A stretch of 64,000 bases of DNA from Pseudomonas baltica (lineage in GTDB: Bacteria; Pseudomonadota; Gammaproteobacteria; Pseudomonadales; Pseudomonadaceae): positions 3,498,501-3,562,500 of the forward strand of contig NZ_CP134771.1 in the NCBI RefSeq assembly GCF_031880315.1, written 5' to 3'. A program made the translations under genes and the position numbers. How positions within the stretch are numbered: position 1 is the first letter of the stretch; the number at the start of each line of letters is the position of its first letter. The notes beneath the pieces were generated by a model, which saw only the letters and a list, made by a program, of their open reading frames with translations, did not search any database and was not told where the DNA came from. Positions 1 through 64,000 of the stretch are shown in pieces.

Positions 1-1
1 C

Positions 2-256
2 GACGATATCCCCCTGACGGACCCGAAGTCGGGTTGCACCCAGCAGATCACGGAGCGCAACGGCAATGTCTGGAAGTTTCGCTTCAGCTGCCCGAAAGCG
101 CAGGGCACCGGGCAGGCGCAGTTTCTCAGTGATCGCGAGTTCACCACCAATGTGGTCGGGACATTCAACGCGACGGGTACTCAGCAGAAGGGCAGCATGA
201 ATACGCGTGCGGTGTGGAAGGGGCCTAACTGCGGGGCGGTGAAGCCGCGTACTTGA
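2..256 (+). CDS. DUF3617-type protein, C-terminal part only
   Basis: The window opens inside this gene; 84 codons of the C-terminus are read before TGA at 254-256. The fragment contains a GCTQQITERNG stretch, an NVWKFRFSC stretch and a closing KGPNCGAV. Paired cysteines with a central W-K-F strand resemble DUF3617 proteins, small exported proteins of unknown function in Proteobacteria. The signal peptide and start lie outside the window. The gene is followed directly by a REP element. The family call rests on the C-terminal pattern alone. Confidence 0.6.
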   Translation, partial: DDIPLTDPKSGCTQQITERNGNVWKFRFSCPKAQGTGQAQFLSDREFTTNVVGTFNATGTQQKGSMNTRAVWKGPNCGAVKPRT

Positions 257-280
257 GTCGGGTTTTATAGTGACTGGGCT

Positions 281-357
281 GACGCGTTCGCGGGCAAGCC
301 CGGCTCCCACAAGATCTACAGCCCTGTGGGAGCAAGGCTTGCCCGCGAGGGCGTCAG
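281..357. repeat. REP palindromic pair
   Basis: Two inverted copies of the Pseudomonas REP unit (core GGGAGCAAGGCTTGCCCGCG) face each other around a short spacer, so the transcript would fold into a long hairpin. It sits between two convergent genes, the usual place for such units. Confidence 0.9.
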
Positions 358-362
358 CGGCC

Positions 363-725
363 TCACCGCAGTCCGGGGATCAGCCACTTGCCCAGGCTTT
401 TCTGCTCACAAAACGGCCGCAGATAGGCGGCATCGCTGGCAACGCCGTAATAGTGGATATCCTGGCGGTACGGCATGTTATCCACATGGGCATCGCTGCA
501 CACCCCGAAGGCCCCCTGCGGACACTGTTCCACATACTGCACGCTGACTTTCTGGCCCGGCAGGTTTGGCTCGCAGAAGCCGTCGTGGAACAGCTGTTGC
601 GGGATGCTCACGTTCTGCTGGCATACTTGCACGTCCAGGTGCTCGGCCTGGGTGTGCACCACACAGGCTTCGGCCAGCACCTGGGCACTGGCGCACAGCG
701 ACACCAGCGCCGCCGCCAGCGGCAT
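363..725 (-). CDS. Small secreted Cys-rich protein, unknown function
   Basis: The predicted product has 120 residues. The start at 725 is chosen because GAGAGAAGG lies six bases upstream; longer starts at 755 or 767 lack a ribosome site. Residues 1-18 (MPLAAALVSLCASAQVLA) form a signal peptide. The mature chain has six cysteines, enough for three disulfides, which fits a periplasmic location. No family was recognised. It is divergent from the CobW-like GTPase, whose ATG is 28 bp away, so the two share one very short promoter region. Confidence 0.7.
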   Translation of the reverse strand: MPLAAALVSLCASAQVLAEACVVHTQAEHLDVQVCQQNVSIPQQLFHDGFCEPNLPGQKVSVQYVEQCPQGAFGVCSDAHVDNMPYRQDIHYYGVASDAAYLRPFCEQKSLGKWLIPGLR

Positions 726-753
726 CGATAACCTTCTCTCAAAGCCTTTGAAC

Positions 754-1737
754 ATGCTGCAGAACATCCCTACTCATGTGATTGCCGGGCCCTTGGGCGC
801 GGGCAAGACCAGCCTTATCCGCCAGTTGATGGCGCAGCGGCCAGCAGGTGAACGCTGGGCAGTGCTGATCAACGAATTCGGCCAGGTCGGCCTCGATGCG
901 GCGTTACTGACCACGGCGCAAGATGGTATCGCACTCGGCGAAGTGGCGGGAGGGTGCTTGTGCTGCGTCAATGGCGCGCCTTTCCAGATCGGTCTGGGCC
1001 GGCTGTTACGTCAGTCCAGACCACAGCGGTTATTCATCGAGCCGTCAGGGCTGGGGCATCCGGCGCAGTTGCTCAAGCAATTGAACGAGGCGCCGTGGGC
1101 CGGGGTATTGGACGTGCAACCGAGCATCATGGTGCTCGACGCTGAGGCCCTGGCCTGCGGACGACCTTTGCCGCCATCGCAGCAGGAAGCGCTGGCCGGG
1201 GCGGGATTGCTGGTGATGAACAAATCACGTGAGGTGAGTGGGGATAAACGCCTGAGGATATCTGCGTCGTTGCCTGCGGTGCCTTTGTACTGGACAGATG
1301 AGGGGCAGGTCCCCTTATCGGCAATGCTTCTTGCAATTCATGGCCAGAGCCTGCTCCAACGGGGGGATGCGGTGTCCATAGGTGAGGGGGCTCTGACCGC
1401 GAAGACCTCCGTTTATCCACAGCTGCTGCTGCCGGGCCACCCGATCCGGCAAATCAATCCACAGCCTGATAGCTGGAGCATCGGCTGGCGCTGGCATGCC
1501 TCGAGTGTATTCGATCCGCTCAAGGTCGAAACTTGGCTGAAAAACCTCGCGTGGCAGCGGGCGAAGATGGTTATCCACAGCACCGAGGGTTGGCAGTCGT
1601 TGAACGCCGTGGATAACTTGATCCCGACGTGGAAAACCAGCGAATGGCGCAAGGACTCGCGTATCGAGCTGATTTTCAGTGCGCCTCAGGACGAGGCGAC
1701 GCTGGATGCGGGCCTGCGCCAAACGCTGCTCCAGTAG
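754..1737 (+). CDS. CobW/YjiA-family GTPase (COG0523), putative metallochaperone
   Basis: The product has 327 residues when started at ATG 754. It carries a P-loop GPLGAGKT at residues 12-19, the family's metal-binding motif CLCC (C68, C70, C71) in GGCLCCV, and the EPSG switch at 96-99. These define COG0523 GTPases, which deliver metals, often zinc, to client proteins. The base-specificity motif reads NKSR rather than NKxD. There is no His-rich stretch. Length matches E. coli YjiA (about 318). Its TAG stop is the first triplet of a palindromic repeat. The metal and client cannot be read from the sequence. Confidence 0.85.
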   Translation: MLQNIPTHVIAGPLGAGKTSLIRQLMAQRPAGERWAVLINEFGQVGLDAALLTTAQDGIALGEVAGGCLCCVNGAPFQIGLGRLLRQSRPQRLFIEPSGLGHPAQLLKQLNEAPWAGVLDVQPSIMVLDAEALACGRPLPPSQQEALAGAGLLVMNKSREVSGDKRLRISASLPAVPLYWTDEGQVPLSAMLLAIHGQSLLQRGDAVSIGEGALTAKTSVYPQLLLPGHPIRQINPQPDSWSIGWRWHASSVFDPLKVETWLKNLAWQRAKMVIHSTEGWQSLNAVDNLIPTWKTSEWRKDSRIELIFSAPQDEATLDAGLRQTLLQ

Positions 1738-1816
1738 CGAGGGGCTTGCCCCTGATGCAGCGCGTCGGTCACACCGATGATGCCTGTACCCGTTTCGGGA
1801 GCAAGCGCCCTCGCTA
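1735..1816. repeat. TAGCGAGGGG-type inverted repeat, copy 1
   Basis: TAGCGAGGGGCTTGCCCC at the left is mirrored by GGGAGCAAGCGCCCTCGCTA at the right. The family differs from the REP unit. Two more copies lie at 7483-7549 and 56224-56309. The left end overlaps the stop codon of the CobW-like gene. Confidence 0.8.
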
Positions 1817-1827
1817 AAAAGGGCGGG

Positions 1828-2217
1828 TCAGGGGCGCCAGCGTTTGTGTTCCTGGCGCCACTGGCTCATCTCGATCACTTCAGCCGTGGCCTGGGTCTTG
1901 ATTTCGAACGGGTAGGGCGCCAGCTCGATCGTCGCCGAATGGGGGCCGAACTGCGTGATCGTCCCCGGGTGGCGCTGCTCACCGGTGACGGTGAATTCGA
2001 AGGTATAGATCCGCGCCAAGCGCTTGCGACCATTGCCATCACGGGCGAAAGTCATGCGTTTGAACGCGACGTTTTCGTCGAGCAGTTCGAGGTCGAGCTT
2101 GGCGCAATGCTGCTTGACCCTCGCCAGCGCCTTTTCCCGTAATCCATGGTTATGCCACAGCCATGCCGCACCGGTGGCGAGCAACATCAGCACTAACATA
2201 TTTCCGAGGGTCAACAT
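1828..2217 (-). CDS. DUF3301 family protein
   Basis: The product has 129 residues. An N-terminal membrane segment (about residues 4-21, MLVLMLLATGAAWLW) is followed by a soluble part with the DUF3301 signature: C-x-K-L-x-L-L-D-E-N-V-A-F-K-R (38-53), then RLARIYTFEFTVTGEQRHPG. The family is a conserved gammaproteobacterial membrane-anchored protein of unknown function. It stands alone on its strand, divergent from pdxY. Confidence 0.8.
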   Translation of the reverse strand: MLTLGNMLVLMLLATGAAWLWHNHGLREKALARVKQHCAKLDLELLDENVAFKRMTFARDGNGRKRLARIYTFEFTVTGEQRHPGTITQFGPHSATIELAPYPFEIKTQATAEVIEMSQWRQEHKRWRP

Positions 2218-2334
2218 CGACGAATGCTCCGATAAGTACGCTCAGCTTAACTGTGTCTTCGGTCTGTCGTACAGGGTACTTTTGGCGCCATACTGCGCGC
2301 CTGAATTTTCCGCAGACTGCTCCAGGGTTTTTTC

Positions 2335-3207
2335 ATGAAACGTACGCCACATCTGCTCGCCATCCAGTCCCACGTGGTGTTCGGCCATGCCGGTAACAGC
2401 GCCGCGGTGTTCGCCATGCAGCGGGTCGGGGTCAATGTCTGGCCGCTGAACACCGTGCAATTCTCCAACCACACACAGTATGGTCAGTGGACGGGAGAAG
2501 TGCTGGCTTCCGAGCAGATTCCTGCGCTGGTCGACGGCATCGCCGGGATTGGCGAACTCGGCAACTGCGATGGCGTGCTCAGTGGCTATCTGGGCAGCCC
2601 GGCGCAGGGTCGGGCGATCCTCTCGGTGGTGCAGCGGATCAAGGCGGCCAATCCGAAGGCCTTGTACCTCTGCGACCCAGTAATGGGCCATCCGGAGAAG
2701 GGCTGCAGTGTGGCGCCTGAGATCAGCGATTTTCTCCTCGATGAAGCGGTAGCAGCGGCGGATCTGCTGTGCCCCAACCAGTTGGAGCTCAATACTTTCT
2801 GTGGTCGTGCCGCGCAGTCGCTGGACGATTGCGTCGCCATGGCGCGTTCGCTGTTGGCTCGCGGACCGCAAGCAGTGCTGGTGAAACACTTGGCCTATCC
2901 CGGCAAGCGCCCGGAAGATTTCGAGATGCTACTGGTGACTGCGCAAGGCAGCTGGCTGGTGCGGCGCCCGTTGCTGGCATTTGCGCGCCAACCCGTAGGC
3001 GTGGGCGACCTCACGTCGGGTGTGTTCCTCGCCCGCGTATTGCTGGGCGACGAACTGGTCAGCGCCTTCGAGTTCGCTGCCGCTGCGGTGCACGAAGTGC
3101 TGCTCGAAACCCAGGCCTGCGCCAGCTACGAGCTGGAACTGGTGCGGGCGCAGGATCGTATCGTGCACCCGCGGGTGCGGTTCGAAGCAGTGCGGTTGGC
3201 GGAGTGA
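2335..3207 (+). CDS. pdxY: Pyridoxal kinase PdxY
   Basis: The enzyme phosphorylates pyridoxal with ATP in the vitamin B6 salvage pathway, in the cytoplasm. The product has 290 residues, normal for PdxY. It starts with the ribokinase-fold motif [18 protein letters not shown], continues with [13 protein letters not shown], and has the C-terminal anion-hole and catalytic motif [10 protein letters not shown] near residue 223 with its Asp. These residues distinguish it from PdxK and ThiD. It appears to be monocistronic: a DUF3301 gene diverges upstream and a REP element follows. Confidence 0.93.
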
Positions 3208-3228
3208 ACCTGGCTTTTGTTCTGCCTG

Positions 3229-3308
3229 GGCCGCCCTCTTCGTGAGCAAGCCCACAGATCCCAGGTCTTACACCTGTGGGAGCAAGGCTTGCCCGCGAAG
3301 GCGTCAGT
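3229..3308. repeat. REP palindromic pair
   Basis: A diverged left copy (TTCGTGAGCAAGCCCACAG) and a canonical right copy (TGTGGGAGCAAGGCTTGCCC) are inverted between the convergent ends of pdxY and the thioesterase gene. Confidence 0.85.
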
Positions 3309-3318
3309 GGCTGCGGCC

Positions 3319-3804
3319 TTAAAGGGCATCGCCCTTGATATCCTGATAGCGCTTTTCCAGTTCCTGACGAATCTGGCGGCGCTGCTGGGCCTGCATGTAG
3401 CGGCGCTTGCCTTCGCCGCTTTCCGGTTGCAGCGGCGGTACCTGGGCGGGTTTGCGCTGGTCATCGACCGCCACCATCGTGAAGAAGCAGCTGTTGGTAT
3501 GGCGTACCGAGCGCTCGCGGATGTTTTCGGTGACGACCTTGATGCCCACTTCCATGGACGTGTTGCCGGTGTAGTTGACCGAGGCCAGGAACGTCACCAG
3601 CTCACCGACATGAATCGGCTCGCGGAAAATCACCTGATCCACCGACAGGGTCACCACGTAGCGACCGGCATAACGGCTGGCGCAGGCGTAGGCCACTTCG
3701 TCGAGGTACTTGAGGAGTGTGCCGCCGTGCACGTTGCCAGAAAAGTTGGCCATGTCCGGTGTCATCAGGACAGTCATCGATAGCTGGGCGTTTCCAGGTT
3801 CCAT
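3319..3804 (-). CDS. Acyl-CoA thioesterase, hotdog fold
   Basis: The enzyme hydrolyses acyl-CoA to free acid and CoA. Started at MEPGNAQL the product has 161 residues, usual for the acyl-CoA thioesterase II / cytosolic thioester hydrolase group; a longer frame upstream reaches 3957 but lacks family sequence. The hotdog active-site stretch N24-x-H26-G-G followed by D35 (NVHGGTLLKYLDE) is intact. The C-terminus (RRYMQAQQRRQIRQELEKRYQ) is a charged helix seen in pseudomonad members. The substrate is not evident. A second, different thioesterase is at 39195-39596. Confidence 0.85.
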   Translation of the reverse strand: MEPGNAQLSMTVLMTPDMANFSGNVHGGTLLKYLDEVAYACASRYAGRYVVTLSVDQVIFREPIHVGELVTFLASVNYTGNTSMEVGIKVVTENIRERSVRHTNSCFFTMVAVDDQRKPAQVPPLQPESGEGKRRYMQAQQRRQIRQELEKRYQDIKGDAL

Positions 3805-4049
3805 AGTGTGCTCACGGTAATTTGCTGTTGAGTGTCGGCACGCTCTATGGCGCTTGTGCCCATATTCACAATCCCATCTCTTTCGGGACGCTGGCAGCCC
3901 GAGGCTCGTCACGCGCGCAGGGTAAAAAACGCGTGGTGAAGCGATCTGTTTCAACATATTGCACCGGGCAGACAGCCCGAGTCTCGGTGTTATCTTGAAT
4001 GCACCCCATTGATGGGGTCAATTTCCCTGGCCATCATGGAGGACTCAGC

Positions 4050-5798
4050 GTGCATGCCATCAGTTTTATTCAGGACCTGGCCGTGATCATGCTGGTCGCC
4101 GGCGTGGTCACCATCATTTTCCACAGGCTCAAGCAGCCTGTCGTGCTCGGCTATATCGTCGCCGGTTTCATCATCGGCCCGCATACCCCTCCGTTCAGCC
4201 TGATCCACGATGAAGACACTATCAAGACCCTCGCCGAACTGGGGGTGATCTTCCTGATGTTCAGCCTGGGGCTGGAATTCAGCTTGCGCAAGTTGTTCAA
4301 GGTCGGAGCCACCGCGTTTATTGCCGCGTTCCTCGAGATTGCCTTGATGATCTGGCTGGGCTACGAGATCGGCAGCGCCTTTGGCTGGAGCGCCATGGAC
4401 TCGCTGTTTCTGGGGGCCATCCTGGCGATCAGCTCGACCACCATCATCGTCAAGGCGCTCAACGACCTCAACATGAAGCATCAGCGCTTCGCTCAACTGA
4501 TCTTCGGCGTGTTGATCGTCGAGGACATTCTCGGCATCGGCATCATCGCGTTGCTGTCGGGCATTGCAGTGAGCGGTAGTGTGAGCTCCGGTGAAGTGTT
4601 CTCCACGGTCGGCAAGCTGTCGCTGTTCATGGTGGTGGCGCTGGTCATCGGTATCCTGGTAGTGCCGCGTCTGCTGGCCTATGTAGCGAAGTTCGAGAGC
4701 AACGAGATGCTTCTGGTGACCGTGCTGGGGTTGTGTTTCGGCTTCTGTCTGCTGGTGGTCAAGCTGGAATACAGCATGGTATTGGGGGCATTTCTGATTG
4801 GCGCGATCATGGCCGAATCAAAGCAGCTGGTGAAGATCGAGCACTTGGTGGAACCGATCCGCGACATGTTCAGTGCCATCTTCTTCGTTGCCATCGGCCT
4901 GATGATCGATCCGGCTATCCTGGTGGCCTACGCCTGGCCGATCGCGGTGATCACCGTGGCAGTGGTGCTCGGCAAGGTACTGACCTGTGGGCTGGGCGCC
5001 TTTATCGCAGGCAATGACGGCCGAACTTCCTTGCGGGTGGGCATGGGCTTGTCACAGATCGGCGAGTTCTCATTCATCATCGCAGCACTGGGCATGACCT
5101 TGCAGGTGACCAGTGACTTCCTCTATCCCGTGGCGGTAGCCGTTTCGGCGATCACCACCTTGCTCACGCCTTATCTGATCCGTGCCGCGGACCCGCTGTC
5201 GCTGAAGCTGGCGGCGGTCATGCCAGTGCGTATGGCCAGGGTGTTTGGTATCTACGGCGAATGGCTGCGCAGTATTCAGCCGCGGGGCGAGGGTGCGCTG
5301 CTGGCGTCGATGATCCGGCGAATCCTGTTGCAGGTGGGCGTCAATTTGGCGCTGGTGGTGGCCTTGTTTTTCTGTGGGGGGTATTTCGCCGAACAGATTG
5401 GTGAGTACCTGAGCGCGTGGATCAATGACGGGGGCTGGCACAAAGCGTTGATTTGCGGTGCGGCCCTGCTGTTATCGTTACCGTTTTTGATCGCGGCGTA
5501 CCGCAAGCTCAAGGCGCTGGCGATGCTGCTGGCAGAGATGGGCGTCACGCCGGAAATGGCCGGGCGGCATACTGCGCGGGTACGGCGGATCATTGCTGAA
5601 GTGATTCCGGTACTGGCGCTGGTAGTGATTTTCGTGCTGTTGGCGGGGCTGTCGGCGAGCATATTGCCCAGTACCGAGCTGCTGCTGGGGATCGCCTTGA
5701 TCGCGGCGGTGCTGGTGGCGGTGCTGTGGCGGTGGTTCGTGCGCTTGCATACGCGCATGCAGGTCGCGTTGTTGGAGACGCTCAACCAGAATCCCTGA
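4050..5798 (+). CDS. CPA2-family monovalent cation:proton antiporter, without RCK domain
   Basis: An inner-membrane cation/proton exchanger of the Kef/YbaL type. The GTG at 4050 is chosen because GGAGG lies seven bases upstream, giving 582 residues. Residues 1-385 form the Na/H exchanger fold with family motifs GYIVAGFIIGP, ELGVIFLMFSLGLEF and AISSTTIIVKAL. After residue 400 the protein does not continue into a TrkA-N/RCK regulatory domain as Kef proteins do. It has about four further membrane helices (for example VNLALVVALFFCGGYF and VIPVLALVVIFVLLAGL). Gating would therefore differ from glutathione-gated Kef channels. The transported ion is unknown. Confidence 0.85.
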   Translation: MHAISFIQDLAVIMLVAGVVTIIFHRLKQPVVLGYIVAGFIIGPHTPPFSLIHDEDTIKTLAELGVIFLMFSLGLEFSLRKLFKVGATAFIAAFLEIALMIWLGYEIGSAFGWSAMDSLFLGAILAISSTTIIVKALNDLNMKHQRFAQLIFGVLIVEDILGIGIIALLSGIAVSGSVSSGEVFSTVGKLSLFMVVALVIGILVVPRLLAYVAKFESNEMLLVTVLGLCFGFCLLVVKLEYSMVLGAFLIGAIMAESKQLVKIEHLVEPIRDMFSAIFFVAIGLMIDPAILVAYAWPIAVITVAVVLGKVLTCGLGAFIAGNDGRTSLRVGMGLSQIGEFSFIIAALGMTLQVTSDFLYPVAVAVSAITTLLTPYLIRAADPLSLKLAAVMPVRMARVFGIYGEWLRSIQPRGEGALLASMIRRILLQVGVNLALVVALFFCGGYFAEQIGEYLSAWINDGGWHKALICGAALLLSLPFLIAAYRKLKALAMLLAEMGVTPEMAGRHTARVRRIIAEVIPVLALVVIFVLLAGLSASILPSTELLLGIALIAAVLVAVLWRWFVRLHTRMQVALLETLNQNP

Positions 5799-5823
5799 CG
5801 GCCGGTATCTCGGCTGATGCCGC

Positions 5824-5914
5824 TGGCCCCTTCGCGAGCAGAGCGCGCCCACAGCTGGACGGCTCAGGCGCAGTCAATACTATGGGAGCAGGGCTTGCCC
5901 GGCGAAGGGGCCAC
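5824..5914. repeat. REP palindromic pair
   Basis: GGCCCCTTCGCGAGCA on the left and GGGAGCAGGGCTTGCCCGGC then GAAGGGGCC on the right form an inverted pair between convergent genes. Confidence 0.85.
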
Positions 5915-5944
5915 TCGATTCACCGGATCGGTAAGCGGCAGTAC

Positions 5945-6352
5945 TCAGCTTTCCAGCCAGACATCCCGCGCCCAGTGCCACACCGACTCCCAGCTTTCTT
6001 CGGTGACCAGCTCTTCTTCTGCGCTCCACAGCACCACGGTGCCATCTTCTTCAACGCAGTAATAGTCATCGCCGTCCTGGCAGATCGGGATCAGCTCGCG
6101 AGGCACGCCGATGTCCCAGGCGGTTGAGGCCACATCAGGCAGATAGGTGTGCGACGCTGGATCGGTCACAGTCACCGGCTCCAGGCTGCCATAAACTACA
6201 TCACTAACCGTCAGCAAAAATTCCTTGAATACAAAAGGAATGTTGATGAACAACTGCTCTTCGATCTCGACCAACTGGTCCTCGTCGGGCAATTCAAGGG
6301 GTACGGGCACCGGTTCGTTGGCTTCCCGCAGTTGTTCGATGACTTCTTCCAC
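5945..6352 (-). CDS. SMI1/KNR4 (SUKH) family protein
   Basis: The product has 135 residues and a strongly acidic character. It shows the SUKH pattern: an N-terminal IEEQLFINIPFVFKEFLLTVSDV (residues 30-52) followed by WDIGVPRELIPICQDGDDYYCV and DGTVVLWS. Many SUKH proteins are immunity proteins to polymorphic toxins, but this one has no toxin neighbour here and also occurs as a solitary housekeeping-type gene in pseudomonads. Function is therefore left open. A terminator for the upstream Tim44-like gene separates the two. Confidence 0.8.
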   Translation of the reverse strand: MEEVIEQLREANEPVPVPLELPDEDQLVEIEEQLFINIPFVFKEFLLTVSDVVYGSLEPVTVTDPASHTYLPDVASTAWDIGVPRELIPICQDGDDYYCVEEDGTVVLWSAEEELVTEESWESVWHWARDVWLES

Positions 6353-6430
6353 GTCGTGCTACCTCTCAGTCCAAATACGCGATGCGGTTATACCTTAGCT
6401 GGATATTAGTGCAATCCCACAAAAGCAAAA

Positions 6431-6450
6431 CCCCGAGCAGATGCTCGGGG
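6431..6450 (-). terminator. Intrinsic terminator of the Tim44-like gene
   Basis: CCCCGAGCA-GA-TGCTCGGGG is a perfect 9-bp stem. Read leftward it is followed by TTTTGCTTTT, so it ends transcription of the gene that stops at 6489. Read rightward only TTT follows. Confidence 0.85.
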
Positions 6451-6488
6451 TTTGCGGGTGCAAGGTTTCATGTAGAAACTTGCCAAGG

Positions 6489-7349
6489 TCAGCCGTTCTG
6501 ACGGATACCAGCGACCAGCCAAGGCTGGTTCTCACCAACGGCACGTTCCATGTTCCAGCTTTCGCTGAACACTTCGCCTTGGTCGAAACGCGAGTTTTTC
6601 GACACGCCGCTGAACGTCAGGGTAGCGATGGTCTTGTCGGCGCGATCGTCGACACCATCCAGTTGCACATGGAGGTCGTCAATGAAAGTGGACTGGAAGC
6701 CGTCACCCAGGCTAGCGCGTTCCTGTTTGAGGAACTGCAGCATTTGCGGGGTCACGAACTCGGAGATCTTGTCCATTTCGTTGGCGTCCCAATGCTGCTG
6801 CAGCGACTGGAAGTGAGCACGGGCGGCAGCGACGAAGTTCTCTTCATTGAACCAGGCCGGGGCGTTGATTACCGGACGAGCGGGAGCAGGCGAACCACCG
6901 CCGAAGATCGAATTCTGTGCCGGTTGGGCAGGTTGTTCGAAAACTTCACGCTGATACGGCGAGCCAGCACCGGCCATTTGCGCGCCCTCTTGCTGCTTGC
7001 GACGGCGAGCGGCGATGAAACGGAAGATCAGGAAGGCGATGACGGCCATGATCAGGATGTCGAAGAACTGCATGCCCTGGAAGCCGCCACCCATGAACAT
7101 GGAAGCGAGCAGTCCGCCAGCGGCGAGGCCGGCCAGAGGGCCCAACCAGCGCGAAGCGCCGCCGGCCGCGGCAGGTGGGCGACCGGCAGCCGATGGGCTG
7201 GCAGCGGGAGCGCTAGGCGATGCCTGGCGAGTCTGATGGCTTGGAGCAGCGCCGAAGCTTTGACCGCCACCGAAGCGCTTGGCATTGGCGTCGATGCTCA
7301 TCGTCAAGCCGATGCACAGCGCCAGAGCGATGCTAAGAAAACGTTGCAT
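6489..7349 (-). CDS. Tim44-like domain membrane protein
   Basis: The product has 286 residues; the ATG at 7349 has GGGAA seven bases upstream. A signal-like N-terminus (MQRFLSIALALCIGLTMSIDANA) is followed by a Gly/Ser/Ala/Pro-rich stretch. Then come two hydrophobic segments near residues 70-90 and 94-113, a basic RRRKQQ stop-transfer, and a Tim44/TIM44-like domain at about 165-283 (FVAAARAHFQSLQQHWDANEMDKISEFVTP). Bacterial Tim44-like proteins are inner-membrane proteins of largely unknown role. It is monocistronic, closed by the terminator at 6431-6450. Confidence 0.85.
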   Translation of the reverse strand: MQRFLSIALALCIGLTMSIDANAKRFGGGQSFGAAPSHQTRQASPSAPAASPSAAGRPPAAAGGASRWLGPLAGLAAGGLLASMFMGGGFQGMQFFDILIMAVIAFLIFRFIAARRRKQQEGAQMAGAGSPYQREVFEQPAQPAQNSIFGGGSPAPARPVINAPAWFNEENFVAAARAHFQSLQQHWDANEMDKISEFVTPQMLQFLKQERASLGDGFQSTFIDDLHVQLDGVDDRADKTIATLTFSGVSKNSRFDQGEVFSESWNMERAVGENQPWLVAGIRQNG

Positions 7350-7482
7350 TAGAATTCCCATAGAGTGGATTGCACGTGAGCCATCTTGCACAGGTGGCTG
7401 TGCCGTGACTAGTGACAGATTGTTTCGAGCTTTTACAGGATCTCGGATAACCGCACGTGTGATGGACTGAGGGTCACCCGGG

Positions 7483-7549
7483 TAGCGAGGGGGGTTGCCC
7501 CCGACAGGCCGTGTCAGGCACACCGCAATCGGGGACTGGCCCCTCGCTA
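7483..7549. repeat. TAGCGAGGGG-type inverted repeat, copy 2
   Basis: TAGCGAGGGG (7483-7492) and CCCCTCGCTA (7540-7549) are perfect 10-bp arms, with GGTTGCCCCC and GGGGACTGG extending the pairing inward. It lies downstream of uvrD and upstream of the Tim44-like gene. The rest of the 240-bp gap (7350-7589) shows nothing else. Confidence 0.8.
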
Positions 7550-7589
7550 CAGGGTCGTCGGTCAGGCTGCTGATTGACCCATGGCTGCG

Positions 7590-9773
7590 TCAAATAGCCT
7601 CAAGCTTCGCATAGCCCATCATCAGCCACTTGCTGCCCTCATCGAAGTTGACCTGCACCCGTGCCTGAGCCCCGGCACCTTCGAAATTGAGAATCACGCC
7701 TTCACCGAACACCGCATGCTGCACCCGCTGCCCCAGGCTGAATTCGGTCTGGGGGATGCCTTCGTTGGCGAACAGGCTGCTGTTGTTCATCTTTTGCGCA
7801 CCGCCGAACGGCCGGCTGACGCTGTTGGACAGACGCACTTCCTGAATCAGCCCCGCTGGTATTTCTCGTACGAAACGGGACACCTTGTTGTAGGTCTCGC
7901 TGCCATACAGGCGACGGGTCTCGGCGTAGGTCATCACCAGTTGCTGCATCGCCCGGGTGATGCCGACATAGGCCAGGCGCCGTTCTTCTTCAAGCCGGCC
8001 GGGTTCTTCGAGGCTCATCTTGTGCGGGAACAGGCCTTCTTCCAGGCCCACCAGAAACACATGGGGGAATTCCAGGCCCTTGGCGCTGTGCAGGGTCATC
8101 AACTGCACGCTGTCTTCGTGCTCGTCGGCCTGCGTGTCGCCGGCTTCCAGCGAAGCGTGGCCAAGGAAAGCCGCCAATGGCGTGAGGTCTTCGTCCTCTT
8201 CGGTGGTTTCGAAGTTGCGCGCGGCGCTGACCAGTTCCTCAAGGTTTTCTACCCGTGCCTGGCCCTTTTCACCCTTTTCTTCCTGGTGATAGGTGATCAG
8301 GCCGGACTGTTCGACGACGGTCTGGGTCATCAAGTGCAGCGGCATGTCGACGACCTTGAGCGCCAGCGTCTCGATCATCTCAAGGAAGCCGTTGAGCGCG
8401 TTGGCGGCGCGCCCGGTCACACCTTTATTGAGCACCAGCTGGCGGATGGCTTCCCACATCGACACTTCGGCATGGCGTGCATGCTCGCGGATCGCCTCGA
8501 CGGTCTTCTCTCCGATACCACGTGGCGGCACGTTGATGACCCGCTCCAGCGCCGCATCGTTGCCGCGGCCGTCCATCAGCCGCAGATAGGCCATGGCGTT
8601 CTTGATTTCGGCACGCTCGAAGAAGCGCTGGCCACCGTAGATACGATACGGGATGCGCTCGCGCAGCAGCGCCTCTTCGAGTACCCGCGACTGGGCGTTG
8701 GAACGGTAGAGGATGGCGATATCGCTGCGCGCCATGCCGGTCTTCACCGCGCTCTCGATGCATTCGACTACATAGCGAGCCTCGTCGTGCTCGTTGTAAG
8801 CGGCATACAGATTGATCGGCTCACCGTCGCCGCCGTCGGTCCACAGCTCTTTGCCCAGGCGCCCGGTATTGTGCACGATCAGGGCGTTGGCGGCCTTGAG
8901 GATACCGGCGGTGGAGCGATAGTTCTGCTCCAGGCGGATCATCTGCGAATCGGGGAAGTCGTCCGAGAACTGGTGAATGTTCTCGATCTTGGCGCCGCGC
9001 CAGCCGTAGATCGACTGGTCGTCGTCGCCAACGATCATCAGGCTCTCGCCGCCCTTGGCGAGCAGCCGCAGCCAGGCGTACTGCACGGCGTTGGTATCCT
9101 GGAATTCGTCCACCAGCACGTGGCGGAAACGCCGCTGGTAGTGTTCCAGCAGGCCCTGGTTGTCGCGCCACAAGTCGAGGGCGCGCAGCAGCAGCTCGGA
9201 GAAGTCAATGACCCCGGCGCGGGCGCACGCGGCCTCGTAGGCTTCGTAGATCGAGCGCATGGTCGCCAGGAACAGATCGCCACCCGGCTGAATGTGCTGC
9301 GGGCGCAGGCCTTCATCTTTTTGACCGTTGATGAACCACTGAGCCTGACGCGCCGGCCAGCGTTGCTCGTCCAGGCCCAGCTCGCGGATCACCCGCTTGA
9401 CCAGGCGCTGCTGGTCGTCGCTGTCGAGGATCTGGAAGTTCTGGTTGAGCTTGGCCTCCTGCCAGTGCGCGCGCAGCAGGCGATGGGCCAGACCGTGGAA
9501 GGTCCCGACCCACATGCCAGCAGGGCTGATGCCCATCAGCTGCTCGATGCGATGGCGCATCTCGGCCGCGGCCTTGTTGGTGAACGTCACCGACAGCACC
9601 GAGTGCGGCGAGGCGTTTTCGACCTGCATCAGCCAGGCGATGCGGTGCACCAGCACGCGGGTCTTGCCGGAGCCGGCACCGGCGAGGACCAACTGACGGC
9701 CAACCGGCGCGGCGACAGCCTGGCGCTGGGCGTCGTTGAGTGAGTTCAACAGGAGGGAGAGGTCATCATGCAT
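7590..9773 (-). CDS. uvrD: DNA helicase II (UvrD/MutU)
   Basis: An SF1A 3'-5' helicase of nucleotide excision and mismatch repair that removes the excised strand. The product has 727 residues, typical of UvrD. Motifs in order: Walker A GAGSGKT at 32-38, VTFTNKAAAEM at 62-72, Walker B DEFQD at 222-226, GDDDQSIYGWRGA at 249-261, QNYRS at 283-287, and the C-terminal TLHSAKGLEF and VGITRA motifs. The C-terminal Tudor-like part is present (GEGVILNFEGAGAQARVQVNF). It resembles UvrD more than Rep by its C-terminal extension and its position in Pseudomonas. It is a single gene between repeats. Confidence 0.95.
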   Translation of the reverse strand: MHDDLSLLLNSLNDAQRQAVAAPVGRQLVLAGAGSGKTRVLVHRIAWLMQVENASPHSVLSVTFTNKAAAEMRHRIEQLMGISPAGMWVGTFHGLAHRLLRAHWQEAKLNQNFQILDSDDQQRLVKRVIRELGLDEQRWPARQAQWFINGQKDEGLRPQHIQPGGDLFLATMRSIYEAYEAACARAGVIDFSELLLRALDLWRDNQGLLEHYQRRFRHVLVDEFQDTNAVQYAWLRLLAKGGESLMIVGDDDQSIYGWRGAKIENIHQFSDDFPDSQMIRLEQNYRSTAGILKAANALIVHNTGRLGKELWTDGGDGEPINLYAAYNEHDEARYVVECIESAVKTGMARSDIAILYRSNAQSRVLEEALLRERIPYRIYGGQRFFERAEIKNAMAYLRLMDGRGNDAALERVINVPPRGIGEKTVEAIREHARHAEVSMWEAIRQLVLNKGVTGRAANALNGFLEMIETLALKVVDMPLHLMTQTVVEQSGLITYHQEEKGEKGQARVENLEELVSAARNFETTEEDEDLTPLAAFLGHASLEAGDTQADEHEDSVQLMTLHSAKGLEFPHVFLVGLEEGLFPHKMSLEEPGRLEEERRLAYVGITRAMQQLVMTYAETRRLYGSETYNKVSRFVREIPAGLIQEVRLSNSVSRPFGGAQKMNNSSLFANEGIPQTEFSLGQRVQHAVFGEGVILNFEGAGAQARVQVNFDEGSKWLMMGYAKLEAI

Positions 9774-9848
9774 CCCGCCATTTTAAGGGTAAATGGGTGG
9801 CCTGTACCACCGCTAAGTCGGCTGGGCATCGATAGCGATCTTGAGGAT

Positions 9849-9917
9849 CTCTTCGCGGGCAAGCTTTGCTTCCACAGGCGTTCACCCGTGGGAGCGAGGC
9901 TTGCCCGCGAAGAGGTC
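9849..9917. repeat. REP palindromic pair
   Basis: CTCTTCGCGGGCAAGCTTTG is mirrored by GAGGCTTGCCCGCGAAGAG between the divergent uvrD and the GGDEF-EAL gene. The remainder of the gap to 10062 shows no clear promoter motif. Confidence 0.85.
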
Positions 9918-10062
9918 ACTGCGGCCGACGAAAACCCCACGCCACCACTGATCGGGCAGGGGCGCCCGTATCACCGAGCAGGGCAGTCCTCCCTATGGAT
10001 ATTTCCCCCCATTGTGTATGCTCAATCAACGTTAATGGCTGCCAACTACAAGAATATCCACC

Positions 10063-12948
10063 ATGACCTTCGCCTCCGCCCGCCCGGCGTCCCCCGAGGA
10101 TGCCGCGCCGCCCGTGGAACCTGCTTTTGCCGCGCAACTGGCGGCCGAGCGCACGCGCCTGCTGTATCAAGGTTCACTGCTCCCCACACTGTTCATGCTG
10201 ATCAACGGCCTCGTCTGCTCGTGGCTGCTGTGGAGCCCGCGCCACTATGTATTGGTGAGCATCTGGCTGGTGTGGCTGATGCTGCTCGCCGCGTTACGGG
10301 TGATTCAGGTCGCTGCCTTCGACAGTGCCATGCCAGCGCGCCAGTCCGATCCGCGCTGGCTGCGACGCTTTCTGCTGGGGGCGGGCCTCAGTGGCCTGAC
10401 CCTCGCAGCAGGCGCCATCGCCCTGACCCCGGTCAACAGCTTCATCCAGCAGGCGTGGCTGTTCGGCCTGCTCGGCGCCGCCGCGCTATCGGCCAGCATC
10501 GCCTACGCCGTCAGCCTGCCGGCCTTTCTCACCTTCACCTTGCCGTGCCTGCTGCCGCCGGTCGGCTATCTGCTGTTGTGGGGCGATGAACACCAGCGCG
10601 GCTGGGGCTGGCTGGGCCTGATGCTGCTGGTGTCGCTGGCAATCGTCGCGTGGCAGGTCAACCGCCTGATCGAACGCAACCTGCTGCGGCGCTTCCAGAA
10701 CCAGGCCCTCATCGAGCGCCTGCAAGCCGAACGCATTCACGGCGAACAGCTCAACCAGGAGTTGGCCGAGGAGGTGCAACACCGCCGCGCCGTCGAAGAC
10801 ACCCTGCGCGAAACCCACGCCGAGCTCGAAGTCCGCGTCGCCGAGCGCAGCCAGGCCCTGGACCACGCCAACCAGGCCCTGAGCAAAAGCGAGGAACGCC
10901 TGGCCCTCGCCCTCGAAGCCAGCGAGCTCGGCCTGTGGGACTGGAACCTGCAGACTGACGAAGTCCACCACAGCGAGCTCAAACGCCTGTTCGGCCTGGA
11001 TGAAAGCTCCGTGTCGCTGATGCTCAAGGACCTGCGCCCGCGCCTGCACCCTGACGACATGCCGTTGCTGAAGAAAACCCTCACCAACCACCTCAAGGGA
11101 CGCACCACCGACTACCGCGTCGAATACCGCGTGCGCCACGAAGACGGTCGCTGGTTGTGGGTCGAAGACCACGGCCGCGCCGTCGAACGTGGCCCCCGCG
11201 GCCGTGTGCTGAGGATGATCGGCACCCGCGCCGACATCAGCAAACGCAAGGCCTGGCAACAACAACTGAGCCTGGCCGCTACGGTATTCGAAGCCATGAG
11301 CGAAGGCATCGTGGTACTAGATGCCGCCTTTGGCGTGCTGGCCGTCAACAAGGCGTTCACCGCCATCACCGGCTACAGCGAAGCCGATGCCATGGGCTTC
11401 AACCTCATCGAACTGCCCTGCAGCCACGATGCCCGGCGGCAGTTCCAGGCCATCTGCCAAGCCCTCGAAGAGCGCGGCGGCTGGCAAGGCGAACTGGTCG
11501 AGACGCGCAAGAACGGCGAACTCTACCCGCAATGGATGCAGCTCAGCGTGGTCCGCGATCGGCTGGACAACATCAGCCATATCGTCGGCTTCTTCTCCGA
11601 TCTGTCCGGCCGGCGTGCCTCCGAAGAACGCATGCGCTTCCTCAGCCACTACGACGAGCTCACCGGCCTGGCCAACCGCGTACTGTTCCGTGAACGCTTG
11701 CAAGAAGCCGCCCTGCGCGCCACCCAGCGGGGCAGGGCGCTGGCCTTGCTGCACATCGACATCGACCGCTTCAAGCTGATCAACGACAGCCTCGGCCACG
11801 ACACCGCCGACCAGGTCCTCAAGGAAATGGCCCGGCGCATCAGCAACGCCCTGCCCGAAGCCGACACCATCGCGCGCCTGGCCGGCGACGAATTCGCCGT
11901 GCTGTTCGACGCCTACGCCAACCTCTCCAGCCTCGCCCGCGTCACCAGCCGCCTGCTCGGCAAACTGCGCGCGCCACTGCTGATCAACGGCCACGAACTG
12001 ATCATCGGCGCCTCCATCGGCATCAGCCTGCTGCCCGATAACGCCCGCGTCGCCACCGACCTGGTCGCCCAGGCCAACACCGCCATGCAACACGCCAAAC
12101 ACCTGGGCGGCGACACCTTCCAGTTCTTCACCGAAAGCCAGCGCGCCAGCACCCTTGAGCGCCTGCAACTGGAAAACCAACTGCGCAAGGCCATCGACGA
12201 GCAACAGCTCGAAGTCTTCTATCAACCCAAACTCCACGTCGCCAGCGGCCGCCTGGAATCCGCCGAAGCCCTGGTGCGCTGGCGCCACCCGACCCGCGGC
12301 CTGGTGCTGCCCGGCGAATTCATCCCCCTGGCCGAGGAAACCGGCCTGATCGGCGCCATCGGCGAATTCGTCCTGCGCCAAGCCTGCTGGCAGGCCCAGC
12401 AATGGCAGCGTCACGGCCTCGCCCCAGTGCGCGTTTCGGTCAACCTCTCGGTGCACCAGTTGCGCCAAGGCAAGCTGGTCAGCCTGGTGCGCCAGGTGCT
12501 TGATGACACCGGCTTGGCAGCCCGCTGCCTGGAGCTGGAGCTCACAGAGAGCCAATTGCTCGATAGCATCGAACACATCAGCCTGACGTTTCAGCAGTTG
12601 CGGGAAATCGGCGTCAAATTGGCGATCGATGACTTCGGGACGGGGTATTCGTCGTTGAGCTATCTAAAGCGCCTACCGGTGGATTACGTGAAGATTGATC
12701 AGGCGTTTGTTCGTGGGCTGGATGAGGCGCGAGAGGATGTAGTGATTACCCAGGCGATCATTGCCATGGCTCATAGCCTCGGGTTGCAGGTGGTGGCGGA
12801 GGGCGTGGAGACGCAGGGGCAGTTGGAGATACTGAAAGAGCAGGGGTGCGATGAGATTCAGGGGTATTTGATCAGCCGGCCTTTGCCTGCTCATGATATG
12901 GCGCAAATGCTTATCAGAGACCAGCGGGGCTGGTCGGTGGAGAGTTGA
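10063..12948 (+). CDS. Membrane PAS-GGDEF-EAL cyclic-di-GMP protein
   Basis: The product has 961 residues. About six membrane helices occupy residues 30-200. A short coiled coil (LAEEVQHRRAVEDTLRETHAELEVRVAERSQ cut by Pro-free heptads) follows, then PAS/PAC domains at about 285-400 and 405-520, GGDEF at about 530-690 and EAL at about 700-955. The diguanylate cyclase motif reads AGDEF (near residue 608), a substitution still found in active enzymes. The phosphodiesterase domain keeps EALVRW, LELTES, DDFGTGYSS and KID, so it is predicted to be active. It may therefore degrade c-di-GMP with its GGDEF half as sensor. It is the neighbour of uvrD in other pseudomonads. Confidence 0.9.
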   Translation: MTFASARPASPEDAAPPVEPAFAAQLAAERTRLLYQGSLLPTLFMLINGLVCSWLLWSPRHYVLVSIWLVWLMLLAALRVIQVAAFDSAMPARQSDPRWLRRFLLGAGLSGLTLAAGAIALTPVNSFIQQAWLFGLLGAAALSASIAYAVSLPAFLTFTLPCLLPPVGYLLLWGDEHQRGWGWLGLMLLVSLAIVAWQVNRLIERNLLRRFQNQALIERLQAERIHGEQLNQELAEEVQHRRAVEDTLRETHAELEVRVAERSQALDHANQALSKSEERLALALEASELGLWDWNLQTDEVHHSELKRLFGLDESSVSLMLKDLRPRLHPDDMPLLKKTLTNHLKGRTTDYRVEYRVRHEDGRWLWVEDHGRAVERGPRGRVLRMIGTRADISKRKAWQQQLSLAATVFEAMSEGIVVLDAAFGVLAVNKAFTAITGYSEADAMGFNLIELPCSHDARRQFQAICQALEERGGWQGELVETRKNGELYPQWMQLSVVRDRLDNISHIVGFFSDLSGRRASEERMRFLSHYDELTGLANRVLFRERLQEAALRATQRGRALALLHIDIDRFKLINDSLGHDTADQVLKEMARRISNALPEADTIARLAGDEFAVLFDAYANLSSLARVTSRLLGKLRAPLLINGHELIIGASIGISLLPDNARVATDLVAQANTAMQHAKHLGGDTFQFFTESQRASTLERLQLENQLRKAIDEQQLEVFYQPKLHVASGRLESAEALVRWRHPTRGLVLPGEFIPLAEETGLIGAIGEFVLRQACWQAQQWQRHGLAPVRVSVNLSVHQLRQGKLVSLVRQVLDDTGLAARCLELELTESQLLDSIEHISLTFQQLREIGVKLAIDDFGTGYSSLSYLKRLPVDYVKIDQAFVRGLDEAREDVVITQAIIAMAHSLGLQVVAEGVETQGQLEILKEQGCDEIQGYLISRPLPAHDMAQMLIRDQRGWSVES

Positions 12949-13028
12949 GGAAACGCCGGGAATTTCTCGGCTGTTGCAACCTTCTTCCCTGCCCAGTATC
13001 GTTCAGGCGTCGCTGCCACTCAGCGACC

Positions 13029-13242
13029 GGGTTTGGCGACCCGACGAATTCAAGGCGCAGCAGCGCCCCATCACGATTGCAGGCGCTTTTTTTGCGCCCG
13101 CATGTCCTGTTATGGCGGCTGTGCGTGGGAGACCTTCGGGTCTGCCGGTTTCCTTGATTCCCGGTTCGCCAACCCGCGTACAGCTGCCACCCTTATCGTT
13201 TGGCGACGATGAAGGCAGCTCCTCGAATCAAGGAGTTTAATA
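13029..13242 (+). promoter_or_regulatory. Structured 5' leader of the DUF3077 gene, candidate riboregulator
   Basis: Several pairings can be read. Arm A (13029-13055) is complementary to arm B (13152-13175, CCTTGATTCCCGGTTCGCC). Arm B's TCCTTGATTC (13151-13160) is also exactly complementary to GAATCAAGGA at 13225-13234, which contains the AAGGAG ribosome site of the next gene. A 12-bp helix with G-U pairs joins 13114-13125 to 13177-13188 and encloses a UUCG-capped hairpin at 13130-13143. GGCGC-TTTTTTT-GCGCC adds a small hairpin at 13082-13097. TTTGGCGAC occurs in arm A and again at 13199-13207. The layout suggests exclusive ON and OFF folds. No known riboswitch class was recognised. Confidence 0.65.
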
Positions 13243-13539
13243 ATGAACAGCATTCTTCAGTCCTCCAACAGTACTACCGGTGCAGCGACGTTCGGCGTCT
13301 GTAATTCCCGGAATGAGCGGCTTTTTCGTATCACCCCTGGAATCTGCGCAGAGCACGCGCTTGAGCATGCCTCGCTGCTGATGGCTTCAGCTAACAAACT
13401 GACGTTGTTGAGTGCACTGCAAGCGGACGATGATGGGGCAATGGTGTGGGCTGCTCATTATCTGGGGGATATGGCCAAAGCGATCATCGATGATGTGACG
13501 GCTGGACTGCAGGATGTGCAGGCAGGTTCTGCGTCCTAG
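13243..13539 (+). CDS. DUF3077 family protein
   Basis: The product has 98 residues and an excellent ribosome site (AAGGAG seven bases before ATG). It matches the DUF3077 pattern of short Pseudomonas proteins: LFRITPGICAEHALEHASLLM, then a helical region ending GDMAKAIIDDVTAGL. No enzymatic motif or signal peptide is visible; it looks like a small helical cytoplasmic protein. The function is unknown. The gene has its own long structured leader and is followed by about 125 bp holding a CGGCCGGCCGGCCG palindrome (13563-13576) and no gene. Confidence 0.75.
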   Translation: MNSILQSSNSTTGAATFGVCNSRNERLFRITPGICAEHALEHASLLMASANKLTLLSALQADDDGAMVWAAHYLGDMAKAIIDDVTAGLQDVQAGSAS

Positions 13540-13664
13540 AGTCGGTCGCTGAGCATTACCTTCGGCCGGCCGGCCGTCTACGGCTGAATGGGGGGATCGA
13601 GTGCCAGGCTCATTTGGCGGAAGCGTCCAGAACAGCGACTCTCAACTGAGCCTGACACCAATAT

Positions 13665-14753
13665 TTATAAGCGTTCAGGCAGCGTATTCTTGGAGTTCAG
13701 CCCCGGCTCATCGCGTAGCAATTTAGTGCGCCATGCGGGTATTGAACTATCGTCGACGTCGAGGCGTTTCAGCCATTGATCTGCGGACCAGCCGACTAGT
13801 CGCAATTCGCCGTCGTGGCTGCCGCTATGCAACGACCCTACGGTCTCACAGCGGATAGGTTTGAGCAGATGATTGACCAATACATAGGCCGCAGGTTTTG
13901 GGTCTTCGGCATCGCCAGCAGCATAGGGATAGGCGCCCGATTGAATAATGACTCCGTCATTACAGCGATAGAATGCGTAATGACTAGAGGGTAGTTGAGA
14001 GCGAAGGATATCGAGGCCTCCGGCCAATTCCAGGCGTTGGTTGTCAAGCAGCGTTAGCCAGCTTACCGTCTTTATCTTAGGTTGTTTCGCGGTCGGTTCG
14101 ATCGTAAGCCAAGACGCAGTACCAACATCCAGGCCGGGCATGCGGGCGGCCATGAAAGCCTCGGTTGGTTCATTCTCATCCTTCTGAGTGATCGAAAGAT
14201 TGAAAGCATTTCCAGCGTAACCCTGCTCTGGATTCAAGCGCTGTGCGAACGCACGAAAGAGCTTTAAGAAACTCAGTGGATTCTGATCATGAAATAACAC
14301 AGGAACTGAGAATTCCAACACGCTGACGTCATCGCCCATCTTTGCCTGCCACGCGCGTTGCCCCATGATACTGAATAGCCAAGGGCTGGCATCTTTGGAT
14401 TGCTTTCCACTCGTGTAGAAGAAACTTAGTAGATCGTCTTCATCCAAAGACTCCATCATCTCGCGCAACGAAGCTGCATTTGAATACGGAATAACGGGTT
14501 TGCCCTTGGGAGGCTCTTCGCGCAATAACCATGTTAGATGAGGTTCCGCTACCATCTTGAAATCATCAAAGCATTTGCACAATGCCTCGCGAACCAGTGA
14601 GGTGTGAGCCTCCTTGAAATAAAGCGTTCCGCGTACTGAAGCGACGGCGCCAATGTAGTTTTGTGGCCCTCCCTTCATCAAAAGATTACCGGGCACCTCT
14701 AGCAAATGAGGTTGTTTGGTCAGCGCCGCTGCCAAATCGAAAGATTGGTCCAT
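13665..14753 (-). CDS. DUF3396 type VI immunity family protein
   Basis: The product has 362 residues without signal or membrane segment. It follows the putative VRR-NUC effector by 13 bp on the same strand. The sequence matches the DUF3396 family, annotated as type VI immunity proteins, with blocks GAVASVRGTLYFKEAH, SPWLFSIMGQRAW and VLEFSVPVLFHD. By analogy with TseV-TsiV pairs it should bind and block the nuclease in the cytoplasm, protecting kin. Base composition is less GC-rich than the flanking housekeeping genes, as is common for such modules. Cognate binding is inferred from position. Confidence 0.8.
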   Translation of the reverse strand: MDQSFDLAAALTKQPHLLEVPGNLLMKGGPQNYIGAVASVRGTLYFKEAHTSLVREALCKCFDDFKMVAEPHLTWLLREEPPKGKPVIPYSNAASLREMMESLDEDDLLSFFYTSGKQSKDASPWLFSIMGQRAWQAKMGDDVSVLEFSVPVLFHDQNPLSFLKLFRAFAQRLNPEQGYAGNAFNLSITQKDENEPTEAFMAARMPGLDVGTASWLTIEPTAKQPKIKTVSWLTLLDNQRLELAGGLDILRSQLPSSHYAFYRCNDGVIIQSGAYPYAAGDAEDPKPAAYVLVNHLLKPIRCETVGSLHSGSHDGELRLVGWSADQWLKRLDVDDSSIPAWRTKLLRDEPGLNSKNTLPERL

Positions 14754-14766
14754 TATGTGCTCTCTT

Positions 14767-15468
14767 CTAATAGGCAGGGGTGGGCAGCATTGGGCGAGGC
14801 GTGCGGCCTCGGGTCAAAAAAAACATAGTCAGAGTGGCGATACTGGCAGCCCATCCCAACTGTTCGGCAGGTATCCGCGTGGACTGAGTTTCTTGAGTAC
14901 AGTCGCACTCTGTAGAGCTCATACTAACGACTCGATTTGCTCCAGCAATCTGTTTGTATGCTCTCACCTGATCTGGGTTCGGTGGGTCGGGAGGAAACTT
15001 CATTTCGACCAACACCTGGATATTATTCTGAGCAGGCGGGATCATTGGGTCTTTAACAATCACCACATCAGGCCGACGAATCATCCCTCTACCAGGCTTG
15101 AAAGGAGGATGCTCCGGATCCTCATCCCAATACTTTTTGATCCACCCCGGAATCCAGCCATGCGGATTGCCTCCGGTCTGGCTGTCCATTATCGGCTGCG
15201 GTGGATTCTTGGTCATGTCGTAGCTAACCTCAGCTTTATACGGACTGCGCCCCTGCAGTATCTCATCCAGCTCCCCCAATCGCTGCGCGACACAAGCCTG
15301 CTTGAGACTCCTGCCATCCCGACTGACATTTGGTGTAGCACTGCAATAACAGATCGCCGAGCACAGCACTTTCTTGTCTTGCGGATCGAGTTTGGGCTCC
15401 AGAATCCCGACAGGATTGATCTGACCATCCGATTTCATACCTCCCTGGGACAGCGACGGCTCACTCAT
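14767..15468 (-). CDS. VRR-NUC domain nuclease, putative type VI effector (TseV-like)
   Basis: The product has 233 residues. A Cys-rich N-terminal part (CSAICYC at 36-42) precedes a VRR-NUC/PD-(D/E)xK nuclease core: D134 in RRPDVVIV, E155 and K157 in VLVEMKF, then DQVRAYKQI (166-174). A hydrophobic stretch (204-219) and a Pro-rich tail end the protein. VRR-NUC proteins next to PAAR genes and DUF3396 immunity genes are the TseV class of antibacterial DNases. The ORF overlaps the PAAR gene by 8 bp, so translation is coupled. Secretion is inferred from that linkage. Confidence 0.8.
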   Translation of the reverse strand: MSEPSLSQGGMKSDGQINPVGILEPKLDPQDKKVLCSAICYCSATPNVSRDGRSLKQACVAQRLGELDEILQGRSPYKAEVSYDMTKNPPQPIMDSQTGGNPHGWIPGWIKKYWDEDPEHPPFKPGRGMIRRPDVVIVKDPMIPPAQNNIQVLVEMKFPPDPPNPDQVRAYKQIAGANRVVSMSSTECDCTQETQSTRIPAEQLGWAASIATLTMFFLTRGRTPRPMLPTPAY

Positions 15469-15985
15469 TACCGTCCTCCTGCTCCAGATCGATATGCAGT
15501 GTTTGTGGCGAGTTACTTCTAACCCAGCGGGTCATCCCTTGGGCATCGGTATAGTCGTAAAAGCTTTTGCCATCGCTGGACCAGACTTTGACCAAGCGGC
15601 GTGCCACTGGCTTGCCGGTGTTCTGGTCGATCAACTGGAACCGCCCCGAATAAGAGGTGACCGCGTTGGTGCGCATGGGCTGGACAGGTGTGACGGGCGC
15701 GGGGATATGGGTGTCACCGATGATCACTGTGCTTGAACCCGCGGTTACTGCGTTGCCATGTTCCCCCACGCTACCTTGCGTGGCGGCCCGCATGCCGTTG
15801 ATGAATACGGTGGATGACAGGCCGGAAACGATGCGGCTGCCGCAGGCGCTCCTATCGTTTTCGCGGGCGGCGTTCAGTCCGTCGAATATGACATCTGGCG
15901 AGCCGGAGACAAGGGGGTTTTCGCCGTGCCCCGATTGCGGGCAGGCGGTTGGATCTGTGATGCGTGCAGCGGGTTTTCCACTCAT
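15461..15985 (-). CDS. PAAR-domain type VI spike-tip protein with C-terminal Ig-like extension
   Basis: The product has 174 residues from the ATG at 15985 (AAGGA eight bases upstream). Residues 1-95 are a PAAR domain (SGKPAARITDPTACPQSGH, SGSPDVIFDGLNAAR, GSSTVIIGDTHIPAP) that caps the VgrG spike and carries effectors. Residues 105-174 form a small beta-rich extension (FQLIDQNTGKPVARRLVKVW) that probably docks the effector. It is paralogous, over its whole length, to the PAAR protein at 61611-62135 in the main cluster. It heads the operon PAAR, nuclease, immunity. Confidence 0.88.
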   Translation of the reverse strand: MSGKPAARITDPTACPQSGHGENPLVSGSPDVIFDGLNAARENDRSACGSRIVSGLSSTVFINGMRAATQGSVGEHGNAVTAGSSTVIIGDTHIPAPVTPVQPMRTNAVTSYSGRFQLIDQNTGKPVARRLVKVWSSDGKSFYDYTDAQGMTRWVRSNSPQTLHIDLEQEDGNE

Positions 15986-16196
15986 GATGCGAATCCTTGC
16001 AAACAGGTACATGAGTATTCAGTGAGCAGCCGAATACCCTGAAATCCGGGGGTGAGACATCCTGAATTAGGGCCGGCGACATACTAATAGGGGCAATCAA
16101 TCCTGGTAAACCACGGATGTCCACTCGCAACTTCCTGCAATATTTTAGTGTTGCAGAGGTCCCTGAGAATCCTTTAACTGGGCGTTTTTCCGACCA

Positions 16197-16211
16197 TGTA
16201 GTATAACTACA
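16197..16211. promoter_or_regulatory. Palindromic operator TGTAGT-N3-ACTACA upstream of the RccR-like gene
   Basis: TGTAGTATAACTACA is a perfect inverted repeat 42 bp before the start codon and overlaps a TATAAC -10-like hexamer. HexR/RccR-type regulators bind short palindromes of this kind, so autoregulation is likely. This is an inference from position. Confidence 0.6.
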
Positions 16212-16252
16212 AGGTAGCTACATCAGCCCATCGACCTGTCCGAGTCCTGCCC

Positions 16253-17116
16253 TTGAACCTGTTGCAACACATCGCGCAATCCCGTCACCTGTTACGCAAG
16301 TCGGAGCTCAAGGTGGCCGACCACGTGCTGCTTGACCCGGCAGCGGTGATGCACAGTTCCATGGCCGATCTGGCCCATCAGGTGGGCATCAGCGAGCCGA
16401 CCATCGTGCGGTTCTGCCGCGCCATCGGTTGCAGCGGTTTTCAGGACCTCAAACTCAAGCTGGCGCAAAGCCTGGCGGCGGGGGCGAGCTTCGGGCAGTT
16501 CGCGATTCATGAAGACGACTCGGTCTCGGACTACAGCCTGAAGATTTTCGACACCACCTTGCACACGCTGATGGAGGTTCGGGAAAACCTCGATCCGCTG
16601 GCGTTGCAGCGGGCGGTGACGGCCATGTCCAACGCCGATCGCATCAACTTCTACGGCTTTGGTGCTTCGGGCGCGGTGGCCGCCGATGCGCAGCACAAGT
16701 TTTTCCGTTTGTTGCTGACCGCAGCCGCCTATTCGGACCCGCACATGCAGGCGATGTCGGCGGTCACTCTCAAGGAGGGCGACGTGGCGGTGTGTATTTC
16801 CCAGTCTGGCCGTTCCAAGGATTTGCTGATTACTGCCAACTTGGTGCGTGATTCCGGCGCGACCTTGATCACCCTGTGCCCGAGCCAGACGCCGCTGGCG
16901 GAACTGGCGACGGTCAATCTGGCGATCGATGTGCATGAAGACACCGAGATTTACACCCCGTTGACTTCGCGGATCGCCCATCTGGTGGTGATCGATGTGC
17001 TGGCGATGGGCGTGGCGATGGCGCGCGGGCCGAGCCTGGTGAATCACCTGAAGAGCGTGAAGCGCAGCTTGCGTGGATTGCGGTTGTCGCCCAAGTCGGT
17101 GAAGCACGAGGAGTAG
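16253..17116 (+). CDS. rccR: RpiR-family transcriptional regulator, RccR-like
   Basis: The product has 287 residues: an N-terminal RpiR helix-turn-helix (residues 1-75, VGISEPTIVRFCRAIGCSGFQDLKLKLAQSL) and a SIS sugar-phosphate domain (about 125-265, FYGFGASGAVAADAQHKFFR, ISQSGRSKDLL). Next to the pyruvate carboxylase locus in Pseudomonas this gene is RccR, reported as a regulator of central carbon flux (glyoxylate shunt and pyruvate node) that responds to KDPG, as HexR does. The start is TTG at 16253; no ATG or GTG lies nearby upstream, and there is no strong ribosome site. A palindrome at 16197-16211 suggests autoregulation. A generic HexR paralogue is the alternative. Confidence 0.78.
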   Translation: MNLLQHIAQSRHLLRKSELKVADHVLLDPAAVMHSSMADLAHQVGISEPTIVRFCRAIGCSGFQDLKLKLAQSLAAGASFGQFAIHEDDSVSDYSLKIFDTTLHTLMEVRENLDPLALQRAVTAMSNADRINFYGFGASGAVAADAQHKFFRLLLTAAAYSDPHMQAMSAVTLKEGDVAVCISQSGRSKDLLITANLVRDSGATLITLCPSQTPLAELATVNLAIDVHEDTEIYTPLTSRIAHLVVIDVLAMGVAMARGPSLVNHLKSVKRSLRGLRLSPKSVKHEE

Positions 17117-17139
17117 GCGCCAGGCTTTACATCGCGGCG

Positions 17140-17170
17140 CGCCCCTCGCGGGCAAGCCTTGCTCCCACAG
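17140..17170. repeat. Single REP unit
   Basis: CGCGGGCAAGCCTTGCTCCC with a following CACAG is one lone REP copy, downstream of the RccR-like gene, without an inverted partner. Confidence 0.8.
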
Positions 17171-17300
17171 CCGGTTTAGCCCGAGAAGCGCCGACATGGC
17201 TTGCAAAATCCCACCTTCACACCGCCGTCATCTACACGCCGCCAAACCGTAACCATCCCCCGCCATCCTGTACTCCCGCACTCGCACTGGGAGACAGCTC

Positions 17301-17504
17301 ATGACTCGATACGAAGACGGCACCAGCCCCTCCGCCAAAACCCGCAAACAGCAGGAAGACCAACGCCGTATGGCGTTTCGCCGTGCCATCGAATCCTACT
17401 CCGACGAGCGTCGGCTCAATCAGGAAATCGCCGACTACCCCGACCTCATGTTGTGGCAGGCACCAGCGGCAGCCGCCCGGCAAAGCGTTCAACCAGCGCG
17501 CTGA
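17301..17504 (+). CDS. PA3496-family putative envelope integrity protein
   Basis: The product has 67 residues. ATG 17301 is preceded by GGGAGA at a good distance. The motif KTRKQQEDQRRMAFRRAIESY is the conserved core of a small pseudomonad family annotated after PA3496. The chain is strongly charged and helical, with no signal peptide. Its last 59 bp overlap the 3' end of the convergent pycR-like gene, so the C-terminal AAAARQSVQPAR may be shaped by that overlap. Function is not established. Confidence 0.7.
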   Translation: MTRYEDGTSPSAKTRKQQEDQRRMAFRRAIESYSDERRLNQEIADYPDLMLWQAPAAAARQSVQPAR

Positions 17505-18408
17505 TCTGAGCGCGTTCGCTGCGGATAAAAGCCGCGAAGGCCTGCGCCACCGGTGATGGGCGTTTGGCCTTGGCCTGCACGATGCACCAGCTGCGATACA
17601 GCGGCAGCTCGTCGATCGGCAGTTCTTTGAGCACGCTGGTCGCCAATTCCATGTTGACCGCATGCCGCGTCAGCAATGCCACCCCCAGCCCTGCCATCAC
17701 GCACTCGCGTTGAGCATCCGACGAGGCGACCTCCAGGGTCTGGGTGAAGTGCACGCGCTTCTCCTTGAAGTACTCCTCGCAGGCCGTACGTGTGCCTGAT
17801 CCTTGTTCGCGTATCACCAGGGTGAAAGGCTCCAGGTCCTGCAAGCGCAGGTGTTCAAGCTGGCTGAGTGGATGGTCCGGCAGCGCCACGGCGACGATAG
17901 GATTGTTGAGGAAGGGCATGAATTCCAGCCCCATGTCCTGGGGCACCATGGACATGATCACCAGGTCGTCGCGGTTATCCGACAGTCGGCGAATCACCTG
18001 TGCGCGGTTGACCACCGTGAGGCTAAGGTTGACCTCGGGGTGCAGTTTCTTGAAGGCCGCAAACAAATGTGGGGTGAAATATTTGGCGCTCGACTCCACA
18101 GCAAGCTTCAATTGACCTTGAAGCGACCCTTGCAAGTCGGACAGCTGCATATCGAGGCTTTCCAAACGCCCAAAAATGTCCCGACTGGCCCGCTGCAGGG
18201 CCTCGGCCGCTTCTGTCAGGTACAGCTTCTTGCCCACGTATTCGAACAGCGGCTGGCCGACCAACTCTTCTAACTGCCGAATTTGCAGACTGACCGCGGG
18301 TTGCGTCAGCGACATTTCGACGGCGGCGCGGCTATACGAGCGCAGATCGCAGACTTCGTTGAAAACCTGCAGCTGACGCAAGGTCATACGCATCAATGAC
18401 TTACGCAT
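17446..18408 (-). CDS. pycR: LysR-type regulator of pyruvate carboxylase (PycR-like)
   Basis: The product has 320 residues: a winged helix-turn-helix at about residues 8-66 (RQLQVFNEVCDLRSYSRAA, LTQPAVSLQIRQLEELVG) and a LysR substrate-binding domain to about 300. It is divergent from pycA with a 188-bp gap containing two palindromes, the classic arrangement for a LysR activator and its target. The equivalent gene in P. aeruginosa next to the pyc genes is called PycR. Starts at 18408, 18393 or 18387 are possible; none has a clear ribosome site. Confidence 0.82.
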   Translation of the reverse strand: MRKSLMRMTLRQLQVFNEVCDLRSYSRAAVEMSLTQPAVSLQIRQLEELVGQPLFEYVGKKLYLTEAAEALQRASRDIFGRLESLDMQLSDLQGSLQGQLKLAVESSAKYFTPHLFAAFKKLHPEVNLSLTVVNRAQVIRRLSDNRDDLVIMSMVPQDMGLEFMPFLNNPIVAVALPDHPLSQLEHLRLQDLEPFTLVIREQGSGTRTACEEYFKEKRVHFTQTLEVASSDAQRECVMAGLGVALLTRHAVNMELATSVLKELPIDELPLYRSWCIVQAKAKRPSPVAQAFAAFIRSERAQISALVERFAGRLPLVPATT

Positions 18409-18444
18409 TTTTATGGGGGGTCTGGGGTAGGCAATACGGCCACT

Positions 18445-18480
18445 ATAAGTATTTACTTATGTCCCAGCCAATAATTATTG
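18445..18480. promoter_or_regulatory. Two palindromes in the pycR-pycA intergenic region
   Basis: ATAAGTA-TT-TACTTAT (18445-18460) and CAATAATTATTG (18469-18480) are perfect dyads, nine bases apart. They lie just upstream of the LysR gene and about 120-150 bp before pycA, where a LysR regulator would bind. Confidence 0.55.
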
Positions 18481-18596
18481 ATTTTTGTTAATCGTCGCGT
18501 AGCGCTAGTGTGAAAGGGCGACCAGCGGTGTAGGACTGGTCATGCACTGATCGGCCCTGCCGGGTCGATCGAGATAACGGTCGAGGAACGTCCAAC

Positions 18597-20012
<1,416 letters not shown>

Positions 20013-20022
20013 GGAATACCTG

Positions 20023-21837
20023 ATGTCCAAGAAAATCACCGTCACCGATACCATCCTGCGCGACGCCCACCAGTCCCTGCTGGCGACCCGCATGCGCACC
20101 GAAGACATGCTGCCGATCTGCGACAAGCTCGACAAGGTCGGCTACTGGTCGCTGGAAGTCTGGGGCGGGGCGACCTTCGACGCCTGCATCCGCTTCCTCA
20201 AGGAAGACCCGTGGGAGCGCCTGCGCCAACTGCGCGCCGCGCTGCCCAATACTCGCCTGCAGATGCTCCTGCGCGGTCAGAACCTGCTCGGCTATCGCCA
20301 TTACAGCGACGACGTGGTCCGCGCGTTCGTGGCCAAGGCCGCGGCGAATGGCATCGACGTGTTCCGCATTTTCGACGCCATGAACGACGTGCGTAACCTG
20401 CGCGTCGCCATCGAAGCCGTGAAGGCCGCCGGCAAGCATGCCCAAGGCACCATCGCCTACACCACCAGCCCGGTGCACACCATCGGCGCCTTTGTTGCCC
20501 AGGCCAAGCAGATGGAAGCCATGGGCTGTGACTCGGTGGCGATCAAGGACATGGCCGGCTTGCTGACCCCTTATGCCACGGGCGAACTGGTCAAGGCGCT
20601 GAAGGCCGAGCAGTCGCTGCCGGTGTTCATCCATTCCCACGACACCGCCGGTTTGGCTGCGATGTGCCAGCTCAAGGCGATCGAGAACGGTGCCGACCAT
20701 ATCGACACCGCCATCTCCAGCTTCGCCTGGGGCACCAGTCATCCGGGCACCGAGTCGATGGTCGCGGCGCTCAAGGGCAGCGAGTTCGACACGGGCCTGG
20801 ACCTGGAACTGCTGCAGGAAATCGGCCTGTACTTCTACGCGGTGCGTAAGAAATATCACCAGTTCGAGAGCGAATTCACTGCGGTCGACACCCGCGTGCA
20901 GGTCAACCAGGTGCCGGGCGGGATGATTTCCAACCTCGCCAACCAGCTCAAGGAGCAGGGCGCCCTGAGCCGCATGAGTGAGGTGTTGGCCGAGATCCCA
21001 CGGGTACGCAAGGACCTCGGTTACCCGCCGCTGGTGACGCCGACCTCGCAGATCGTCGGCACCCAGGCGTTCTTCAACGTGCTGGCCGGCGAGCGCTACA
21101 AGACCATCACCAACGAGGTGAAGCTGTACCTGCAGGGTGGCTACGGGGCCGCGCCGGGTGTGGTCAACGAGAAACTGCGGCGCCAGGCCATCGGCAGCGA
21201 AGAGGTGATCGACGTGCGCCCGGCCGATCTGCTCAAGCCGGAGATGGACAAGCTGCGCAAGGACATCGGCGAGCTGGCCAAGTCCGAAGAGGACGTGCTC
21301 ACGTTCGCGATGTTCCCGGACATCGGGCGCAAGTTCCTCGAAGAGCGTGAAGCCGGCACCTTGACCCCGGAAGCCCTGCTGCCGATTCCGCAAGCGGGTG
21401 CAGTGGCGTCGGCGGGCGGCGAGGGCGTGCCCACCGAGTTCGTCATCGATGTGCACGGCGAGAGCTACCGCGTGGATATCACTGGTGTCGGCGTGAAGAA
21501 CAGCGGCAAGCGGCACTTCTACCTGTCGATCGATGGCGTGCCCGAAGAGGTGGTGTTCGAGCCACTCAACGAGTTCGTCGGCGGTGGCGGTGGCAGCAAG
21601 CGTCAACATGCCACCGAGCCGGGCCATGTGAGCACCTCGATGCCAGGCAACATCGTCGATGTGCTGGTCAAGGAAGGCGATGTGGTCAAGACCGGCCAGG
21701 CGGTGCTGATCACCGAGGCGATGAAGATGGAAACCGAAGTTCAGGCGCCGATCGCTGGCAAGGTCGCAGCCATCCATGTGGCCAAGGGCGACCGAGTGAA
21801 TCCGGGTGAAGTGCTGGTGGAGATCGTCGCCGGTTAA
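20023..21837 (+). CDS. pycB: Pyruvate carboxylase subunit B (carboxyltransferase and biotinyl domains)
   Basis: The subunit moves the carboxyl group from biotin to pyruvate. The product has 604 residues from ATG 20023 (GAGGAA seven bases upstream). Residues 1-300 are an HMGL-like TIM barrel starting TDTILRDAHQSLLATRMR, with the metal ligands in FIHSHDTAG. A PYC/OADA domain follows. A flexible GGGGG linker near 525 leads to the biotinyl domain with the modified lysine about K568 in EAMKMETE. It is also annotated oadA for similarity to oxaloacetate decarboxylase alpha, but no beta or gamma membrane subunit lies nearby. Confidence 0.92.
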   Translation: MSKKITVTDTILRDAHQSLLATRMRTEDMLPICDKLDKVGYWSLEVWGGATFDACIRFLKEDPWERLRQLRAALPNTRLQMLLRGQNLLGYRHYSDDVVRAFVAKAAANGIDVFRIFDAMNDVRNLRVAIEAVKAAGKHAQGTIAYTTSPVHTIGAFVAQAKQMEAMGCDSVAIKDMAGLLTPYATGELVKALKAEQSLPVFIHSHDTAGLAAMCQLKAIENGADHIDTAISSFAWGTSHPGTESMVAALKGSEFDTGLDLELLQEIGLYFYAVRKKYHQFESEFTAVDTRVQVNQVPGGMISNLANQLKEQGALSRMSEVLAEIPRVRKDLGYPPLVTPTSQIVGTQAFFNVLAGERYKTITNEVKLYLQGGYGAAPGVVNEKLRRQAIGSEEVIDVRPADLLKPEMDKLRKDIGELAKSEEDVLTFAMFPDIGRKFLEEREAGTLTPEALLPIPQAGAVASAGGEGVPTEFVIDVHGESYRVDITGVGVKNSGKRHFYLSIDGVPEEVVFEPLNEFVGGGGGSKRQHATEPGHVSTSMPGNIVDVLVKEGDVVKTGQAVLITEAMKMETEVQAPIAGKVAAIHVAKGDRVNPGEVLVEIVAG

Positions 21838-21865
21838 GGCGCCGACCGTAAAAAGCTTACCTCGA

Positions 21866-21896
21866 GGGGGCGTCGCAATTTGGCGCCCCCTTTTTT
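21866..21896 (+). terminator. Intrinsic terminator of pycAB
   Basis: GGGGGCG (21866-21872) pairs with CGCCCCC (21884-21890) and is followed directly by TTTTTT, 29 bp after the pycB stop. Confidence 0.9.
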
Positions 21897-21910
21897 ATGT
21901 GGTCAGTACT

Positions 21911-21990
21911 GGCCTCTTCGCGAGCAAGCTTTGCTCCCGCAGAGGCAACCCCTTTGGGAGCAAGGTTGCGCGTTCGGCGGCGAAGAGGCC
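21911..21990. repeat. REP-like pair, GCGCAACC variant
   Basis: GGCCTCTTCGCGAGCAAGC on the left is mirrored by a right half reading GGGAGCAAGGTTGCGCG then TTCGGCGGCGAAGAGGCC. The insertion TTGCGCGTTCGGCGG replaces the usual CTTGCCCGCG. The same variant occurs at 37351-37447. Confidence 0.8.
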
Positions 21991-22016
21991 TGGTCGGTCA
22001 CCACAAATCCTATGGA

Positions 22017-24989
22017 TCAAAACCGCAACTGCCACTGCCCGATCACCGCATGATTGCGGCTATTACTGCCCAACTCGCCGCTGTACCCCAACCCCAGACT
22101 CTGCCGCGCACTGAAGCCTACATCCAGCCCCGCTTCCACCATCAGGCTGTCCCGATCCAGCGCCGTGCCTTGCACGCTGAACGCACTGCCGCCGGCAAGA
22201 AACGCCTGCGTCGTGGATGAATCCACATCGCCATACGTGTGCCGCCAGCCCAGGCTGCCTCGTGGCGTCAGGCTGATACCGTTGTCCAGTTGAGTCAGAT
22301 GAGCGAAGCGCAGGCCCAGGGTAGTGGTGACGTTGTCCTGTGTCTGGGCGTTGACGTCCATTGCCGCAGCGCCGCCTTTCTCTTGATAGCTGTTGCGGTG
22401 GTAGCGTTGGTAGCCGAGGTTGGCGAAGGGTTCGAGATTGAGGCGGCCGCTGCCCAGCGCGTAGCCCAGCTCGGCGAAGGCCTGCTGGCTGTTGGCGTGA
22501 TAATCGCCGCGCGGGGTGTCGTTGAAGCCACTGAAACTGACGTGGCGTTTGCTCGATCCGTCGTGACCGCTGTAGGCCGCGCCCAGGCGCAACGCCAAGG
22601 GGCCGCTGTAGTGTTGCGCGTAAACGCCCAGGTGCCAGCTGTCGATATCTCCGCTCAGGCCCGAGGCATCCAGGCCGGTTTTCGAGTAACCGCCCAGCAC
22701 GCCGAGGCGCCAGTCGCTGAGTATCGCCCAGTCGGCGCCCAGCACGGCACCGTGGGTACGCTGCTCCACGGCGCTGCTGCCATTGCTGCCGTCGAGCTTG
22801 CCGTAGCTGCTCAGGCCTTGCAGCCACAGGCGGCCCTGGGCGTTGGGGTCGTTGAGGTTGCGGGCGCTGGCGGGCACGCCCGTGTCGACCAGGATCGGGG
22901 TGTCCTTGTCATCGAGGCCGACCATCAGCGCGCCGTTGCTGCTCATCGACTGCATGGCCGCCAGCATGCTGCTGCCCACTTGCGCGCTGCCCGCCAGCGT
23001 CGCGGCGCCAAGGCTGGCGGTGGTGGCGCCACTCAATTGAGTGATGGCGCTGCTGGCGGTGGCGGTGCTGGTGTTGAGCACCGCGTTATAGAGCGCATTG
23101 CCCTGGCCCAGCTGACTGATGCTGCTGGCGGCGTTGCGGTCGCTGCTGTTGGTGGCGTAATTGGCGAAGGCGACATCGTTGCGTGCGTAGGCGAGGTCGA
23201 CCTGGGTAGCGGTGTAGCTGAGGGTCGGGGTCAGGAATGCATAGTCGCTGGTGACTTTGCCGAAGGTGCCAGTGACCGCGCCGGCCTGCAGCACCGTGTA
23301 GTGGCTCAGCCACGGATAGTCGCCTGCGCTAGGCTGCACGGCCAGGGTCGCGCCATTGAGGTAAGCGGTACCGCCAACGCTCAACGGCGCACTGGTGCCG
23401 TCGGCATTGACGCCATAGGCGAGCGTGGCGCCGCTGTTCAGGGTCAGGTCGTGGTTGATGGTGGCGGTGCCCAGGGTGCTGTTGGTCAGCAACGTGCCAT
23501 TGACGATCAGGTTGCCGACGCTGCCGCCACCGGCATACACGCCGCCGTTGTCCACGGTGAGGGTGCCCGCCACGCCGCCCTGGTTGATCAATGTGGCACC
23601 GTTGGCGATCGCTCCGCCCTCGCTGAAGTCGCCGCTACCGGTCAGGGTCCAGGCGCCTTGATTGACCTGCAGCCATTCGAAGTTCTGGCTGGTGCCAAAG
23701 GTGCCACCACTGCCGCCAGCGGCGTCGAGGATCACCTGATCGCGGCCGGTGCCACCGTCCACCAGGCCTGCGAAGCGCCCGCCGGTCAGTACGACGAGAG
23801 TGTCGTCGCCACCGCCAAGGCCCAACGCCAAGCCATTGCTGCCGCTGATCAAGCCACTGTTGGTAACTGTGTCCTTGTACTCGCCGACCAGATTGATACC
23901 GAAGCCGTTCAAGCCTTGGATGGTGCCTTGGTTGATGATGGTCGTCGCGCCGACACCGGCACCGTTGCTGCCGTCGTCTACCAGAATGCCGTTGTTGGCA
24001 CCGCTCACCAGCGCGCCGCTGGCGTTGAACACATAGCCGCCGCCCAGCGCGATGCCTTCGCTGCCGTTGGCGAAGCCGTTCTTGTCGACGCCGCCAGCGC
24101 CAGTGCCCTGGATGGTGCCGTAGTTTTCGATGTGGCCGATGAGGTCGATGTCGACGCCGTCACCATCGCCGTTGGCCTTGAGGCCGGCGTAGGCGCCAGT
24201 GATGGTGCCCCAGTTGTACACCGTGCCATTGCCGTCCGAGCCATAACCCGAGCCATTGCGCCCGGTGATCTCGCCGCCCCGGAAGTTGGCCAGCGTCGCG
24301 CCGTTATCGGTGGTGATGCCATGCCGGCCGCCGCTGATGATGCCGTAGTTCTGTACCGTGACGTTGCTGGCCGAATCGATATCGATGCCGTCGTATTTTT
24401 GCTCGTCGGTGTGGCTGTCGCCTGTGGATATCTCGCCCCAGTTGAAAATTGTCGCGTTGCTGCCGGTTTTCATGCCGTCGCTGGCATCGCCACGGATCAG
24501 CGCACCGGCGTAGTTATTGACCGTGATGGCGACGCCGCCATCGCGCACCGCGTCGAGATCCAGCCCCTGGCCGGTGGAGGAGTGAATGGTGCCGCGGTTG
24601 TTGAGGGTGAAGCTGCCACCCGCGAAATTGCTGTCGATACGCAAGGCGTCGTCGTAGCCGTCGATGGTCGCTCCGCTCAAGTTGTTGATGACGTAGTTGC
24701 GCGACGACCCCTCCGAGCCGCTGCTGGCGATGGCCCGGCCAGTAGTAGATTTGATCAGGCCGGAGTTATCCACAACCACACCGGTGCCGCTGGTGGCTCC
24801 CTTGAGGCTTACCGCCTTGCCGGCGGAATAGATGATGCTGCCGGTGCTGGTGACGGTCAGGTGGTCGGAGCCGCTGAGTTCCTGCTGGGCCGTGGTGGCG
24901 GTGCTGACGGTGCCACTGACGGCATGAACCGGACCGGCCAGAGTGGCCAAGGCAATAGCGAGGGCGAGTCGGTGCTGTGGATAAGTCAT
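22017..24989 (-). CDS. Autotransporter (type Va secretion) with beta-helix-like passenger
   Basis: The product has 990 residues. A signal peptide at 1-23 ends in AGPVHA. Residues 30-450 hold short repeats rich in NNxG, YGTI and NWGxI (for example VQNYGIISGGRHGI, VENYGTIQG-like), the pattern of right-handed beta-helix passengers. A linker and the autotransporter barrel (about 715-990) follow, with RLWLQGLSSYGKLDGSNG, GVLGGYSKTG and a C-terminal phenylalanine (WQLRF), the outer-membrane signature. No catalytic triad or RGD adhesion motif was seen, so the passenger may be an adhesin or structural stalk. It is monocistronic. Confidence 0.88.
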   Translation of the reverse strand: MTYPQHRLALAIALATLAGPVHAVSGTVSTATTAQQELSGSDHLTVTSTGSIIYSAGKAVSLKGATSGTGVVVDNSGLIKSTTGRAIASSGSEGSSRNYVINNLSGATIDGYDDALRIDSNFAGGSFTLNNRGTIHSSTGQGLDLDAVRDGGVAITVNNYAGALIRGDASDGMKTGSNATIFNWGEISTGDSHTDEQKYDGIDIDSASNVTVQNYGIISGGRHGITTDNGATLANFRGGEITGRNGSGYGSDGNGTVYNWGTITGAYAGLKANGDGDGVDIDLIGHIENYGTIQGTGAGGVDKNGFANGSEGIALGGGYVFNASGALVSGANNGILVDDGSNGAGVGATTIINQGTIQGLNGFGINLVGEYKDTVTNSGLISGSNGLALGLGGGDDTLVVLTGGRFAGLVDGGTGRDQVILDAAGGSGGTFGTSQNFEWLQVNQGAWTLTGSGDFSEGGAIANGATLINQGGVAGTLTVDNGGVYAGGGSVGNLIVNGTLLTNSTLGTATINHDLTLNSGATLAYGVNADGTSAPLSVGGTAYLNGATLAVQPSAGDYPWLSHYTVLQAGAVTGTFGKVTSDYAFLTPTLSYTATQVDLAYARNDVAFANYATNSSDRNAASSISQLGQGNALYNAVLNTSTATASSAITQLSGATTASLGAATLAGSAQVGSSMLAAMQSMSSNGALMVGLDDKDTPILVDTGVPASARNLNDPNAQGRLWLQGLSSYGKLDGSNGSSAVEQRTHGAVLGADWAILSDWRLGVLGGYSKTGLDASGLSGDIDSWHLGVYAQHYSGPLALRLGAAYSGHDGSSKRHVSFSGFNDTPRGDYHANSQQAFAELGYALGSGRLNLEPFANLGYQRYHRNSYQEKGGAAAMDVNAQTQDNVTTTLGLRFAHLTQLDNGISLTPRGSLGWRHTYGDVDSSTTQAFLAGGSAFSVQGTALDRDSLMVEAGLDVGFSARQSLGLGYSGELGSNSRNHAVIGQWQLRF

Positions 24990-25099
24990 GACGACGGCTT
25001 GTTGTTGGGTGGGCCGTCTTGTATAGCGATTTAATATTACGGTTTTTTTATATAGCTGAATAATTTGCTACAAACGTTGGGTGTGGTTGAGATCCGGCT

Positions 25100-25165
25100 G
25101 GCGCGTTTGCGGGCAAGCCCGCTCCCCCAGAGATCGCATCAACTGTGGGAGCGGGGTCTGCACGC
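25100..25165. repeat. REP palindromic pair, diverged
   Basis: GCGTTTGCGGGCAAGCCCGC and GGGAGCGGGGTCTGCACGC form an imperfect inverted pair upstream of the autotransporter start. Confidence 0.75.
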
Positions 25166-25174
25166 TAAGCTTTT

Positions 25175-25864
25175 TCAGCCCGCTACCAAGGTCGGCTGGC
25201 GGCACTCGGGCAGCGTTTTCACCTGGCCGCTCGCCGTCTGGTTGGTCTCCGATAACCAGATTTCGAAGCCGGATTCGATCATCGGCCATTGCTCGTCCAT
25301 GATCGCGAACCAGGCGGTGTCGCGGTTACGGCCTTTGACCACCATGTGCTGGTGGAATACGCCCTCGGGGCTGAAGCCAAAGCGCTCGGCAGCGCGGCGC
25401 GAGCGCAGGTTGGCGTTGTCGCACTTCCATTCGACACGCCGGTACCCCAACTCGAAGGCCAGCTTGGCCAGCAGATAGACCGCTTCGGTGCCTTTTGGGG
25501 TGCGTTGCATGGGGGCGCCGAAGGCCACGTGACCGATTTCCAGACGGCCGTGGGCGGGGAAGATGGACATCAGGCTGAGGATGCCTTCGGCGTTGCCGGT
25601 GGCCACATCGACCGCGCAAAAGCCCAGCGGATCGTCGCTGATGGCATAGCCGTCGAGCCAGATATCGAACAGTTCGCGGTCCTTGAACGGGCCATACGGC
25701 AGGAAATCCCAGAACACCGGGTCGGCACCGGCACCTTGCAGCGCCTCCCACAGGTCATCGCTATGGCGCACGGGGTCGAGCTTTTCGAGGCGCACGAAGC
25801 GTCCGGTGAGGGTGCTGGCAACAGGCTTGGGTACCGTTTTCCAGTTTAATTCTCGAGTCGACAT
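25175..25864 (-). CDS. GNAT acetyltransferase, RimJ/RimL-like
   Basis: The product has 229 residues. The GNAT fold is visible as FVRLEKLDPVRHSDDLWEAL (motif C region), then LEIGHVAFGAPMQRTPKGTEAVYLL (acetyl-CoA loop, about 108-132) and RVEWKCDNANLRSRRAAERFGFSPEGVF, the RimL/RimJ signature. It probably acetylates an amine on a small molecule or protein N-terminus; the substrate is unknown. Its start overlaps the next GNAT gene by 19 bp, so the two are translationally coupled. Confidence 0.85.
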   Translation of the reverse strand: MSTRELNWKTVPKPVASTLTGRFVRLEKLDPVRHSDDLWEALQGAGADPVFWDFLPYGPFKDRELFDIWLDGYAISDDPLGFCAVDVATGNAEGILSLMSIFPAHGRLEIGHVAFGAPMQRTPKGTEAVYLLAKLAFELGYRRVEWKCDNANLRSRRAAERFGFSPEGVFHQHMVVKGRNRDTAWFAIMDEQWPMIESGFEIWLSETNQTASGQVKTLPECRQPTLVAG

Positions 25865-26316
25865 GGAAGCTCCTGGAGGGACTGGCGAAATTGGATATAG
25901 CCCGGGCGTTCGGCGACGCGCTCGTACAGTGTAATCGCTGTGCTGTTGGTCTCGTGGGTCAGCCAGTGAACTTTGATGCAGCCATCACGCTTGGCGCTAG
26001 CGTAGACGAATTCGATCAACTGGCGACCAATACCGGTGCCGCGCACAGTAGTGTCGACGATTAGATCCTGTAGATAGCAAGAGTTCTCTATCGACCAGCA
26101 AGAACGATGATAAATGTAGTGGACCATGCCGACCGCCACCCCATCTTGCCAGGCCAGTGCGGCGTTGATCGGTTCGGCGGTGTCGAGCATGCGCGCCCAG
26201 GTGACGGCCGTGACCTCGGCGGGGATGTCGGTGTTGTAGAAACGCTGGTAGGCCTGCCACAGGGGCAGCCAGTGGCTGTGGTCGGCGGCGGTGACGGGGC
26301 GGAGGGTGACGGTCAT
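25846..26316 (-). CDS. GNAT acetyltransferase
   Basis: The product has 156 residues and a single GNAT domain: LRPVTAADHSHWLPLWQAYQ at the N-terminus, the beta-strand 4 and acetyl-CoA loop YLQDLIVDTTVRGTGIGRQLIEFV (about 81-104), and WLTHETNSTAITLYERV. This resembles small diamine/aminoglycoside-type N-acetyltransferases. It is the first gene of a two-gene GNAT operon. The substrate is not evident. Confidence 0.85.
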   Translation of the reverse strand: MTVTLRPVTAADHSHWLPLWQAYQRFYNTDIPAEVTAVTWARMLDTAEPINAALAWQDGVAVGMVHYIYHRSCWSIENSCYLQDLIVDTTVRGTGIGRQLIEFVYASAKRDGCIKVHWLTHETNSTAITLYERVAERPGYIQFRQSLQELPCRLEN

Positions 26317-26365
26317 GGACTGGATTCCTTGGGGGCTGGCCGGGGGATTTGTGCCGATGCGGAGG

Positions 26366-26430
26366 GCCTATCCGCGAGCACGCTCTGCTGAGCCATACAC
26401 CTGTAGGAGCGAGGCTTGCCCGCGAAGGCT
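26366..26430. repeat. REP palindromic pair, left arm degraded
   Basis: The right copy TGTAGGAGCGAGGCTTGCC is good. The left arm (CCTATCCGCGAGCACGCTCTG) is decayed. It separates the GNAT operon from paiB. Confidence 0.75.
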
Positions 26431-26490
26431 GAGTGTCGGCCACAGTTGGCGTACCTGACACGACCTGTAGTGTGCTTCAGGCAGTGAGCA

Positions 26491-27117
26491 TCAAAGGTTT
26501 TTCATTGCTTCAGCGAGGGCCTGATCACGGGGATCCCTACTGGCACTCAACCCGGCCTTGACCCCCTGCAAATCGGCGGTCGAACGATTCTGGCCAAGCT
26601 TGCGCTTGCCGTGCAGGCGAGCAACCGGGATGGAAAACCCGACGATGGCCTTGAGCATGCCGTCAATGTAGTCCGCTGGCGCATCGCTGACCGACCACGG
26701 CTGCGCCTGGCGCGCTTCATGGCGGTCGGTCAGGCCACTGACTACCTGCAGCAAGCGCTGCGCATCGGTGAATACTTCGGCCTGGCCGTAAGCGTGCACG
26801 GTCTCGTAGTTCCAGGTCGGCACCACCTTGCCGTGCTCGGCCTTGGCCGCATAAAACCCGGGGCTGATATAGGCATCCACGCCAGGGAAGATCACCATCA
26901 CCTCACCTGCGGCCAACGCCCGCCAGTGCGGATTGGCCCGCGCCAGATGCCCGTGCAAGGTGCCGAACTCACCGGCATCCGGCTCTAGCAACAGCGGTAT
27001 GTGGCTGGCCTCGAGGCCATCCGGCCCATGGCTGACCAGGATCGCCAGGCGCGTGGCGAGGATATGCCCGTGCAGCTCGGGCAGAGAGTCGAGGCGAAAC
27101 GCAGCGGGCGTGTACAT
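26491..27117 (-). CDS. paiB: FMN-binding negative regulator PaiB
   Basis: The product has 208 residues. It matches the PaiB family over its whole length: MYTPAAFRLDSLPELHGHI at the N-terminus, LATLV-like core, HLARANPHWRAL (flavin-binding region), SPGFYAAKAEHGKVVPTWNYETVHAYG and the C-terminal IPVARLHGKRKLGQNRS. PaiB proteins bind FMN; in Bacillus the pair PaiA (a GNAT enzyme)-PaiB is encoded together. Two GNAT genes lie directly downstream here, though behind a REP element. It is divergent from the MocR-type regulator. Confidence 0.85.
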   Translation of the reverse strand: MYTPAAFRLDSLPELHGHILATRLAILVSHGPDGLEASHIPLLLEPDAGEFGTLHGHLARANPHWRALAAGEVMVIFPGVDAYISPGFYAAKAEHGKVVPTWNYETVHAYGQAEVFTDAQRLLQVVSGLTDRHEARQAQPWSVSDAPADYIDGMLKAIVGFSIPVARLHGKRKLGQNRSTADLQGVKAGLSASRDPRDQALAEAMKNL

Positions 27118-27210
27118 GGCGTGATTCCTGTGACGGATGCATTCATCCTAGGCATGATATTGGCCTTGTCCAAGATCCATTAATTGCTATTTAGCCAGGT
27201 CCAATCGTTT

Positions 27211-28758
27211 ATGGTCAGCCCCGTCGCTCTGCCCTTCGATCCCTCCGGCATTCAGCTCGACCGTCGCCAGGGGCTCAGCCGTCAGCTGTACCAGGCGCTG
27301 CGCACGCGCGTGCTCGAGGGCAAACTCGGATGTGGCACACGAATGCCGGCCAGCCGCGACCTGGCCAAGGCCCTGGGCATATCGCGTAACAGCGTGGTGC
27401 GCGCCTATGATCAGCTATATGCCGAAGGCTTTATCGAGGGACGGGTAGGGGACGGAACCTATATCGCCGAAATCGTGACGCAGATAGCGTCAAGTGGCAG
27501 TGCCACAAAAAAACTATCCACAAATTTATCCACAGGGTTAAGCACAGGCTTATCCCCAGGGTTATCCACAAAAGTGGCCCCTTTGACTGTGGATTCATAC
27601 AGTTCAGCGTTGCAAACCCAGTGCGCCAGACGCTTGGATAATCACCACGTTGCCAATCCACGAGGCGGAGAACCTGGTGCATTTCGCGTGGGGATTCCAG
27701 CCTTCGATCTGTTCCCTTTCGACGTTTGGGCCAAGCTGCACGGGGCTTTCTGGCGCAAGGCCGATCTTGCCCGACTGGGCTATGGCGACCCGGCGGGGGA
27801 TGCACGGTTACGCGAGCTGATCGCCGCTTACCTGCGCAGCTCCCGAGGCTTGCAGTGCACACCTGAGCAGATTCTGATCACCTGTGGTGCACAGCAGGCA
27901 ATAAGCGTTTGTGCACAGCTGCTGATCGAGCCCGGCGACAGTGTCGCTGTGGAAAACCCGGGCTACCGGGCAGCCATGCACGCGCTGGCCAATGCCGGGG
28001 CGCGGCTGCACGGTGTAGCGGTGGATGAAGAGGGCTTCGACACCGCGCAACTCGACGCGTTGGACGATTGCCGCCTGGCCTACGTGACGCCCGCGCATCA
28101 ATACCCTACGGGCGTGACGCTGAGCCTGAGCCGCCGGCTGGCCCTGCTGGAGTGGGCGCAGCGGCGCAACGGCTGGATCATCGAGGATGACTACGACGGC
28201 GAATATCGCTACAGCGGTGCCCCGTTGGCACCGCTGGCGGCACTGGATCGGCACGGGCGCGTGTTGTACGTGGGCACGTTCGGCAAAGTGGCGTTCCCGG
28301 CGTTGCGCCTGGGTTATCTGGTGTTACCGCCAGCCTTGGTGCAGACCTTCGTCCGGCGCCTGGGTGTAGAGGGTCGCAGCCTGGAAATCGGCAGCCAGGC
28401 GGTAATGGCGCAATTTATCGCCGACGGTCATTTTCAACGGCACATCCGCCGGATGCGCCGGGCCGCGTTGAGTCGCCGTGATACCTTGCTGGCGCATTGG
28501 CCGGCGGATATCGCCGGGTGCGGGCCCCTGCCTGAGGTGTCGGCAGGATTGCATGTGAAAGTGCCTGTGGATAACCCTGAGCGGGAGCGCGAATTGCTGG
28601 ATAAGGCGGCTGCGGTGGGGGTTGAGATGACGCCGCTCGCAAGTTATTGGCTGCCGGGCAGTGGTGTGGACAAGAGTGGGCTGGTGCTTGGTTTTGCGGC
28701 GGTGCCGGAACCGGCGATTCGTGAGGCGCTGGGCAAGTTGGATAAAGCTTGGCGCTGA
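27211..28758 (+). CDS. MocR-family regulator (GntR helix-turn-helix plus aminotransferase fold)
   Basis: The product has 515 residues from ATG 27211; an upstream TTG at 27184 is less likely. Residues 12-85 are a GntR winged helix (LSRQLYQALRTRVLEGKL, MPASRDLAKALGISRNSVVRAYDQL). Residues 150-515 form a fold-type I aminotransferase domain with the PLP lysine at K359 (YVGTFGKVAF) and DDYDGEYRYSGAPL. The linker (about 101-122) contains LSTN-LSTG-LSTG-LSPG-LSTK, encoded by five 12-bp repeats with rare TTA codons. Such proteins are PLP-responsive regulators (PdxR, GabR, TauR). It may control the divergent paiB or B6/amine metabolism; the target is unknown. Confidence 0.88.
   Translation: MVSPVALPFDPSGIQLDRRQGLSRQLYQALRTRVLEGKLGCGTRMPASRDLAKALGISRNSVVRAYDQLYAEGFIEGRVGDGTYIAEIVTQIASSGSATKKLSTNLSTGLSTGLSPGLSTKVAPLTVDSYSSALQTQCARRLDNHHVANPRGGEPGAFRVGIPAFDLFPFDVWAKLHGAFWRKADLARLGYGDPAGDARLRELIAAYLRSSRGLQCTPEQILITCGAQQAISVCAQLLIEPGDSVAVENPGYRAAMHALANAGARLHGVAVDEEGFDTAQLDALDDCRLAYVTPAHQYPTGVTLSLSRRLALLEWAQRRNGWIIEDDYDGEYRYSGAPLAPLAALDRHGRVLYVGTFGKVAFPALRLGYLVLPPALVQTFVRRLGVEGRSLEIGSQAVMAQFIADGHFQRHIRRMRRAALSRRDTLLAHWPADIAGCGPLPEVSAGLHVKVPVDNPERERELLDKAAAVGVEMTPLASYWLPGSGVDKSGLVLGFAAVPEPAIREALGKLDKAWR
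27514..27573 (+). repeat. Five 12-bp tandem repeats carrying DnaA-box-like TTATCCACA
   Basis: Units begin at 27514, 27526, 27538, 27550 and 27562, an exact 12-bp period. Their first nine bases read CTATCCACA, TTATCCACA, TTAAGCACA, TTATCCCCA and TTATCCACA. Two are the perfect DnaA-box consensus and two differ at one base. The array is in frame within the MocR linker and encodes LSTx units using TTA, a rare codon in this genome. Confidence 0.9.
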
Positions 28759-28866
28759 AACGATTTGAATCACTCTAGCGCTCTATCCCGCGAACCCTCG
28801 ACGCTTTTCGGATTCGAACCCTCTTGTGCGCATTGGCGCCCAGGCTCTTCCAACAGGATTTAACGC

Positions 28867-29760
28867 ATGCCGGAAATGATCGTCAAAAAGCTTCTATTGG
28901 TTCGCAAGACCGTGACCTACATCGGCTGGTCGTTGTTCTGGCTGCTGATCTGGGACGTGATTGTCACCGTCGATTTCATGCTGTTTCTGGAGCGTAAGTA
29001 CACGTTGCCAGCGCTGCCCTTGACACTGCTGGGTTCGGCGCTGGTGGTGCTGACCAGTTTTCGTAATTCGAGTGCCTACAACCGTTGGTGGGAAGCCCGC
29101 ACGCTGTGGGGCGCGCTGGTCAATAACTCGCGCAGTTTCGCGAGGCAGATTCTTACCCTGATCGACGATGATCACGGCATCAACCCGGTCAAGGCGACCT
29201 TGTTGCGCCGCCATGTGGCCTATGTGAAGTGTCTGTCGGCGCACCTCAAGGGCCGGCCGTGCGATGAAGAGGTGCTGCAATACATTTCAGCGCAGGAATT
29301 CGCCAAGGCGCAGACCACCAATAACTTCCCCAACGATTTGCTCAACAGCTCGGCCGCCTTGCTGGTCAAGGAGTACCGCGCCGGACGCCTGGACAGCATC
29401 CGCATGGCCAGGCTCGAGTCGACGCTAGTGGAAATTTCCAACTGCCAGGGCGGCATGGAGCGTATCGCCAACACGCCGTTGCCCTATCCCTACGTGATGT
29501 TCCCGAAGCTGTTCATCACCCTGTTCTGCATCATCGTGCCGATCGGGCTGGTGGAAACGCTGGGTTGGTACACGCCGCTGGCCTCCACCGTTGTGGGTTT
29601 CATGCTGCTGGCAATCGAGAAGATCGGCAGCGCGCTGCAAAGCCCGTTCCTGGCCAGCGAGCACGAAATCCAGATGACCGCTCTGTGTCAGAACATCGAG
29701 AAAAACCTCGACTCGATGCTGCGCGACGCCCAGGACGAGCGGTTGCCGGCGTTGGTGTGA
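28867..29760 (+). CDS. Bestrophin-family channel protein
   Basis: The product has 297 residues. Four membrane segments are seen: about 18-38 (GWSLFWLLIWDVIVTVDF), 47-62 (LPLTLLGSALVVLTSF), then 214-230 (LFITLFCIIVPIGLVETL) and 237-254. The family stretch FRNSSAYNRWWEARTLWGALVNNSR (65-90) and the calcium-region-like LPLPYPYV motif (near 205) are present. Bacterial bestrophins form pentameric ion channels, cation-selective in the studied Klebsiella homologue. The gene appears monocistronic. Confidence 0.88.
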   Translation: MPEMIVKKLLLVRKTVTYIGWSLFWLLIWDVIVTVDFMLFLERKYTLPALPLTLLGSALVVLTSFRNSSAYNRWWEARTLWGALVNNSRSFARQILTLIDDDHGINPVKATLLRRHVAYVKCLSAHLKGRPCDEEVLQYISAQEFAKAQTTNNFPNDLLNSSAALLVKEYRAGRLDSIRMARLESTLVEISNCQGGMERIANTPLPYPYVMFPKLFITLFCIIVPIGLVETLGWYTPLASTVVGFMLLAIEKIGSALQSPFLASEHEIQMTALCQNIEKNLDSMLRDAQDERLPALV

Positions 29761-29814
29761 TCAAGGCGCGAAGACGGACTTGAGACCACCCTCACCGGAG
29801 AGGGCTTCTCCCGA

Positions 29815-30810
29815 TCAACCCAGCAGTTCACCACACAGATCCAGCTCTACCAAACGGCGCACCTCGTCGAAGCTCAAGCCCACGCCCAGCAAGCCATGCA
29901 GCTTGCCCAAGGCGGCCTCGCGGGTCATGCCGCCGCCCGATAGCACACCGACATCGCGCAGGCGTGCGCCGGCTTCATACACATCCAGCTCCACGCCGCC
30001 TTCATGGCATTGAGTGATCGCCACCACGACGATGCCGCGGTCGCGCGCGTTGCGCAGGGCTTCGATGAACAGGCTGTTGTCGCTCGGGCCGGTGCCGCTG
30101 CCGAAGCATTCGAGTATCAGCGCCTGGATGCCGCTGTCGAGTACCGCCTGCAGCAGGCGCACGTCGAAGCCCGGTACCAGTGGGAGCACGCCGACTTTGG
30201 CCTGGGCCTTGGGCTGGCGGTAGTCGAGCTGGCTCGGCAGGGTGCCGACGGCTGTGCCACCGCCATTGCGTTGCAGGGCGCGGAACGGGTGGCGGCCGAA
30301 GCTGCGGATCTTGGCGCAGCGGCTCGGTGGCAGCAGTTCGCCATGGAAATACAGCTGCACGCCAGCGGGTTGGCCTGCGCCAAGGGCCAGCAGGGCGCCA
30401 TTGAGGTTTTCCCAGGCGTCGCTATCCGCCGCGCCGGCCGGCAGCATGGCGCCGGTGAACAGTACCGGGGCAGGCAAACCCAGCAGTTGGAAGCTCAAGG
30501 CGGCGGCGCTGTAGGCCAGGGTGTCGGTGCCGTGCAGCACCAGGACAGCATCGCACTTGTCTACCAGCACGGCATGCACGATGGCTTCGCGCAGCAGCTG
30601 CCAGTACGCGGGCGACATATTGGCGCTGTCGATCAGTGGCAGCAGTTCGAGGAAGGTCCAGTGCGGCACCTGCAGTTCAGGCTGGGCATCCAGTTGTGCG
30701 CGCATCCGCGCCTCGAAGCCCGAGGCCGGGGCGAGGCCGTTGGCGCTGGCCTGCATGCCGATGGTGCCTCCGGTATAGAGAACCTTGATGTGTTGCGCGG
30801 GAGAGGTCAT
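29815..30810 (-). CDS. ansA: Asparaginase, cytoplasmic type I-like
   Basis: The enzyme converts asparagine to aspartate and ammonia. The product has 331 residues from the ATG at 30810; a longer frame to 30969 runs into the aspA terminator. The first catalytic motif is YTGGTIGM (residues 12-19, nucleophile T16) and the second LHGTDTLAYSAAALSF (near 95). There is no signal peptide, which favours the cytoplasmic enzyme. It lies immediately downstream of aspA but behind that gene's terminator; together they would turn asparagine to aspartate to fumarate. Confidence 0.88.
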   Translation of the reverse strand: MTSPAQHIKVLYTGGTIGMQASANGLAPASGFEARMRAQLDAQPELQVPHWTFLELLPLIDSANMSPAYWQLLREAIVHAVLVDKCDAVLVLHGTDTLAYSAAALSFQLLGLPAPVLFTGAMLPAGAADSDAWENLNGALLALGAGQPAGVQLYFHGELLPPSRCAKIRSFGRHPFRALQRNGGGTAVGTLPSQLDYRQPKAQAKVGVLPLVPGFDVRLLQAVLDSGIQALILECFGSGTGPSDNSLFIEALRNARDRGIVVVAITQCHEGGVELDVYEAGARLRDVGVLSGGGMTREAALGKLHGLLGVGLSFDEVRRLVELDLCGELLG

Positions 30811-30931
30811 GGCCAGTCCTGTTTGTATTGGTTGTTGGATTGGGAGCCAATCCAGGGTCGATCTTGGAATTTTGTGCAAGTTTCGCTGGCGAAGAGGCCG
30901 TCGGCAGCCCCGTGATTCTCGCACAGTGAAT

Positions 30932-30965
30932 AAAAAAAGGGCCCGCAGCCAGAAGCTGCGAGCCC
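30932..30965 (-). terminator. Intrinsic terminator of aspA
   Basis: On the minus strand GGGCTCGCAGC pairs with GCTGCGGGCCC around TTCTG and is followed by seven T (A-run at 30932-30938). Confidence 0.85.
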
Positions 30966-31015
30966 TCAAAAGGTGAGAGGTGTCTAGTCTCTCGACCTGG
31001 TGAGCAGTGCCAGCA

Positions 31016-32440
31016 TCAGGCCTTGAGAGGAACCAGACGCGGCGCGATCATGTTTTCCGGGCGCAGGATGTCGGCGAGCATGACGTCGTCGAGCAGGCCT
31101 TCTTCGCGCACCAGTTCCAGCACGCCGCGGCCACTTTCGAGAGCGATACGGGCGATGCGGGTGGCGTTTTCATAGCCGATGTAGGGGTTGAGCGCGGTGA
31201 CCAGGCCGATGGAGTGTTCGACCAGCTCGCGGCAGCGTTGCTCGTTGGCGGTGATGCCGACGATGCAGTGCTCGCGCAGCATGTCCATGGCGCGTTGCAG
31301 CAGGCGGATCGAGTCGAAGATCTTGTAGGCGATCAGCGGTTCCATGACGTTGAGCTGCAATTGCCCGCCTTCGGCGGCGATGGTCAGGGCCAGGTCGTTG
31401 CCCATGATTTCGAAGGCGCACATGTTGACCGCTTCCGGAATCACCGGGTTGACCTTGCCCGGCATGATCGAGCTGCCTGGCTGACGCGCCGGCAGGTTGA
31501 TTTCGTTGATGCCGGTACGCGGGCCGCTGGACAGCAAGCGCAGGTCGTTGCAGATCTTCGACAGCTTGACCGCAGTGCGCTTGAGCATGCCCGAGAACAG
31601 CACGAAGGCGCCCATGTCGGAGGTTGCTTCGATCAGGTCGGCAGCCGGTACCAGCGGTTGGCCGCTGATGGTCGCCAGGCGCGACACGGCCAGGTACTGG
31701 TAGCCCGGGTCGGCGTTGATGCCGGTGCCGATCGCGGTGCCGCCCAGGTTCACTTCGGTGAGCAGTTCCGGGGCCAGGGTGCGCAGGCGGTTGAGGTCTT
31801 CGGTCAGGGTCGTGGCGAAGGCACGGAATTCCTGGCCGAGGGTCATCGGCACGGCGTCCTGCAGCTGGGTGCGGCCCATCTTCAGTACGTGGGCGAACTC
31901 GACACCCTTGGCTGCGAAGGCCTGGATCAGGCTGTCGAGGCTGGCCAGCAGCGCGTCGTGGCCCAGCAGCAGGCCCAGGCGGATGGCGGTCGGGTAGGCG
32001 TCGTTGGTCGACTGCGCCATGTTCACGTCATTGTTGGGGTGCAGGTACTGGTACTCACCCTTGTTGTGGCCCATCGCCTCAAGGGCGATGTTGGCGATCA
32101 CTTCGTTGGCATTCATGTTGGTCGAAGTGCCAGCACCGCCTTGAATCATGTCCACCACGAATTGGTCGTGGAAATCACCGCGAACCAGGCGCGCACAGGC
32201 TTCGCTGATGCCGGCATGCTTGGCCGTGCTCAGGTGGCCGAGCTGATGGTTGGCATCGGCGGCCGCCTGTTTGACCATCGCCAGTGCGACCACCAGCTTG
32301 GGGTAGTGCGACAGCGGCACGCCGGACAAGCGGAAGTTGTTCACTGCTCGCAGAGTCTGAATGCCGTAATAGGCTTCGGCGGGTACTTCGAGAACGCCAA
32401 GCAGGTCTTTTTCGATGCGCGATGATGCAGCGGAGGACAT
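31016..32440 (-). CDS. aspA: Aspartate ammonia-lyase
   Basis: The enzyme reversibly removes ammonia from aspartate to give fumarate. The product has 474 residues from the ATG at 32440. The fumarase/aspartase superfamily signature GSSIMPGKVNPVIPEA is present (around residue 320), as are GGAGTSTNMNANEVIAN and NDVNMAQSTNDAYPTA. The PGKVNPVIPEAVNM context is that of aspartase rather than fumarase C. Its divergent neighbour is a LysR regulator sharing a 164-bp promoter region, a likely controller. It is closed by the terminator at 30932-30965. Confidence 0.93.
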   Translation of the reverse strand: MSSAASSRIEKDLLGVLEVPAEAYYGIQTLRAVNNFRLSGVPLSHYPKLVVALAMVKQAAADANHQLGHLSTAKHAGISEACARLVRGDFHDQFVVDMIQGGAGTSTNMNANEVIANIALEAMGHNKGEYQYLHPNNDVNMAQSTNDAYPTAIRLGLLLGHDALLASLDSLIQAFAAKGVEFAHVLKMGRTQLQDAVPMTLGQEFRAFATTLTEDLNRLRTLAPELLTEVNLGGTAIGTGINADPGYQYLAVSRLATISGQPLVPAADLIEATSDMGAFVLFSGMLKRTAVKLSKICNDLRLLSSGPRTGINEINLPARQPGSSIMPGKVNPVIPEAVNMCAFEIMGNDLALTIAAEGGQLQLNVMEPLIAYKIFDSIRLLQRAMDMLREHCIVGITANEQRCRELVEHSIGLVTALNPYIGYENATRIARIALESGRGVLELVREEGLLDDVMLADILRPENMIAPRLVPLKA

Positions 32441-32604
32441 GATAGATATAGTCTCGGACTGGGGGCCGGTGAGCACCGGAGTGGCGCCAATACTAGGCTG
32501 GCGCGGATTTGAGCTCCAATGCTGTTGCACGCTAAGCTATGCACGATCGGCATAATGTTGATGTGACGACAGTCTTTGATCGGACGTGTGAGGCAAGTGC
32601 AACC

Positions 32605-33510
32605 ATGAACCTCGAAAGCAAGTGGCTTGAAGACTTCAGTGCCCTGGCGGCCACGCGCAGTTTCTCCCAGGCGGCGGAGCGCCGCTTTGTCACTCAGCCG
32701 GCGTTCAGCCGGCGAATCCGCAGCCTTGAAGCAGCGCTGGGCCTGACGCTGGTGAATCGCTCGCGCACCCCGGTGGAGCTGACCGAGGCCGGGCAGTTGT
32801 TTCTGGTCACGGCGCGCACGGTGGTCGAGCAGCTCGGTGAAGTGCTGCGCCATTTGCACCACCTCGAAGGTGGTCAGGGCGAAGTCATGCAAGTGGCAGC
32901 GGCGCATTCGCTGGCCCTGGGGTTTTTCCCGCGCTGGATCGCGCAGCTGCGCAACGAGGGCCTGAACATCGCCACGCGGCTGGTGGCGACCAACGTCGGC
33001 GATGCCTTGCATGCCCTGCGCGAGGGCGGCTGCGACCTGATGCTGGCGTACTACGATCCGGACGCGGCGCTGCAGATGGACCCGGAAATCTTCCCGTCGC
33101 TGCACCTGGGGCAGACCGAGATGCTGCCGGTGTGTGCCGCCGCGGCCGACGGCCAGCCATTGTTCGAGCTGGAGGGCGAGGGCAGCGTGCCGTTGCTGGC
33201 CTACAGCGCGGGGGCGTTTCTCGGTCGTTCGGTGAGCCTGCTGCTGCGTCAGCATAAGTTGCGCTACACCACGGTGTACGAGACAGCCATGGCCGACAGC
33301 CTGAAGAGCATGGCGTTGGAGGGGTTGGGTATCGCCTGGGTACCGCGCCTAAGCGTCTCGGCCGAACTGGGCCGTGGTGAACTGGTGCAGTGCGGCGGAG
33401 CGCAGTGGCAAATCCCGCTGGAGATTCGCCTCTACCGCTGCGCGCTGATGCGCAATGCGCAAGTGCGGCTGCTGTGGCGCAAGCTGGAGGCGGCGAGCGC
33501 TGGAGCTTGA
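32605..33510 (+). CDS. LysR-type regulator divergent from aspA
   Basis: The product has 301 residues from ATG 32605 (GAGGCAAG upstream). Helix-turn-helix at about residues 4-62 (LEDFSALAATRSFSQAAERRFVTQPAFSRRIRSLEAALG), then a LysR substrate-binding domain. Its divergent position to aspA, conserved in Pseudomonas, suggests that it regulates aspartase. The effector is unknown. It is unrelated in detail to the PycR-like protein at 17446-18408. Confidence 0.85.
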   Translation: MNLESKWLEDFSALAATRSFSQAAERRFVTQPAFSRRIRSLEAALGLTLVNRSRTPVELTEAGQLFLVTARTVVEQLGEVLRHLHHLEGGQGEVMQVAAAHSLALGFFPRWIAQLRNEGLNIATRLVATNVGDALHALREGGCDLMLAYYDPDAALQMDPEIFPSLHLGQTEMLPVCAAAADGQPLFELEGEGSVPLLAYSAGAFLGRSVSLLLRQHKLRYTTVYETAMADSLKSMALEGLGIAWVPRLSVSAELGRGELVQCGGAQWQIPLEIRLYRCALMRNAQVRLLWRKLEAASAGA

Positions 33511-33569
33511 GCCTGTATGGGCTCGGCTGACAGTCGGTATTGCCCGCGCAGCTTAGTCCGCGCGCCGGC

Positions 33570-33743
33570 TCATGCCGAACGCTTGCGCAGCTCGCGACGC
33601 AGCCGCAGGTTTTCGGCGAACAGCGCGATCAGCGCGACGCTGGTCAAGATCTGAAACGCGGACTCTCCTGCGAAGCGCCAGAAGCACCAGCAAACGATCG
33701 CTATCCCGATTGCACTGACTAAAAGCAGCAGGCCATCCTTCAT
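33570..33743 (-). CDS. 57-residue two-helix membrane protein, unknown
   Basis: The reading frame MKDGLLLLVSAIGIAIVCW to the end RRELRKRSA gives 57 residues. Two hydrophobic segments (about 4-22 and 29-44) and a basic C-terminus (LRLRRELRKRS) are seen. Its ATG overlaps the TGA of the upstream 141-residue gene in ATGA (33740-33743), a classic coupled arrangement. The tight coupling behind a glycine-rich hydrophobic protein is reminiscent of bacteriocin and immunity pairs, but no family was recognised. Confidence 0.65.
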   Translation of the reverse strand: MKDGLLLLVSAIGIAIVCWCFWRFAGESAFQILTSVALIALFAENLRLRRELRKRSA

Positions 33744-34165
33744 GCTACTTGCCTGTAGTTGCGATGGTAGCCGCTGCCGTTGATGCGCGGATCATAGATA
33801 CCCGGGCAGCTGAACAGGCAGGCGCTGAGCCAATCGCGCTGCAGGCGATTGCTGGAAGCAAAGGTCAATACGTCGGCCAATGAAGTACCCCCTGAGAGGG
33901 TGCGGCCCGTGGCGACGGCGATGCTGCCGATCACTGCGCCGGCATAGAATGCCGCCGAGCAAGCGCCGACTACCGCGAGCTTCTCCAGCCGAGTTCCAGC
34001 GGTGATCAATTCGCCTACGGTGACGGTCTTGCCGAACTTGTCGATCTGGGTCAGCAGGGTGCTGGCGGTCCCGAGCGCGGTAGACAGCGTGCCGAACAGC
34101 GATTCTGGAGCGGGCAGGCCCAGGCCATCCATGTTTTCTTTGAAGTATCGGTAAAACTCAGACAT
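33740..34165 (-). CDS. 141-residue glycine-rich hydrophobic protein, unknown
   Basis: The product has 141 residues and no signal peptide. The N-terminal 45 residues are amphipathic and rich in Thr/Leu (LFGTLSTALGTASTLLTQIDKFGK). A hydrophobic segment with small residues follows (about 63-88, LAVVGACSAAFYAGAVIGSIAVATG), resembling a glycine zipper. The tail is Cys-containing and polar (SACLFSCPGIYDPRINGSGYHRNY). It has no recognised family. It is coupled to a 57-residue membrane protein downstream; a secreted metzincin gene lies upstream on the same strand. A membrane-active toxin or effector is one possibility. Confidence 0.6.
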   Translation of the reverse strand: MSEFYRYFKENMDGLGLPAPESLFGTLSTALGTASTLLTQIDKFGKTVTVGELITAGTRLEKLAVVGACSAAFYAGAVIGSIAVATGRTLSGGTSLADVLTFASSNRLQRDWLSACLFSCPGIYDPRINGSGYHRNYRQVA

Positions 34166-34284
34166 CGCAATTCCTATAGTGAAGCGTTCCTGTGGCCAAG
34201 CGCTTGGCCTTGGTGGGCGAGCAGGCTAAGAAAAAACTTTGTCTGTGCTGGTGGCTATGAGGTATCACCGGGGGCGGAGTTCGA

Positions 34285-34356
34285 TTCTCGGTCCCGAGAA
34301 CAGGTAGATATAGGGGGCGCAGGGGCAAAACTGGAGATCAGTCTCTGCCCCTGCGC
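34285..34356 (-). other. Hairpins downstream of the metzincin gene
   Basis: TTCTCGG-TC-CCGAGAA (34285-34300) and GCGCAGGGGCA/TGCCCCTGCGC (34317-34327 with 34346-34356) are perfect inverted repeats in the 256-bp gap 34166-34421. A third GCGCAGGGGC at 34408-34417 could pair with the same middle arm. No T-run follows, so this is a weak terminator candidate. Confidence 0.5.
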
Positions 34357-34421
34357 GTAGGCTGCGATGCTCAGGTACGCCTGACTGGCTTGAGGCTGAA
34401 AGCGCAGGCGCAGGGGCGGCA

Positions 34422-35045
34422 TCAAGGGAATTGGATCAAGTGCTCGCCGATCAAGTCCTCGTTGGCTTCGCTGAACGCATTGCAATGGGCTTTAATCGGG
34501 TTGCGCCACGCCATGAAGGAATCGCACAGGCTCCAACCGCTCTTGGCGTTCTCATGGGTAGCGCCGAACATGTGGCCCAGTTCATGGGCAACGTTGCTGT
34601 AGGCAGTGAGCGAGGCGATGCCGGCATTGTGCAAGTGAGAGGTCAGGCCGTGGGTCTCAGCATTCATCGGGTCGGTGGTCAACAGCAGAGCTTTCTGCAA
34701 CTGGCCATTTCCTGGCTTTTCGTTCGCCTGGAAGTGCCAGCGGGTGAGTTTGGTGATCTCGCTGAGCAGTTCCGAATTGTTATCGTTGCGATAGTTCATC
34801 GTGGTGACGTCGTTCGGCTCGGTGATGTATTCGAATTCCACTTCACGACCGCTGATATCGGTCATGGCTTTTTCCCAGTGCGATAAATAGTCCTTGTGCA
34901 GCTGTTCCGTAGATAACGTCACGTCCTGATGGACGAACAGCGTGATCTGCAGGGGTTGAGGTCTGGCGAATGCCTGGCCGGCGATCATGCTCAACGAGAC
35001 GAGCGCGGTTATGGCAAGATAGCGGGCTTTTGCGAAATTTTTCAT
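34422..35045 (-). CDS. Secreted metzincin-type zinc metalloprotease
   Basis: The product has 207 residues. Signal peptide about 1-28 (KARYLAITALVSLSMIAGQAFA). The zinc-binding motif HELGHMFGATH (H154, E155, H158, H164) has the full HExxHxxGxxH form of metzincins, and M178 in DSFMAW is a likely Met-turn. C174 and C188 could form a disulfide. It is short for a metzincin and has no propeptide with a cysteine switch. Location is periplasmic or extracellular. No substrate is evident. It lies upstream of the 141/57-residue pair and divergent from purE. Confidence 0.75.
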   Translation of the reverse strand: MKNFAKARYLAITALVSLSMIAGQAFARPQPLQITLFVHQDVTLSTEQLHKDYLSHWEKAMTDISGREVEFEYITEPNDVTTMNYRNDNNSELLSEITKLTRWHFQANEKPGNGQLQKALLLTTDPMNAETHGLTSHLHNAGIASLTAYSNVAHELGHMFGATHENAKSGWSLCDSFMAWRNPIKAHCNAFSEANEDLIGEHLIQFP

Positions 35046-35193
35046 GGTGGGTTCTTCCTTGAGTATAGGTTGAGGCAGGCGCTTCCATCACGCGCGACTG
35101 CCGTCTTATTAGGCGCCTTCAACTCGACAGTAGGCATACAGACACATTTCCCCGGTGCGCCGGATGGGGGGCGTATCTGCCCGAAACTTGCGC

Positions 35194-35279
35194 TATACTG
35201 CGCGGCCTTTGGCCGGTTCGACCGGCCTTAAATCGCATAACAAGCCACGCTGGTTTCCCCGCGTGGCTTGTTGTTTTTT
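35194..35279 (+). promoter_or_regulatory. purE leader with hairpin and terminator-like attenuator
   Basis: A TATACT -10-like hexamer (35194-35199) precedes GGCCGGTTCGACCGGCC (hairpin, 35211-35227). Then CAAGCCACGC pairs with GCGTGGCTTG (35241-35250, 35261-35270), followed by TTGTTTTTT. The second hairpin has all features of a rho-independent terminator yet stands 38 bp before purE, so it may attenuate purEK or end an unseen short transcript. Confidence 0.6.
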
Positions 35280-35317
35280 GACGCGCCTGCGGGCGCCCAA
35301 GAGAAAGAGGCTCGACG

Positions 35318-35809
35318 ATGAGTGCACTGGTTGGCGTGATCATGGGCTCCAAGTCCGATTGGTCCACCCTTAGCCACACCGCCGACATGCTGGACAAGCT
35401 CGGCATTCCGTTCGAGGTCAAGGTGGTCTCCGCCCACCGCACGCCGGACCTGCTGTTCCAGTACGCCGAGGAAGCCGAAGCCCGTGGGCTTGAGGTGATC
35501 ATCGCCGGCGCCGGTGGTGCGGCTCACCTTCCGGGCATGTGCGCGGCCAAGACGCACCTGCCGGTGCTCGGTGTGCCGGTGCAGTCGTCCATGCTCTCGG
35601 GTGTCGATTCGTTGCTGTCCATCGTGCAGATGCCTGCGGGCGTGCCGGTCGCTACTCTGGCGATCGGCAAGGCTGGCGCCATCAATGCCGCACTGTTGTC
35701 GGCGAGCATCCTGGGCGCCAAGCACCCGCAATTCCACGTCGCGCTCAAGCAGTTCCGTGTCGAGCAGACGGATACCGTCCTGGACAATCCAGACCCGCGC
35801 CAGGCCTGA
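35318..35809 (+). CDS. purE: N5-carboxyaminoimidazole ribonucleotide mutase PurE
   Basis: The enzyme converts N5-CAIR to CAIR in purine biosynthesis. The product has 163 residues, normal for class I PurE. The motifs [10 protein letters not shown] (6-15), VVSAHRTPD (about 40) and [11 protein letters not shown] (about 70-80) contain the conserved serine, aspartate and histidine. purK follows 24 bp downstream, the usual operon. A terminator-like hairpin lies in the leader. Confidence 0.95.
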
Positions 35810-35833
35810 AGTGGGCAACATGAGGTTCGCAGT

Positions 35834-36916
35834 ATGAAGATCGGTGTTATCGGTGGCGGCCAGCTGGGCCGCATGCTGGCCCTGGCGGGTACTCCGTTGG
35901 GCATGAATTTCGCGTTTCTCGACCCCGCCCCGGACGCCTGCGCCGCTTCGCTGGGCGAGCACCTGCGTGCCGACTATGGCGATCAGGATCACTTGCGCCA
36001 ACTGGCCGACGAAGTTGACCTGGTGACCTTCGAGTTCGAAAGCGTGCCGGCTGAAACCGTCGCTTTCCTCTCGCAGTTCGTGCCGGTCTACCCGAGCGCC
36101 GACGCCTTGCGTATCGCCCGCGATCGCTGGTTCGAGAAGAGCATGTTCAAGGACCTGGGTATTCCCACCCCGGCCTTCGCCGACATCCAGTCCCAGGCCG
36201 ATCTCGACGCTGCGGTGGCCACCATCGGCCTGCCTGCGGTACTCAAGACCCGCACCCTGGGCTACGACGGCAAGGGCCAGAAGGTCCTGCGCAGCGCGGC
36301 CGATGTGGTCGGTACTTTTGCCGAGCTCGGCGGCGTTGCCTGCCTGCTGGAGGGCTTCGTGCCGTTCACGGGTGAAGTGTCGCTGATCGCCGTGCGCGCC
36401 CGTGATGGCGAGACGCGCTTCTACCCGCTGGTGCACAACACCCACGACAACGGCATCCTGCGCCTGTCGATCGCCAGCACCGACCATCCGCTGCAGGCGT
36501 TGGCCGAAGACTACTCGGCCCGCGTGCTGGAAAAGCTCGACTACGTCGGCGTCATGGCGTTCGAGTTCTTCGAAGTCGACGGTGGCCTCAAGGCCAACGA
36601 GATCGCCCCGCGCGTGCACAACTCCGGGCACTGGACCATCGAAGGCGCCGAGTGCAGCCAGTTCGAGAACCACTTGCGCGCGGTGGCCGGTTTGCCGCTG
36701 GGCTCTACCGCCAAGCTGGGCGAGAGCGCGATGCTCAACTTCATCGGCGAAGTGCCGTCGGTGAGCAGCGTCATCGCCCTTGAAGACTGCCACCTGCATC
36801 ACTACGGCAAGGCCTTCAAGGCCGGACGCAAGGTCGGCCATGCCACTCTGCGCAGCGCCGATCTGGCCACGTTGCAGCAACGGATCGCGGCGGTCGAAGC
36901 GCTGATCGGCGACTGA
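35834..36916 (+). CDS. purK: N5-carboxyaminoimidazole ribonucleotide synthase PurK
   Basis: The enzyme makes N5-CAIR from AIR, ATP and bicarbonate, feeding PurE. The product has 360 residues. It has the N-terminal dinucleotide-like GVIGGGQLGRMLALA (4-18) and an ATP-grasp core with KTRTLGYDGKGQ (about 136-147), FEFFEVDG and NEIAPRVHNSGHWT (about 256-270). It ends the purEK operon, closed by a perfect hairpin. Confidence 0.95.
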   Translation: MKIGVIGGGQLGRMLALAGTPLGMNFAFLDPAPDACAASLGEHLRADYGDQDHLRQLADEVDLVTFEFESVPAETVAFLSQFVPVYPSADALRIARDRWFEKSMFKDLGIPTPAFADIQSQADLDAAVATIGLPAVLKTRTLGYDGKGQKVLRSAADVVGTFAELGGVACLLEGFVPFTGEVSLIAVRARDGETRFYPLVHNTHDNGILRLSIASTDHPLQALAEDYSARVLEKLDYVGVMAFEFFEVDGGLKANEIAPRVHNSGHWTIEGAECSQFENHLRAVAGLPLGSTAKLGESAMLNFIGEVPSVSSVIALEDCHLHHYGKAFKAGRKVGHATLRSADLATLQQRIAAVEALIGD

Positions 36917-36942
36917 TGGCTGTGGTTTTATAGCCTTCACCT

Positions 36943-36969
36943 ACAAACCCGGCGCGCTGCCGGGTTTGT
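36943..36969 (+). terminator. Terminator-like hairpin after purK
   Basis: ACAAACCCGGC (36943-36953) pairs perfectly with GCCGGGTTTGT (36959-36969) around GCGCT. The T-rich part is short (TTTGTCATATTT). Confidence 0.75.
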
Positions 36970-37064
36970 CATATTTGAACCATTGCAATGGGTTACCCTC
37001 TGATTGCAGGACGCCAACGCCCATCGGGAGTTGATCATTTCAATTTTTATGCAGAGGTATTCAC

Positions 37065-37310
37065 ATGGGCATCATCGGCACTATTTTCATCGGTTTGATC
37101 GTTGGTCTGATCGCGCGCTTTCTCAAGCCAGGCGATGACAGCATGGGCTGGATCTTGACCATCCTGCTGGGTATCGGTGGTTCGCTGGTAGCGACCTACG
37201 GTGGGCAGGCACTGGGCATCTACCGCGCGGGCGAGGGTGCTGGCTTCATCGGTGCAGTGGTCGGCGCGATCATCCTGCTCGTTGTCGTTGGGCTGATTCG
37301 CAGGAAGTAA
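37065..37310 (+). CDS. GlsB/YeaQ/YmgE family stress membrane protein
   Basis: The product has 81 residues with three glycine-rich membrane helices (2-17, 28-45, 59-77), a PGDDSMGWILTILLGIGGS core and a basic C-terminus (RRK). This is the GlsB/YeaQ/YmgE (transglycosylase-associated) family of small inner-membrane proteins, often linked to stress. It appears monocistronic between the purK terminator and a REP element. Confidence 0.88.
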   Translation: MGIIGTIFIGLIVGLIARFLKPGDDSMGWILTILLGIGGSLVATYGGQALGIYRAGEGAGFIGAVVGAIILLVVVGLIRRK

Positions 37311-37350
37311 TCGGCGAGGCAAGCTGCTGGATCTGCTTTGCCAGGCTGGG

Positions 37351-37447
37351 CCTCTTCACCGCCGAACGCGCAACCTTGCTCCCACTGGCGCCGCCGGACC
37401 GGCTGGCACTGTGGGAGCAAGGTTGCGCGTTCGGCGGCGAAAGGGTC
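37351..37447. repeat. REP-like pair, GCGCAACC variant
   Basis: CCGCCGAACGCGCAACCTTG is mirrored by CAAGGTTGCGCGTTCGGCGG, a perfect 20-bp arm. The same variant half occurs at 21955-21981, so this is a distinct REP subfamily. Confidence 0.85.
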
Positions 37448-37535
37448 CGTCCAGACACTCCATCATCACCCTGCTGCACAATCGCCCCTCGCAACGCTAG
37501 AATCCCTCTCCCAATCTTCTCTTCCCGAGCCCTCG

Positions 37536-38075
37536 ATGCGCCGTATTCTCCTGATCTCCTTGCTGCTCGGCTGCTGCGGGCTGGCCAGTGCCGCCGAACC
37601 GCCGGAAACCGACTGGCTGGCGCTGATGCCCAAGTCGGATCAAAAGGCGCTGGAAGACATGCCCGACATCACCCATAACACCCCGGAAGGGGATGGCAAC
37701 TTCACCCACAAGGGTGGGCTCAAGCAGAGCAAGGGCTTGCCAGCGGTGATGTATTCGACCAAGACGGTCGCGGCGATGGATGGCAAGAACATCCGCATCG
37801 GCGGCTATCCGGTGCCGCTGGAAACCGACGCCAAGGGCCGCAGCACGCTGTTCTTCCTGGTGCCGTACCCCGGCGCCTGCATTCATGTGCCGCCACCGCC
37901 GCCTAACCAGATGGTGCTGGTGCGTTATCCCAAGGGGCTCAAGCTCGATGACATCTACACGCCTCTGTGGGTGATCGGGGGCTTGAAGGTGGAGAAGGTC
38001 AGCAACGACCTGGCCGATGCGGCCTACGCGTTGGATGCCTCGAAGGTGCGAGTGGTGGAGGATGCGGATCTGTGA
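37536..38075 (+). CDS. DUF3299 family exported protein
   Basis: The product has 179 residues from ATG 37536. Signal peptide 1-19 (RRILLISLLLGCCGLASA). The mature part has the DUF3299 core IRIGGYPVPLETDAKG, FLVPYPGACIHVPPPPPNQ with its conserved Cys and His. The family is periplasmic and of unknown role. It is monocistronic, flanked by REP elements. Confidence 0.82.
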   Translation: MRRILLISLLLGCCGLASAAEPPETDWLALMPKSDQKALEDMPDITHNTPEGDGNFTHKGGLKQSKGLPAVMYSTKTVAAMDGKNIRIGGYPVPLETDAKGRSTLFFLVPYPGACIHVPPPPPNQMVLVRYPKGLKLDDIYTPLWVIGGLKVEKVSNDLADAAYALDASKVRVVEDADL

Positions 38076-38099
38076 TGGCCGTTGGGCGTGTGCCAGCAG

Positions 38100-38178
38100 G
38101 CTCGACCTCTCCCACAGAGTCGACTGGACTGCAGTCGTACACGTGTGGGAGCAAGGCTGCCCGCGAAGGGGTCGGGCC
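38100..38178. repeat. REP palindromic pair, left arm degraded
   Basis: The right copy TGTGGGAGCAAGGCTGCCCG lacks one T of the usual GGCTTGCCCG. The left arm CGACCTCTCCCACAG keeps only the end of the unit. It lies between convergent genes. Confidence 0.75.
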
Positions 38179-38202
38179 TGCTGTAGACAAGTCCAGGTCC
38201 GC

Positions 38203-39108
38203 CTACAACGCCTCGCTGGCGATCGCCACACTCATGGTGTGTTCGGCACCCGGCGCCAGGGTGACGACATCGTCCAGCACGTTGGCGGTCTCGATGCAGA
38301 ACATCTGTTGCCAGCCATCGTTGGCCATGTCGTCCAGGTTGGCGGCGCGGTCGATCCAGGGATTCCAGATGACGGCGTTCTTCGAACCACTCGGGCTCAG
38401 CACGATGCGTCGATTGCGCTGCGGATCCTCGATCGTCAGTTTCTCCGGCGTAGCCAGGTAGACGCGGTCGGTTTCGCCGGTCACTTTAAGCGGGCCGGTC
38501 TGGCTGCGCTGCTCCCAGTCCTCGACCCCGACGGTTTCCATGTAGCTCAGCCCGGCGACGCTCTCGACACTGATCTGGCGCACATCGCCGACCGAGAAAT
38601 AACTATGCAGGGCCTGACTGAAGACCAGTGTCTGGGCGCCGATATTGCGGGTGGTAAGGCTCAACTTCAGGCTGTCGCCCATGACGATGGTCAGGCTTAA
38701 CGCGGCCGGGTGATCCCAGCCCGGAAATCCTTGCTCGGCCTGAGGCAAGGTCAACTCGATGCGCACACCGGCTTCGGTATCTTCGATGCCTTTGAGCGTC
38801 CACTCCAAGGTACGGACCAAGCCATGTGCGGTCGGCGCTTCGTCGCTGACGCGCATGGCTTGCACCGCCTGCGGGTTTTTCGCCAGGTTGCCGAACCACG
38901 GCCAGCATACTGGCACGCCAGCCCGGACCGCCTTGCCCTTGATGAAGTGCGACTGGTCGTTCAACCAGATCAGCGGCGGCTGCCCAGTGCGGGTATAGCT
39001 GACTACCTGCGCGCCTTGGGCGAGCACCAACAACTCGGCTTGGCCATCATTGATCTGCCAGCCGTGCAATTCACCCAGCGTAATCTCTTTAACCTGGTGC
39101 TTGGACAT
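38203..39108 (-). CDS. D-hexose-6-phosphate mutarotase
   Basis: The enzyme interconverts alpha and beta anomers of glucose-6-phosphate and related sugars. The product has 301 residues from the ATG at 39108, chosen for AGAAG eight bases upstream; an ATG at 39126 lacks one. Family blocks: GVPVCWPWFG (about 83-92), AHGLVRTLEWTL (conserved His), LHSYFSVGDV and VIWNPWIDRA with DMANDGWQQMFCIE. This corresponds to the YeaD type of aldose 1-epimerase. It appears monocistronic. Confidence 0.88.
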   Translation of the reverse strand: MSKHQVKEITLGELHGWQINDGQAELLVLAQGAQVVSYTRTGQPPLIWLNDQSHFIKGKAVRAGVPVCWPWFGNLAKNPQAVQAMRVSDEAPTAHGLVRTLEWTLKGIEDTEAGVRIELTLPQAEQGFPGWDHPAALSLTIVMGDSLKLSLTTRNIGAQTLVFSQALHSYFSVGDVRQISVESVAGLSYMETVGVEDWEQRSQTGPLKVTGETDRVYLATPEKLTIEDPQRNRRIVLSPSGSKNAVIWNPWIDRAANLDDMANDGWQQMFCIETANVLDDVVTLAPGAEHTMSVAIASEAL

Positions 39109-39194
39109 ACCTGTCTTCTCGCTCATGAGCCATGGATGTGGAATGGACCGTCATCCGCGGCTCAAGTTTAACGTCCGCGCACGACTGGGGGGCC

Positions 39195-39596
39195 TCAGCG
39201 TCGCGGCGGCACCGAGCGGGTGCGACCGCTGCCGTCGATGGCGACGAACACGAACACCGCTTCGGTGACCTTGCGCCATTCGCTGGACAGCGGGTCATCG
39301 CTCCATACTTCGACCATCATCTGGATCGAGCTGCGGCCGATCTCCAGCGTCTGGGTATAGAAGGACAGCTGCGCGCCCACCGCGACCGGGACCAGGAACG
39401 CCATGCGGTCGATGGCTACGGTGGCCACACGCCCGCCTGCGACCTTGCTGGCCATCGCGGTGCCGGCGAGGTCCATCTGGGCCACCAGCCAGCCGCCAAA
39501 AATGTCGCCGAAGCCGTTGGTTTCGCGCGGCAGGGCGGTGATCTGCAAGGCCAGGTCGCCTTGGGGAATCGGATCTTCTTGTTCGAGTTCAATCAT
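39195..39596 (-). CDS. Acyl-CoA thioesterase, YciA type
   Basis: The product has 133 residues from the ATG at 39596. Hotdog motif GDIFGGWLVAQMDLAG (about 30-45), with the catalytic Asp, and the C-terminal ALLV-like FVFVAIDGSGRTRSVP match YciA. YciA enzymes hydrolyse a broad range of acyl-CoA. It is unrelated in operon to the other thioesterase at 3319-3804. The 86 bp to the mutarotase start hold no recognisable signal. Confidence 0.88.
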   Translation of the reverse strand: MIELEQEDPIPQGDLALQITALPRETNGFGDIFGGWLVAQMDLAGTAMASKVAGGRVATVAIDRMAFLVPVAVGAQLSFYTQTLEIGRSSIQMMVEVWSDDPLSSEWRKVTEAVFVFVAIDGSGRTRSVPPRR

Positions 39597-39969
39597 GCCT
39601 GGGGTCCCTCTGACCCGTGACGCTTCACTGGTTGGCGTGGTTGATCTACGCCTCGAAATCGGTTCGACAGCCATACTACGCTGCTTTTGTAACGAGACGC
39701 GCCAGGATAACTCTGCGAAATCGACTATGGGCCGACCGTAGCGGCGCTTTCGCACAATTGCCTGCAAGAACAATCTGTAACAAAACTAGCTCGAACACCG
39801 CCCAGTATATCGGCGCAATGCGGTGACAACGACCGCCAGAAAGCGATTTTGACCGTTTGGCGGCGGTTCTATGTGGTTTTCCTTAGCAATTTGCTATCGT
39901 GCGCCACCTGCCAGCCGTAATCAGCCCTGAACCGGGGTTGAAGATCTATCGAATAAGAGACGTTTTCTG
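39597..39969. other. Intergenic region, 373 bp, no gene
   Basis: No reading frame here is supported. An imperfect inverted repeat, AACGACCGCCA (39828-39838) with TGGCGGCGGTT (39858-39868), could form a hairpin. The region separates the divergent thioesterase and the MHS transporter and must contain both promoters; GTGGTTTTCCTTAGCAATTTGCTATCGT (39873-39900, split here by eye) looks AT-rich but no confident -35/-10 pair was found. Confidence 0.5.
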
Positions 39970-41262
39970 ATGAATTCCGTGCCTTCGAGTGTCGCGCAGC
40001 CCTCGCGACCGCTGACCCGCAATGATTACAAGACGCTGTCGTTGTCCGCACTGGGCGGTGCGCTCGAGTTTTACGACTTCATCATCTTCGTGTTTTTCGC
40101 CGCAGTCGTCGGCCAGCTGTTTTTCCCGGCCGACATGCCGGATTGGCTGCGCCTGATGCAGACCTTCGGGATCTTCGCTGCCGGCTACCTGGCGCGGCCG
40201 CTAGGCGGCATCGTCATGGCGCACTTCGGCGACCTGCTGGGGCGCAAGAAGATGTTCACCCTGAGCATCTTCATGATGGCTGTGCCGACGCTGATCATGG
40301 GCCTGCTGCCGACCTATGCGCAGATCGGTATGTGGGCACCGATCCTGCTGTTGCTGCTGCGCGTGATCCAGGGCGCGGCCATTGGTGGTGAAGTGCCGGG
40401 CGCCTGGGTGTTCGTGTCCGAGCACGTGCCGGCGCGCAACATCGGCTATGCCTGCGGCACGCTGACCTGCGGCCTGACCTCGGGGATTCTGCTGGGCTCG
40501 CTGGTGGCCACGGCCATCAACACGATCTACCTGCCTACCGAAGTGATCGATTTCGCCTGGCGTATTCCGTTCCTGCTTGGCGGCGTATTCGGCCTGGCGT
40601 CGGTGTACCTGCGCCGGTGGCTGCATGAAACCCCGGTGTTCGCAGAGCTGCAGCAGCGCAAGGCGCTGGCGGCAGAGGTTCCGCTCAAAGCGGTATTGCG
40701 CGATCACCGGGGGGCGGTGGTGGTATCGATGCTGCTGACCTGGTTGCTGTCCGCAGGCATCATCGTGGTCATTCTGATGACCCCCACCGTGTTCCTGCAG
40801 AAGATGCTGGGGTTCACGCCCAGCCTGGCGCTGCAAGCCAATAGCGTCGCAATCGTGTTCCTGAGCATCGGTTGCATCGCCGCCGGTGCCCTGGCGGACC
40901 GTGTCGGTGCGGGCAAGGTCTTCACCGTGGGCAGCCTGGCCCTGGGCGTGTCGTCGTGGGTCATGTATCACAGCCTGCAGTCGCACCCGGACTGGCTGTT
41001 CCCGCTGTATGGCCTCACTGGCCTGCTGGTCGGCGTGATCGGTGCGGTGCCTTACGTGATGGTCAAGGCTTTCCCGCCAGTGGTTCGTTTCACCGGGTTG
41101 TCGTTTTCCTACAACCTGGCGTACGCGATCTTCGGCGGCCTGACGCCGATGGTGGTGACCTGGCTGCTCAAGGACTACCCCATGGCATTGGCGTATTACG
41201 TGGCGGGTATCTGCGTGATCGGCTTTTGCGTTGGTCTGTATCTGTTGGCCAAAAAGCGCTGA
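39970..41262 (+). CDS. MHS-family MFS transporter (proline/betaine or dicarboxylate type)
   Basis: The product has 430 residues and about twelve membrane helices. The family motifs are GALEFYDFIIFVFFAA at helix 1 and GHFGDLLGRKKM-like AHFGDLLGRKKMFTLSI between helices 2 and 3, with RVIQGAAIGGEVPGAWVFVSEH in helix 4. This is the metabolite:H+ symporter (MHS) branch. The substrate cannot be told; known members take up proline, betaine, citrate, alpha-ketoglutarate or shikimate. It lies upstream of pstS but is separated by a hairpin and a Pho box. Confidence 0.85.
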   Translation: MNSVPSSVAQPSRPLTRNDYKTLSLSALGGALEFYDFIIFVFFAAVVGQLFFPADMPDWLRLMQTFGIFAAGYLARPLGGIVMAHFGDLLGRKKMFTLSIFMMAVPTLIMGLLPTYAQIGMWAPILLLLLRVIQGAAIGGEVPGAWVFVSEHVPARNIGYACGTLTCGLTSGILLGSLVATAINTIYLPTEVIDFAWRIPFLLGGVFGLASVYLRRWLHETPVFAELQQRKALAAEVPLKAVLRDHRGAVVVSMLLTWLLSAGIIVVILMTPTVFLQKMLGFTPSLALQANSVAIVFLSIGCIAAGALADRVGAGKVFTVGSLALGVSSWVMYHSLQSHPDWLFPLYGLTGLLVGVIGAVPYVMVKAFPPVVRFTGLSFSYNLAYAIFGGLTPMVVTWLLKDYPMALAYYVAGICVIGFCVGLYLLAKKR

Positions 41263-41290
41263 TAACGCTGTCAGGCAGATGTACACCTGA

Positions 41291-41345
41291 CCTTGTTCGA
41301 GTGGGCGCTGCCCGCGAAGCTTCGTCGGCAGCGCCTACTCCCACA
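41291..41345. repeat. REP-derived hairpin
   Basis: GGCGCTGCC (41304-41312) pairs with GGCAGCGCC (41327-41335), and GCGAAG with CTTCG inside; the flanks read GAGTGGG and CTACTCCCAC. It looks like a collapsed REP pair and lies 40 bp after the transporter stop, so it may act as its terminator. Confidence 0.65.
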
Positions 41346-41378
41346 GGAGGTAGGGTGGTTTTCGGTATCGTCATCTGT

Positions 41379-41396
41379 CTGTCACATTACTTTCAT
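41379..41396 (+). promoter_or_regulatory. Pho box upstream of pstS
   Basis: CTGTCAC-ATTA-CTTTCAT matches the PhoB consensus of two 7-bp halves spaced by 4 bp, 36 bp before the pstS ATG. A TACAGT -10-like hexamer follows at 41397. Confidence 0.88.
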
Positions 41397-41431
41397 ACAG
41401 TGCCCCCGTCCTTTTCTGTCAGGAGCACGGC

Positions 41432-42394
41432 ATGACTCTCACGCGACTGCTGGCAGCCTTCACGTTGGTCTTCGCCACGGCCAATGCCATGGCCGCAGTA
41501 GACCCGAGCATCCCCGCCTATGTGAAGACCACCGGCGTCTCCGGCAATCTCTCCAGCGTCGGCTCCGATACTCTCGCCAACCTCATGACCCTGTGGGCCG
41601 AGGCGTATAAACGGCAGTACCCCAACGTCAATATCCAGATTCAGGCCGCTGGCTCCTCTACCGCGCCACCGGCCTTGACCGAAGGCACTGCAACCATCGG
41701 CCCCATGAGCCGGCGCATGAAGGACATCGAACTGCAAGCGTTCGAGCAAAAGTACGGCTACAAGCCCACGGCCATCCCAGTGGCAGTCGATGCGCTGGCG
41801 GTGTTCGTGCACAAGGACAATCCCATCGACGGCCTGACCCTGCAACAGCTCGACGCGATCTTCTCCGTCACCCGCCTGTGCGGTGCCAGGGCCGATGCCA
41901 AGACCTGGGGCGAACTGGGCGTCAGCGGCGATCTGGCCAGTAAACCGGTGCAGCTGTTCGGGCGCAACTCGGTGTCTGGCACCTACGGTTTTTTCAAGGA
42001 AGAAGCCCTGTGCAAGGGCGACTTCAAGGCCAACGTCAACGAACAGCCCGGCTCGGCCTCGGTGGTGCAGGCCATTAGCAACTCCCTCAACGGCATCGGC
42101 TATTCCGGCATCGGCTACCAGACCGCCAGCGTGAAAATGGTGCCCCTGGCGAGAAAGGCCGGCGAACCCTTTGTCGAAGACAACGAAACCAACGCCCTCA
42201 ATGGCACCTACCCGCTGGCGCGCTACCTCTATGTGTATGTGAACAAGGCGCCGAACAAGCCGCTGGCGCCCCTGGAAGCCGAGTTCGTCAAACTGGTACT
42301 GTCGCAGACGGGTCAGACGGTGGTGGTCAAAGATGGCTATATTCCGCTACCCGCCAAAGTGGTGACCAAGGCGTTGACCGACCTGGGCCTTTAG
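41432..42394 (+). CDS. pstS: Phosphate ABC transporter substrate-binding protein PstS
   Basis: The periplasmic protein binds phosphate for the PstCAB transporter. The product has 320 residues. Signal peptide 1-22 ([19 protein letters not shown]). The phosphate-contact motif [16 protein letters not shown] (about 42-57) and the loops [12 protein letters not shown] and [15 protein letters not shown] are typical of this long PstS class. It is the first gene of the phosphate cluster and has its own Pho box; pstC has another. Confidence 0.93.
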
Positions 42395-42426
42395 CGCGAG
42401 CTCGGCAAGGCCAGGCTGTCTTCGTG

Positions 42427-42455
42427 CTGTCACATTTCAGTAACTTTAACGTCAT
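42427..42455 (+). promoter_or_regulatory. Pho box upstream of pstC, three half-sites
   Basis: CTGTCAC (42427), CAGTAAC (42438) and ACGTCAT (42449) stand at exact 11-bp intervals, 37 bp before the pstC start. This fits successive PhoB monomers on one helix face. Confidence 0.82.
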
Positions 42456-42491
42456 AAGATGTGCGCGCATGATCCAGCCGGCCTACCCTAG

Positions 42492-44768
42492 ATGAAATTG
42501 ACCCCTCCCAAGCTGGACGAAGCCCCAGCGCGCATCGATTTCAACACGCCGCAGCTCAAGCGCAAGCGTCGGTTGCGCGCGCTGAACGACCGGCTGACCC
42601 GCTGGTACGTGAGCATCGGTGGCCTGGCCGTGCTGGCGGCCATTACGCTGATCTTCTTCTATCTGGCCTACGTGGTGCTGCCGCTGTTCAAGGGCGCCGA
42701 ATTGCAGGCCAGAGCGCCGCTCAGCCCGGCCTGGCTGCAAGATGCCGGCAAACCGCTGCTGATCAACCTCGAAGAGCAGAACCTGGCCGGCATGCGGGTG
42801 TCCGATCGCGGCGAGGTGGTGTTCTTCGATACCCAATCGGGCGCCGAATTGCGCCGCGTGGCGCTGCCGATCCCGGCGGGCGTCAGCATTACCTCGCTGG
42901 GCCGCGACCAGCCCGGTGCGGCGAGGGTGGTGGTGGGACTGTCCAACGGTCAGGCGCTGGTGTTCCATCACAGCTACAAGGTCACCTACCACGACGACAT
43001 CAAGGCCGTTGAGCCGGCCATCGATTACCCCTATGGCGCCGCTGCGCTGGTGCTCGACGAGCAAGGTCGGGCGCTGGATCATGTCAGTATCAACGCCACC
43101 GACAGCAGGCTGATCCTGGCGGCCTCGTCGGGCTCGCAGCTGTTCGTGCAGTCGCTGGTCCTCGCCGACAACCCGCTCACCGGCCAGTCGTCCCAAACCC
43201 AGGCGCGCATCGAGCTGCCGAACATGCCTGAAGCGGTCAAGGCGATCTTCGTCGACCCGCGCCAGCAATGGCTGTACGTGGTCAACGGTCGCGCTCAGGT
43301 GGATGTTTTCAACCTCACCGATCGCACCCTCAATGGCCGCTACAAGCTGCTCGAAGACGCCAATGCGCAAGTGACCGCCAGCGCTCAGCTGGTGGGCGGT
43401 GTATCGCTGATGATCGGCAGCTCCAAGGGTGGCATCGGCCAGTGGTTCATGGCCAGGGACACCGACGGCGAACCGCGCCTGAGCCATATCCGCGACTTCC
43501 AGCTGGGCAGCAGCGCGATCCTGCAGATCAACCCCGAGCAGCGGCGCAAGGGGTTTCTGGCCCGAGATGCCGCGGGAAATCTGGGGGTGTTCCACAGCAC
43601 CGCGCACCGCACCCTGCTGATCGAGCCGGTGGCCGCCGACGCGGATTGGCTGGCATTGTCGCCGCGCGCCAATCAGGTGATGATCGAGGCCGGGCACCGC
43701 TTGCGGCCGATGAGCCTCGACAACCCGCACCCGGAAGTGTCGTGGAGCGCGTTGTGGGACAAGGTCTGGTACGAGCACTACGACGCGCCCGAGTACGTCT
43801 GGCAGTCAACCGCCGCCAACAGTGATTTCGAGCCCAAGCTGAGCCTCGCGCCGCTGGCGTTCGGCACCCTCAAGGCGGCGTTCTACGCCATGCTCATGGC
43901 GGCGCCGCTGGCCATTGCCGCGGCCATCTACACCGCGTACTTCATGGCGCCGAGCCTGCGCCGCAAGGTCAAACCGGTCATCGAACTGATGGAGGCCATG
44001 CCCACGGTGATCCTCGGCTTTTTTGCCGGGTTGTTTCTGGCGCCCTATCTGGAAGGCCATCTCCCCGGTATTTTCAGTGTTTTCCTGCTCACCCCTCTCG
44101 GCATCCTGCTGGCCGGCTTTGCCTGGTCGGCGCTGCCGGCCTCCTGGCGTTTGCGGGTACCGGCGGGCTGGGAGGCGGCCATCCTCATACCGGTGATCCT
44201 GGCGGTGGCCTGGTTCGCGCTGTTCATGAGCCCGTACCTCGAGGCCTGGCTGTTCGCTGGCGACATGCGTCAGTGGATCACCGCCGACCTGGGCCTGAGC
44301 TTCGATCAGCGCAATGCTTTGGTGGTAGGGATCGCCATGGGCTTTGCAGTTATCCCGACGATCTATTCGATTGCCGAAGACGCGGTGTTCAGCGTGCCGC
44401 GCAGCCTGACCGAAGGCTCGCTGGCGCTGGGCGCAACGCCTTGGCAGACCCTCACCCGCGTGGTGATCCTCACCGCCAGCCCGGGGATTTTCTCGGCCTT
44501 GATGATCGGCCTGGGCCGTGCGGTAGGCGAGACCATGATCGTGCTGATGGCTACCGGCAACACCCCGATCATGCAGATGAACCTGTTCGAAGGCATGCGC
44601 ACCTTGGCGGCGAACGTCGCCGTCGAGATGCCTGAATCTGAAGTGGGCGGCAGTCACTACCGCGTGCTGTTCCTTGCGGCCTTGGTGCTGCTGGTGTTTA
44701 CCTTCGTGATGAATACCCTGGCCGAGCTGATTCGCCAGCGTCTTCGCAAGCAATACTCGTCCCTTTAA
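42492..44768 (+). CDS. pstC: Phosphate ABC transporter permease PstC, long form
   Basis: The product has 758 residues, about twice E. coli PstC. A basic N-terminus leads to a membrane helix (about 40-65, YVSIGGLAVLAAITLIFFYLAYVV). A large periplasmic region of about 350 residues follows, with repeated LIL...SDG-like beta strands. The permease domain (about 455-750) holds the EAMPTVILGFFAGLFLAPYL and EALALGATPWQTLTRVVI-type coupling loop. The inserted domain is characteristic of pseudomonad and related PstC. It works with PstA and PstB in the inner membrane. Confidence 0.92.
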   Translation: MKLTPPKLDEAPARIDFNTPQLKRKRRLRALNDRLTRWYVSIGGLAVLAAITLIFFYLAYVVLPLFKGAELQARAPLSPAWLQDAGKPLLINLEEQNLAGMRVSDRGEVVFFDTQSGAELRRVALPIPAGVSITSLGRDQPGAARVVVGLSNGQALVFHHSYKVTYHDDIKAVEPAIDYPYGAAALVLDEQGRALDHVSINATDSRLILAASSGSQLFVQSLVLADNPLTGQSSQTQARIELPNMPEAVKAIFVDPRQQWLYVVNGRAQVDVFNLTDRTLNGRYKLLEDANAQVTASAQLVGGVSLMIGSSKGGIGQWFMARDTDGEPRLSHIRDFQLGSSAILQINPEQRRKGFLARDAAGNLGVFHSTAHRTLLIEPVAADADWLALSPRANQVMIEAGHRLRPMSLDNPHPEVSWSALWDKVWYEHYDAPEYVWQSTAANSDFEPKLSLAPLAFGTLKAAFYAMLMAAPLAIAAAIYTAYFMAPSLRRKVKPVIELMEAMPTVILGFFAGLFLAPYLEGHLPGIFSVFLLTPLGILLAGFAWSALPASWRLRVPAGWEAAILIPVILAVAWFALFMSPYLEAWLFAGDMRQWITADLGLSFDQRNALVVGIAMGFAVIPTIYSIAEDAVFSVPRSLTEGSLALGATPWQTLTRVVILTASPGIFSALMIGLGRAVGETMIVLMATGNTPIMQMNLFEGMRTLAANVAVEMPESEVGGSHYRVLFLAALVLLVFTFVMNTLAELIRQRLRKQYSSL

Positions 44769-44783
44769 GGAAGGCCGACATCC

Positions 44784-46454
44784 GTGAAAAGGGATTCCCT
44801 CAAGATTTGGTTCAACAGCGGCGCGCCGGGGGTATGGCTGAGCGCGGGTGCGGTGTCGATCGCCGTGATCATGACTCTCGGCTTGCTGGCCATCCTGGCC
44901 GTGCGCGGACTGGGGCTGTTCTGGCCGGCCGATCTGGTGCAGGCCAGCTATCAGGTGCCGGGGCAACCGCCGCACGTCATCCTCGGCGAAGTAGTGCAGC
45001 AGGAGTCGGTCCCCCGCGAGCGTCTCAAAAGCGCCGGTCAGCCGGTCAATGCCGCAGGCAGCGAATACATGACCCGCACCCTGATCAAGCTCGGCAATCG
45101 CGACCTCAACGGCGCCGATTTCACCTGGGTGGTGGGCGACTGGCTGCACGAACAGCAACGGCCGGCGCAGGCTATGACTCTGGAGCGCCGCGAGTGGGGC
45201 AACTTCTACGGTTATCTGGTCAACGTCAAGGAAGGCGCTCAAGTGGTGGCCGAAGGCGAAGCGGCCTGGACGCCTTTGCAAGAGCGCCTGCAACGGGTCA
45301 CCGGGCTGGCCGAACAGTTGCAACAGCTCGAGAAGCAGGACATCGGCGCCATCAATCACGGCCTTGAACGCCTGCGCCTGCAGGCACGCAAGCTGCAATC
45401 GCAAGGCAAGCTAGACGCGCAGGCGCAAGCCGACATCGATGCCGAGCGGGCCGAGTTCAACGCTCGCTATCAGGACGTCGAAACGCGGCTGGCTGACCTG
45501 CATCAGGCAGTCGATCGGGACAGCCTCAGCGTTCGCGACGTCAATGGCAGAGTCATCGAAATCGCCCTCGGCCAGGTCGTGCATGCCTATCAGCCCAATG
45601 CCATGGGCACCGTCGCCAAGCTGGGGTTCTATTTCCAAAAACTGTGGGAATTCCTCAGCACCGACCCCCGCGAAGCCAATACCGAGGGCGGGGTGTTTCC
45701 GGCCATTTTCGGTACGGTGATGATGACCCTGATCATGGCTGTCATCGTCACGCCGTTCGGCGTGCTGGCGGCCGTCTATCTGCGTGAATATGCGCGCCAG
45801 GGGCCGATGACGCGGCTGATCCGCATCGCCGTGAACAACCTGGCCGGGGTGCCGGCTATCGTCTATGGGGTGTTCGGCCTGGGTTTTTTCGTCTATGTGC
45901 TGGGTGGTTCATTGGATCGGTTGTTCTTCGCCGAAGCGCTGCCGGCGCCGACGCTGGGGACGCCGGGGTTGCTATGGGCCTCCTTGACCCTGGCGTTGCT
46001 GGCGGTGCCGGTCGTCATCGTCGCCACCGAGGAGGGCCTGGCGCGCATCCCGCGCAGCCTGCGTGAAGGCTCGCTGGCGCTGGGCGCGACCAAGGCCGAG
46101 ACGTTGTGGAAGATCGTCCTGCCCATGGCCAGCCCGGCGATGATGACCGGCATGATCCTCGCGGTCGCCCGAGCTGCCGGCGAAGTGGCGCCGCTGATGC
46201 TGGTGGGCGTGGTCAAGCTGGCGCCTTCGTTGCCGGTGGATGGCAACTATCCGTATCTGCATCTGGATCAGAAGATCATGCACCTGGGCTTTCATATCTA
46301 CGACGTCGGCTTCCAGAGCCCCAATGTCGAGGCCGCGCGACCGCTGGTGTACGCCACGGCGCTGTTGCTGGTGCTGGTGATCGGTCTGTTGAACCTGGCG
46401 GCGGTGGCATTGCGTAATAATTTGCGCGAGAAGTACAAGGCGTTGGATGTATGA
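44784..46454 (+). CDS. pstA: Phosphate ABC transporter permease PstA, long form
   Basis: The product has 556 residues with a GTG start after AAGGAAGG. A first membrane helix (about 18-38) is followed by about 240 periplasmic residues including a coiled coil ([29 protein letters not shown] region, 172-240). The permease domain (about 300-550) has the coupling loop [19 protein letters not shown] (near 430). Like PstC it is much longer than the E. coli protein (296). It starts 15 bp after pstC. Confidence 0.92.
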
Positions 46455-46474
46455 GTATTTTTCGCACACCGCAC

Positions 46475-46566
46475 TGGCCCCTTCGCGGGCAAGCCTTGCT
46501 CCCACAAGGCAAGCAGTACTGGAGTCGTACACCTGTAGGAGCAAGGCTTGCCCGCGAAGAGGCCGG
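46475..46566. repeat. REP palindromic pair inside the pst operon
   Basis: GGCCCCTTCGCGGGCAAGCC on the left and GCAAGGCTTGCCCGCGAAG on the right form a strong hairpin between pstA and pstB. It may attenuate or stabilise the transcript there. Confidence 0.88.
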
Positions 46567-46626
46567 TACAGCTTGCCCAAATCTCCAGAATCTCCCACAC
46601 GATACGAGCCCACAGGGGTCTTTCTG

Positions 46627-47460
<834 letters not shown>

Positions 47461-47528
47461 GGCCTCGACAGGCCAAAAAAGCTCAGGCGGCGTTGCCGCT
47501 TTTATCGGTTGCTCCAGGGATTTTCGAC

Positions 47529-48287
47529 ATGATCAATAAAGACAGCCTTGCCCATCACATCTCCCAGCAGTTCAACGCCGAATTGGAAGAGGTGCGCAGC
47601 CATCTTCTGGCAATGGGCGGGCTGGTGGAGAAGCAGGTCAACGACGCAGTCACCGCGCTGATCGAGGCCGACTCCGGCCTGGCTCAGCAAGTGCGCGACG
47701 TTGACGACGAAATCAACCAGATGGAACGCAATATCGACGAAGAATGCCTGCGCATCCTCGCCCGCCGCCAGCCGGCAGCGTCCGATCTGCGGTTGATCAT
47801 CAGCATTTCCAAGTCGGTCATCGACTTGGAGCGTATCGGCGACGAATCCACCAAGATCGCTCGCCGCGCCATCCAGTTATGCGAAGAAGGCGAGTCGCCA
47901 CGGGGTTACGTCGAGGTTCGCCACATCGGTGACCAGGTGCGCTCCATGGTCCGCGACGCGCTGGATGCCTTCGCCCGCTTTGACGCCGACCTGGCGTTGT
48001 CGGTAGCCCAGTACGACAAGACCATCGACCGTGAGTACAAGACCGCGTTGCGCGAACTGGTCACCTACATGATGGAAGACCCACGCTCGATCTCCCGCGT
48101 GCTCAACGTGATCTGGGTGCTGCGGTCGCTGGAGCGCATCGGCGACCATGCGCGCAACATCTCCGAACTGGTGATTTACCTGGTGCGCGGCACCGACGTT
48201 CGTCACTTGGGCCTGGAGCGCATGAAGCAGGAAGTGCAGAGGGATAGCGAACGGGCTAATGTTTCGGCGCGCGCTGACGATAAATAA
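47529..48287 (+). CDS. phoU: Phosphate signalling protein PhoU
   Basis: The protein links the Pst transporter to the sensor PhoR and represses the Pho regulon when phosphate is plentiful. The product has 252 residues from ATG 47529. Two tandem three-helix PhoU repeats are seen, with the metal-site motif DLERIGDESTKIA (about 98-110) and its counterpart SLERIGDHARNISE. It is the last gene of the operon and is followed by a clear terminator. Confidence 0.93.
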   Translation: MINKDSLAHHISQQFNAELEEVRSHLLAMGGLVEKQVNDAVTALIEADSGLAQQVRDVDDEINQMERNIDEECLRILARRQPAASDLRLIISISKSVIDLERIGDESTKIARRAIQLCEEGESPRGYVEVRHIGDQVRSMVRDALDAFARFDADLALSVAQYDKTIDREYKTALRELVTYMMEDPRSISRVLNVIWVLRSLERIGDHARNISELVIYLVRGTDVRHLGLERMKQEVQRDSERANVSARADDK

Positions 48288-48304
48288 GATTGCCCCCGTG
48301 TATC

Positions 48305-48333
48305 AACGCCCGGCCTAGGTCGGGCGTTTGCGT
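48305..48333 (+). terminator. Intrinsic terminator of the pst-phoU operon
   Basis: AACGCCCG (48305-48312) pairs with CGGGCGTT (48321-48328), followed by TTGCGTTTT. Confidence 0.85.
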
Positions 48334-48481
48334 TTTCGAGTGGGCACAATTTTATTGCAGGCACCCGTGAACGCGTCACCATCAATGACAGCCCCGGCGT
48401 GACGCATCTATGTCGCAAGTAAAAAGCGGCGAATGGCCAGTAGTTAGCGCTATGCTTGCCGGGATTTCAGAGGAGTGGTTG

Positions 48482-49381
48482 ATGGCTAAGGTCAATGTGT
48501 TGGTCGTGGATGACGCGCCGTTTATCCGCGACCTGGTAAAAAAATGCCTGCGTAACAGCTTTCCGGGTGTCGCGACCGAAGATGCAGTCAATGGCCGCAA
48601 GGCTCAGGCATTGCTGATGCGCGAGTCGTTCGACCTGATCCTGTGCGACTGGGAAATGCCGGAGATGTCCGGGCTGGAGCTGCTCGCCTGGGTCCGCACC
48701 CAGGAGCAGTACAAGACCACTCCATTCATCATGGTCACCAGCCGCGGCGACAAGGAAAATGTCGTGCAGGCCATTCAGGCTGGCGTTTCCGACTTTGTCG
48801 GCAAGCCGTTCACCAACGAGCAGTTGCTGACCAAGGTCAAAAAGGCTCTGGCCAAGAGCGGCAAGCTCGATGCGCTGATGTCCGGCGCCTCGGCGCGCAG
48901 CAACCCGGCCTTCGCCAACGATTCGCTGAGCGCCCTGACCGGCGGCAAGCCGGCGGAAGTGGCGCGCCCGGCGGCGACTTCGCCGCTGATCAATTCGGCG
49001 CCGGCTGCTCGTCCTGCCGCACCGGCTGCATCGGCGGCGCCAGCTGGCCGTGGTCAGGGGCAACTGCGCCTGGCGGTGGGCACTCAACCTTGCGTGATCA
49101 AGGCCTTGAGCCTCAAGGAGGCGTTGCTGGTGGTCAAGCGCGGTGACGTGCTGCCGCAGGTGCTGGAAAGCGCGGTGCTCGATCTGGAGCAGGGTGACAA
49201 CGCTGAAGTGGCGCGCCTCAATGGTTACCTGCATGCCATCGTCGCCCATGAGCCCAAGCCTGACAGCGAGTGGCTGCAACTGACCTTCCGCTTTGTCGAC
49301 CAGGACGCCCAGAAGCTCGACTACATCTCGCGCCTGATCGCCCGTGGCTCGCAGCTCAAGCACTTCGTGCCTGGGGCCTGA
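48482..49381 (+). CDS. Response regulator with unusual C-terminal domain
   Basis: The product has 299 residues from ATG 48482 (GAGGAG eight bases upstream). Residues 1-122 are a CheY receiver with phospho-acceptor D56, acidic pair D10-D11 and K in VGKPFT. An Ala/Pro-rich linker (about 135-190, SAPAARPAAPAASAAPAG) leads to a C-terminal domain of about 105 residues (QLRLAVGTQPCVIKALSL to HFVPGA) with a PilZ-like outline but no recognisable c-di-GMP-binding RxxxR. No histidine kinase lies beside it. It is a conserved neighbour of phoU in Pseudomonas. The partner is unknown. Confidence 0.82.
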   Translation: MAKVNVLVVDDAPFIRDLVKKCLRNSFPGVATEDAVNGRKAQALLMRESFDLILCDWEMPEMSGLELLAWVRTQEQYKTTPFIMVTSRGDKENVVQAIQAGVSDFVGKPFTNEQLLTKVKKALAKSGKLDALMSGASARSNPAFANDSLSALTGGKPAEVARPAATSPLINSAPAARPAAPAASAAPAGRGQGQLRLAVGTQPCVIKALSLKEALLVVKRGDVLPQVLESAVLDLEQGDNAEVARLNGYLHAIVAHEPKPDSEWLQLTFRFVDQDAQKLDYISRLIARGSQLKHFVPGA

Positions 49382-49400
49382 TATTGGTGCAGTGCTTCTG

Positions 49401-49482
49401 CTGGCCTCTACGCGAGCGGAGCTCGTTTCCACAATGGATCACCGAACCTGTGGGAGCGGGTTCTGCCCGCGAAGGCGCCGGT
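49401..49482. repeat. REP palindromic pair, diverged
   Basis: GGCCTCTACGCGAGCGGAGC and GGGAGCGGGTTCTGCCCGCG form an imperfect inverted pair between the response regulator and the M23 peptidase. Confidence 0.75.
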
Positions 49483-49562
49483 ACATTTTGCGAATAATCC
49501 TGAGCCCCTCCATCTGCTAGGCTTGGCGCTTGATTCCATGACCTGACTGACTGCTCATCGCC

Positions 49563-50465
49563 ATGCTCCAGCGCCTCACCTTGCTTTGCAGTCTCCTGCT
49601 GGCCGCCGCTTCCCTGGCCGCCGCACCGACCATCTACAAATATACCGATGCCAATGGCGTGGTGACCTACACCGACAAACCCACCCGTGGCGCGTCGGTG
49701 TTCGTGTTTCAGGACCGCATGGTCGAGCACCTCGAGCAGCAGGTGCACCTGGATGTCGATCGCCGCAGCAACAGCGCCATCTTTACCGCCCGTAACGAGC
49801 TGTTCGCCCCGGTCGAGGTCGAGTTGCGCCTAAGCGGCTTGAGCAATGCCGCCCCAGGTACGCCGCAGAGCATCCGCAAACTGATACCGGCGCGCAGCAG
49901 TGTGCGGTTGTTGGCGCTCAACGCGCAAAAGCCCGGGCAGGCGCTGCGTTATACCCAGGCTTTCAAGTACGCCTTGGGCAACCCCGGGCAGCAACCCGAG
50001 GGCTATCTGTACCCGCTGCCCTGGGTCGGCGGGCCGTTTCGCCTGAGTCAGGGGCCTGATGGCGCGTTCAGCCACACTGGGGTCAAGAGCCGTTACGCCA
50101 TGGACATTGCCATGCCGGTGGGCACGCCGATCATTGCCGCGCGGGCGGGTACGGTGGTGAAGGTCGAGAACGGTCAGGCGGCAGGCGGCAGCGAGGCTTC
50201 GGGCAACTTCGTGCGGATCCTGCACGATGACGGCACCATGGGGGTGTATCTGCACTTGATGGAAGGGTCGGTGGTGGTGCGCGAGGGGCAGCAAGTCGCC
50301 GTCGGTACGTCGCTTGGGCGCTCTGGCAATACGGGTAACAGCACCGGGCCGCATCTGCATTTCGTGGTGCAGCGTAATACCGGGATGGGCTTGGAGTCGA
50401 TTCCGTATCGGTTCAGTCAGCCGGTGCAGTCGCTGCCCAATTTTGCGGTGGGTGCGCAGCGCTAG
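49563..50465 (+). CDS. M23 family metallopeptidase (LytM-like)
   Basis: The product has 300 residues. Signal peptide 1-20. A DUF4124-like N-terminal region (YKYTDANGVVTYTDKP, 25-40) precedes the M23 domain at about 170-290. It contains HTGVKSRYAMDIAMP (metal-binding His and Asp) and GPHLHFVVQ (H-x-H). Such enzymes cut peptidoglycan cross-bridges in the periplasm or act as amidase activators. The catalytic motifs look complete. It is monocistronic, followed by a REP element. Confidence 0.87.
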   Translation: MLQRLTLLCSLLLAAASLAAAPTIYKYTDANGVVTYTDKPTRGASVFVFQDRMVEHLEQQVHLDVDRRSNSAIFTARNELFAPVEVELRLSGLSNAAPGTPQSIRKLIPARSSVRLLALNAQKPGQALRYTQAFKYALGNPGQQPEGYLYPLPWVGGPFRLSQGPDGAFSHTGVKSRYAMDIAMPVGTPIIAARAGTVVKVENGQAAGGSEASGNFVRILHDDGTMGVYLHLMEGSVVVREGQQVAVGTSLGRSGNTGNSTGPHLHFVVQRNTGMGLESIPYRFSQPVQSLPNFAVGAQR

Positions 50466-50485
50466 CTGGATCTCTGGAAGCAGGC

Positions 50486-50562
50486 CCGGCCCTTCGCGAG
50501 CAAGCTATGCTCCCACAGTGTGTACCATACACATGTGGGAGCAAGGCTTGCCAGCGAAGAGT
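50486..50562. repeat. REP palindromic pair
   Basis: CCCTTCGCGAGCAAGCTATG and GGGAGCAAGGCTTGCCAGCG are inverted between convergent genes. Confidence 0.85.
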
Positions 50563-50579
50563 GCCGCAAGGCCACCGCA

Positions 50580-51920
50580 TCAATCGATCTTGACGACCTT
50601 GGCCAGCACGATTTTCGGGCCCTTCATCTTTTTCAGGATGATGCGCAAGCCTTCGACTTCGAGCACTTCCTCTTCCTCGGGCACCCGCTTGAGCGTTTCG
50701 TAGATGAGCCCGGCCAGGGTCTCCGCCTCGATGTGGTCAAGGTCGATGCCCAGCAGGCGCTCGAGCTTGAACAACGGCGTATCACCGCGCACCAGCAGCT
50801 TGCCGGGCTGATAGGCAAGGATACCGCGCTCGGCCTTGCGGTGTTCGTCCTGAATGTCGCCGACCAGCACTTCCAGCACGTCTTCCATGGTCAGGTAGCC
50901 GATCACTTTTGCGTCGGCTTCCTCGACCAATGCGAAGTGCGCTGCGCCTTTGCGGAACTGCTCCAGCAGGCGCGACAGCGGCATGTGCTTGCTGACACGC
51001 TCCAGCGGGCGCAGCAGCTCGGCGAGGTTGAAGGTTTCCGGCAGGTGATCCAGTGCTGCCAGTTCCAGCAGCAGGTCCTTGATGTGCAGCAGGCCGACGA
51101 ACTCGCCGCGCTGGTTGTCGTACACCGGGTAGCGGCTGAACTTGTGGCGGCGGAACAGCGCGAGGATTTCCTTCAGCGGCGCGTTGGCGTCGAGGGTGAT
51201 GAGGTCTTCGCGGGAGTTGGCCCAGTCGACTACCTCCAGCTCGCCCATCTCCACCGCCGAGGCCAGCACGCGCATGCCTTGGTCGCTAGGGTCCTGGCCG
51301 CGGCTGGAGTGCAGGATCAGCTTGAGTTCTTCACGGCTGTAGTGATGCTCGTGATGCGGCCCGGGTTCGCCCTGGCCGGCAATGCGCAAGATGCCGTTGG
51401 CGCTGGCGTTGAGCAGGTAGATGGCCGGGTACATGCACCAGTAGAACAGGTACAGCGGCACCGCCGTCCACAGCGAGAGCAGTTCCGGCTTGCGGATGGC
51501 CCAGGATTTGGGCGCCAGCTCGCCGACCACGATGTGCAGGTACGAGATCACGAAGAAGGCACTGAAGAACGATGCGCCTTTGATCACCTCTGGCGACTGC
51601 ACGCCCAAGGCGCCCAGTACGGGCTCCAGCAGGTGCGCGAAGGCCGGCTCGCCGACCCAGCCCAGGCCCAGCGAAGCCAGGGTGATACCCAGCTGGCAAG
51701 CGGACAGATAGGCGTCGAGCTGGTTGTGCACGGTGCGCAGGATCTGCCCGCGCCAGCCGTTCTGCTCGGCGATGGCTTCAACCTTGGTAGAGCGCAGCTT
51801 GACCATGGCGAACTCGGCGGCAACGAAGAAGCCGTTGAGCAAGACCAGTACAAGTGCGAAAAGAATCATGCCGAAATCGGCGAAAATCGAGGCGAGGGAC
51901 AAGCCAGGGGAAGGGTCCAT
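50580..51920 (-). CDS. CNNM/CorC-HlyC family (hemolysin-like) membrane protein
   Basis: The product has 446 residues. Residues 1-200 form a CNNM (DUF21) membrane domain with helices at about 13-35, 70-88, 108-128 and 137-157 and the motif GFFVAAEFAMVKLR. A CBS pair occupies about 215-345 (TLDANAPLKEILALFRRHKFSRYPVYD). A CorC_HlyC domain ends the protein (about 360-446, ETLAGLIYETL). Such proteins are magnesium/cobalt efflux transporters or exporters despite the hemolysin label. Flanked by REP on one side and phoR 133 bp away on the other. Confidence 0.88.
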   Translation of the reverse strand: MDPSPGLSLASIFADFGMILFALVLVLLNGFFVAAEFAMVKLRSTKVEAIAEQNGWRGQILRTVHNQLDAYLSACQLGITLASLGLGWVGEPAFAHLLEPVLGALGVQSPEVIKGASFFSAFFVISYLHIVVGELAPKSWAIRKPELLSLWTAVPLYLFYWCMYPAIYLLNASANGILRIAGQGEPGPHHEHHYSREELKLILHSSRGQDPSDQGMRVLASAVEMGELEVVDWANSREDLITLDANAPLKEILALFRRHKFSRYPVYDNQRGEFVGLLHIKDLLLELAALDHLPETFNLAELLRPLERVSKHMPLSRLLEQFRKGAAHFALVEEADAKVIGYLTMEDVLEVLVGDIQDEHRKAERGILAYQPGKLLVRGDTPLFKLERLLGIDLDHIEAETLAGLIYETLKRVPEEEEVLEVEGLRIILKKMKGPKIVLAKVVKID

Positions 51921-52053
51921 GATGGAGTTTTACGGGTTCCGTATAGCTGATTCGGTTAGGTGTCGTGGCATCCACGCCACCGACAAGAGTCGATCAATGT
52001 AGCGGCTGCTGTTTGCCTTGCATAGGGGGTGTCCGTTCAACGGTCGCGGCAAA

Positions 52054-53382
52054 TCAGCCCTCTTCAGGGCTGTAGGCTTCCAGTTGTGTTGCTATTTGTT
52101 GCTGAGGAAAGTGGCAAGTGAAGGTGCTGCCACGGTTGGGCACGCTGCTGATCTCCAGGCGCCCACGATGGCGCAGCAACACGTGCTTGACGATTGCCAG
52201 GCCCAGGCCAGTGCCGCCGGTATTGGAGCTGCGGCTCGAATCGACCCGGTAGAAACGCTCGGTCAGGCGCGGTATGTGCTTGGCCTCGATACCGATTCCC
52301 GAGTCCTGCACGCTAAGGTGTGCGCCCTGTGCGTCCTGCCACCAGCGCACATGAATCTGACCGCCGTCGGGGGTATATTTCACGGCGTTGAACACCAGGT
52401 TGGAAAACGCGCTGCGCAGTTCCGGCTCGCTACCCTTGAGGTGCAAAGTCGGGTCGGCTTCGAGGGTGATGGTCTGATTGCGGGTGCCCGAGAGCGCCCG
52501 GGCGTCGCCCTTGATGGTGCGCAGCAGGTGATCGATGGCCACCGGGTGGCTTTCCGAGGGGTAGTCGGTGGCTTCCAGCTTGGCCAGCAACAGCAGGTCG
52601 TTGAGCAGCGTCTGCATCCGTTCGCCTTGTGTCTGCATCTGCTGCAATGGTCGCTGCCAGCGGGTCGGCAGGTCGTCGCCGTTGTCGAGCAGCGTTTCCA
52701 GGTAGCCGGTGATTACCGTCAATGGTGTGCGCAGCTCGTGGGAGACGTTGGCGATGAAGTCCTTGCGCATCTGTTCGAGCTGATGCAATCGGGTCATGTC
52801 GCGTACCAGCAGCAGATGCTCGTTGTTGCCGTAGCGGGTGATCAGCAGTTGCAGGCGCACCTTGTCGTTGACGGGCGAGGGGATCTCCAGGGGGTCGGCG
52901 TAGTTGCCATGGGCGAAGTACTCCTTGAAGCGCGGATGGCGTACCAGGTTGGTCACCGGTTGACCGCTGTCCTGGGGGGTCTTGAGGCCCAGCAGCAACT
53001 GAGCTGCGGGGTTCCACCACTCGAGGTTGCCGTCGCTGTCGAGCATCACCACGGCGTCACGCAGAGCGGCGGTGGACTCCTGGATGCGGTCGATCACCGC
53101 TTGCAGGCGCGCGCGCACACGCTGGTCACGACGCTGCAGGGTGTAGATGCTGTCGAACACATCGCCCCACAGGCCGACACCTTCAGGCGGCGCCTGATCG
53201 GGTTTCTGTTCGCGCAACCATAGGTGCAGGCGCAGCAGTTGCTTGAGGGTGTAGGCCAGGTACAGCGCCAGGCCGATAGCCAGGCAGAGCCCATAGTGGC
53301 CGGTGAACAGCCCGAGCAGCAGGCAGGTGCCGAGCAGCAACACCATGTGGCGAATCAATATGCCGTGCCAGTTCTGGTTCAA
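52054..53382 (-). CDS. phoR: Phosphate sensor histidine kinase PhoR
   Basis: The kinase phosphorylates PhoB when phosphate is scarce. The product has 442 residues. Two short membrane helices near 10-45 are followed by a PAS domain (about 100-190). HisKA FIANVSHELRTPL (phospho-accepting His near 215) and HATPase motifs NLVFNAVKYTPDGG, GIGI and GGTGLGLAIVKHVL are complete. It lies 83 bp downstream of phoB on the same strand. Confidence 0.95.
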   Translation of the reverse strand: MNQNWHGILIRHMVLLLGTCLLLGLFTGHYGLCLAIGLALYLAYTLKQLLRLHLWLREQKPDQAPPEGVGLWGDVFDSIYTLQRRDQRVRARLQAVIDRIQESTAALRDAVVMLDSDGNLEWWNPAAQLLLGLKTPQDSGQPVTNLVRHPRFKEYFAHGNYADPLEIPSPVNDKVRLQLLITRYGNNEHLLLVRDMTRLHQLEQMRKDFIANVSHELRTPLTVITGYLETLLDNGDDLPTRWQRPLQQMQTQGERMQTLLNDLLLLAKLEATDYPSESHPVAIDHLLRTIKGDARALSGTRNQTITLEADPTLHLKGSEPELRSAFSNLVFNAVKYTPDGGQIHVRWWQDAQGAHLSVQDSGIGIEAKHIPRLTERFYRVDSSRSSNTGGTGLGLAIVKHVLLRHRGRLEISSVPNRGSTFTCHFPQQQIATQLEAYSPEEG

Positions 53383-53465
53383 TTGCTGTCGCGTCCTTAC
53401 TCGTCACGCCGGGCCGGCATCGTTCGAGCCGGTCGAGCAGTCTTCATGCCGTTCGGGCCGGGGGA

Positions 53466-54155
53466 TCAGCTTTTGGTAGAGAAGCGGTAGCCAGTGCCGC
53501 GCACGGTTTGTACCAGATTTTCGTAAGCATCGCCCAAGGCCTTGCGCAGTCGGCGGATGTGCACATCCACGGTGCGCTCTTCGACATAGACGTTGCCGCC
53601 CCACACCTGATCGAGCAGCTGCCCACGAGTATAGGCACGCTCCTGGTGGGTCATGAAGAACTGCAGCAGGCGATATTCGGTAGGGCCCATGTCGGCGGGC
53701 TTGCCGTCGATGGTCACGCGGTGGCTGATAGGGTCGAGCAGCAGGCCGCCGATCTCGATCGGCGTTTCGCCATCGCTCGGCCCGGCGCGACGCAGCACGG
53801 CCTTGAGCCGCGCGACCAGCTCGCGAGGCGAGAACGGCTTGGTGATGTAGTCGTCGGCGCCCACTTCGAGGCCCTGGATCTTGTTGTCTTCTTCACCCTT
53901 GGCGGTGAGCATGATGATCGGGATGTCGCCCGTCATCTCGTCGCGCTTGAGGCGCCGCGCCAGCTCGATACCGGAGGTGCCGGGCAGCATCCAGTCGAGC
54001 AGGATCAGGTCGGGCTTGCGATCGACGATGATGGCGTGAGCCTGCTGGGCGTTTTCAGCCTCGAGGCAGTCGTAGCCGGCCATTTCCAGCGCGACGGCGA
54101 TCATTTCGCGAATCGGCGCTTCGTCGTCAACGATCAGAATGCTCCTGCCAGCCAT
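53466..54155 (-). CDS. phoB: Phosphate response regulator PhoB
   Basis: The activator binds Pho boxes of phosphate-starvation genes. The product has 229 residues from the ATG at 54155 (GAGG seven bases upstream); a TTG two codons earlier is not needed. Receiver with phospho-acceptor D54 ([10 protein letters not shown]), then an OmpR-type winged helix (about 130-229, [26 protein letters not shown]). A Pho box upstream (54208-54236) implies autoregulation. phoR follows. Confidence 0.96.
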
Positions 54156-54207
54156 GCTCAAACCTCGTGGTGATCGGGTGTCTTGCGCCGCATTAGATAA
54201 CGGAATT

Positions 54208-54236
54208 ATTGCAGTCGTGTGACAGGGGAACTGTAG
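54208..54236 (-). promoter_or_regulatory. Pho box upstream of phoB
   Basis: On the minus strand CTACAGT, CTGTCAC and CTGCAAT stand at 11-bp intervals, 53-81 bp before the start codon. The last two form the 18-bp core CTGTCAC-ACGA-CTGCAAT. Confidence 0.8.
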
Positions 54237-54305
54237 GGTACCAACTTAGTCGAAAACGGCTAAGCTGTTATTCCTTCAGGGCATACACTCAAGAGGTGAT
54301 TTTCA

Positions 54306-54701
54306 ATGGTTCAACGTACCTTGACCTGGATGGCGCTCGCGGGCGCCGTCGTCCTGGCAATGCCGGGCCTGGCAATGGCTGAACGTCCCAAAGCCAACGA
54401 TGGCATGGTGGTCGACAGCAAGGGCATGACGCTTTACACCTATTCCGATGACACCCCTGGCAACTCGGCGTGCAACGACAAATGCGCGCAAAACTGGCCG
54501 CCTGTGCTCGCTTCCGCCAGCGACACCGGGACTGAGAACGGTGACTGGAGCATCATCACCCGCAAGGACGGTAAAAAGCAGTGGGCGCTGATGGATAGCC
54601 CGCTCTACACCTATATCGGCGACAAGAAGAAAGGCGACATGAACGGTGACGGCAAGGGCGAAGGCAAATGGGCCATGGCGACCATGGACGGCGCCGACTG
54701 A
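54306..54701 (+). CDS. COG4315-type exported protein with Y-x-(FWY)-x-x-D repeats
   Basis: The product has 131 residues. Signal peptide 1-25 (LTWMALAGAVVLAMPGLAMA). The mature protein has the COG4315 secreted-repeat pattern: GMTLYTYSDDTPGNSACNDKCAQNWPPVL (two cysteines) and SPLYTYIGDKKKGDMNGDGKGEGKW. The family is periplasmic, about 110-130 residues, and of unknown role. It is divergent from phoB, so the PhoB box might also act on it. Confidence 0.85.
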   Translation: MVQRTLTWMALAGAVVLAMPGLAMAERPKANDGMVVDSKGMTLYTYSDDTPGNSACNDKCAQNWPPVLASASDTGTENGDWSIITRKDGKKQWALMDSPLYTYIGDKKKGDMNGDGKGEGKWAMATMDGAD

Positions 54702-54729
54702 TCGCGCCTGGCGCCGCGCTGATCCCGCC

Positions 54730-55620
54730 TCAGCGCAACGCGTAGTCCAGCACGATCCCGAGGAAAATCAGCAGCCCCGCCCAGTGATTGTGCAAAAACG
54801 CCTTGAAACACGCCATGCGCTCGCGCTGGCGTGTTTGCCAATACTCCCAGGCAAAACACAGCGCCGCGCCCAGCAGCCCGAGCTGGTACCAGTGGCCCAG
54901 CCCGAATTGATTACCCGCCAGCAGCAGGCACACCAGCGTCAGGCCCTGCAGGATGGCGATGATCATGCGATCCGCCTCACCGAACAGAATCGCCGTCGAC
55001 TTGACCCCGATCAGCAGATCGTCATCGCGATCGGTCATCGCGTAATACGTGTCGTAGGCCACCGTCCACAGCAGATTGGCGATATACAGCAGCCATGCCG
55101 CCGCCGGCAGATGCCCGGTCTCGGCGGTGAACGCCATGGGCATGCCCCACGAAAACGCCGCGCCCAGCACCACTTGCGGGTAATAGGTGTAGCGCTTCAT
55201 GAACGGGTAGCTGGCGGCCAGCACCAGGCCACCGATCGATAGCCACAGGGTGGCCGCGTTGGTGCACAGTGCCAGCCCGAAGCTGATGATGATCAGCACC
55301 GCAAACAACGCCAGGGCCTCACGGGTGCGAATCCTACCGGCCGCGATAGGCCGCTGCGCCGTGCGTTTGACGTGACCGTCGACCTTGCGATCGGCCACGT
55401 CATTGATCACGCAACCGGCCGCGCGCATGAAGATCACCCCCAGCACGAAGATCACCACATTGCCCAGCGACGGTCTGCCGGCACCGGCTATCCATAACGC
55501 CCACAACGTCGGCCACAACAGCAGATAGATGCCGATGGGCTTGTCGATGCGCGTCAGCTGGACGAAGTCCCAGGCGCGAGGGTGCAGGCGGTTTAGGGAC
55601 TTGAGCAGGTTCAGGTACAT
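54730..55620 (-). CDS. ubiA: 4-hydroxybenzoate octaprenyltransferase UbiA
   Basis: The enzyme joins the polyprenyl tail to 4-hydroxybenzoate in ubiquinone synthesis, in the inner membrane. The product has 296 residues from the ATG at 55620 (AGGAGAG upstream) with about nine helices. The two Asp-rich motifs are [15 protein letters not shown] (about 74-88) and [19 protein letters not shown] (about 197-215). It overlaps ubiC by 10 bp. Confidence 0.95.
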
Positions 55621-56174
55621 CCAGGGCTCTCCTGAGAGGGAAGGGCGGCGTGCCACAGTGCCGGCAGGAACACTTCGGCCACCAGCACCCCGAGGCCATC
55701 GCGGTCGAAGCGCGAGCGGCGCGCCCACAGGCCGGCCTGCGCGATCTCTGCAGGTAGCCAGGCGGCTGGATAGCGGCAGGTTTGCAGGGGCTGGCGGGTG
55801 AAGGCCGGGTCACTGAACAGTAGCTCGCCCAATGAGCGGCTGCCGAGCACATCGAGGCGCAGGTCGGTGGCTTCGAGCGCCGCCTGACCCGCGATGCTGC
55901 GGGCGAACACCCAAGGCGTGTCGACGCCCAACAGATACACCTCGCGCACCCAGCCGATGCTGGCGCCGGGCAATTGCAGCGCCGCGCATTCGTCGTCGCG
56001 CAGTGTTTGCCAGCCCTCGAAGAGTGGCCGCACCGTGAATCGGCCCGCAGCCAGGCGGGTCAGGCGCCGCGTCAGCGAGCCTGGGTCCAGCAGCCAGTCG
56101 AGGGTCGTGGGATCGGTATCGGGAGCGCCATCGCGCCATGTCGGGGAATGCAATTCGTGCGGCACAATGAACAT
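55611..56174 (-). CDS. ubiC: Chorismate pyruvate-lyase UbiC
   Basis: The enzyme makes 4-hydroxybenzoate and pyruvate from chorismate, the first step of ubiquinone synthesis. The product has 187 residues from the ATG at 56174 (MFIVPHEL), near the usual length. Core motifs: [45 protein letters not shown] and LGELLF. An ATG at 56207 next to a palindromic repeat would add 11 residues. The downstream end overlaps ubiA, forming ubiCA. Confidence 0.9.
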
Positions 56175-56223
56175 CTGTGACGGCCAGAGAGGCCGCGAGC
56201 TTAGCATGATCCCAGCGCCTCTG

Positions 56224-56309
56224 TAGCGAGGGGCCTTGCCCCTGAAAGGCGGGTCAGCCTTTTTGGCTGCATCTGATCGAGCGCTTTTCGGGGGCAAGTC
56301 CCCTCGCTA
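56224..56309. repeat. TAGCGAGGGG-type inverted repeat, copy 3
   Basis: TAGCGAGGGGCCTTGCCCC and GGGGGCAAGTCCCCTCGCTA are near-perfect mirror arms around a 50-bp loop with its own AAGGCGGGTCAGCCTTT hairpin. It lies between ubiC and the divergent rubredoxin gene. Confidence 0.85.
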
Positions 56310-56393
56310 AATAGGTGAGGCTTGCATCACGCCAAACAGATGAGTAAAAGACCCACTTTGAGCGCGTCAATTGCGTGGATATGAGGAATCAGC

Positions 56394-56561
56394 ATGAAAA
56401 AGTGGCAATGCATCGTCTGCGGCCTGATCTATGACGAACGCGACGGCTGGCCGGATGACGGTATCGCCCCCGGCACCCTGTGGCAGGACGTCCCCGAAGA
56501 CTGGCTGTGTCCCGACTGCGGCGTCGGCAAGATGGACTTCGAAATGATAGAGATCGGCTAA
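56394..56561 (+). CDS. Rubredoxin
   Basis: The product has 55 residues ([20 protein letters not shown] to MDFEMIEIG), with GAGGAATCAGC before the ATG. The iron is held by two CxxC motifs, CIVC (6-9) and CPDC (about 39-42), with the usual DDGIAPGT and [11 protein letters not shown] blocks. It transfers electrons to alkane hydroxylase or oxygen-stress reductases; the rubA genes of Pseudomonas lie here with their reductase nearby, which is absent in this window. Confidence 0.93.
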
Positions 56562-56797
56562 GCGCGCCGCGGCGTCCATTGACCTTGAATCAAGCGGCTG
56601 GATGGTTGTCAGGGCTGTCTATCGGAATAACCCTGATTTTTCTGTCACAAACCGCTGTTGCCTACTGGCGCGGCATTGCATGGCGTGCCATCCTCACTCG
56701 GTCTGCCGCGGCTTAGAGCCTGCGGCGCTCACCGCGCCGTTGCGGGGGTCATGGCAACGGACATAAAAACAAAAATCTATAACAAGAGGCTTTACCC

Positions 56798-57073
56798 ATG
56801 CGCAAACCAGATCTGGCAACCGCAATCGCTGAAAAAGCAGACCTCACCAAAGAACAAGCCAACCGCGTACTCAATGCCGTGCTCGAAGAGATCACCGGCG
56901 CGCTGCACCGCAAGGACAGCGTCACCCTGGTCGGTTTCGGCACCTTCCTGCAGCGTCACCGCGGCGCGCGTACTGGCAAGAATCCGCAGACGGGCGAGCC
57001 GGTGAAGATCAAGGCCAGTAACACCGTGGCGTTCAAGCCTGGGAAGTTTTTGAAGGATAGTGTCAATCCATAG
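56798..57073 (+). CDS. hupA: HU family DNA-binding protein
   Basis: A nucleoid protein that bends DNA. The product has 91 residues. The HU fold is complete: RKPDLATAIAEKADLTKEQANRVLN at the N-terminus, the VTLVGFGTF strand (44-52), the arm RHRGARTGKNPQTGEPVKI with the intercalating proline, and the conserved C-terminal KFLKDSVN. Pseudomonas has several HU paralogues; this chromosomal position matches the HU gene next to rubredoxin. An AAGAGG ribosome site lies upstream and a terminator downstream. Confidence 0.92.
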   Translation: MRKPDLATAIAEKADLTKEQANRVLNAVLEEITGALHRKDSVTLVGFGTFLQRHRGARTGKNPQTGEPVKIKASNTVAFKPGKFLKDSVNP

Positions 57074-57111
57074 TTCGACTTTGTATTGTCGCTTCGATGT
57101 GGCTAGATGAG

Positions 57112-57144
57112 GGGCGCTCCGGGCGGGACAGAGCGCCCTTTTTT
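57112..57144 (+). terminator. Intrinsic terminator of the HU gene
   Basis: GGGCGCTC (57112-57119) pairs with GAGCGCCC (57131-57138), followed by TTTTTT. Confidence 0.9.
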
Positions 57145-57573
57145 ACGTTGGTACGAAAGTGGCACGGCCATGTGCCAGCCAAGTTTCGTTAGCTATTCAT
57201 CAATCCGTTCTCCGTGAATTGTTTAACTTCAATCCAGAAGCTGCCCTGTAGTATTCGTCCTACATACCTCCTGCGAAAAATCCATTTCTAGAATGATATT
57301 TTATTCATAAAGGTTTGATATCGTTGATTTTTCTGTAATTGACATCACTTGCTGAGGTGATGTATGCCCATCTCGGACATAATTCCAATTGTGCACTGGT
57401 ACACAAAAAAATCACCTCGAGCTTGAACTTTTAATAGCGAATGTTTAGGATCCGCAACCTTCGAAAGGCAGCCCGCTACATAACCGGATGTGTAGGCGCT
57501 GTGCACGATCACAATACCCAACGATTGCTAGCAAAGGCTGAGCTGTCGGTCAGGGTATACCCAAAGGCCAAGG
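57145..57573 (+). promoter_or_regulatory. AT-rich region upstream of the type VI cluster
   Basis: This 429-bp gap has no supported gene. It holds TGGCAC-N6-GTGCCA (57160-57177) flanked by CGAAA and TTTCG (57154-57188), CATCAC-N8-GTGATG (57343-57362), and a GAGGTGA/TCACCTC pair (57354-57360, 57412-57418). These dyads are candidate regulator sites or leader hairpins of the tss operon. A small open frame starting at 57441 has no family support. Confidence 0.45.
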
Positions 57574-59130
57574 ATGACGTTTTCAGGAAGACTCTGTACG
57601 CATTATCTTGCGCTCGCGAAAGTCCCGATTTCATCGGACAGTTTTGGCGGCGAAGAGGTGCGCTACTCCAGCGAATATGAAGCCCTCGAGACTGAGCTCT
57701 CCAAGGCCTCCTCGCTGCACGCCAGCAGTCGCATCGACTGGCTGAAGATCCTCGAAGGCAGTGAATCCATCCTGCGCACGCAATCCAAGGATTTGCGCGT
57801 TGCCACCTGGCTCATCTGGGCTCTCCATCAACGTGAATCCTTTGTCGGCCTGCTGGCAGGCCTGGGCATGCTGCGCGCGCTTTTCGAACAACATTGGGTG
57901 GATCTGCATCCCGTCAAGTCGCGTACGCGCGCAGGCGCCATGGTCTGGCTGGTGCCGCGCCTCGATCAGGCGTTGTCCGAAGACATCGCGGTCAAGGAGC
58001 AGTTGCCGCTGTTCCAGGCGCTGGTCGAACATCTCGACGCTCTCGACGTGGTGCTGGCGCAGCAACTGGGCGAGGATGCGCCGCTGATCCTGCCGATCCG
58101 TCGACGCCTGAGCAGCATGATCAAACGAGCCGCCGACAACTTGCCAGAGCCTGGCAGCGTCGGAGCCGTCGTCGCCCAGGTCAAGCAGGTCGCGACCCAA
58201 CTGGTCAGCCCCGGCAGCCCGCTGCAAAACGACAAGGATGCGCAAAAAGCCTTGCGCGCTCAGCAAGACGGCGCTCGCCCACTCTGCACCTGGTGGCTGC
58301 GGCAGAAAGCCACCGACATTCGCGCCTTGCGCCTCAACCGCACGCTGATGTGGCTGGGCATCGATGCCTTGCCGCAGCGCAATGCCGAGCACATCACCGA
58401 CCTGCGCGGGCTGCCGGCCGACAAGCTGACCAACTACCGCGAACGCTTCGATGCCGGCAGCTATGCCGACCTGCTGATCGATCTTGAAGCCAGCCTGGCC
58501 AAGGCGCCGTTCTGGCTCGATGGTCAACGCATCGTCTGGGAGTGCCTGCAGGGTCTGCATGCCGAGACGTCGATGCGCGAGGTTGAGATCCATTTGTCGC
58601 TTCTGTTGCAGCGCTTGCCGGGTATCGCCGAACTTCGCTTTCACGACGGCCAGCCGTTCGCCGATCCGGCGACCCGCAGTTGGATCAGCGCCCAGGTCAT
58701 GCCTCATCTGCAACCGGCCAGTGCCCCACAACCGGTATCCGACAGCGGCGAGCAGCCGCGTTGGGAGCAAGCGCTGCTGGAGGTTCAGCCGATCCTGCGC
58801 AAGGACGGCCTCAAGCCCGCGGTGCAGATCCTCAAGCAACAGATGCGCAATGCGCGTGGCGGCCGCGAGCAGTTTTTTTGGCACTTCTGCCTGGCACGCT
58901 TGTGCCATCAAGCCAAAAAGTACGACCTGGCGCGCACCCAGCTCGAAACCCTCGACAGCCAGTTGCAAAGCAGCGGGCTGGACATCTGGGAGCCGGAGCT
59001 GGCGCTCAATGTTCTGCAATTGCTGCACGGCTGCATCGAGCTGTTGCCGCCTAACCATGCCGCTCGAGAGCGCAAGGACGAAATTTATCGAAGGCTGTGC
59101 CACCTCGACCTCGAAGTGGTACTCGAATAG
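57574..59130 (+). CDS. tssA: Type VI secretion protein TssA
   Basis: TssA helps prime and cap the contractile sheath. The product has 518 residues from ATG 57574 (AAAGG upstream). An ImpA-type N-terminal domain begins at about 25 (SSEYEALETELSKASSLHASSRIDWLKILEGSESILRTQSKDLRVATWL). A central linker follows, then a C-terminal domain (about 385-518, LEVQPILRKDGLKPAVQIL, KKYDLARTQLETLDSQL) ending RRLCHLDLEVVLE. The long C-terminus marks the TssA1 class. It is the first gene of the cluster. Confidence 0.9.
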   Translation: MTFSGRLCTHYLALAKVPISSDSFGGEEVRYSSEYEALETELSKASSLHASSRIDWLKILEGSESILRTQSKDLRVATWLIWALHQRESFVGLLAGLGMLRALFEQHWVDLHPVKSRTRAGAMVWLVPRLDQALSEDIAVKEQLPLFQALVEHLDALDVVLAQQLGEDAPLILPIRRRLSSMIKRAADNLPEPGSVGAVVAQVKQVATQLVSPGSPLQNDKDAQKALRAQQDGARPLCTWWLRQKATDIRALRLNRTLMWLGIDALPQRNAEHITDLRGLPADKLTNYRERFDAGSYADLLIDLEASLAKAPFWLDGQRIVWECLQGLHAETSMREVEIHLSLLLQRLPGIAELRFHDGQPFADPATRSWISAQVMPHLQPASAPQPVSDSGEQPRWEQALLEVQPILRKDGLKPAVQILKQQMRNARGGREQFFWHFCLARLCHQAKKYDLARTQLETLDSQLQSSGLDIWEPELALNVLQLLHGCIELLPPNHAARERKDEIYRRLCHLDLEVVLE

Positions 59131-59165
59131 GCCCCTGGGCCCTAATCGCAAATAAGGAGACACCC

Positions 59166-59672
59166 ATGGCCAAAGAAGGCTCGGTAGCACCCAAGGAACG
59201 CATCAACGTCACGTTCAAGCCATCCACCGGTGGCGTCACGGAAGAAGTCGAACTGCCGCTGAAGATGCTGGTATTGGGTGATTTCACCCAACAGGCAGAC
59301 GAGCGCAAGGTCGAGGACCGCAAGCCGATCAGCATCGACAAGAACAACTTCGACGACGTCCTCGCCAAGCAGGACTTGAACCTGAACCTGAGCGTGCCCA
59401 ACCGCCTGCTCGAAGACGGTGCCAATGAAGAGTTGAGCGTCAGCCTCAAGGTCGGCTCGATGAAGGACTTCAACCCGGCCAACCTGGTCGAGCAAGTACC
59501 TGAACTGAAAAAACTGATGGAGTTGCGCGACGCGTTGGTGGCCCTCAAAGGCCCATTGGGCAACACCCCGACCTTCCGCAAGGCCATCGAGAGCGTTTTG
59601 GCTGACGACGAGTCCCGTGCGCGCGTGCTGGGCGAACTGGGGTTGAGCGCCAAGACCACGCAAGACGCCTGA
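59166..59672 (+). CDS. tssB: Type VI sheath small subunit TssB (VipA)
   Basis: The product has 168 residues from ATG 59166 with AAGGAGA upstream. It matches TssB: VAPKERINVTFKP at the start, PLKMLVLGDFTQQADER (residues 30-46), NVDNF-like SIDKNNFDDVLA and a C-terminal helix. It forms the contractile sheath together with TssC. Confidence 0.95.
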   Translation: MAKEGSVAPKERINVTFKPSTGGVTEEVELPLKMLVLGDFTQQADERKVEDRKPISIDKNNFDDVLAKQDLNLNLSVPNRLLEDGANEELSVSLKVGSMKDFNPANLVEQVPELKKLMELRDALVALKGPLGNTPTFRKAIESVLADDESRARVLGELGLSAKTTQDA

Positions 59673-59700
59673 GCCCCATTCGAAAAGGAAAGCGAAGACC

Positions 59701-61176
59701 ATGAGTACCAGTGCAGCAACACAAGCTAATGGCGAAGTCGCCGAATACGGCATCCTCGACCGCATCATCGCCGAAACCCGGCTGACCCCGGAAGACGAAG
59801 CCTACGACATCGCCAAGCGTGGCGTGTCGGCGTTCATCGAAGAGCTGCTCAAGCCGCAGAACGAGAACGAGCCGGTCAAGAAGGCCATGGTCGATCGCAT
59901 GATCGCCGAGATCGACGCCAAGCTCAGCCGCCAGATGGACGAGATCCTTCACAACGAAGAATTCCAGGCTCTGGAATCCTCGTGGCGCGGTCTGCATTTG
60001 CTGGTCGACCGCACCAACTTCCGCGAAAACATCAAGGTCGAGATCCTCAACGTCTCCAAGCAGGACCTGCTGGACGACTTCGAAGATTCGCCGGAAGTGG
60101 TCCAGTCGGGCCTGTACAAGCACGTCTACACCGCAGAGTACGGCCAGTTCGGTGGCCAACCGGTAGGCGCGATCATCGCCAACTACTTCTTCTCGCCGAG
60201 CTCGCCTGACGTCAAGGCCATGCAGTACGTGTCCAGTGTCGCGAGCATGGCTCACGCGCCGTTCATTGCCGCAGCCGGCCCGAAATTTTTTGGCCTTGAA
60301 AGCTTTACCGGTCTGCCAGACCTGAAGGACCTGAAGGATCACTTCGATGGCCCGCAATTCGCCAAGTGGCAAGCCTTCCGCCAGGAAGAAGACTCGCGCT
60401 ACGTCGGCCTGACTGTGCCGCGCTTCCTGCTGCGCAATCCCTACGACCCTGAAGACAACCCGGTTAAAACCTTTGTCTACAAGGAAAACGTCGCCAACAG
60501 CCACGAGCACTATTTGTGGGGCAACACCGCCTACGCGTTCGCCACCAAGCTGTCCGACAGCTTCGCCAAGTTCCGTTGGTGCCCGAACATCATCGGCCCG
60601 CAGAGCGGCGGCGCGGTAGAAGACCTGCCGCTGCACCACTTCCAGAGCATGGGCGAAATCGAGACCAAGATTCCGACCGAAGTGCTGGTATCCGACCGCC
60701 GTGAATACGAACTGGCCGACGAAGGTTTCATCTCGCTGACCATGCGCAAAGGCAGCGACAACGCCGCGTTCTTCTCGGCCAACTCGGTGCAAAAGCCCAA
60801 GTTCTTCGGCAACAGCGCCGAGGGCAAGGCTGCCGAGATGAACTACAAGCTCGGCACGCAACTGCCGTACCTGTTCATCGTCAACCGCCTGGCCCACTAC
60901 CTCAAGGTGCTGCAACGCGAGCAACTGGGTTCGTGGAAGGAGCGCACGGACCTCGAGCTCGAGCTCAACAAGTGGATCCGTCAGTACGTCGCCGACCAGG
61001 AAAACCCCAACGCCGAAGTCCGTGGCCGTCGTCCGCTGCGCGCTGCGCAGATCACCGTCAGTGATGTCGACGGTGAGCCGGGCTGGTACCGCGTCAGCCT
61101 GAACGTGCGTCCGCACTTCAAATACATGGGTGCCGATTTCACCCTGTCGCTGGTTGGCAAGCTGGACAAAGAGTAA
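59701..61176 (+). CDS. tssC: Type VI sheath large subunit TssC (VipB)
   Basis: The product has 491 residues, usual for TssC. Landmarks: DRMIAEIDAKLSRQMDEILHNEEFQALESSWRGLHLLVDRT (about 65-105), DDFEDSPEVVQSGLYKHVYTAEYGQFGG, and the C-terminal part with GWYRVSLNVRPHFKYMG. It assembles with TssB into the sheath and is dismantled by ClpV. It starts 28 bp after tssB. Confidence 0.96.
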   Translation: MSTSAATQANGEVAEYGILDRIIAETRLTPEDEAYDIAKRGVSAFIEELLKPQNENEPVKKAMVDRMIAEIDAKLSRQMDEILHNEEFQALESSWRGLHLLVDRTNFRENIKVEILNVSKQDLLDDFEDSPEVVQSGLYKHVYTAEYGQFGGQPVGAIIANYFFSPSSPDVKAMQYVSSVASMAHAPFIAAAGPKFFGLESFTGLPDLKDLKDHFDGPQFAKWQAFRQEEDSRYVGLTVPRFLLRNPYDPEDNPVKTFVYKENVANSHEHYLWGNTAYAFATKLSDSFAKFRWCPNIIGPQSGGAVEDLPLHHFQSMGEIETKIPTEVLVSDRREYELADEGFISLTMRKGSDNAAFFSANSVQKPKFFGNSAEGKAAEMNYKLGTQLPYLFIVNRLAHYLKVLQREQLGSWKERTDLELELNKWIRQYVADQENPNAEVRGRRPLRAAQITVSDVDGEPGWYRVSLNVRPHFKYMGADFTLSLVGKLDKE

Positions 61177-61190
61177 GCAGGAGCTGAGCC

Positions 61191-61598
61191 ATGACTGCAT
61201 ACGGCAGCCTATTCGAACGCCTGAGCGGCGAAGCGAGCAAGCGTAACGGCCTGAGTCACGAAGCCTGTGCGACGACCTCGGTGGCTGCCCATCTGGCAAA
61301 AATGCTCAGCACCCGGGCGGGCAGCGTGCAAACGCTGCCCGACTACGGGCTACCCGATCTCAATGACATGCGCCTGAGCCTGCACGACTCGCTCACCCGC
61401 GCCCGTAGCGCGATCGAGAAGTTCATCGAGCGCTACGAGCCGCGCCTGTCGAAGGTGCATGTGATTTCCCTGCCACGGGACCAGGATCCGCTCAAGTTGA
61501 CCTTCGCCATCGAAGGCCTGCTGGAGGTCCAGGGCATACGTCGGCAGGTCAGTTTTTCCGCGAAGCTGGATGGCAGCGGCAAAGTCAAAGTCAGATAA
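61191..61598 (+). CDS. tssE: Type VI baseplate protein TssE (gp25-like)
   Basis: The product has 135 residues. It is a T4 gp25/lysozyme-like fold: SLFERLSGEA at the start, LNTRxGSVxxLPDYGLPDLN (residues 42-60, here STRAGSVQTLPDYGLPDLN), the helix SLTRARSAIEKFIERYEPRL and the strand LTFAIEGLLEV. It is a baseplate wedge component that nucleates the sheath. It lies between tssC and the PAAR gene. Confidence 0.9.
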   Translation: MTAYGSLFERLSGEASKRNGLSHEACATTSVAAHLAKMLSTRAGSVQTLPDYGLPDLNDMRLSLHDSLTRARSAIEKFIERYEPRLSKVHVISLPRDQDPLKLTFAIEGLLEVQGIRRQVSFSAKLDGSGKVKVR

Positions 61599-61610
61599 GG
61601 AGCGTCGAAC

Positions 61611-62135
61611 ATGGCCGGTAAACCCGCCGCACGCGTCACCGATCCCACTGCCTGCCCGAAGACCGGGCATGGCACCAATCCGATCGCCTCGGGTTCGCCG
61701 GACACGTTCTTCGACGGCCTGCCAGCGGCGCGCCTTAACGATCCCAGCGCCTGCGGCGGCAAGATCGTCAGCGGCGTGTCGTCGACCGTGTTCATCAACG
61801 GTATGAACGCCGCCACCGTCGGTTCGGTGGGCGACCATGGCAACACCGTGACCAGTGGGTCGGGCACCGTGATCATCGGCGATACCCACATCCCGGCGCC
61901 GGTCACTCCGGTGTCGCCGATGCAGACCAACGCCCCGTTCGACGACCACTTCGCCGTGATCTGCCAAGCCACCGGCGCGCCCCTGGCCGGAGTGCCATAC
62001 ACCGTGCAACTGGCCAACGGCACGCAATTGACCGGCATCACCGATGACGCCGGCAAGACCCGCAAGATCACCAGCTCGACCGCCGATGCGGTGACCCTGG
62101 TGGTTCCTGAGCAGACCGAAGTCGTTATCGGCTGA
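61611..62135 (+). CDS. PAAR-domain spike-tip protein of the type VI cluster
   Basis: The product has 174 residues. PAAR domain at 1-95 (AGKPAARVTDPTACPKTGHG, SGSPDTFFDGLPAARLND, VNSGTVIIGDTHIPAP-like) and a beta-rich extension at 105-174 (FAVICQATGAPLAGVPYTVQL) reminiscent of a small Ig/transthyretin fold. It closely parallels the PAAR protein at 15461-15985. It probably recruits the DUF6402 protein encoded 54 bp downstream. Confidence 0.9.
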   Translation: MAGKPAARVTDPTACPKTGHGTNPIASGSPDTFFDGLPAARLNDPSACGGKIVSGVSSTVFINGMNAATVGSVGDHGNTVTSGSGTVIIGDTHIPAPVTPVSPMQTNAPFDDHFAVICQATGAPLAGVPYTVQLANGTQLTGITDDAGKTRKITSSTADAVTLVVPEQTEVVIG

Positions 62136-62189
62136 TCGATAGCTGAAACCAGAAACCCGCAATTCATCGCAACGCAGGAAGCACGCTAA

Positions 62190-63131
62190 ATGGCCGACAC
62201 CATCGCCACCTCGACATTAACGCCCAAGGCTAATACAGACGGGAAGACTGTGCCTGTGCGTCAGTTCAAGATCACGGATATTCCGGATGCAATGAGGAAG
62301 ATGGATTGGCCAGTGGCGGCGCAGTTGATGGAGTATTGGTTTAATGGGGAGCCTTGGCCGACCGAAGATGGGTCAATAGTGGCCGCGGTGAAGTCTCATC
62401 ACGAGCATGCGCCAAAGAAATATATTAACGAATCGATCATAAAAATGGATTGGGTTCTAAGTTTTCCCAAAGTGCACAGCTATCTTGACGAGCTCAGAGC
62501 CGTATGGCGAGGTCCTCGTGCTCAGGATGAAATATGTAAAAAGTTCAAAAATAATTTTGGTTCAGCTTTGCCAGCTACTTATAAGTTGAATTTTTTTGGC
62601 CACGGGCCGTTGGCTGAGAATTTCGGTTATTTTAATTATAAGCGTGTTGATTTTGACCCGGTGGGCGGTGAGGTTGATGAGCTCAGAGCTGCTCTAGGTA
62701 ATTTTAACTTAAGGGTTGTTGCAGAGGGGGACATGGTAGTAACGGCTAGTGCGTATGTGTTCTATCCAGTTAAGCTAGGTTTTTATATTGATGATTGCTA
62801 CGACTTTAACGATGAGTCTGATTGGTGGCGGCCCAGTCAACTTTTAGGGTTTTGGGGGTTCAATGGCCTGGCCATGAGTATTCCCGAGGTGATGGCTCGC
62901 GGTCTCAGTACCGACGAGCAGTTGCAAAGCCTGGCGTTGCAGTCTATGACTGGATATGAAAAGTTTTTTGATCAACGATATGCTGACATTGATAGCCAGC
63001 GGTATTATCTTATTCAGAATAAAAACTTTCAAGATTACAGGCGAAAATATAGTAGAGGCGGTGACTTTAAGATTTCTTCAGATATTTACTATGAAGATAT
63101 AGTCTCGCCACCATTGGTATTTGAGAAATGA
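62190..63131 (+). CDS. DUF6402 family protein, putative type VI effector
   Basis: The product has 313 residues without signal peptide. It has the DUF6402 outline: FKITDIPDAMRKMDWPVAAQLMEYWFNG (25-52), IIKMDWVLSFPKVHSYLDEL, GFYIDDCYDFNDESDWWRPSQLLGFWGFNG (about 195-225) and a C-terminal GGDFKISSDIYYED. Its place directly after PAAR and before two coupled membrane-anchored genes makes it a likely secreted toxin. No catalytic motif is recognised, so the activity is unknown. DNA turns AT-rich after about codon 70, unlike the tss genes. Confidence 0.75.
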   Translation: MADTIATSTLTPKANTDGKTVPVRQFKITDIPDAMRKMDWPVAAQLMEYWFNGEPWPTEDGSIVAAVKSHHEHAPKKYINESIIKMDWVLSFPKVHSYLDELRAVWRGPRAQDEICKKFKNNFGSALPATYKLNFFGHGPLAENFGYFNYKRVDFDPVGGEVDELRAALGNFNLRVVAEGDMVVTASAYVFYPVKLGFYIDDCYDFNDESDWWRPSQLLGFWGFNGLAMSIPEVMARGLSTDEQLQSLALQSMTGYEKFFDQRYADIDSQRYYLIQNKNFQDYRRKYSRGGDFKISSDIYYEDIVSPPLVFEK

Positions 63132-63544
63132 AAAATCGTCGATGGCTGATTTATAGTTTTTTAGCTTTGATGTGTATTTTTTTTACAGTTTTCATGCTGT
63201 TCGTGCGTTCTTCGATTACTCATGAAAGCTCCGTAAGCTTTATGAGCGACTCGGGCGATTATCGTTTAGACTCAGTAAGGGTCGCTCCGCCATTTACATT
63301 TCGCAGCTATGCTTATCTGCGGCTCACCGAGGTTCAACATCCAGCGCGGGTGTACCGTAGTCCACTAATGGATGCAGATTCCTTGGAGATGGTTGGATTC
63401 GAAACACCGAATGAAGTAGGGGTGGCGTGGCTGACATTTTATAAATCAGAGCATCGCTTTAGAGTCACTATTCCCCAGTGGACTGAAAACTGGCTGAATA
63501 TTTTCATTAGTAATACGCCTTATGAAGCCTCGTCTGATGACTAA
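63128..63544 (+). CDS. Membrane-anchored putative immunity protein 1
   Basis: The product has 138 residues; its ATG overlaps the TGA of the DUF6402 gene in ATGA. An N-terminal signal-anchor (about 6-26, WLIYSFLALMCIFFTVFMLFV) precedes a periplasmic part with SGDYRLDSVRVAPP, AYLRLTEVQHPARVYRSPL and NWLNIFISNTPYEASSD. It is homologous to the next gene. Periplasmic immunity suggests an effector acting in the envelope. No named family was recognised. Confidence 0.7.
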   Translation: MKNRRWLIYSFLALMCIFFTVFMLFVRSSITHESSVSFMSDSGDYRLDSVRVAPPFTFRSYAYLRLTEVQHPARVYRSPLMDADSLEMVGFETPNEVGVAWLTFYKSEHRFRVTIPQWTENWLNIFISNTPYEASSDD

Positions 63545-63968
63545 GTATTGTTTCAGCATTTGCTCAGTGCTGGTGCCGGTGCCGGTGCCGGTGCCGGTGC
63601 TGGTGCTGGTGCTGTTTGCACTGTTTGTATGGCATGCTCTCCAGACCTCGGCATCGTTTGGGTTTAATAGTGCCTCTGGAAACTATCGTCTCGAATACGT
63701 GAGAATAGATCCGCCTTCCCCTTTTTACAATCTAGCTTATATGAGGGTGATAGATCTGAAACACTCTGATCAGGTGTTCAGAAGCCCTGTGGCAGATGCC
63801 GAATCCCTGGAAATGCGGGCTATTGAGACGAGAGATGAAGTCGGTGTCTCGTTTCTGAGGTTTAACAAAGTCCAGCACCGATTCAATGTTTTGATTCCAG
63901 GGTGGGAAGAGAGTTTCTTGAATATTTTCGTCAGCAATACTCCATACGATGTATCGGCAGATGAATAA
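63522..63968 (+). CDS. Membrane-anchored putative immunity protein 2, tandem paralogue
   Basis: The product has 148 residues and overlaps the previous gene by 23 bp. A start at 63522 aligns with its paralogue; 63537 is possible. The signal-anchor contains VPVPVPVPVLVLVLFALF, encoded by a hexanucleotide tract (63568-63614). The periplasmic part mirrors protein 1: SGNYRLEYVRIDPP, AYMRVIDLKHSDQVFRSPV, FLNIFVSNTPYDVSAD. Duplicated immunity genes often differ in specificity. Only 32 bp remain before the window ends. Confidence 0.7.
   Translation: MKPRLMTKYCFSICSVLVPVPVPVPVLVLVLFALFVWHALQTSASFGFNSASGNYRLEYVRIDPPSPFYNLAYMRVIDLKHSDQVFRSPVADAESLEMRAIETRDEVGVSFLRFNKVQHRFNVLIPGWEESFLNIFVSNTPYDVSADE
63568..63614 (+). 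repeat. Hexanucleotide tract GGTGCY
   Basis: About seven or eight copies of GGTGCC/GGTGCT in tandem encode alternating Val-Pro then Val-Leu in the membrane anchor of immunity protein 2. A six-base unit changes length without shifting the frame. Confidence 0.85.
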
Positions 63969-64000
63969 AGTCCTGAAGACGCTGTGCCTGCTAACCAGCA

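Follow-up and report, generated by a model that had tools for sequence, protein, structure and literature searches.

The DUF3077 gene and its surroundings

The window, the whole stretch of 64,000 nucleotides of Pseudomonas baltica DNA that was analysed, contains a gene for a 98-residue protein at 13243..13539 (+). The protein matches DUF3077 (PF11275) at 70.9 bits, against a cut-off of 21, and PHROG families 36471 and 6327, both annotated as being of unknown function. Comparison with the PDB by sequence gave nothing convincing (best E 0.17), and NCBIfam returned nothing for the sequences tried. On one side the gene is flanked by a PAS-GGDEF-EAL gene and on the other by a convergent gene encoding TsiV, a protein of the T6SS immunity type. 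A T6SS-type set adjoins the cassette at 13665-16012 (-), made up of a PAAR protein, a VRR-NUC-like protein, whose match of 21.2 bits is below the cut-off of 23.8, and the TsiV immunity protein.

The 3' part of the EAL gene is matched over its full range in 22 of 24 same-genus relatives among the matches listed, and none of the listed alignments extends into the cassette. In five such loci that were read further with blastn the EAL part alone matched, and a loose C4 pattern gave a single match there (L287), situated before the EAL match, with none after it. These comparisons indicate that the cassette is accessory at this place.

Elements of the leader

The region upstream of the gene, all elements of which lie on the plus strand, is dominated by a match to the C4 antisense RNA family (Rfam RF01695) at 13108..13194. 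It covers the full length of the model (positions 1-87) and scores 90.9 bits, against a cut-off of 45, with E = 9.3e-17 on the window. The Rfam alignment places within it a stem of 17 bp (13113-13129/13173-13189), a UUCG hairpin (13130-13143) and a second hairpin (13144-13165). Naming follows that used for phage P1, in which b' is the 12-nt hairpin loop, here TTTCCTTGATTC at 13149..13160, and a' is the 7-nt single strand TCGCCAA, here at 13166..13172. The predicted C4 fold has an energy of -45.9 kcal/mol, which corresponds to z = -6.4 relative to 200 dinucleotide-shuffled sequences.

Complements of a' and b' are found on both sides of the C4 sequence. Sixty nucleotides before it lies a match to the c4-a1b1 target region (RF03163; 12996..13047, 48.9 bits, cut-off 46.7). 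The a1 element, TTGGCGA (13033..13039), is the exact 7-nt complement of a' and sits in the loop of the hairpin CGGG-TTTGGCGA-CCCG (13028-13043), while b1, GAATTCAAGG (13046..13055), complements b' with one extra T, the longest exact run being 6 nt. Directly after C4, a2 (13200..13206), again TTGGCGA and again an exact 7-nt complement of a', is held in the hairpin ATCG...CGAT (13195-13210). It is followed by b2, GAATCAAGGA (13225..13234), which complements 13151-13160 of b' exactly over 10 nt and overlaps five of the six bases of the Shine-Dalgarno sequence AAGGAG (13230-13235); the ATG of the DUF3077 gene is at 13243. A local hairpin, AGCTCCT/AGGAGTT (13217..13237), is predicted to cover the Shine-Dalgarno sequence as well, with a z of only -0.9 for this stretch.

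Two further elements would define the transcript. A promoter-like site, TTGCAA - 17 nt - TATCGT (12974..13002), agrees with the consensus at 8 of 12 bases, and a start would be expected near 13009, upstream of position 13160, beyond which a start would have left the preliminary description of this leader without its switch. A promoter scan at 9 or more of 12 consensus bases listed nothing in the leader, since this site has only eight. Sites with at least 8 of 12 were present in 20 of 133 leaders with a located a1, compared with 7.2 expected by shuffling, and in 16 of these 20 the -10 element lies 30-34 nt before a1. Upstream of C4, a terminator-like hairpin, GCGCC (13063-13067)/GGCGC (13082-13086), is followed by seven T residues (13087-13093), so that 13063..13093 resembles by sequence the 3' end of IsrK. 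The hairpin has a loop of 14 nt and was not listed by a terminator scan using loops of 3-8 nt. Terminator-like sites were found in 22 of 146 leaders (3.2 in mononucleotide shuffles), and 13009-13093 in the window matches isrK (RF01394) at 41.0 bits, below the cut-off of 50.

The preliminary description, made from the letters alone, had proposed mutually exclusive pairings that are able to hide the ribosome site, and these are real. Its arm A (13029-13055) corresponds to a1 and b1, its arm B (13152-13175) to b' and a', and its Shine-Dalgarno partner to b2; a2 is missing from it. Arms A and B do pair, over 22 bp with several small bulges and mismatches (-29.0 kcal/mol), and the UUCG hairpin was correctly placed. 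The perfect complementarity of TCCTTGATTC and GAATCAAGGA stands, but arm B had been begun one base late, TCCTTGATTC being 13151-13160. Similarly, the 12-bp helix 13114-13125/13177-13188 pairs as described but is the middle of the 17-bp stem. The preliminary description did not recognise a known class, but the leader has the two Rfam matches. Both are over their curated cut-offs and in the correct order, and they support a C4 switch. The reading favoured here, to which we assign a probability of about 0.86, is that the DUF3077 gene is under translational control by an antisense RNA switch of the C4 type.

Pairing is maintained as the leaders diverge

The covariation in homologous leaders that the preliminary description had proposed to look for is present. 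The set consisted of 46 related leaders (44 distinct) from four genomes, picked only by a b' loop length of 12 nt. In the a'-a2 helix 92.8% of cells are paired and six of seven pairs show double changes; in the main b'-b2 helix the values are 62.7% and nine of nine, despite a ragged alignment. Pooled, 75.9% of cells in the two helices are paired, compared with 59.1% in shuffles, and this falls to 31-46% when the partners are slid by 1-3 columns. Cells changed on both sides number 157 (64.0 in shuffles) and the covariation score is 0.506 (0.221 in shuffles); for none of these three measures did any of 500 shuffles reach the observed value. Two cruder measures show no clear excess: 15 pairs have at least one double change (14.6 in shuffles, 274 of 500 of which reach the observed value), and there are 49 further pair types (44.9 in shuffles, 43 of 500). 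The C4 scaffold itself is paired in 97.2% of cells in the 44 distinct leaders, and 18 of its 27 pairs are double-changed, compared with 5.8 in shuffles.

Two orthologous DUF3077 leaders (G005 L132 and G049 L062) are identical at 435 of 467 columns, and a1, a' and a2 change together between them, from CTGAGAA to CTGATAA in the targets. In other pairs of leaders b1, b' and b2 differ wholesale, with much of the flank retained. Such coordinated change argues for selection on pairing. All the elements and their complementarity are present, and their change is correlated across paralogues and orthologues. A duplex-energy matrix of the 11 C4s of the window genome ranks the a1b1 of the window as the best upstream partner of the window C4, and its a2b2 as only the fourth-best downstream partner. 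In our opinion this matrix is noisy because conserved hairpin arms pair with one another, and exact-run tests were used instead.

Recognition sequences in four genomes

The exact-run tests covered 146 C4s: all 11 of the window genome, 39 of 42 in G005, 41 of 42 in G019 and 55 of 55 in G049. Three C4s of G005 and one of G019 that are below the Rfam cut-off were left out, and all of G049 were kept, including three below it. The recognition sequences, or keys, were taken from the best-looking hairpin, and those of at least one locus of the window genome (L026) are misplaced. An exact run of 6 or more nucleotides with a' was found directly after C4 in 128 of the 146 and upstream in 133; in 114 the ribosome site offers such a run to b'. 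Both downstream halves pair in 104 of 146 cognate combinations and in 14 of 6202 non-cognate ones; in the remaining 42 loci the cognate set lacks one or both halves at a run of 6. For each of the four sites the cognate mean exceeded all 20,000 permutations in every set, namely the window genome, G049, G049 over the cut-off, and the 28 top-scoring loci from other genomes. As for local hairpins like the one predicted over the ribosome site in the window, a Shine-Dalgarno-like motif is present in 101 of the 146 leaders, and in 56 it is matched by at least four complementary bases, compared with 14 when the upstream bases are shuffled.

Within one genome no two C4s share both a' and b', barring one adjacent pair in G005 (L151), in which the truncated copy is without b2 and gene start. 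Proteins at least 90% identical (85% of the longer aligned) share both keys in none of 54 within-genome pairs and in 10 of 57 between-genome pairs (Fisher P 0.0013, for pairs that are not independent), and b' is shared by none of the 54. Under a rule of 85% of the shorter protein the figures are 1 of 61 and 13 of 64, the one being the L151 pair. Tandem DUF6124 copies in G019, whose proteins are 96.6-98.3% identical, differ in b'. The keys, then, change faster than the genes. Near-identical DUF6124 clusters in which each gene has its own C4 were noted at L171 (G019:C1:1820100-1828100) and L187 in G019 and at L151 in G005; keys differ throughout the first two, and in the third two of three share keys, one of them truncated. 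In a further genome (G006) three DUF3077 copies near-equal in Pfam score (L281, L282 and L284) have leaders with different a and b keys. A separate search with a C4 pattern found a C4 in three of five loci.

A second sample was defined by an identical 37-nt C4 scaffold, which occurs at 80 loci or more; 62 were parsed and 18 unparsed ones left out. Among the 62, a2 matches in 59, b2 in 38 and both in 37, and there are 33 different key pairs. Upstream sequence was available for 59, of which 58 match at a1 and 32 at b1. One member, L299, comes from a record titled Pantoea sp. Ap-967, the scaffold being otherwise listed for Pseudomonas; either the genome is misnamed or there has been transfer.

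The keys may also avoid one another. At runs of 6 or more, 14 non-cognate pairs match in both halves, where label permutation predicts 26 (P about 0.005). Each of nine pairs of thresholds gave fewer matches than expected, but P was below 0.05 for only four of them. Within-genome cross-targeting is about half of expectation in a threshold-dependent manner, and this depletion is suggestive only. Joint similarity among the C4s themselves is not depleted (14 against 10.4 expected). In the window genome the two-part pattern TTGGCGA-N6-34-AATCAAGG occurs four times, at the C4 itself (reverse strand), at its own a2b2 and at two places antisense inside long open reading frames; thus no extra ribosome-site target of the window C4 was found at that stringency.

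Genes that follow C4 RNAs

A recognised gene follows 142 of the 146 C4s: DUF6124 in 96, DUF3077 in 19, an unnamed family in 19, Bro-N in six and a short peptide in two, a classification that is partly circular because its profiles were built from the open reading frames themselves, Pfam having been run on representatives only. The four copies with no recognised gene behind them (L027 of the window genome; L112, L113 and L115 of G049) may be decayed. Comparison of profiles shows DUF3077 to be related to DUF6124 (probability 95.8, E 8e-9). Members of the unnamed family that were tried (F5; for example L070, L073, L074 and L102) have no match in Pfam, PHROG or NCBIfam, and the Bro-N representative matches PHROG anti-repressor (Ant) families.

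Several DUF3077 genes (for example L018 and L020 of the window genome, L064 and L105 of G049, L131 of G005) are preceded by a leader peptide of 31-38 residues whose stop overlaps the start of the gene. This overlap resembles that of icd and ant1 in P1, although the gene in the window is without such a peptide. A comparison of these peptides with P1 Icd, of which they might have been relatives, gave no hit. In an evolved furfural-tolerant strain of P. putida, a gained base reopens the DUF3077 pseudogene PP_RS01475 (PMC9630843).

Distribution, and the question of phage immunity

C4 RNAs are widespread in the genus. They were found in 45 of 50 Pseudomonas genomes, that of the window included (44 over the cut-off), with 841 matches in total, a median of 13.5 and a maximum of 54; DUF3077 is present in 38 of the 50. 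The window genome has 11 C4s and nine DUF3077 matches; a1b1 is matched 11 times with E no higher than 0.001, four of these matches being over the cut-off. Among 274 genomes of the class, again with that of the window, at least 18 contain C4, the other 17 of 273 holding at least 30 in all and at most six each. Up to 69 candidates were scored per genome for the genus and up to 15 for the class, so the class counts are lower bounds. Weinberg (2010) reports c4 from Proteobacteria and phages and c4-a1b1 from gamma-Proteobacteria and phages (PMC2864571). Searches with the window protein found no orthologues in GTDB contigs, no match in phage records and, among plasmids, a single Pseudomonas putida record. 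That record, a 19-kb plasmid (NZ_CP043577.1), carries a DUF3077 gene and part of a C4 leader.

The leader also occurs on mobile elements. It matches 34 Pseudomonas phage records, the best two over 63% of its length at about 82% identity, and 31 plasmid records match it in part. The C4 pattern was parsed in 77 of 78 stretches from viral contigs, and the 41 distinct viral-contig C4s precede a short peptide (15), DUF3077 (11), DUF6124 (10), the unnamed family (1) or none of these (4). The chromosomal C4s could conceivably form a bank of immunity, silencing incoming phages that have the same a2 and b2 targets, with the downstream gene secondary. An immunity role has been proposed in A. baumannii (PMC5320573), and one viral target, L222, is a good match for the window C4, with runs of 7 and 9. 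When the keys of chromosomal C4s were compared with the 41 distinct viral targets, however, they were not enriched: in five sets the number of matches did not leave the range given by shuffling b' 30 times, with 3, 12, 14, 16 and 17 observed against shuffled means of 4.0, 9.7, 11.3, 16.1 and 19.9, respectively. Moreover, 142 of 146 C4s directly precede a gene from a few small families. We regard the immunity bank as improbable, at perhaps one chance in ten.

Relationship to P1 and IsrK

The C4 class has been known since the work on P1 and P7, for which the bench evidence is summarised in PMC12197685 and PMC5320573. The present comparison of order and spacing is based on the record of P1 (NC_005856), where the immI elements follow one another as a1 (48255), b1 (48269), C4 (48343-48419), a2 (48423), b2 (48452-48459), icd (48470) and ant1 (48688). 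The order in the window is the same and the spacing similar; in P1, a2 comes 3 nt after C4 and b2 ends 10 nt before the start of icd. In both, a' occupies the corresponding unpaired strand, and b' the loop of the corresponding hairpin. Judged by sequence, the window therefore has the features of the P1 system that were compared: a full-length C4 score, an upstream a1b1 family match, complementarity at a1/b1 and a2/b2, and a b2 that lies over the Shine-Dalgarno sequence. The gene differs. P1 C4 controls icd-ant, which encodes an antirepressor, whereas the leader analysed here precedes a single chromosomal DUF3077 gene, with no icd/ant operon (a feature of the phage operon rather than of the RNA family), and its product has no significant similarity to Icd. 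Some other Pseudomonas C4s do precede Bro-N proteins, the family whose representative matches PHROG anti-repressor families.

A second likeness is to IsrK-orf45-anrP of Salmonella Gifsy-1, where a short upstream RNA with a terminator, read-through into a complementary leader and a hidden ribosome-binding site are described (PMC4825925). There, translation is coupled to the next gene; the DUF3077 locus is without a coupled second gene, and its isrK match is sub-threshold. In Burkholderia cenocepacia, RNA-seq detected an 81-nt isrK RNA with terminator and a 90-nt C4 RNA within one transcription unit (PMC4603805). The CI RNA of P4, with seqA and seqC, is likewise antisense and processed, and it has complementary sites both upstream and downstream, one of each (PMC4825925); this likeness is drawn from its description, and CI acts on transcription termination, whereas the downstream site in the window is a ribosome site.

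Many C4-like RNAs are expressed in Acinetobacter baumannii and look to be processed by RNase P (PMC5320573). The Group 1 small RNAs of that species resemble the Pseudomonas C4s in their number per chromosome and in their variable recognition loops. Their targets, in the available text of that paper, are only proposed, whereas for the C4s read in four Pseudomonas genomes the matches lie in the flanks of each C4 itself, ahead of DUF6124, DUF3077 and other small genes.

Proposed mechanism

Under the proposed C4 switch, a transcript starting near 13009 would carry a1b1 and would either stop at the IsrK-like terminator, at about 13093, or read through C4 into the gene. C4 would be excised from the read-through transcript, presumably by RNase P, as reported for P1 and P7 and suggested for A. 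baumannii (PMC5320573). Once freed, it could use a' to pair with a2 and b' to pair with b2, and translation would be blocked because b2 overlaps the Shine-Dalgarno sequence. The a1b1 region, which bears both motifs, would compete for C4, such that the block might be lifted by a sudden rise in transcription or by the short RNA ending at the terminator.

Least certain among these steps is the part played by a1b1: in the IsrK system the cis pairing of IsrK and orf45 yields an inactive form, and activation comes from the short RNA encoded upstream, acting in trans (PMC4825925). For the same reason the preliminary description's assignment of the A-B fold as the one that leaves the ribosome site free is uncertain. 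Pairing by the a1b1 arm is weaker at b1, which carries an extra base, and only 32 of 55 loci in G049 have b1 runs of at least 6. Also weighing against the switch are the low rank of the window a2b2 in the energy matrix, the presence of terminator-like sites in only 22 of 146 leaders, and the 42 of 146 loci without runs of 6 in both downstream halves. In addition, the local hairpin at the ribosome site may hide the Shine-Dalgarno sequence without C4, in which case C4 might not be required in trans for repression.

This last point bears on a purely cis-acting switch, such as a riboswitch, thermometer or attenuator, in which arm B would alternate between arm A and the Shine-Dalgarno sequence in response to a ligand or temperature. 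The A-B and B-Shine-Dalgarno pairings do exclude each other, the matching sites recur across leaders, and in Salmonella the cis structure of IsrK alone already gives an inactive mRNA (PMC4825925). Arm B is, however, no simple switch arm: it consists of the exposed a' and b' recognition loops of a separately folded 87-nt RNA, whose compact and strongly conserved fold matches a known processed antisense RNA. A variable recognition sequence on a constant scaffold, with 33 key pairs on one identical 37-nt scaffold, is the reverse of what would be expected of a ligand riboswitch. The leader matched none of the riboswitch or thermometer families in Rfam. Of the three guesses in the preliminary description, an antisense-responsive leader has held, and nothing found points to a ligand or temperature sensor; a cis-acting switch of this kind seems to us very unlikely.

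It is equally hard to credit that the leader is a decayed prophage remnant without present function, for although C4 is a phage regulator and the leader is absent from the same place in five EAL loci of other Pseudomonas genomes, the window copy has the top score among the C4 matches listed for the 50 genus genomes, keeps a1, a', a2, b' and b2 exact, with only b1 carrying an extra base, and belongs to leaders whose coordinated change argues for selection on pairing.

Known and new aspects

The presence of many C4-like RNAs in one bacterial chromosome is already known, from the 2016 study of A. baumannii (PMC5320573). In the open-licence PMC literature no paper was found linking C4 with DUF3077 or DUF6124, or on C4 amplification in Pseudomonas; almost nothing was found on DUF3077, and no paper naming DUF6124. 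To judge from their flanking sites, most C4 RNAs in the Pseudomonas genomes read appear to be keyed to their own neighbouring gene, and the idea that the cell holds the products of DUF3077 and DUF6124 silent is thereby opened to test.

The evidence tips slightly towards a broader view, in which C4 switches operate side by side, by the tens, in many Pseudomonas chromosomes. Each would use private a' and b' keys to silence one small gene (DUF6124, DUF3077, a member of the unnamed family or a Bro-N protein), with new copies quickly changing all their matching sites together and cross-talk being selected against. If this is true, few natural sets of mutually orthogonal antisense regulators within a single cell would be larger, and the C4s would derive from the immunity leaders of phages or be shared with them. 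The C4 sets would offer natural orthogonal RNA switches.

The window also contains two matches to another small RNA, Pseudomonas P10 (RF01668, cut-off 37). One lies at 61634-61707 (+) and scores 62.6 bits; the other, at 15891-15962 (-) with 46.4 bits, is within the 5' part of the open reading frame for the PAAR protein (15461-16012, -).
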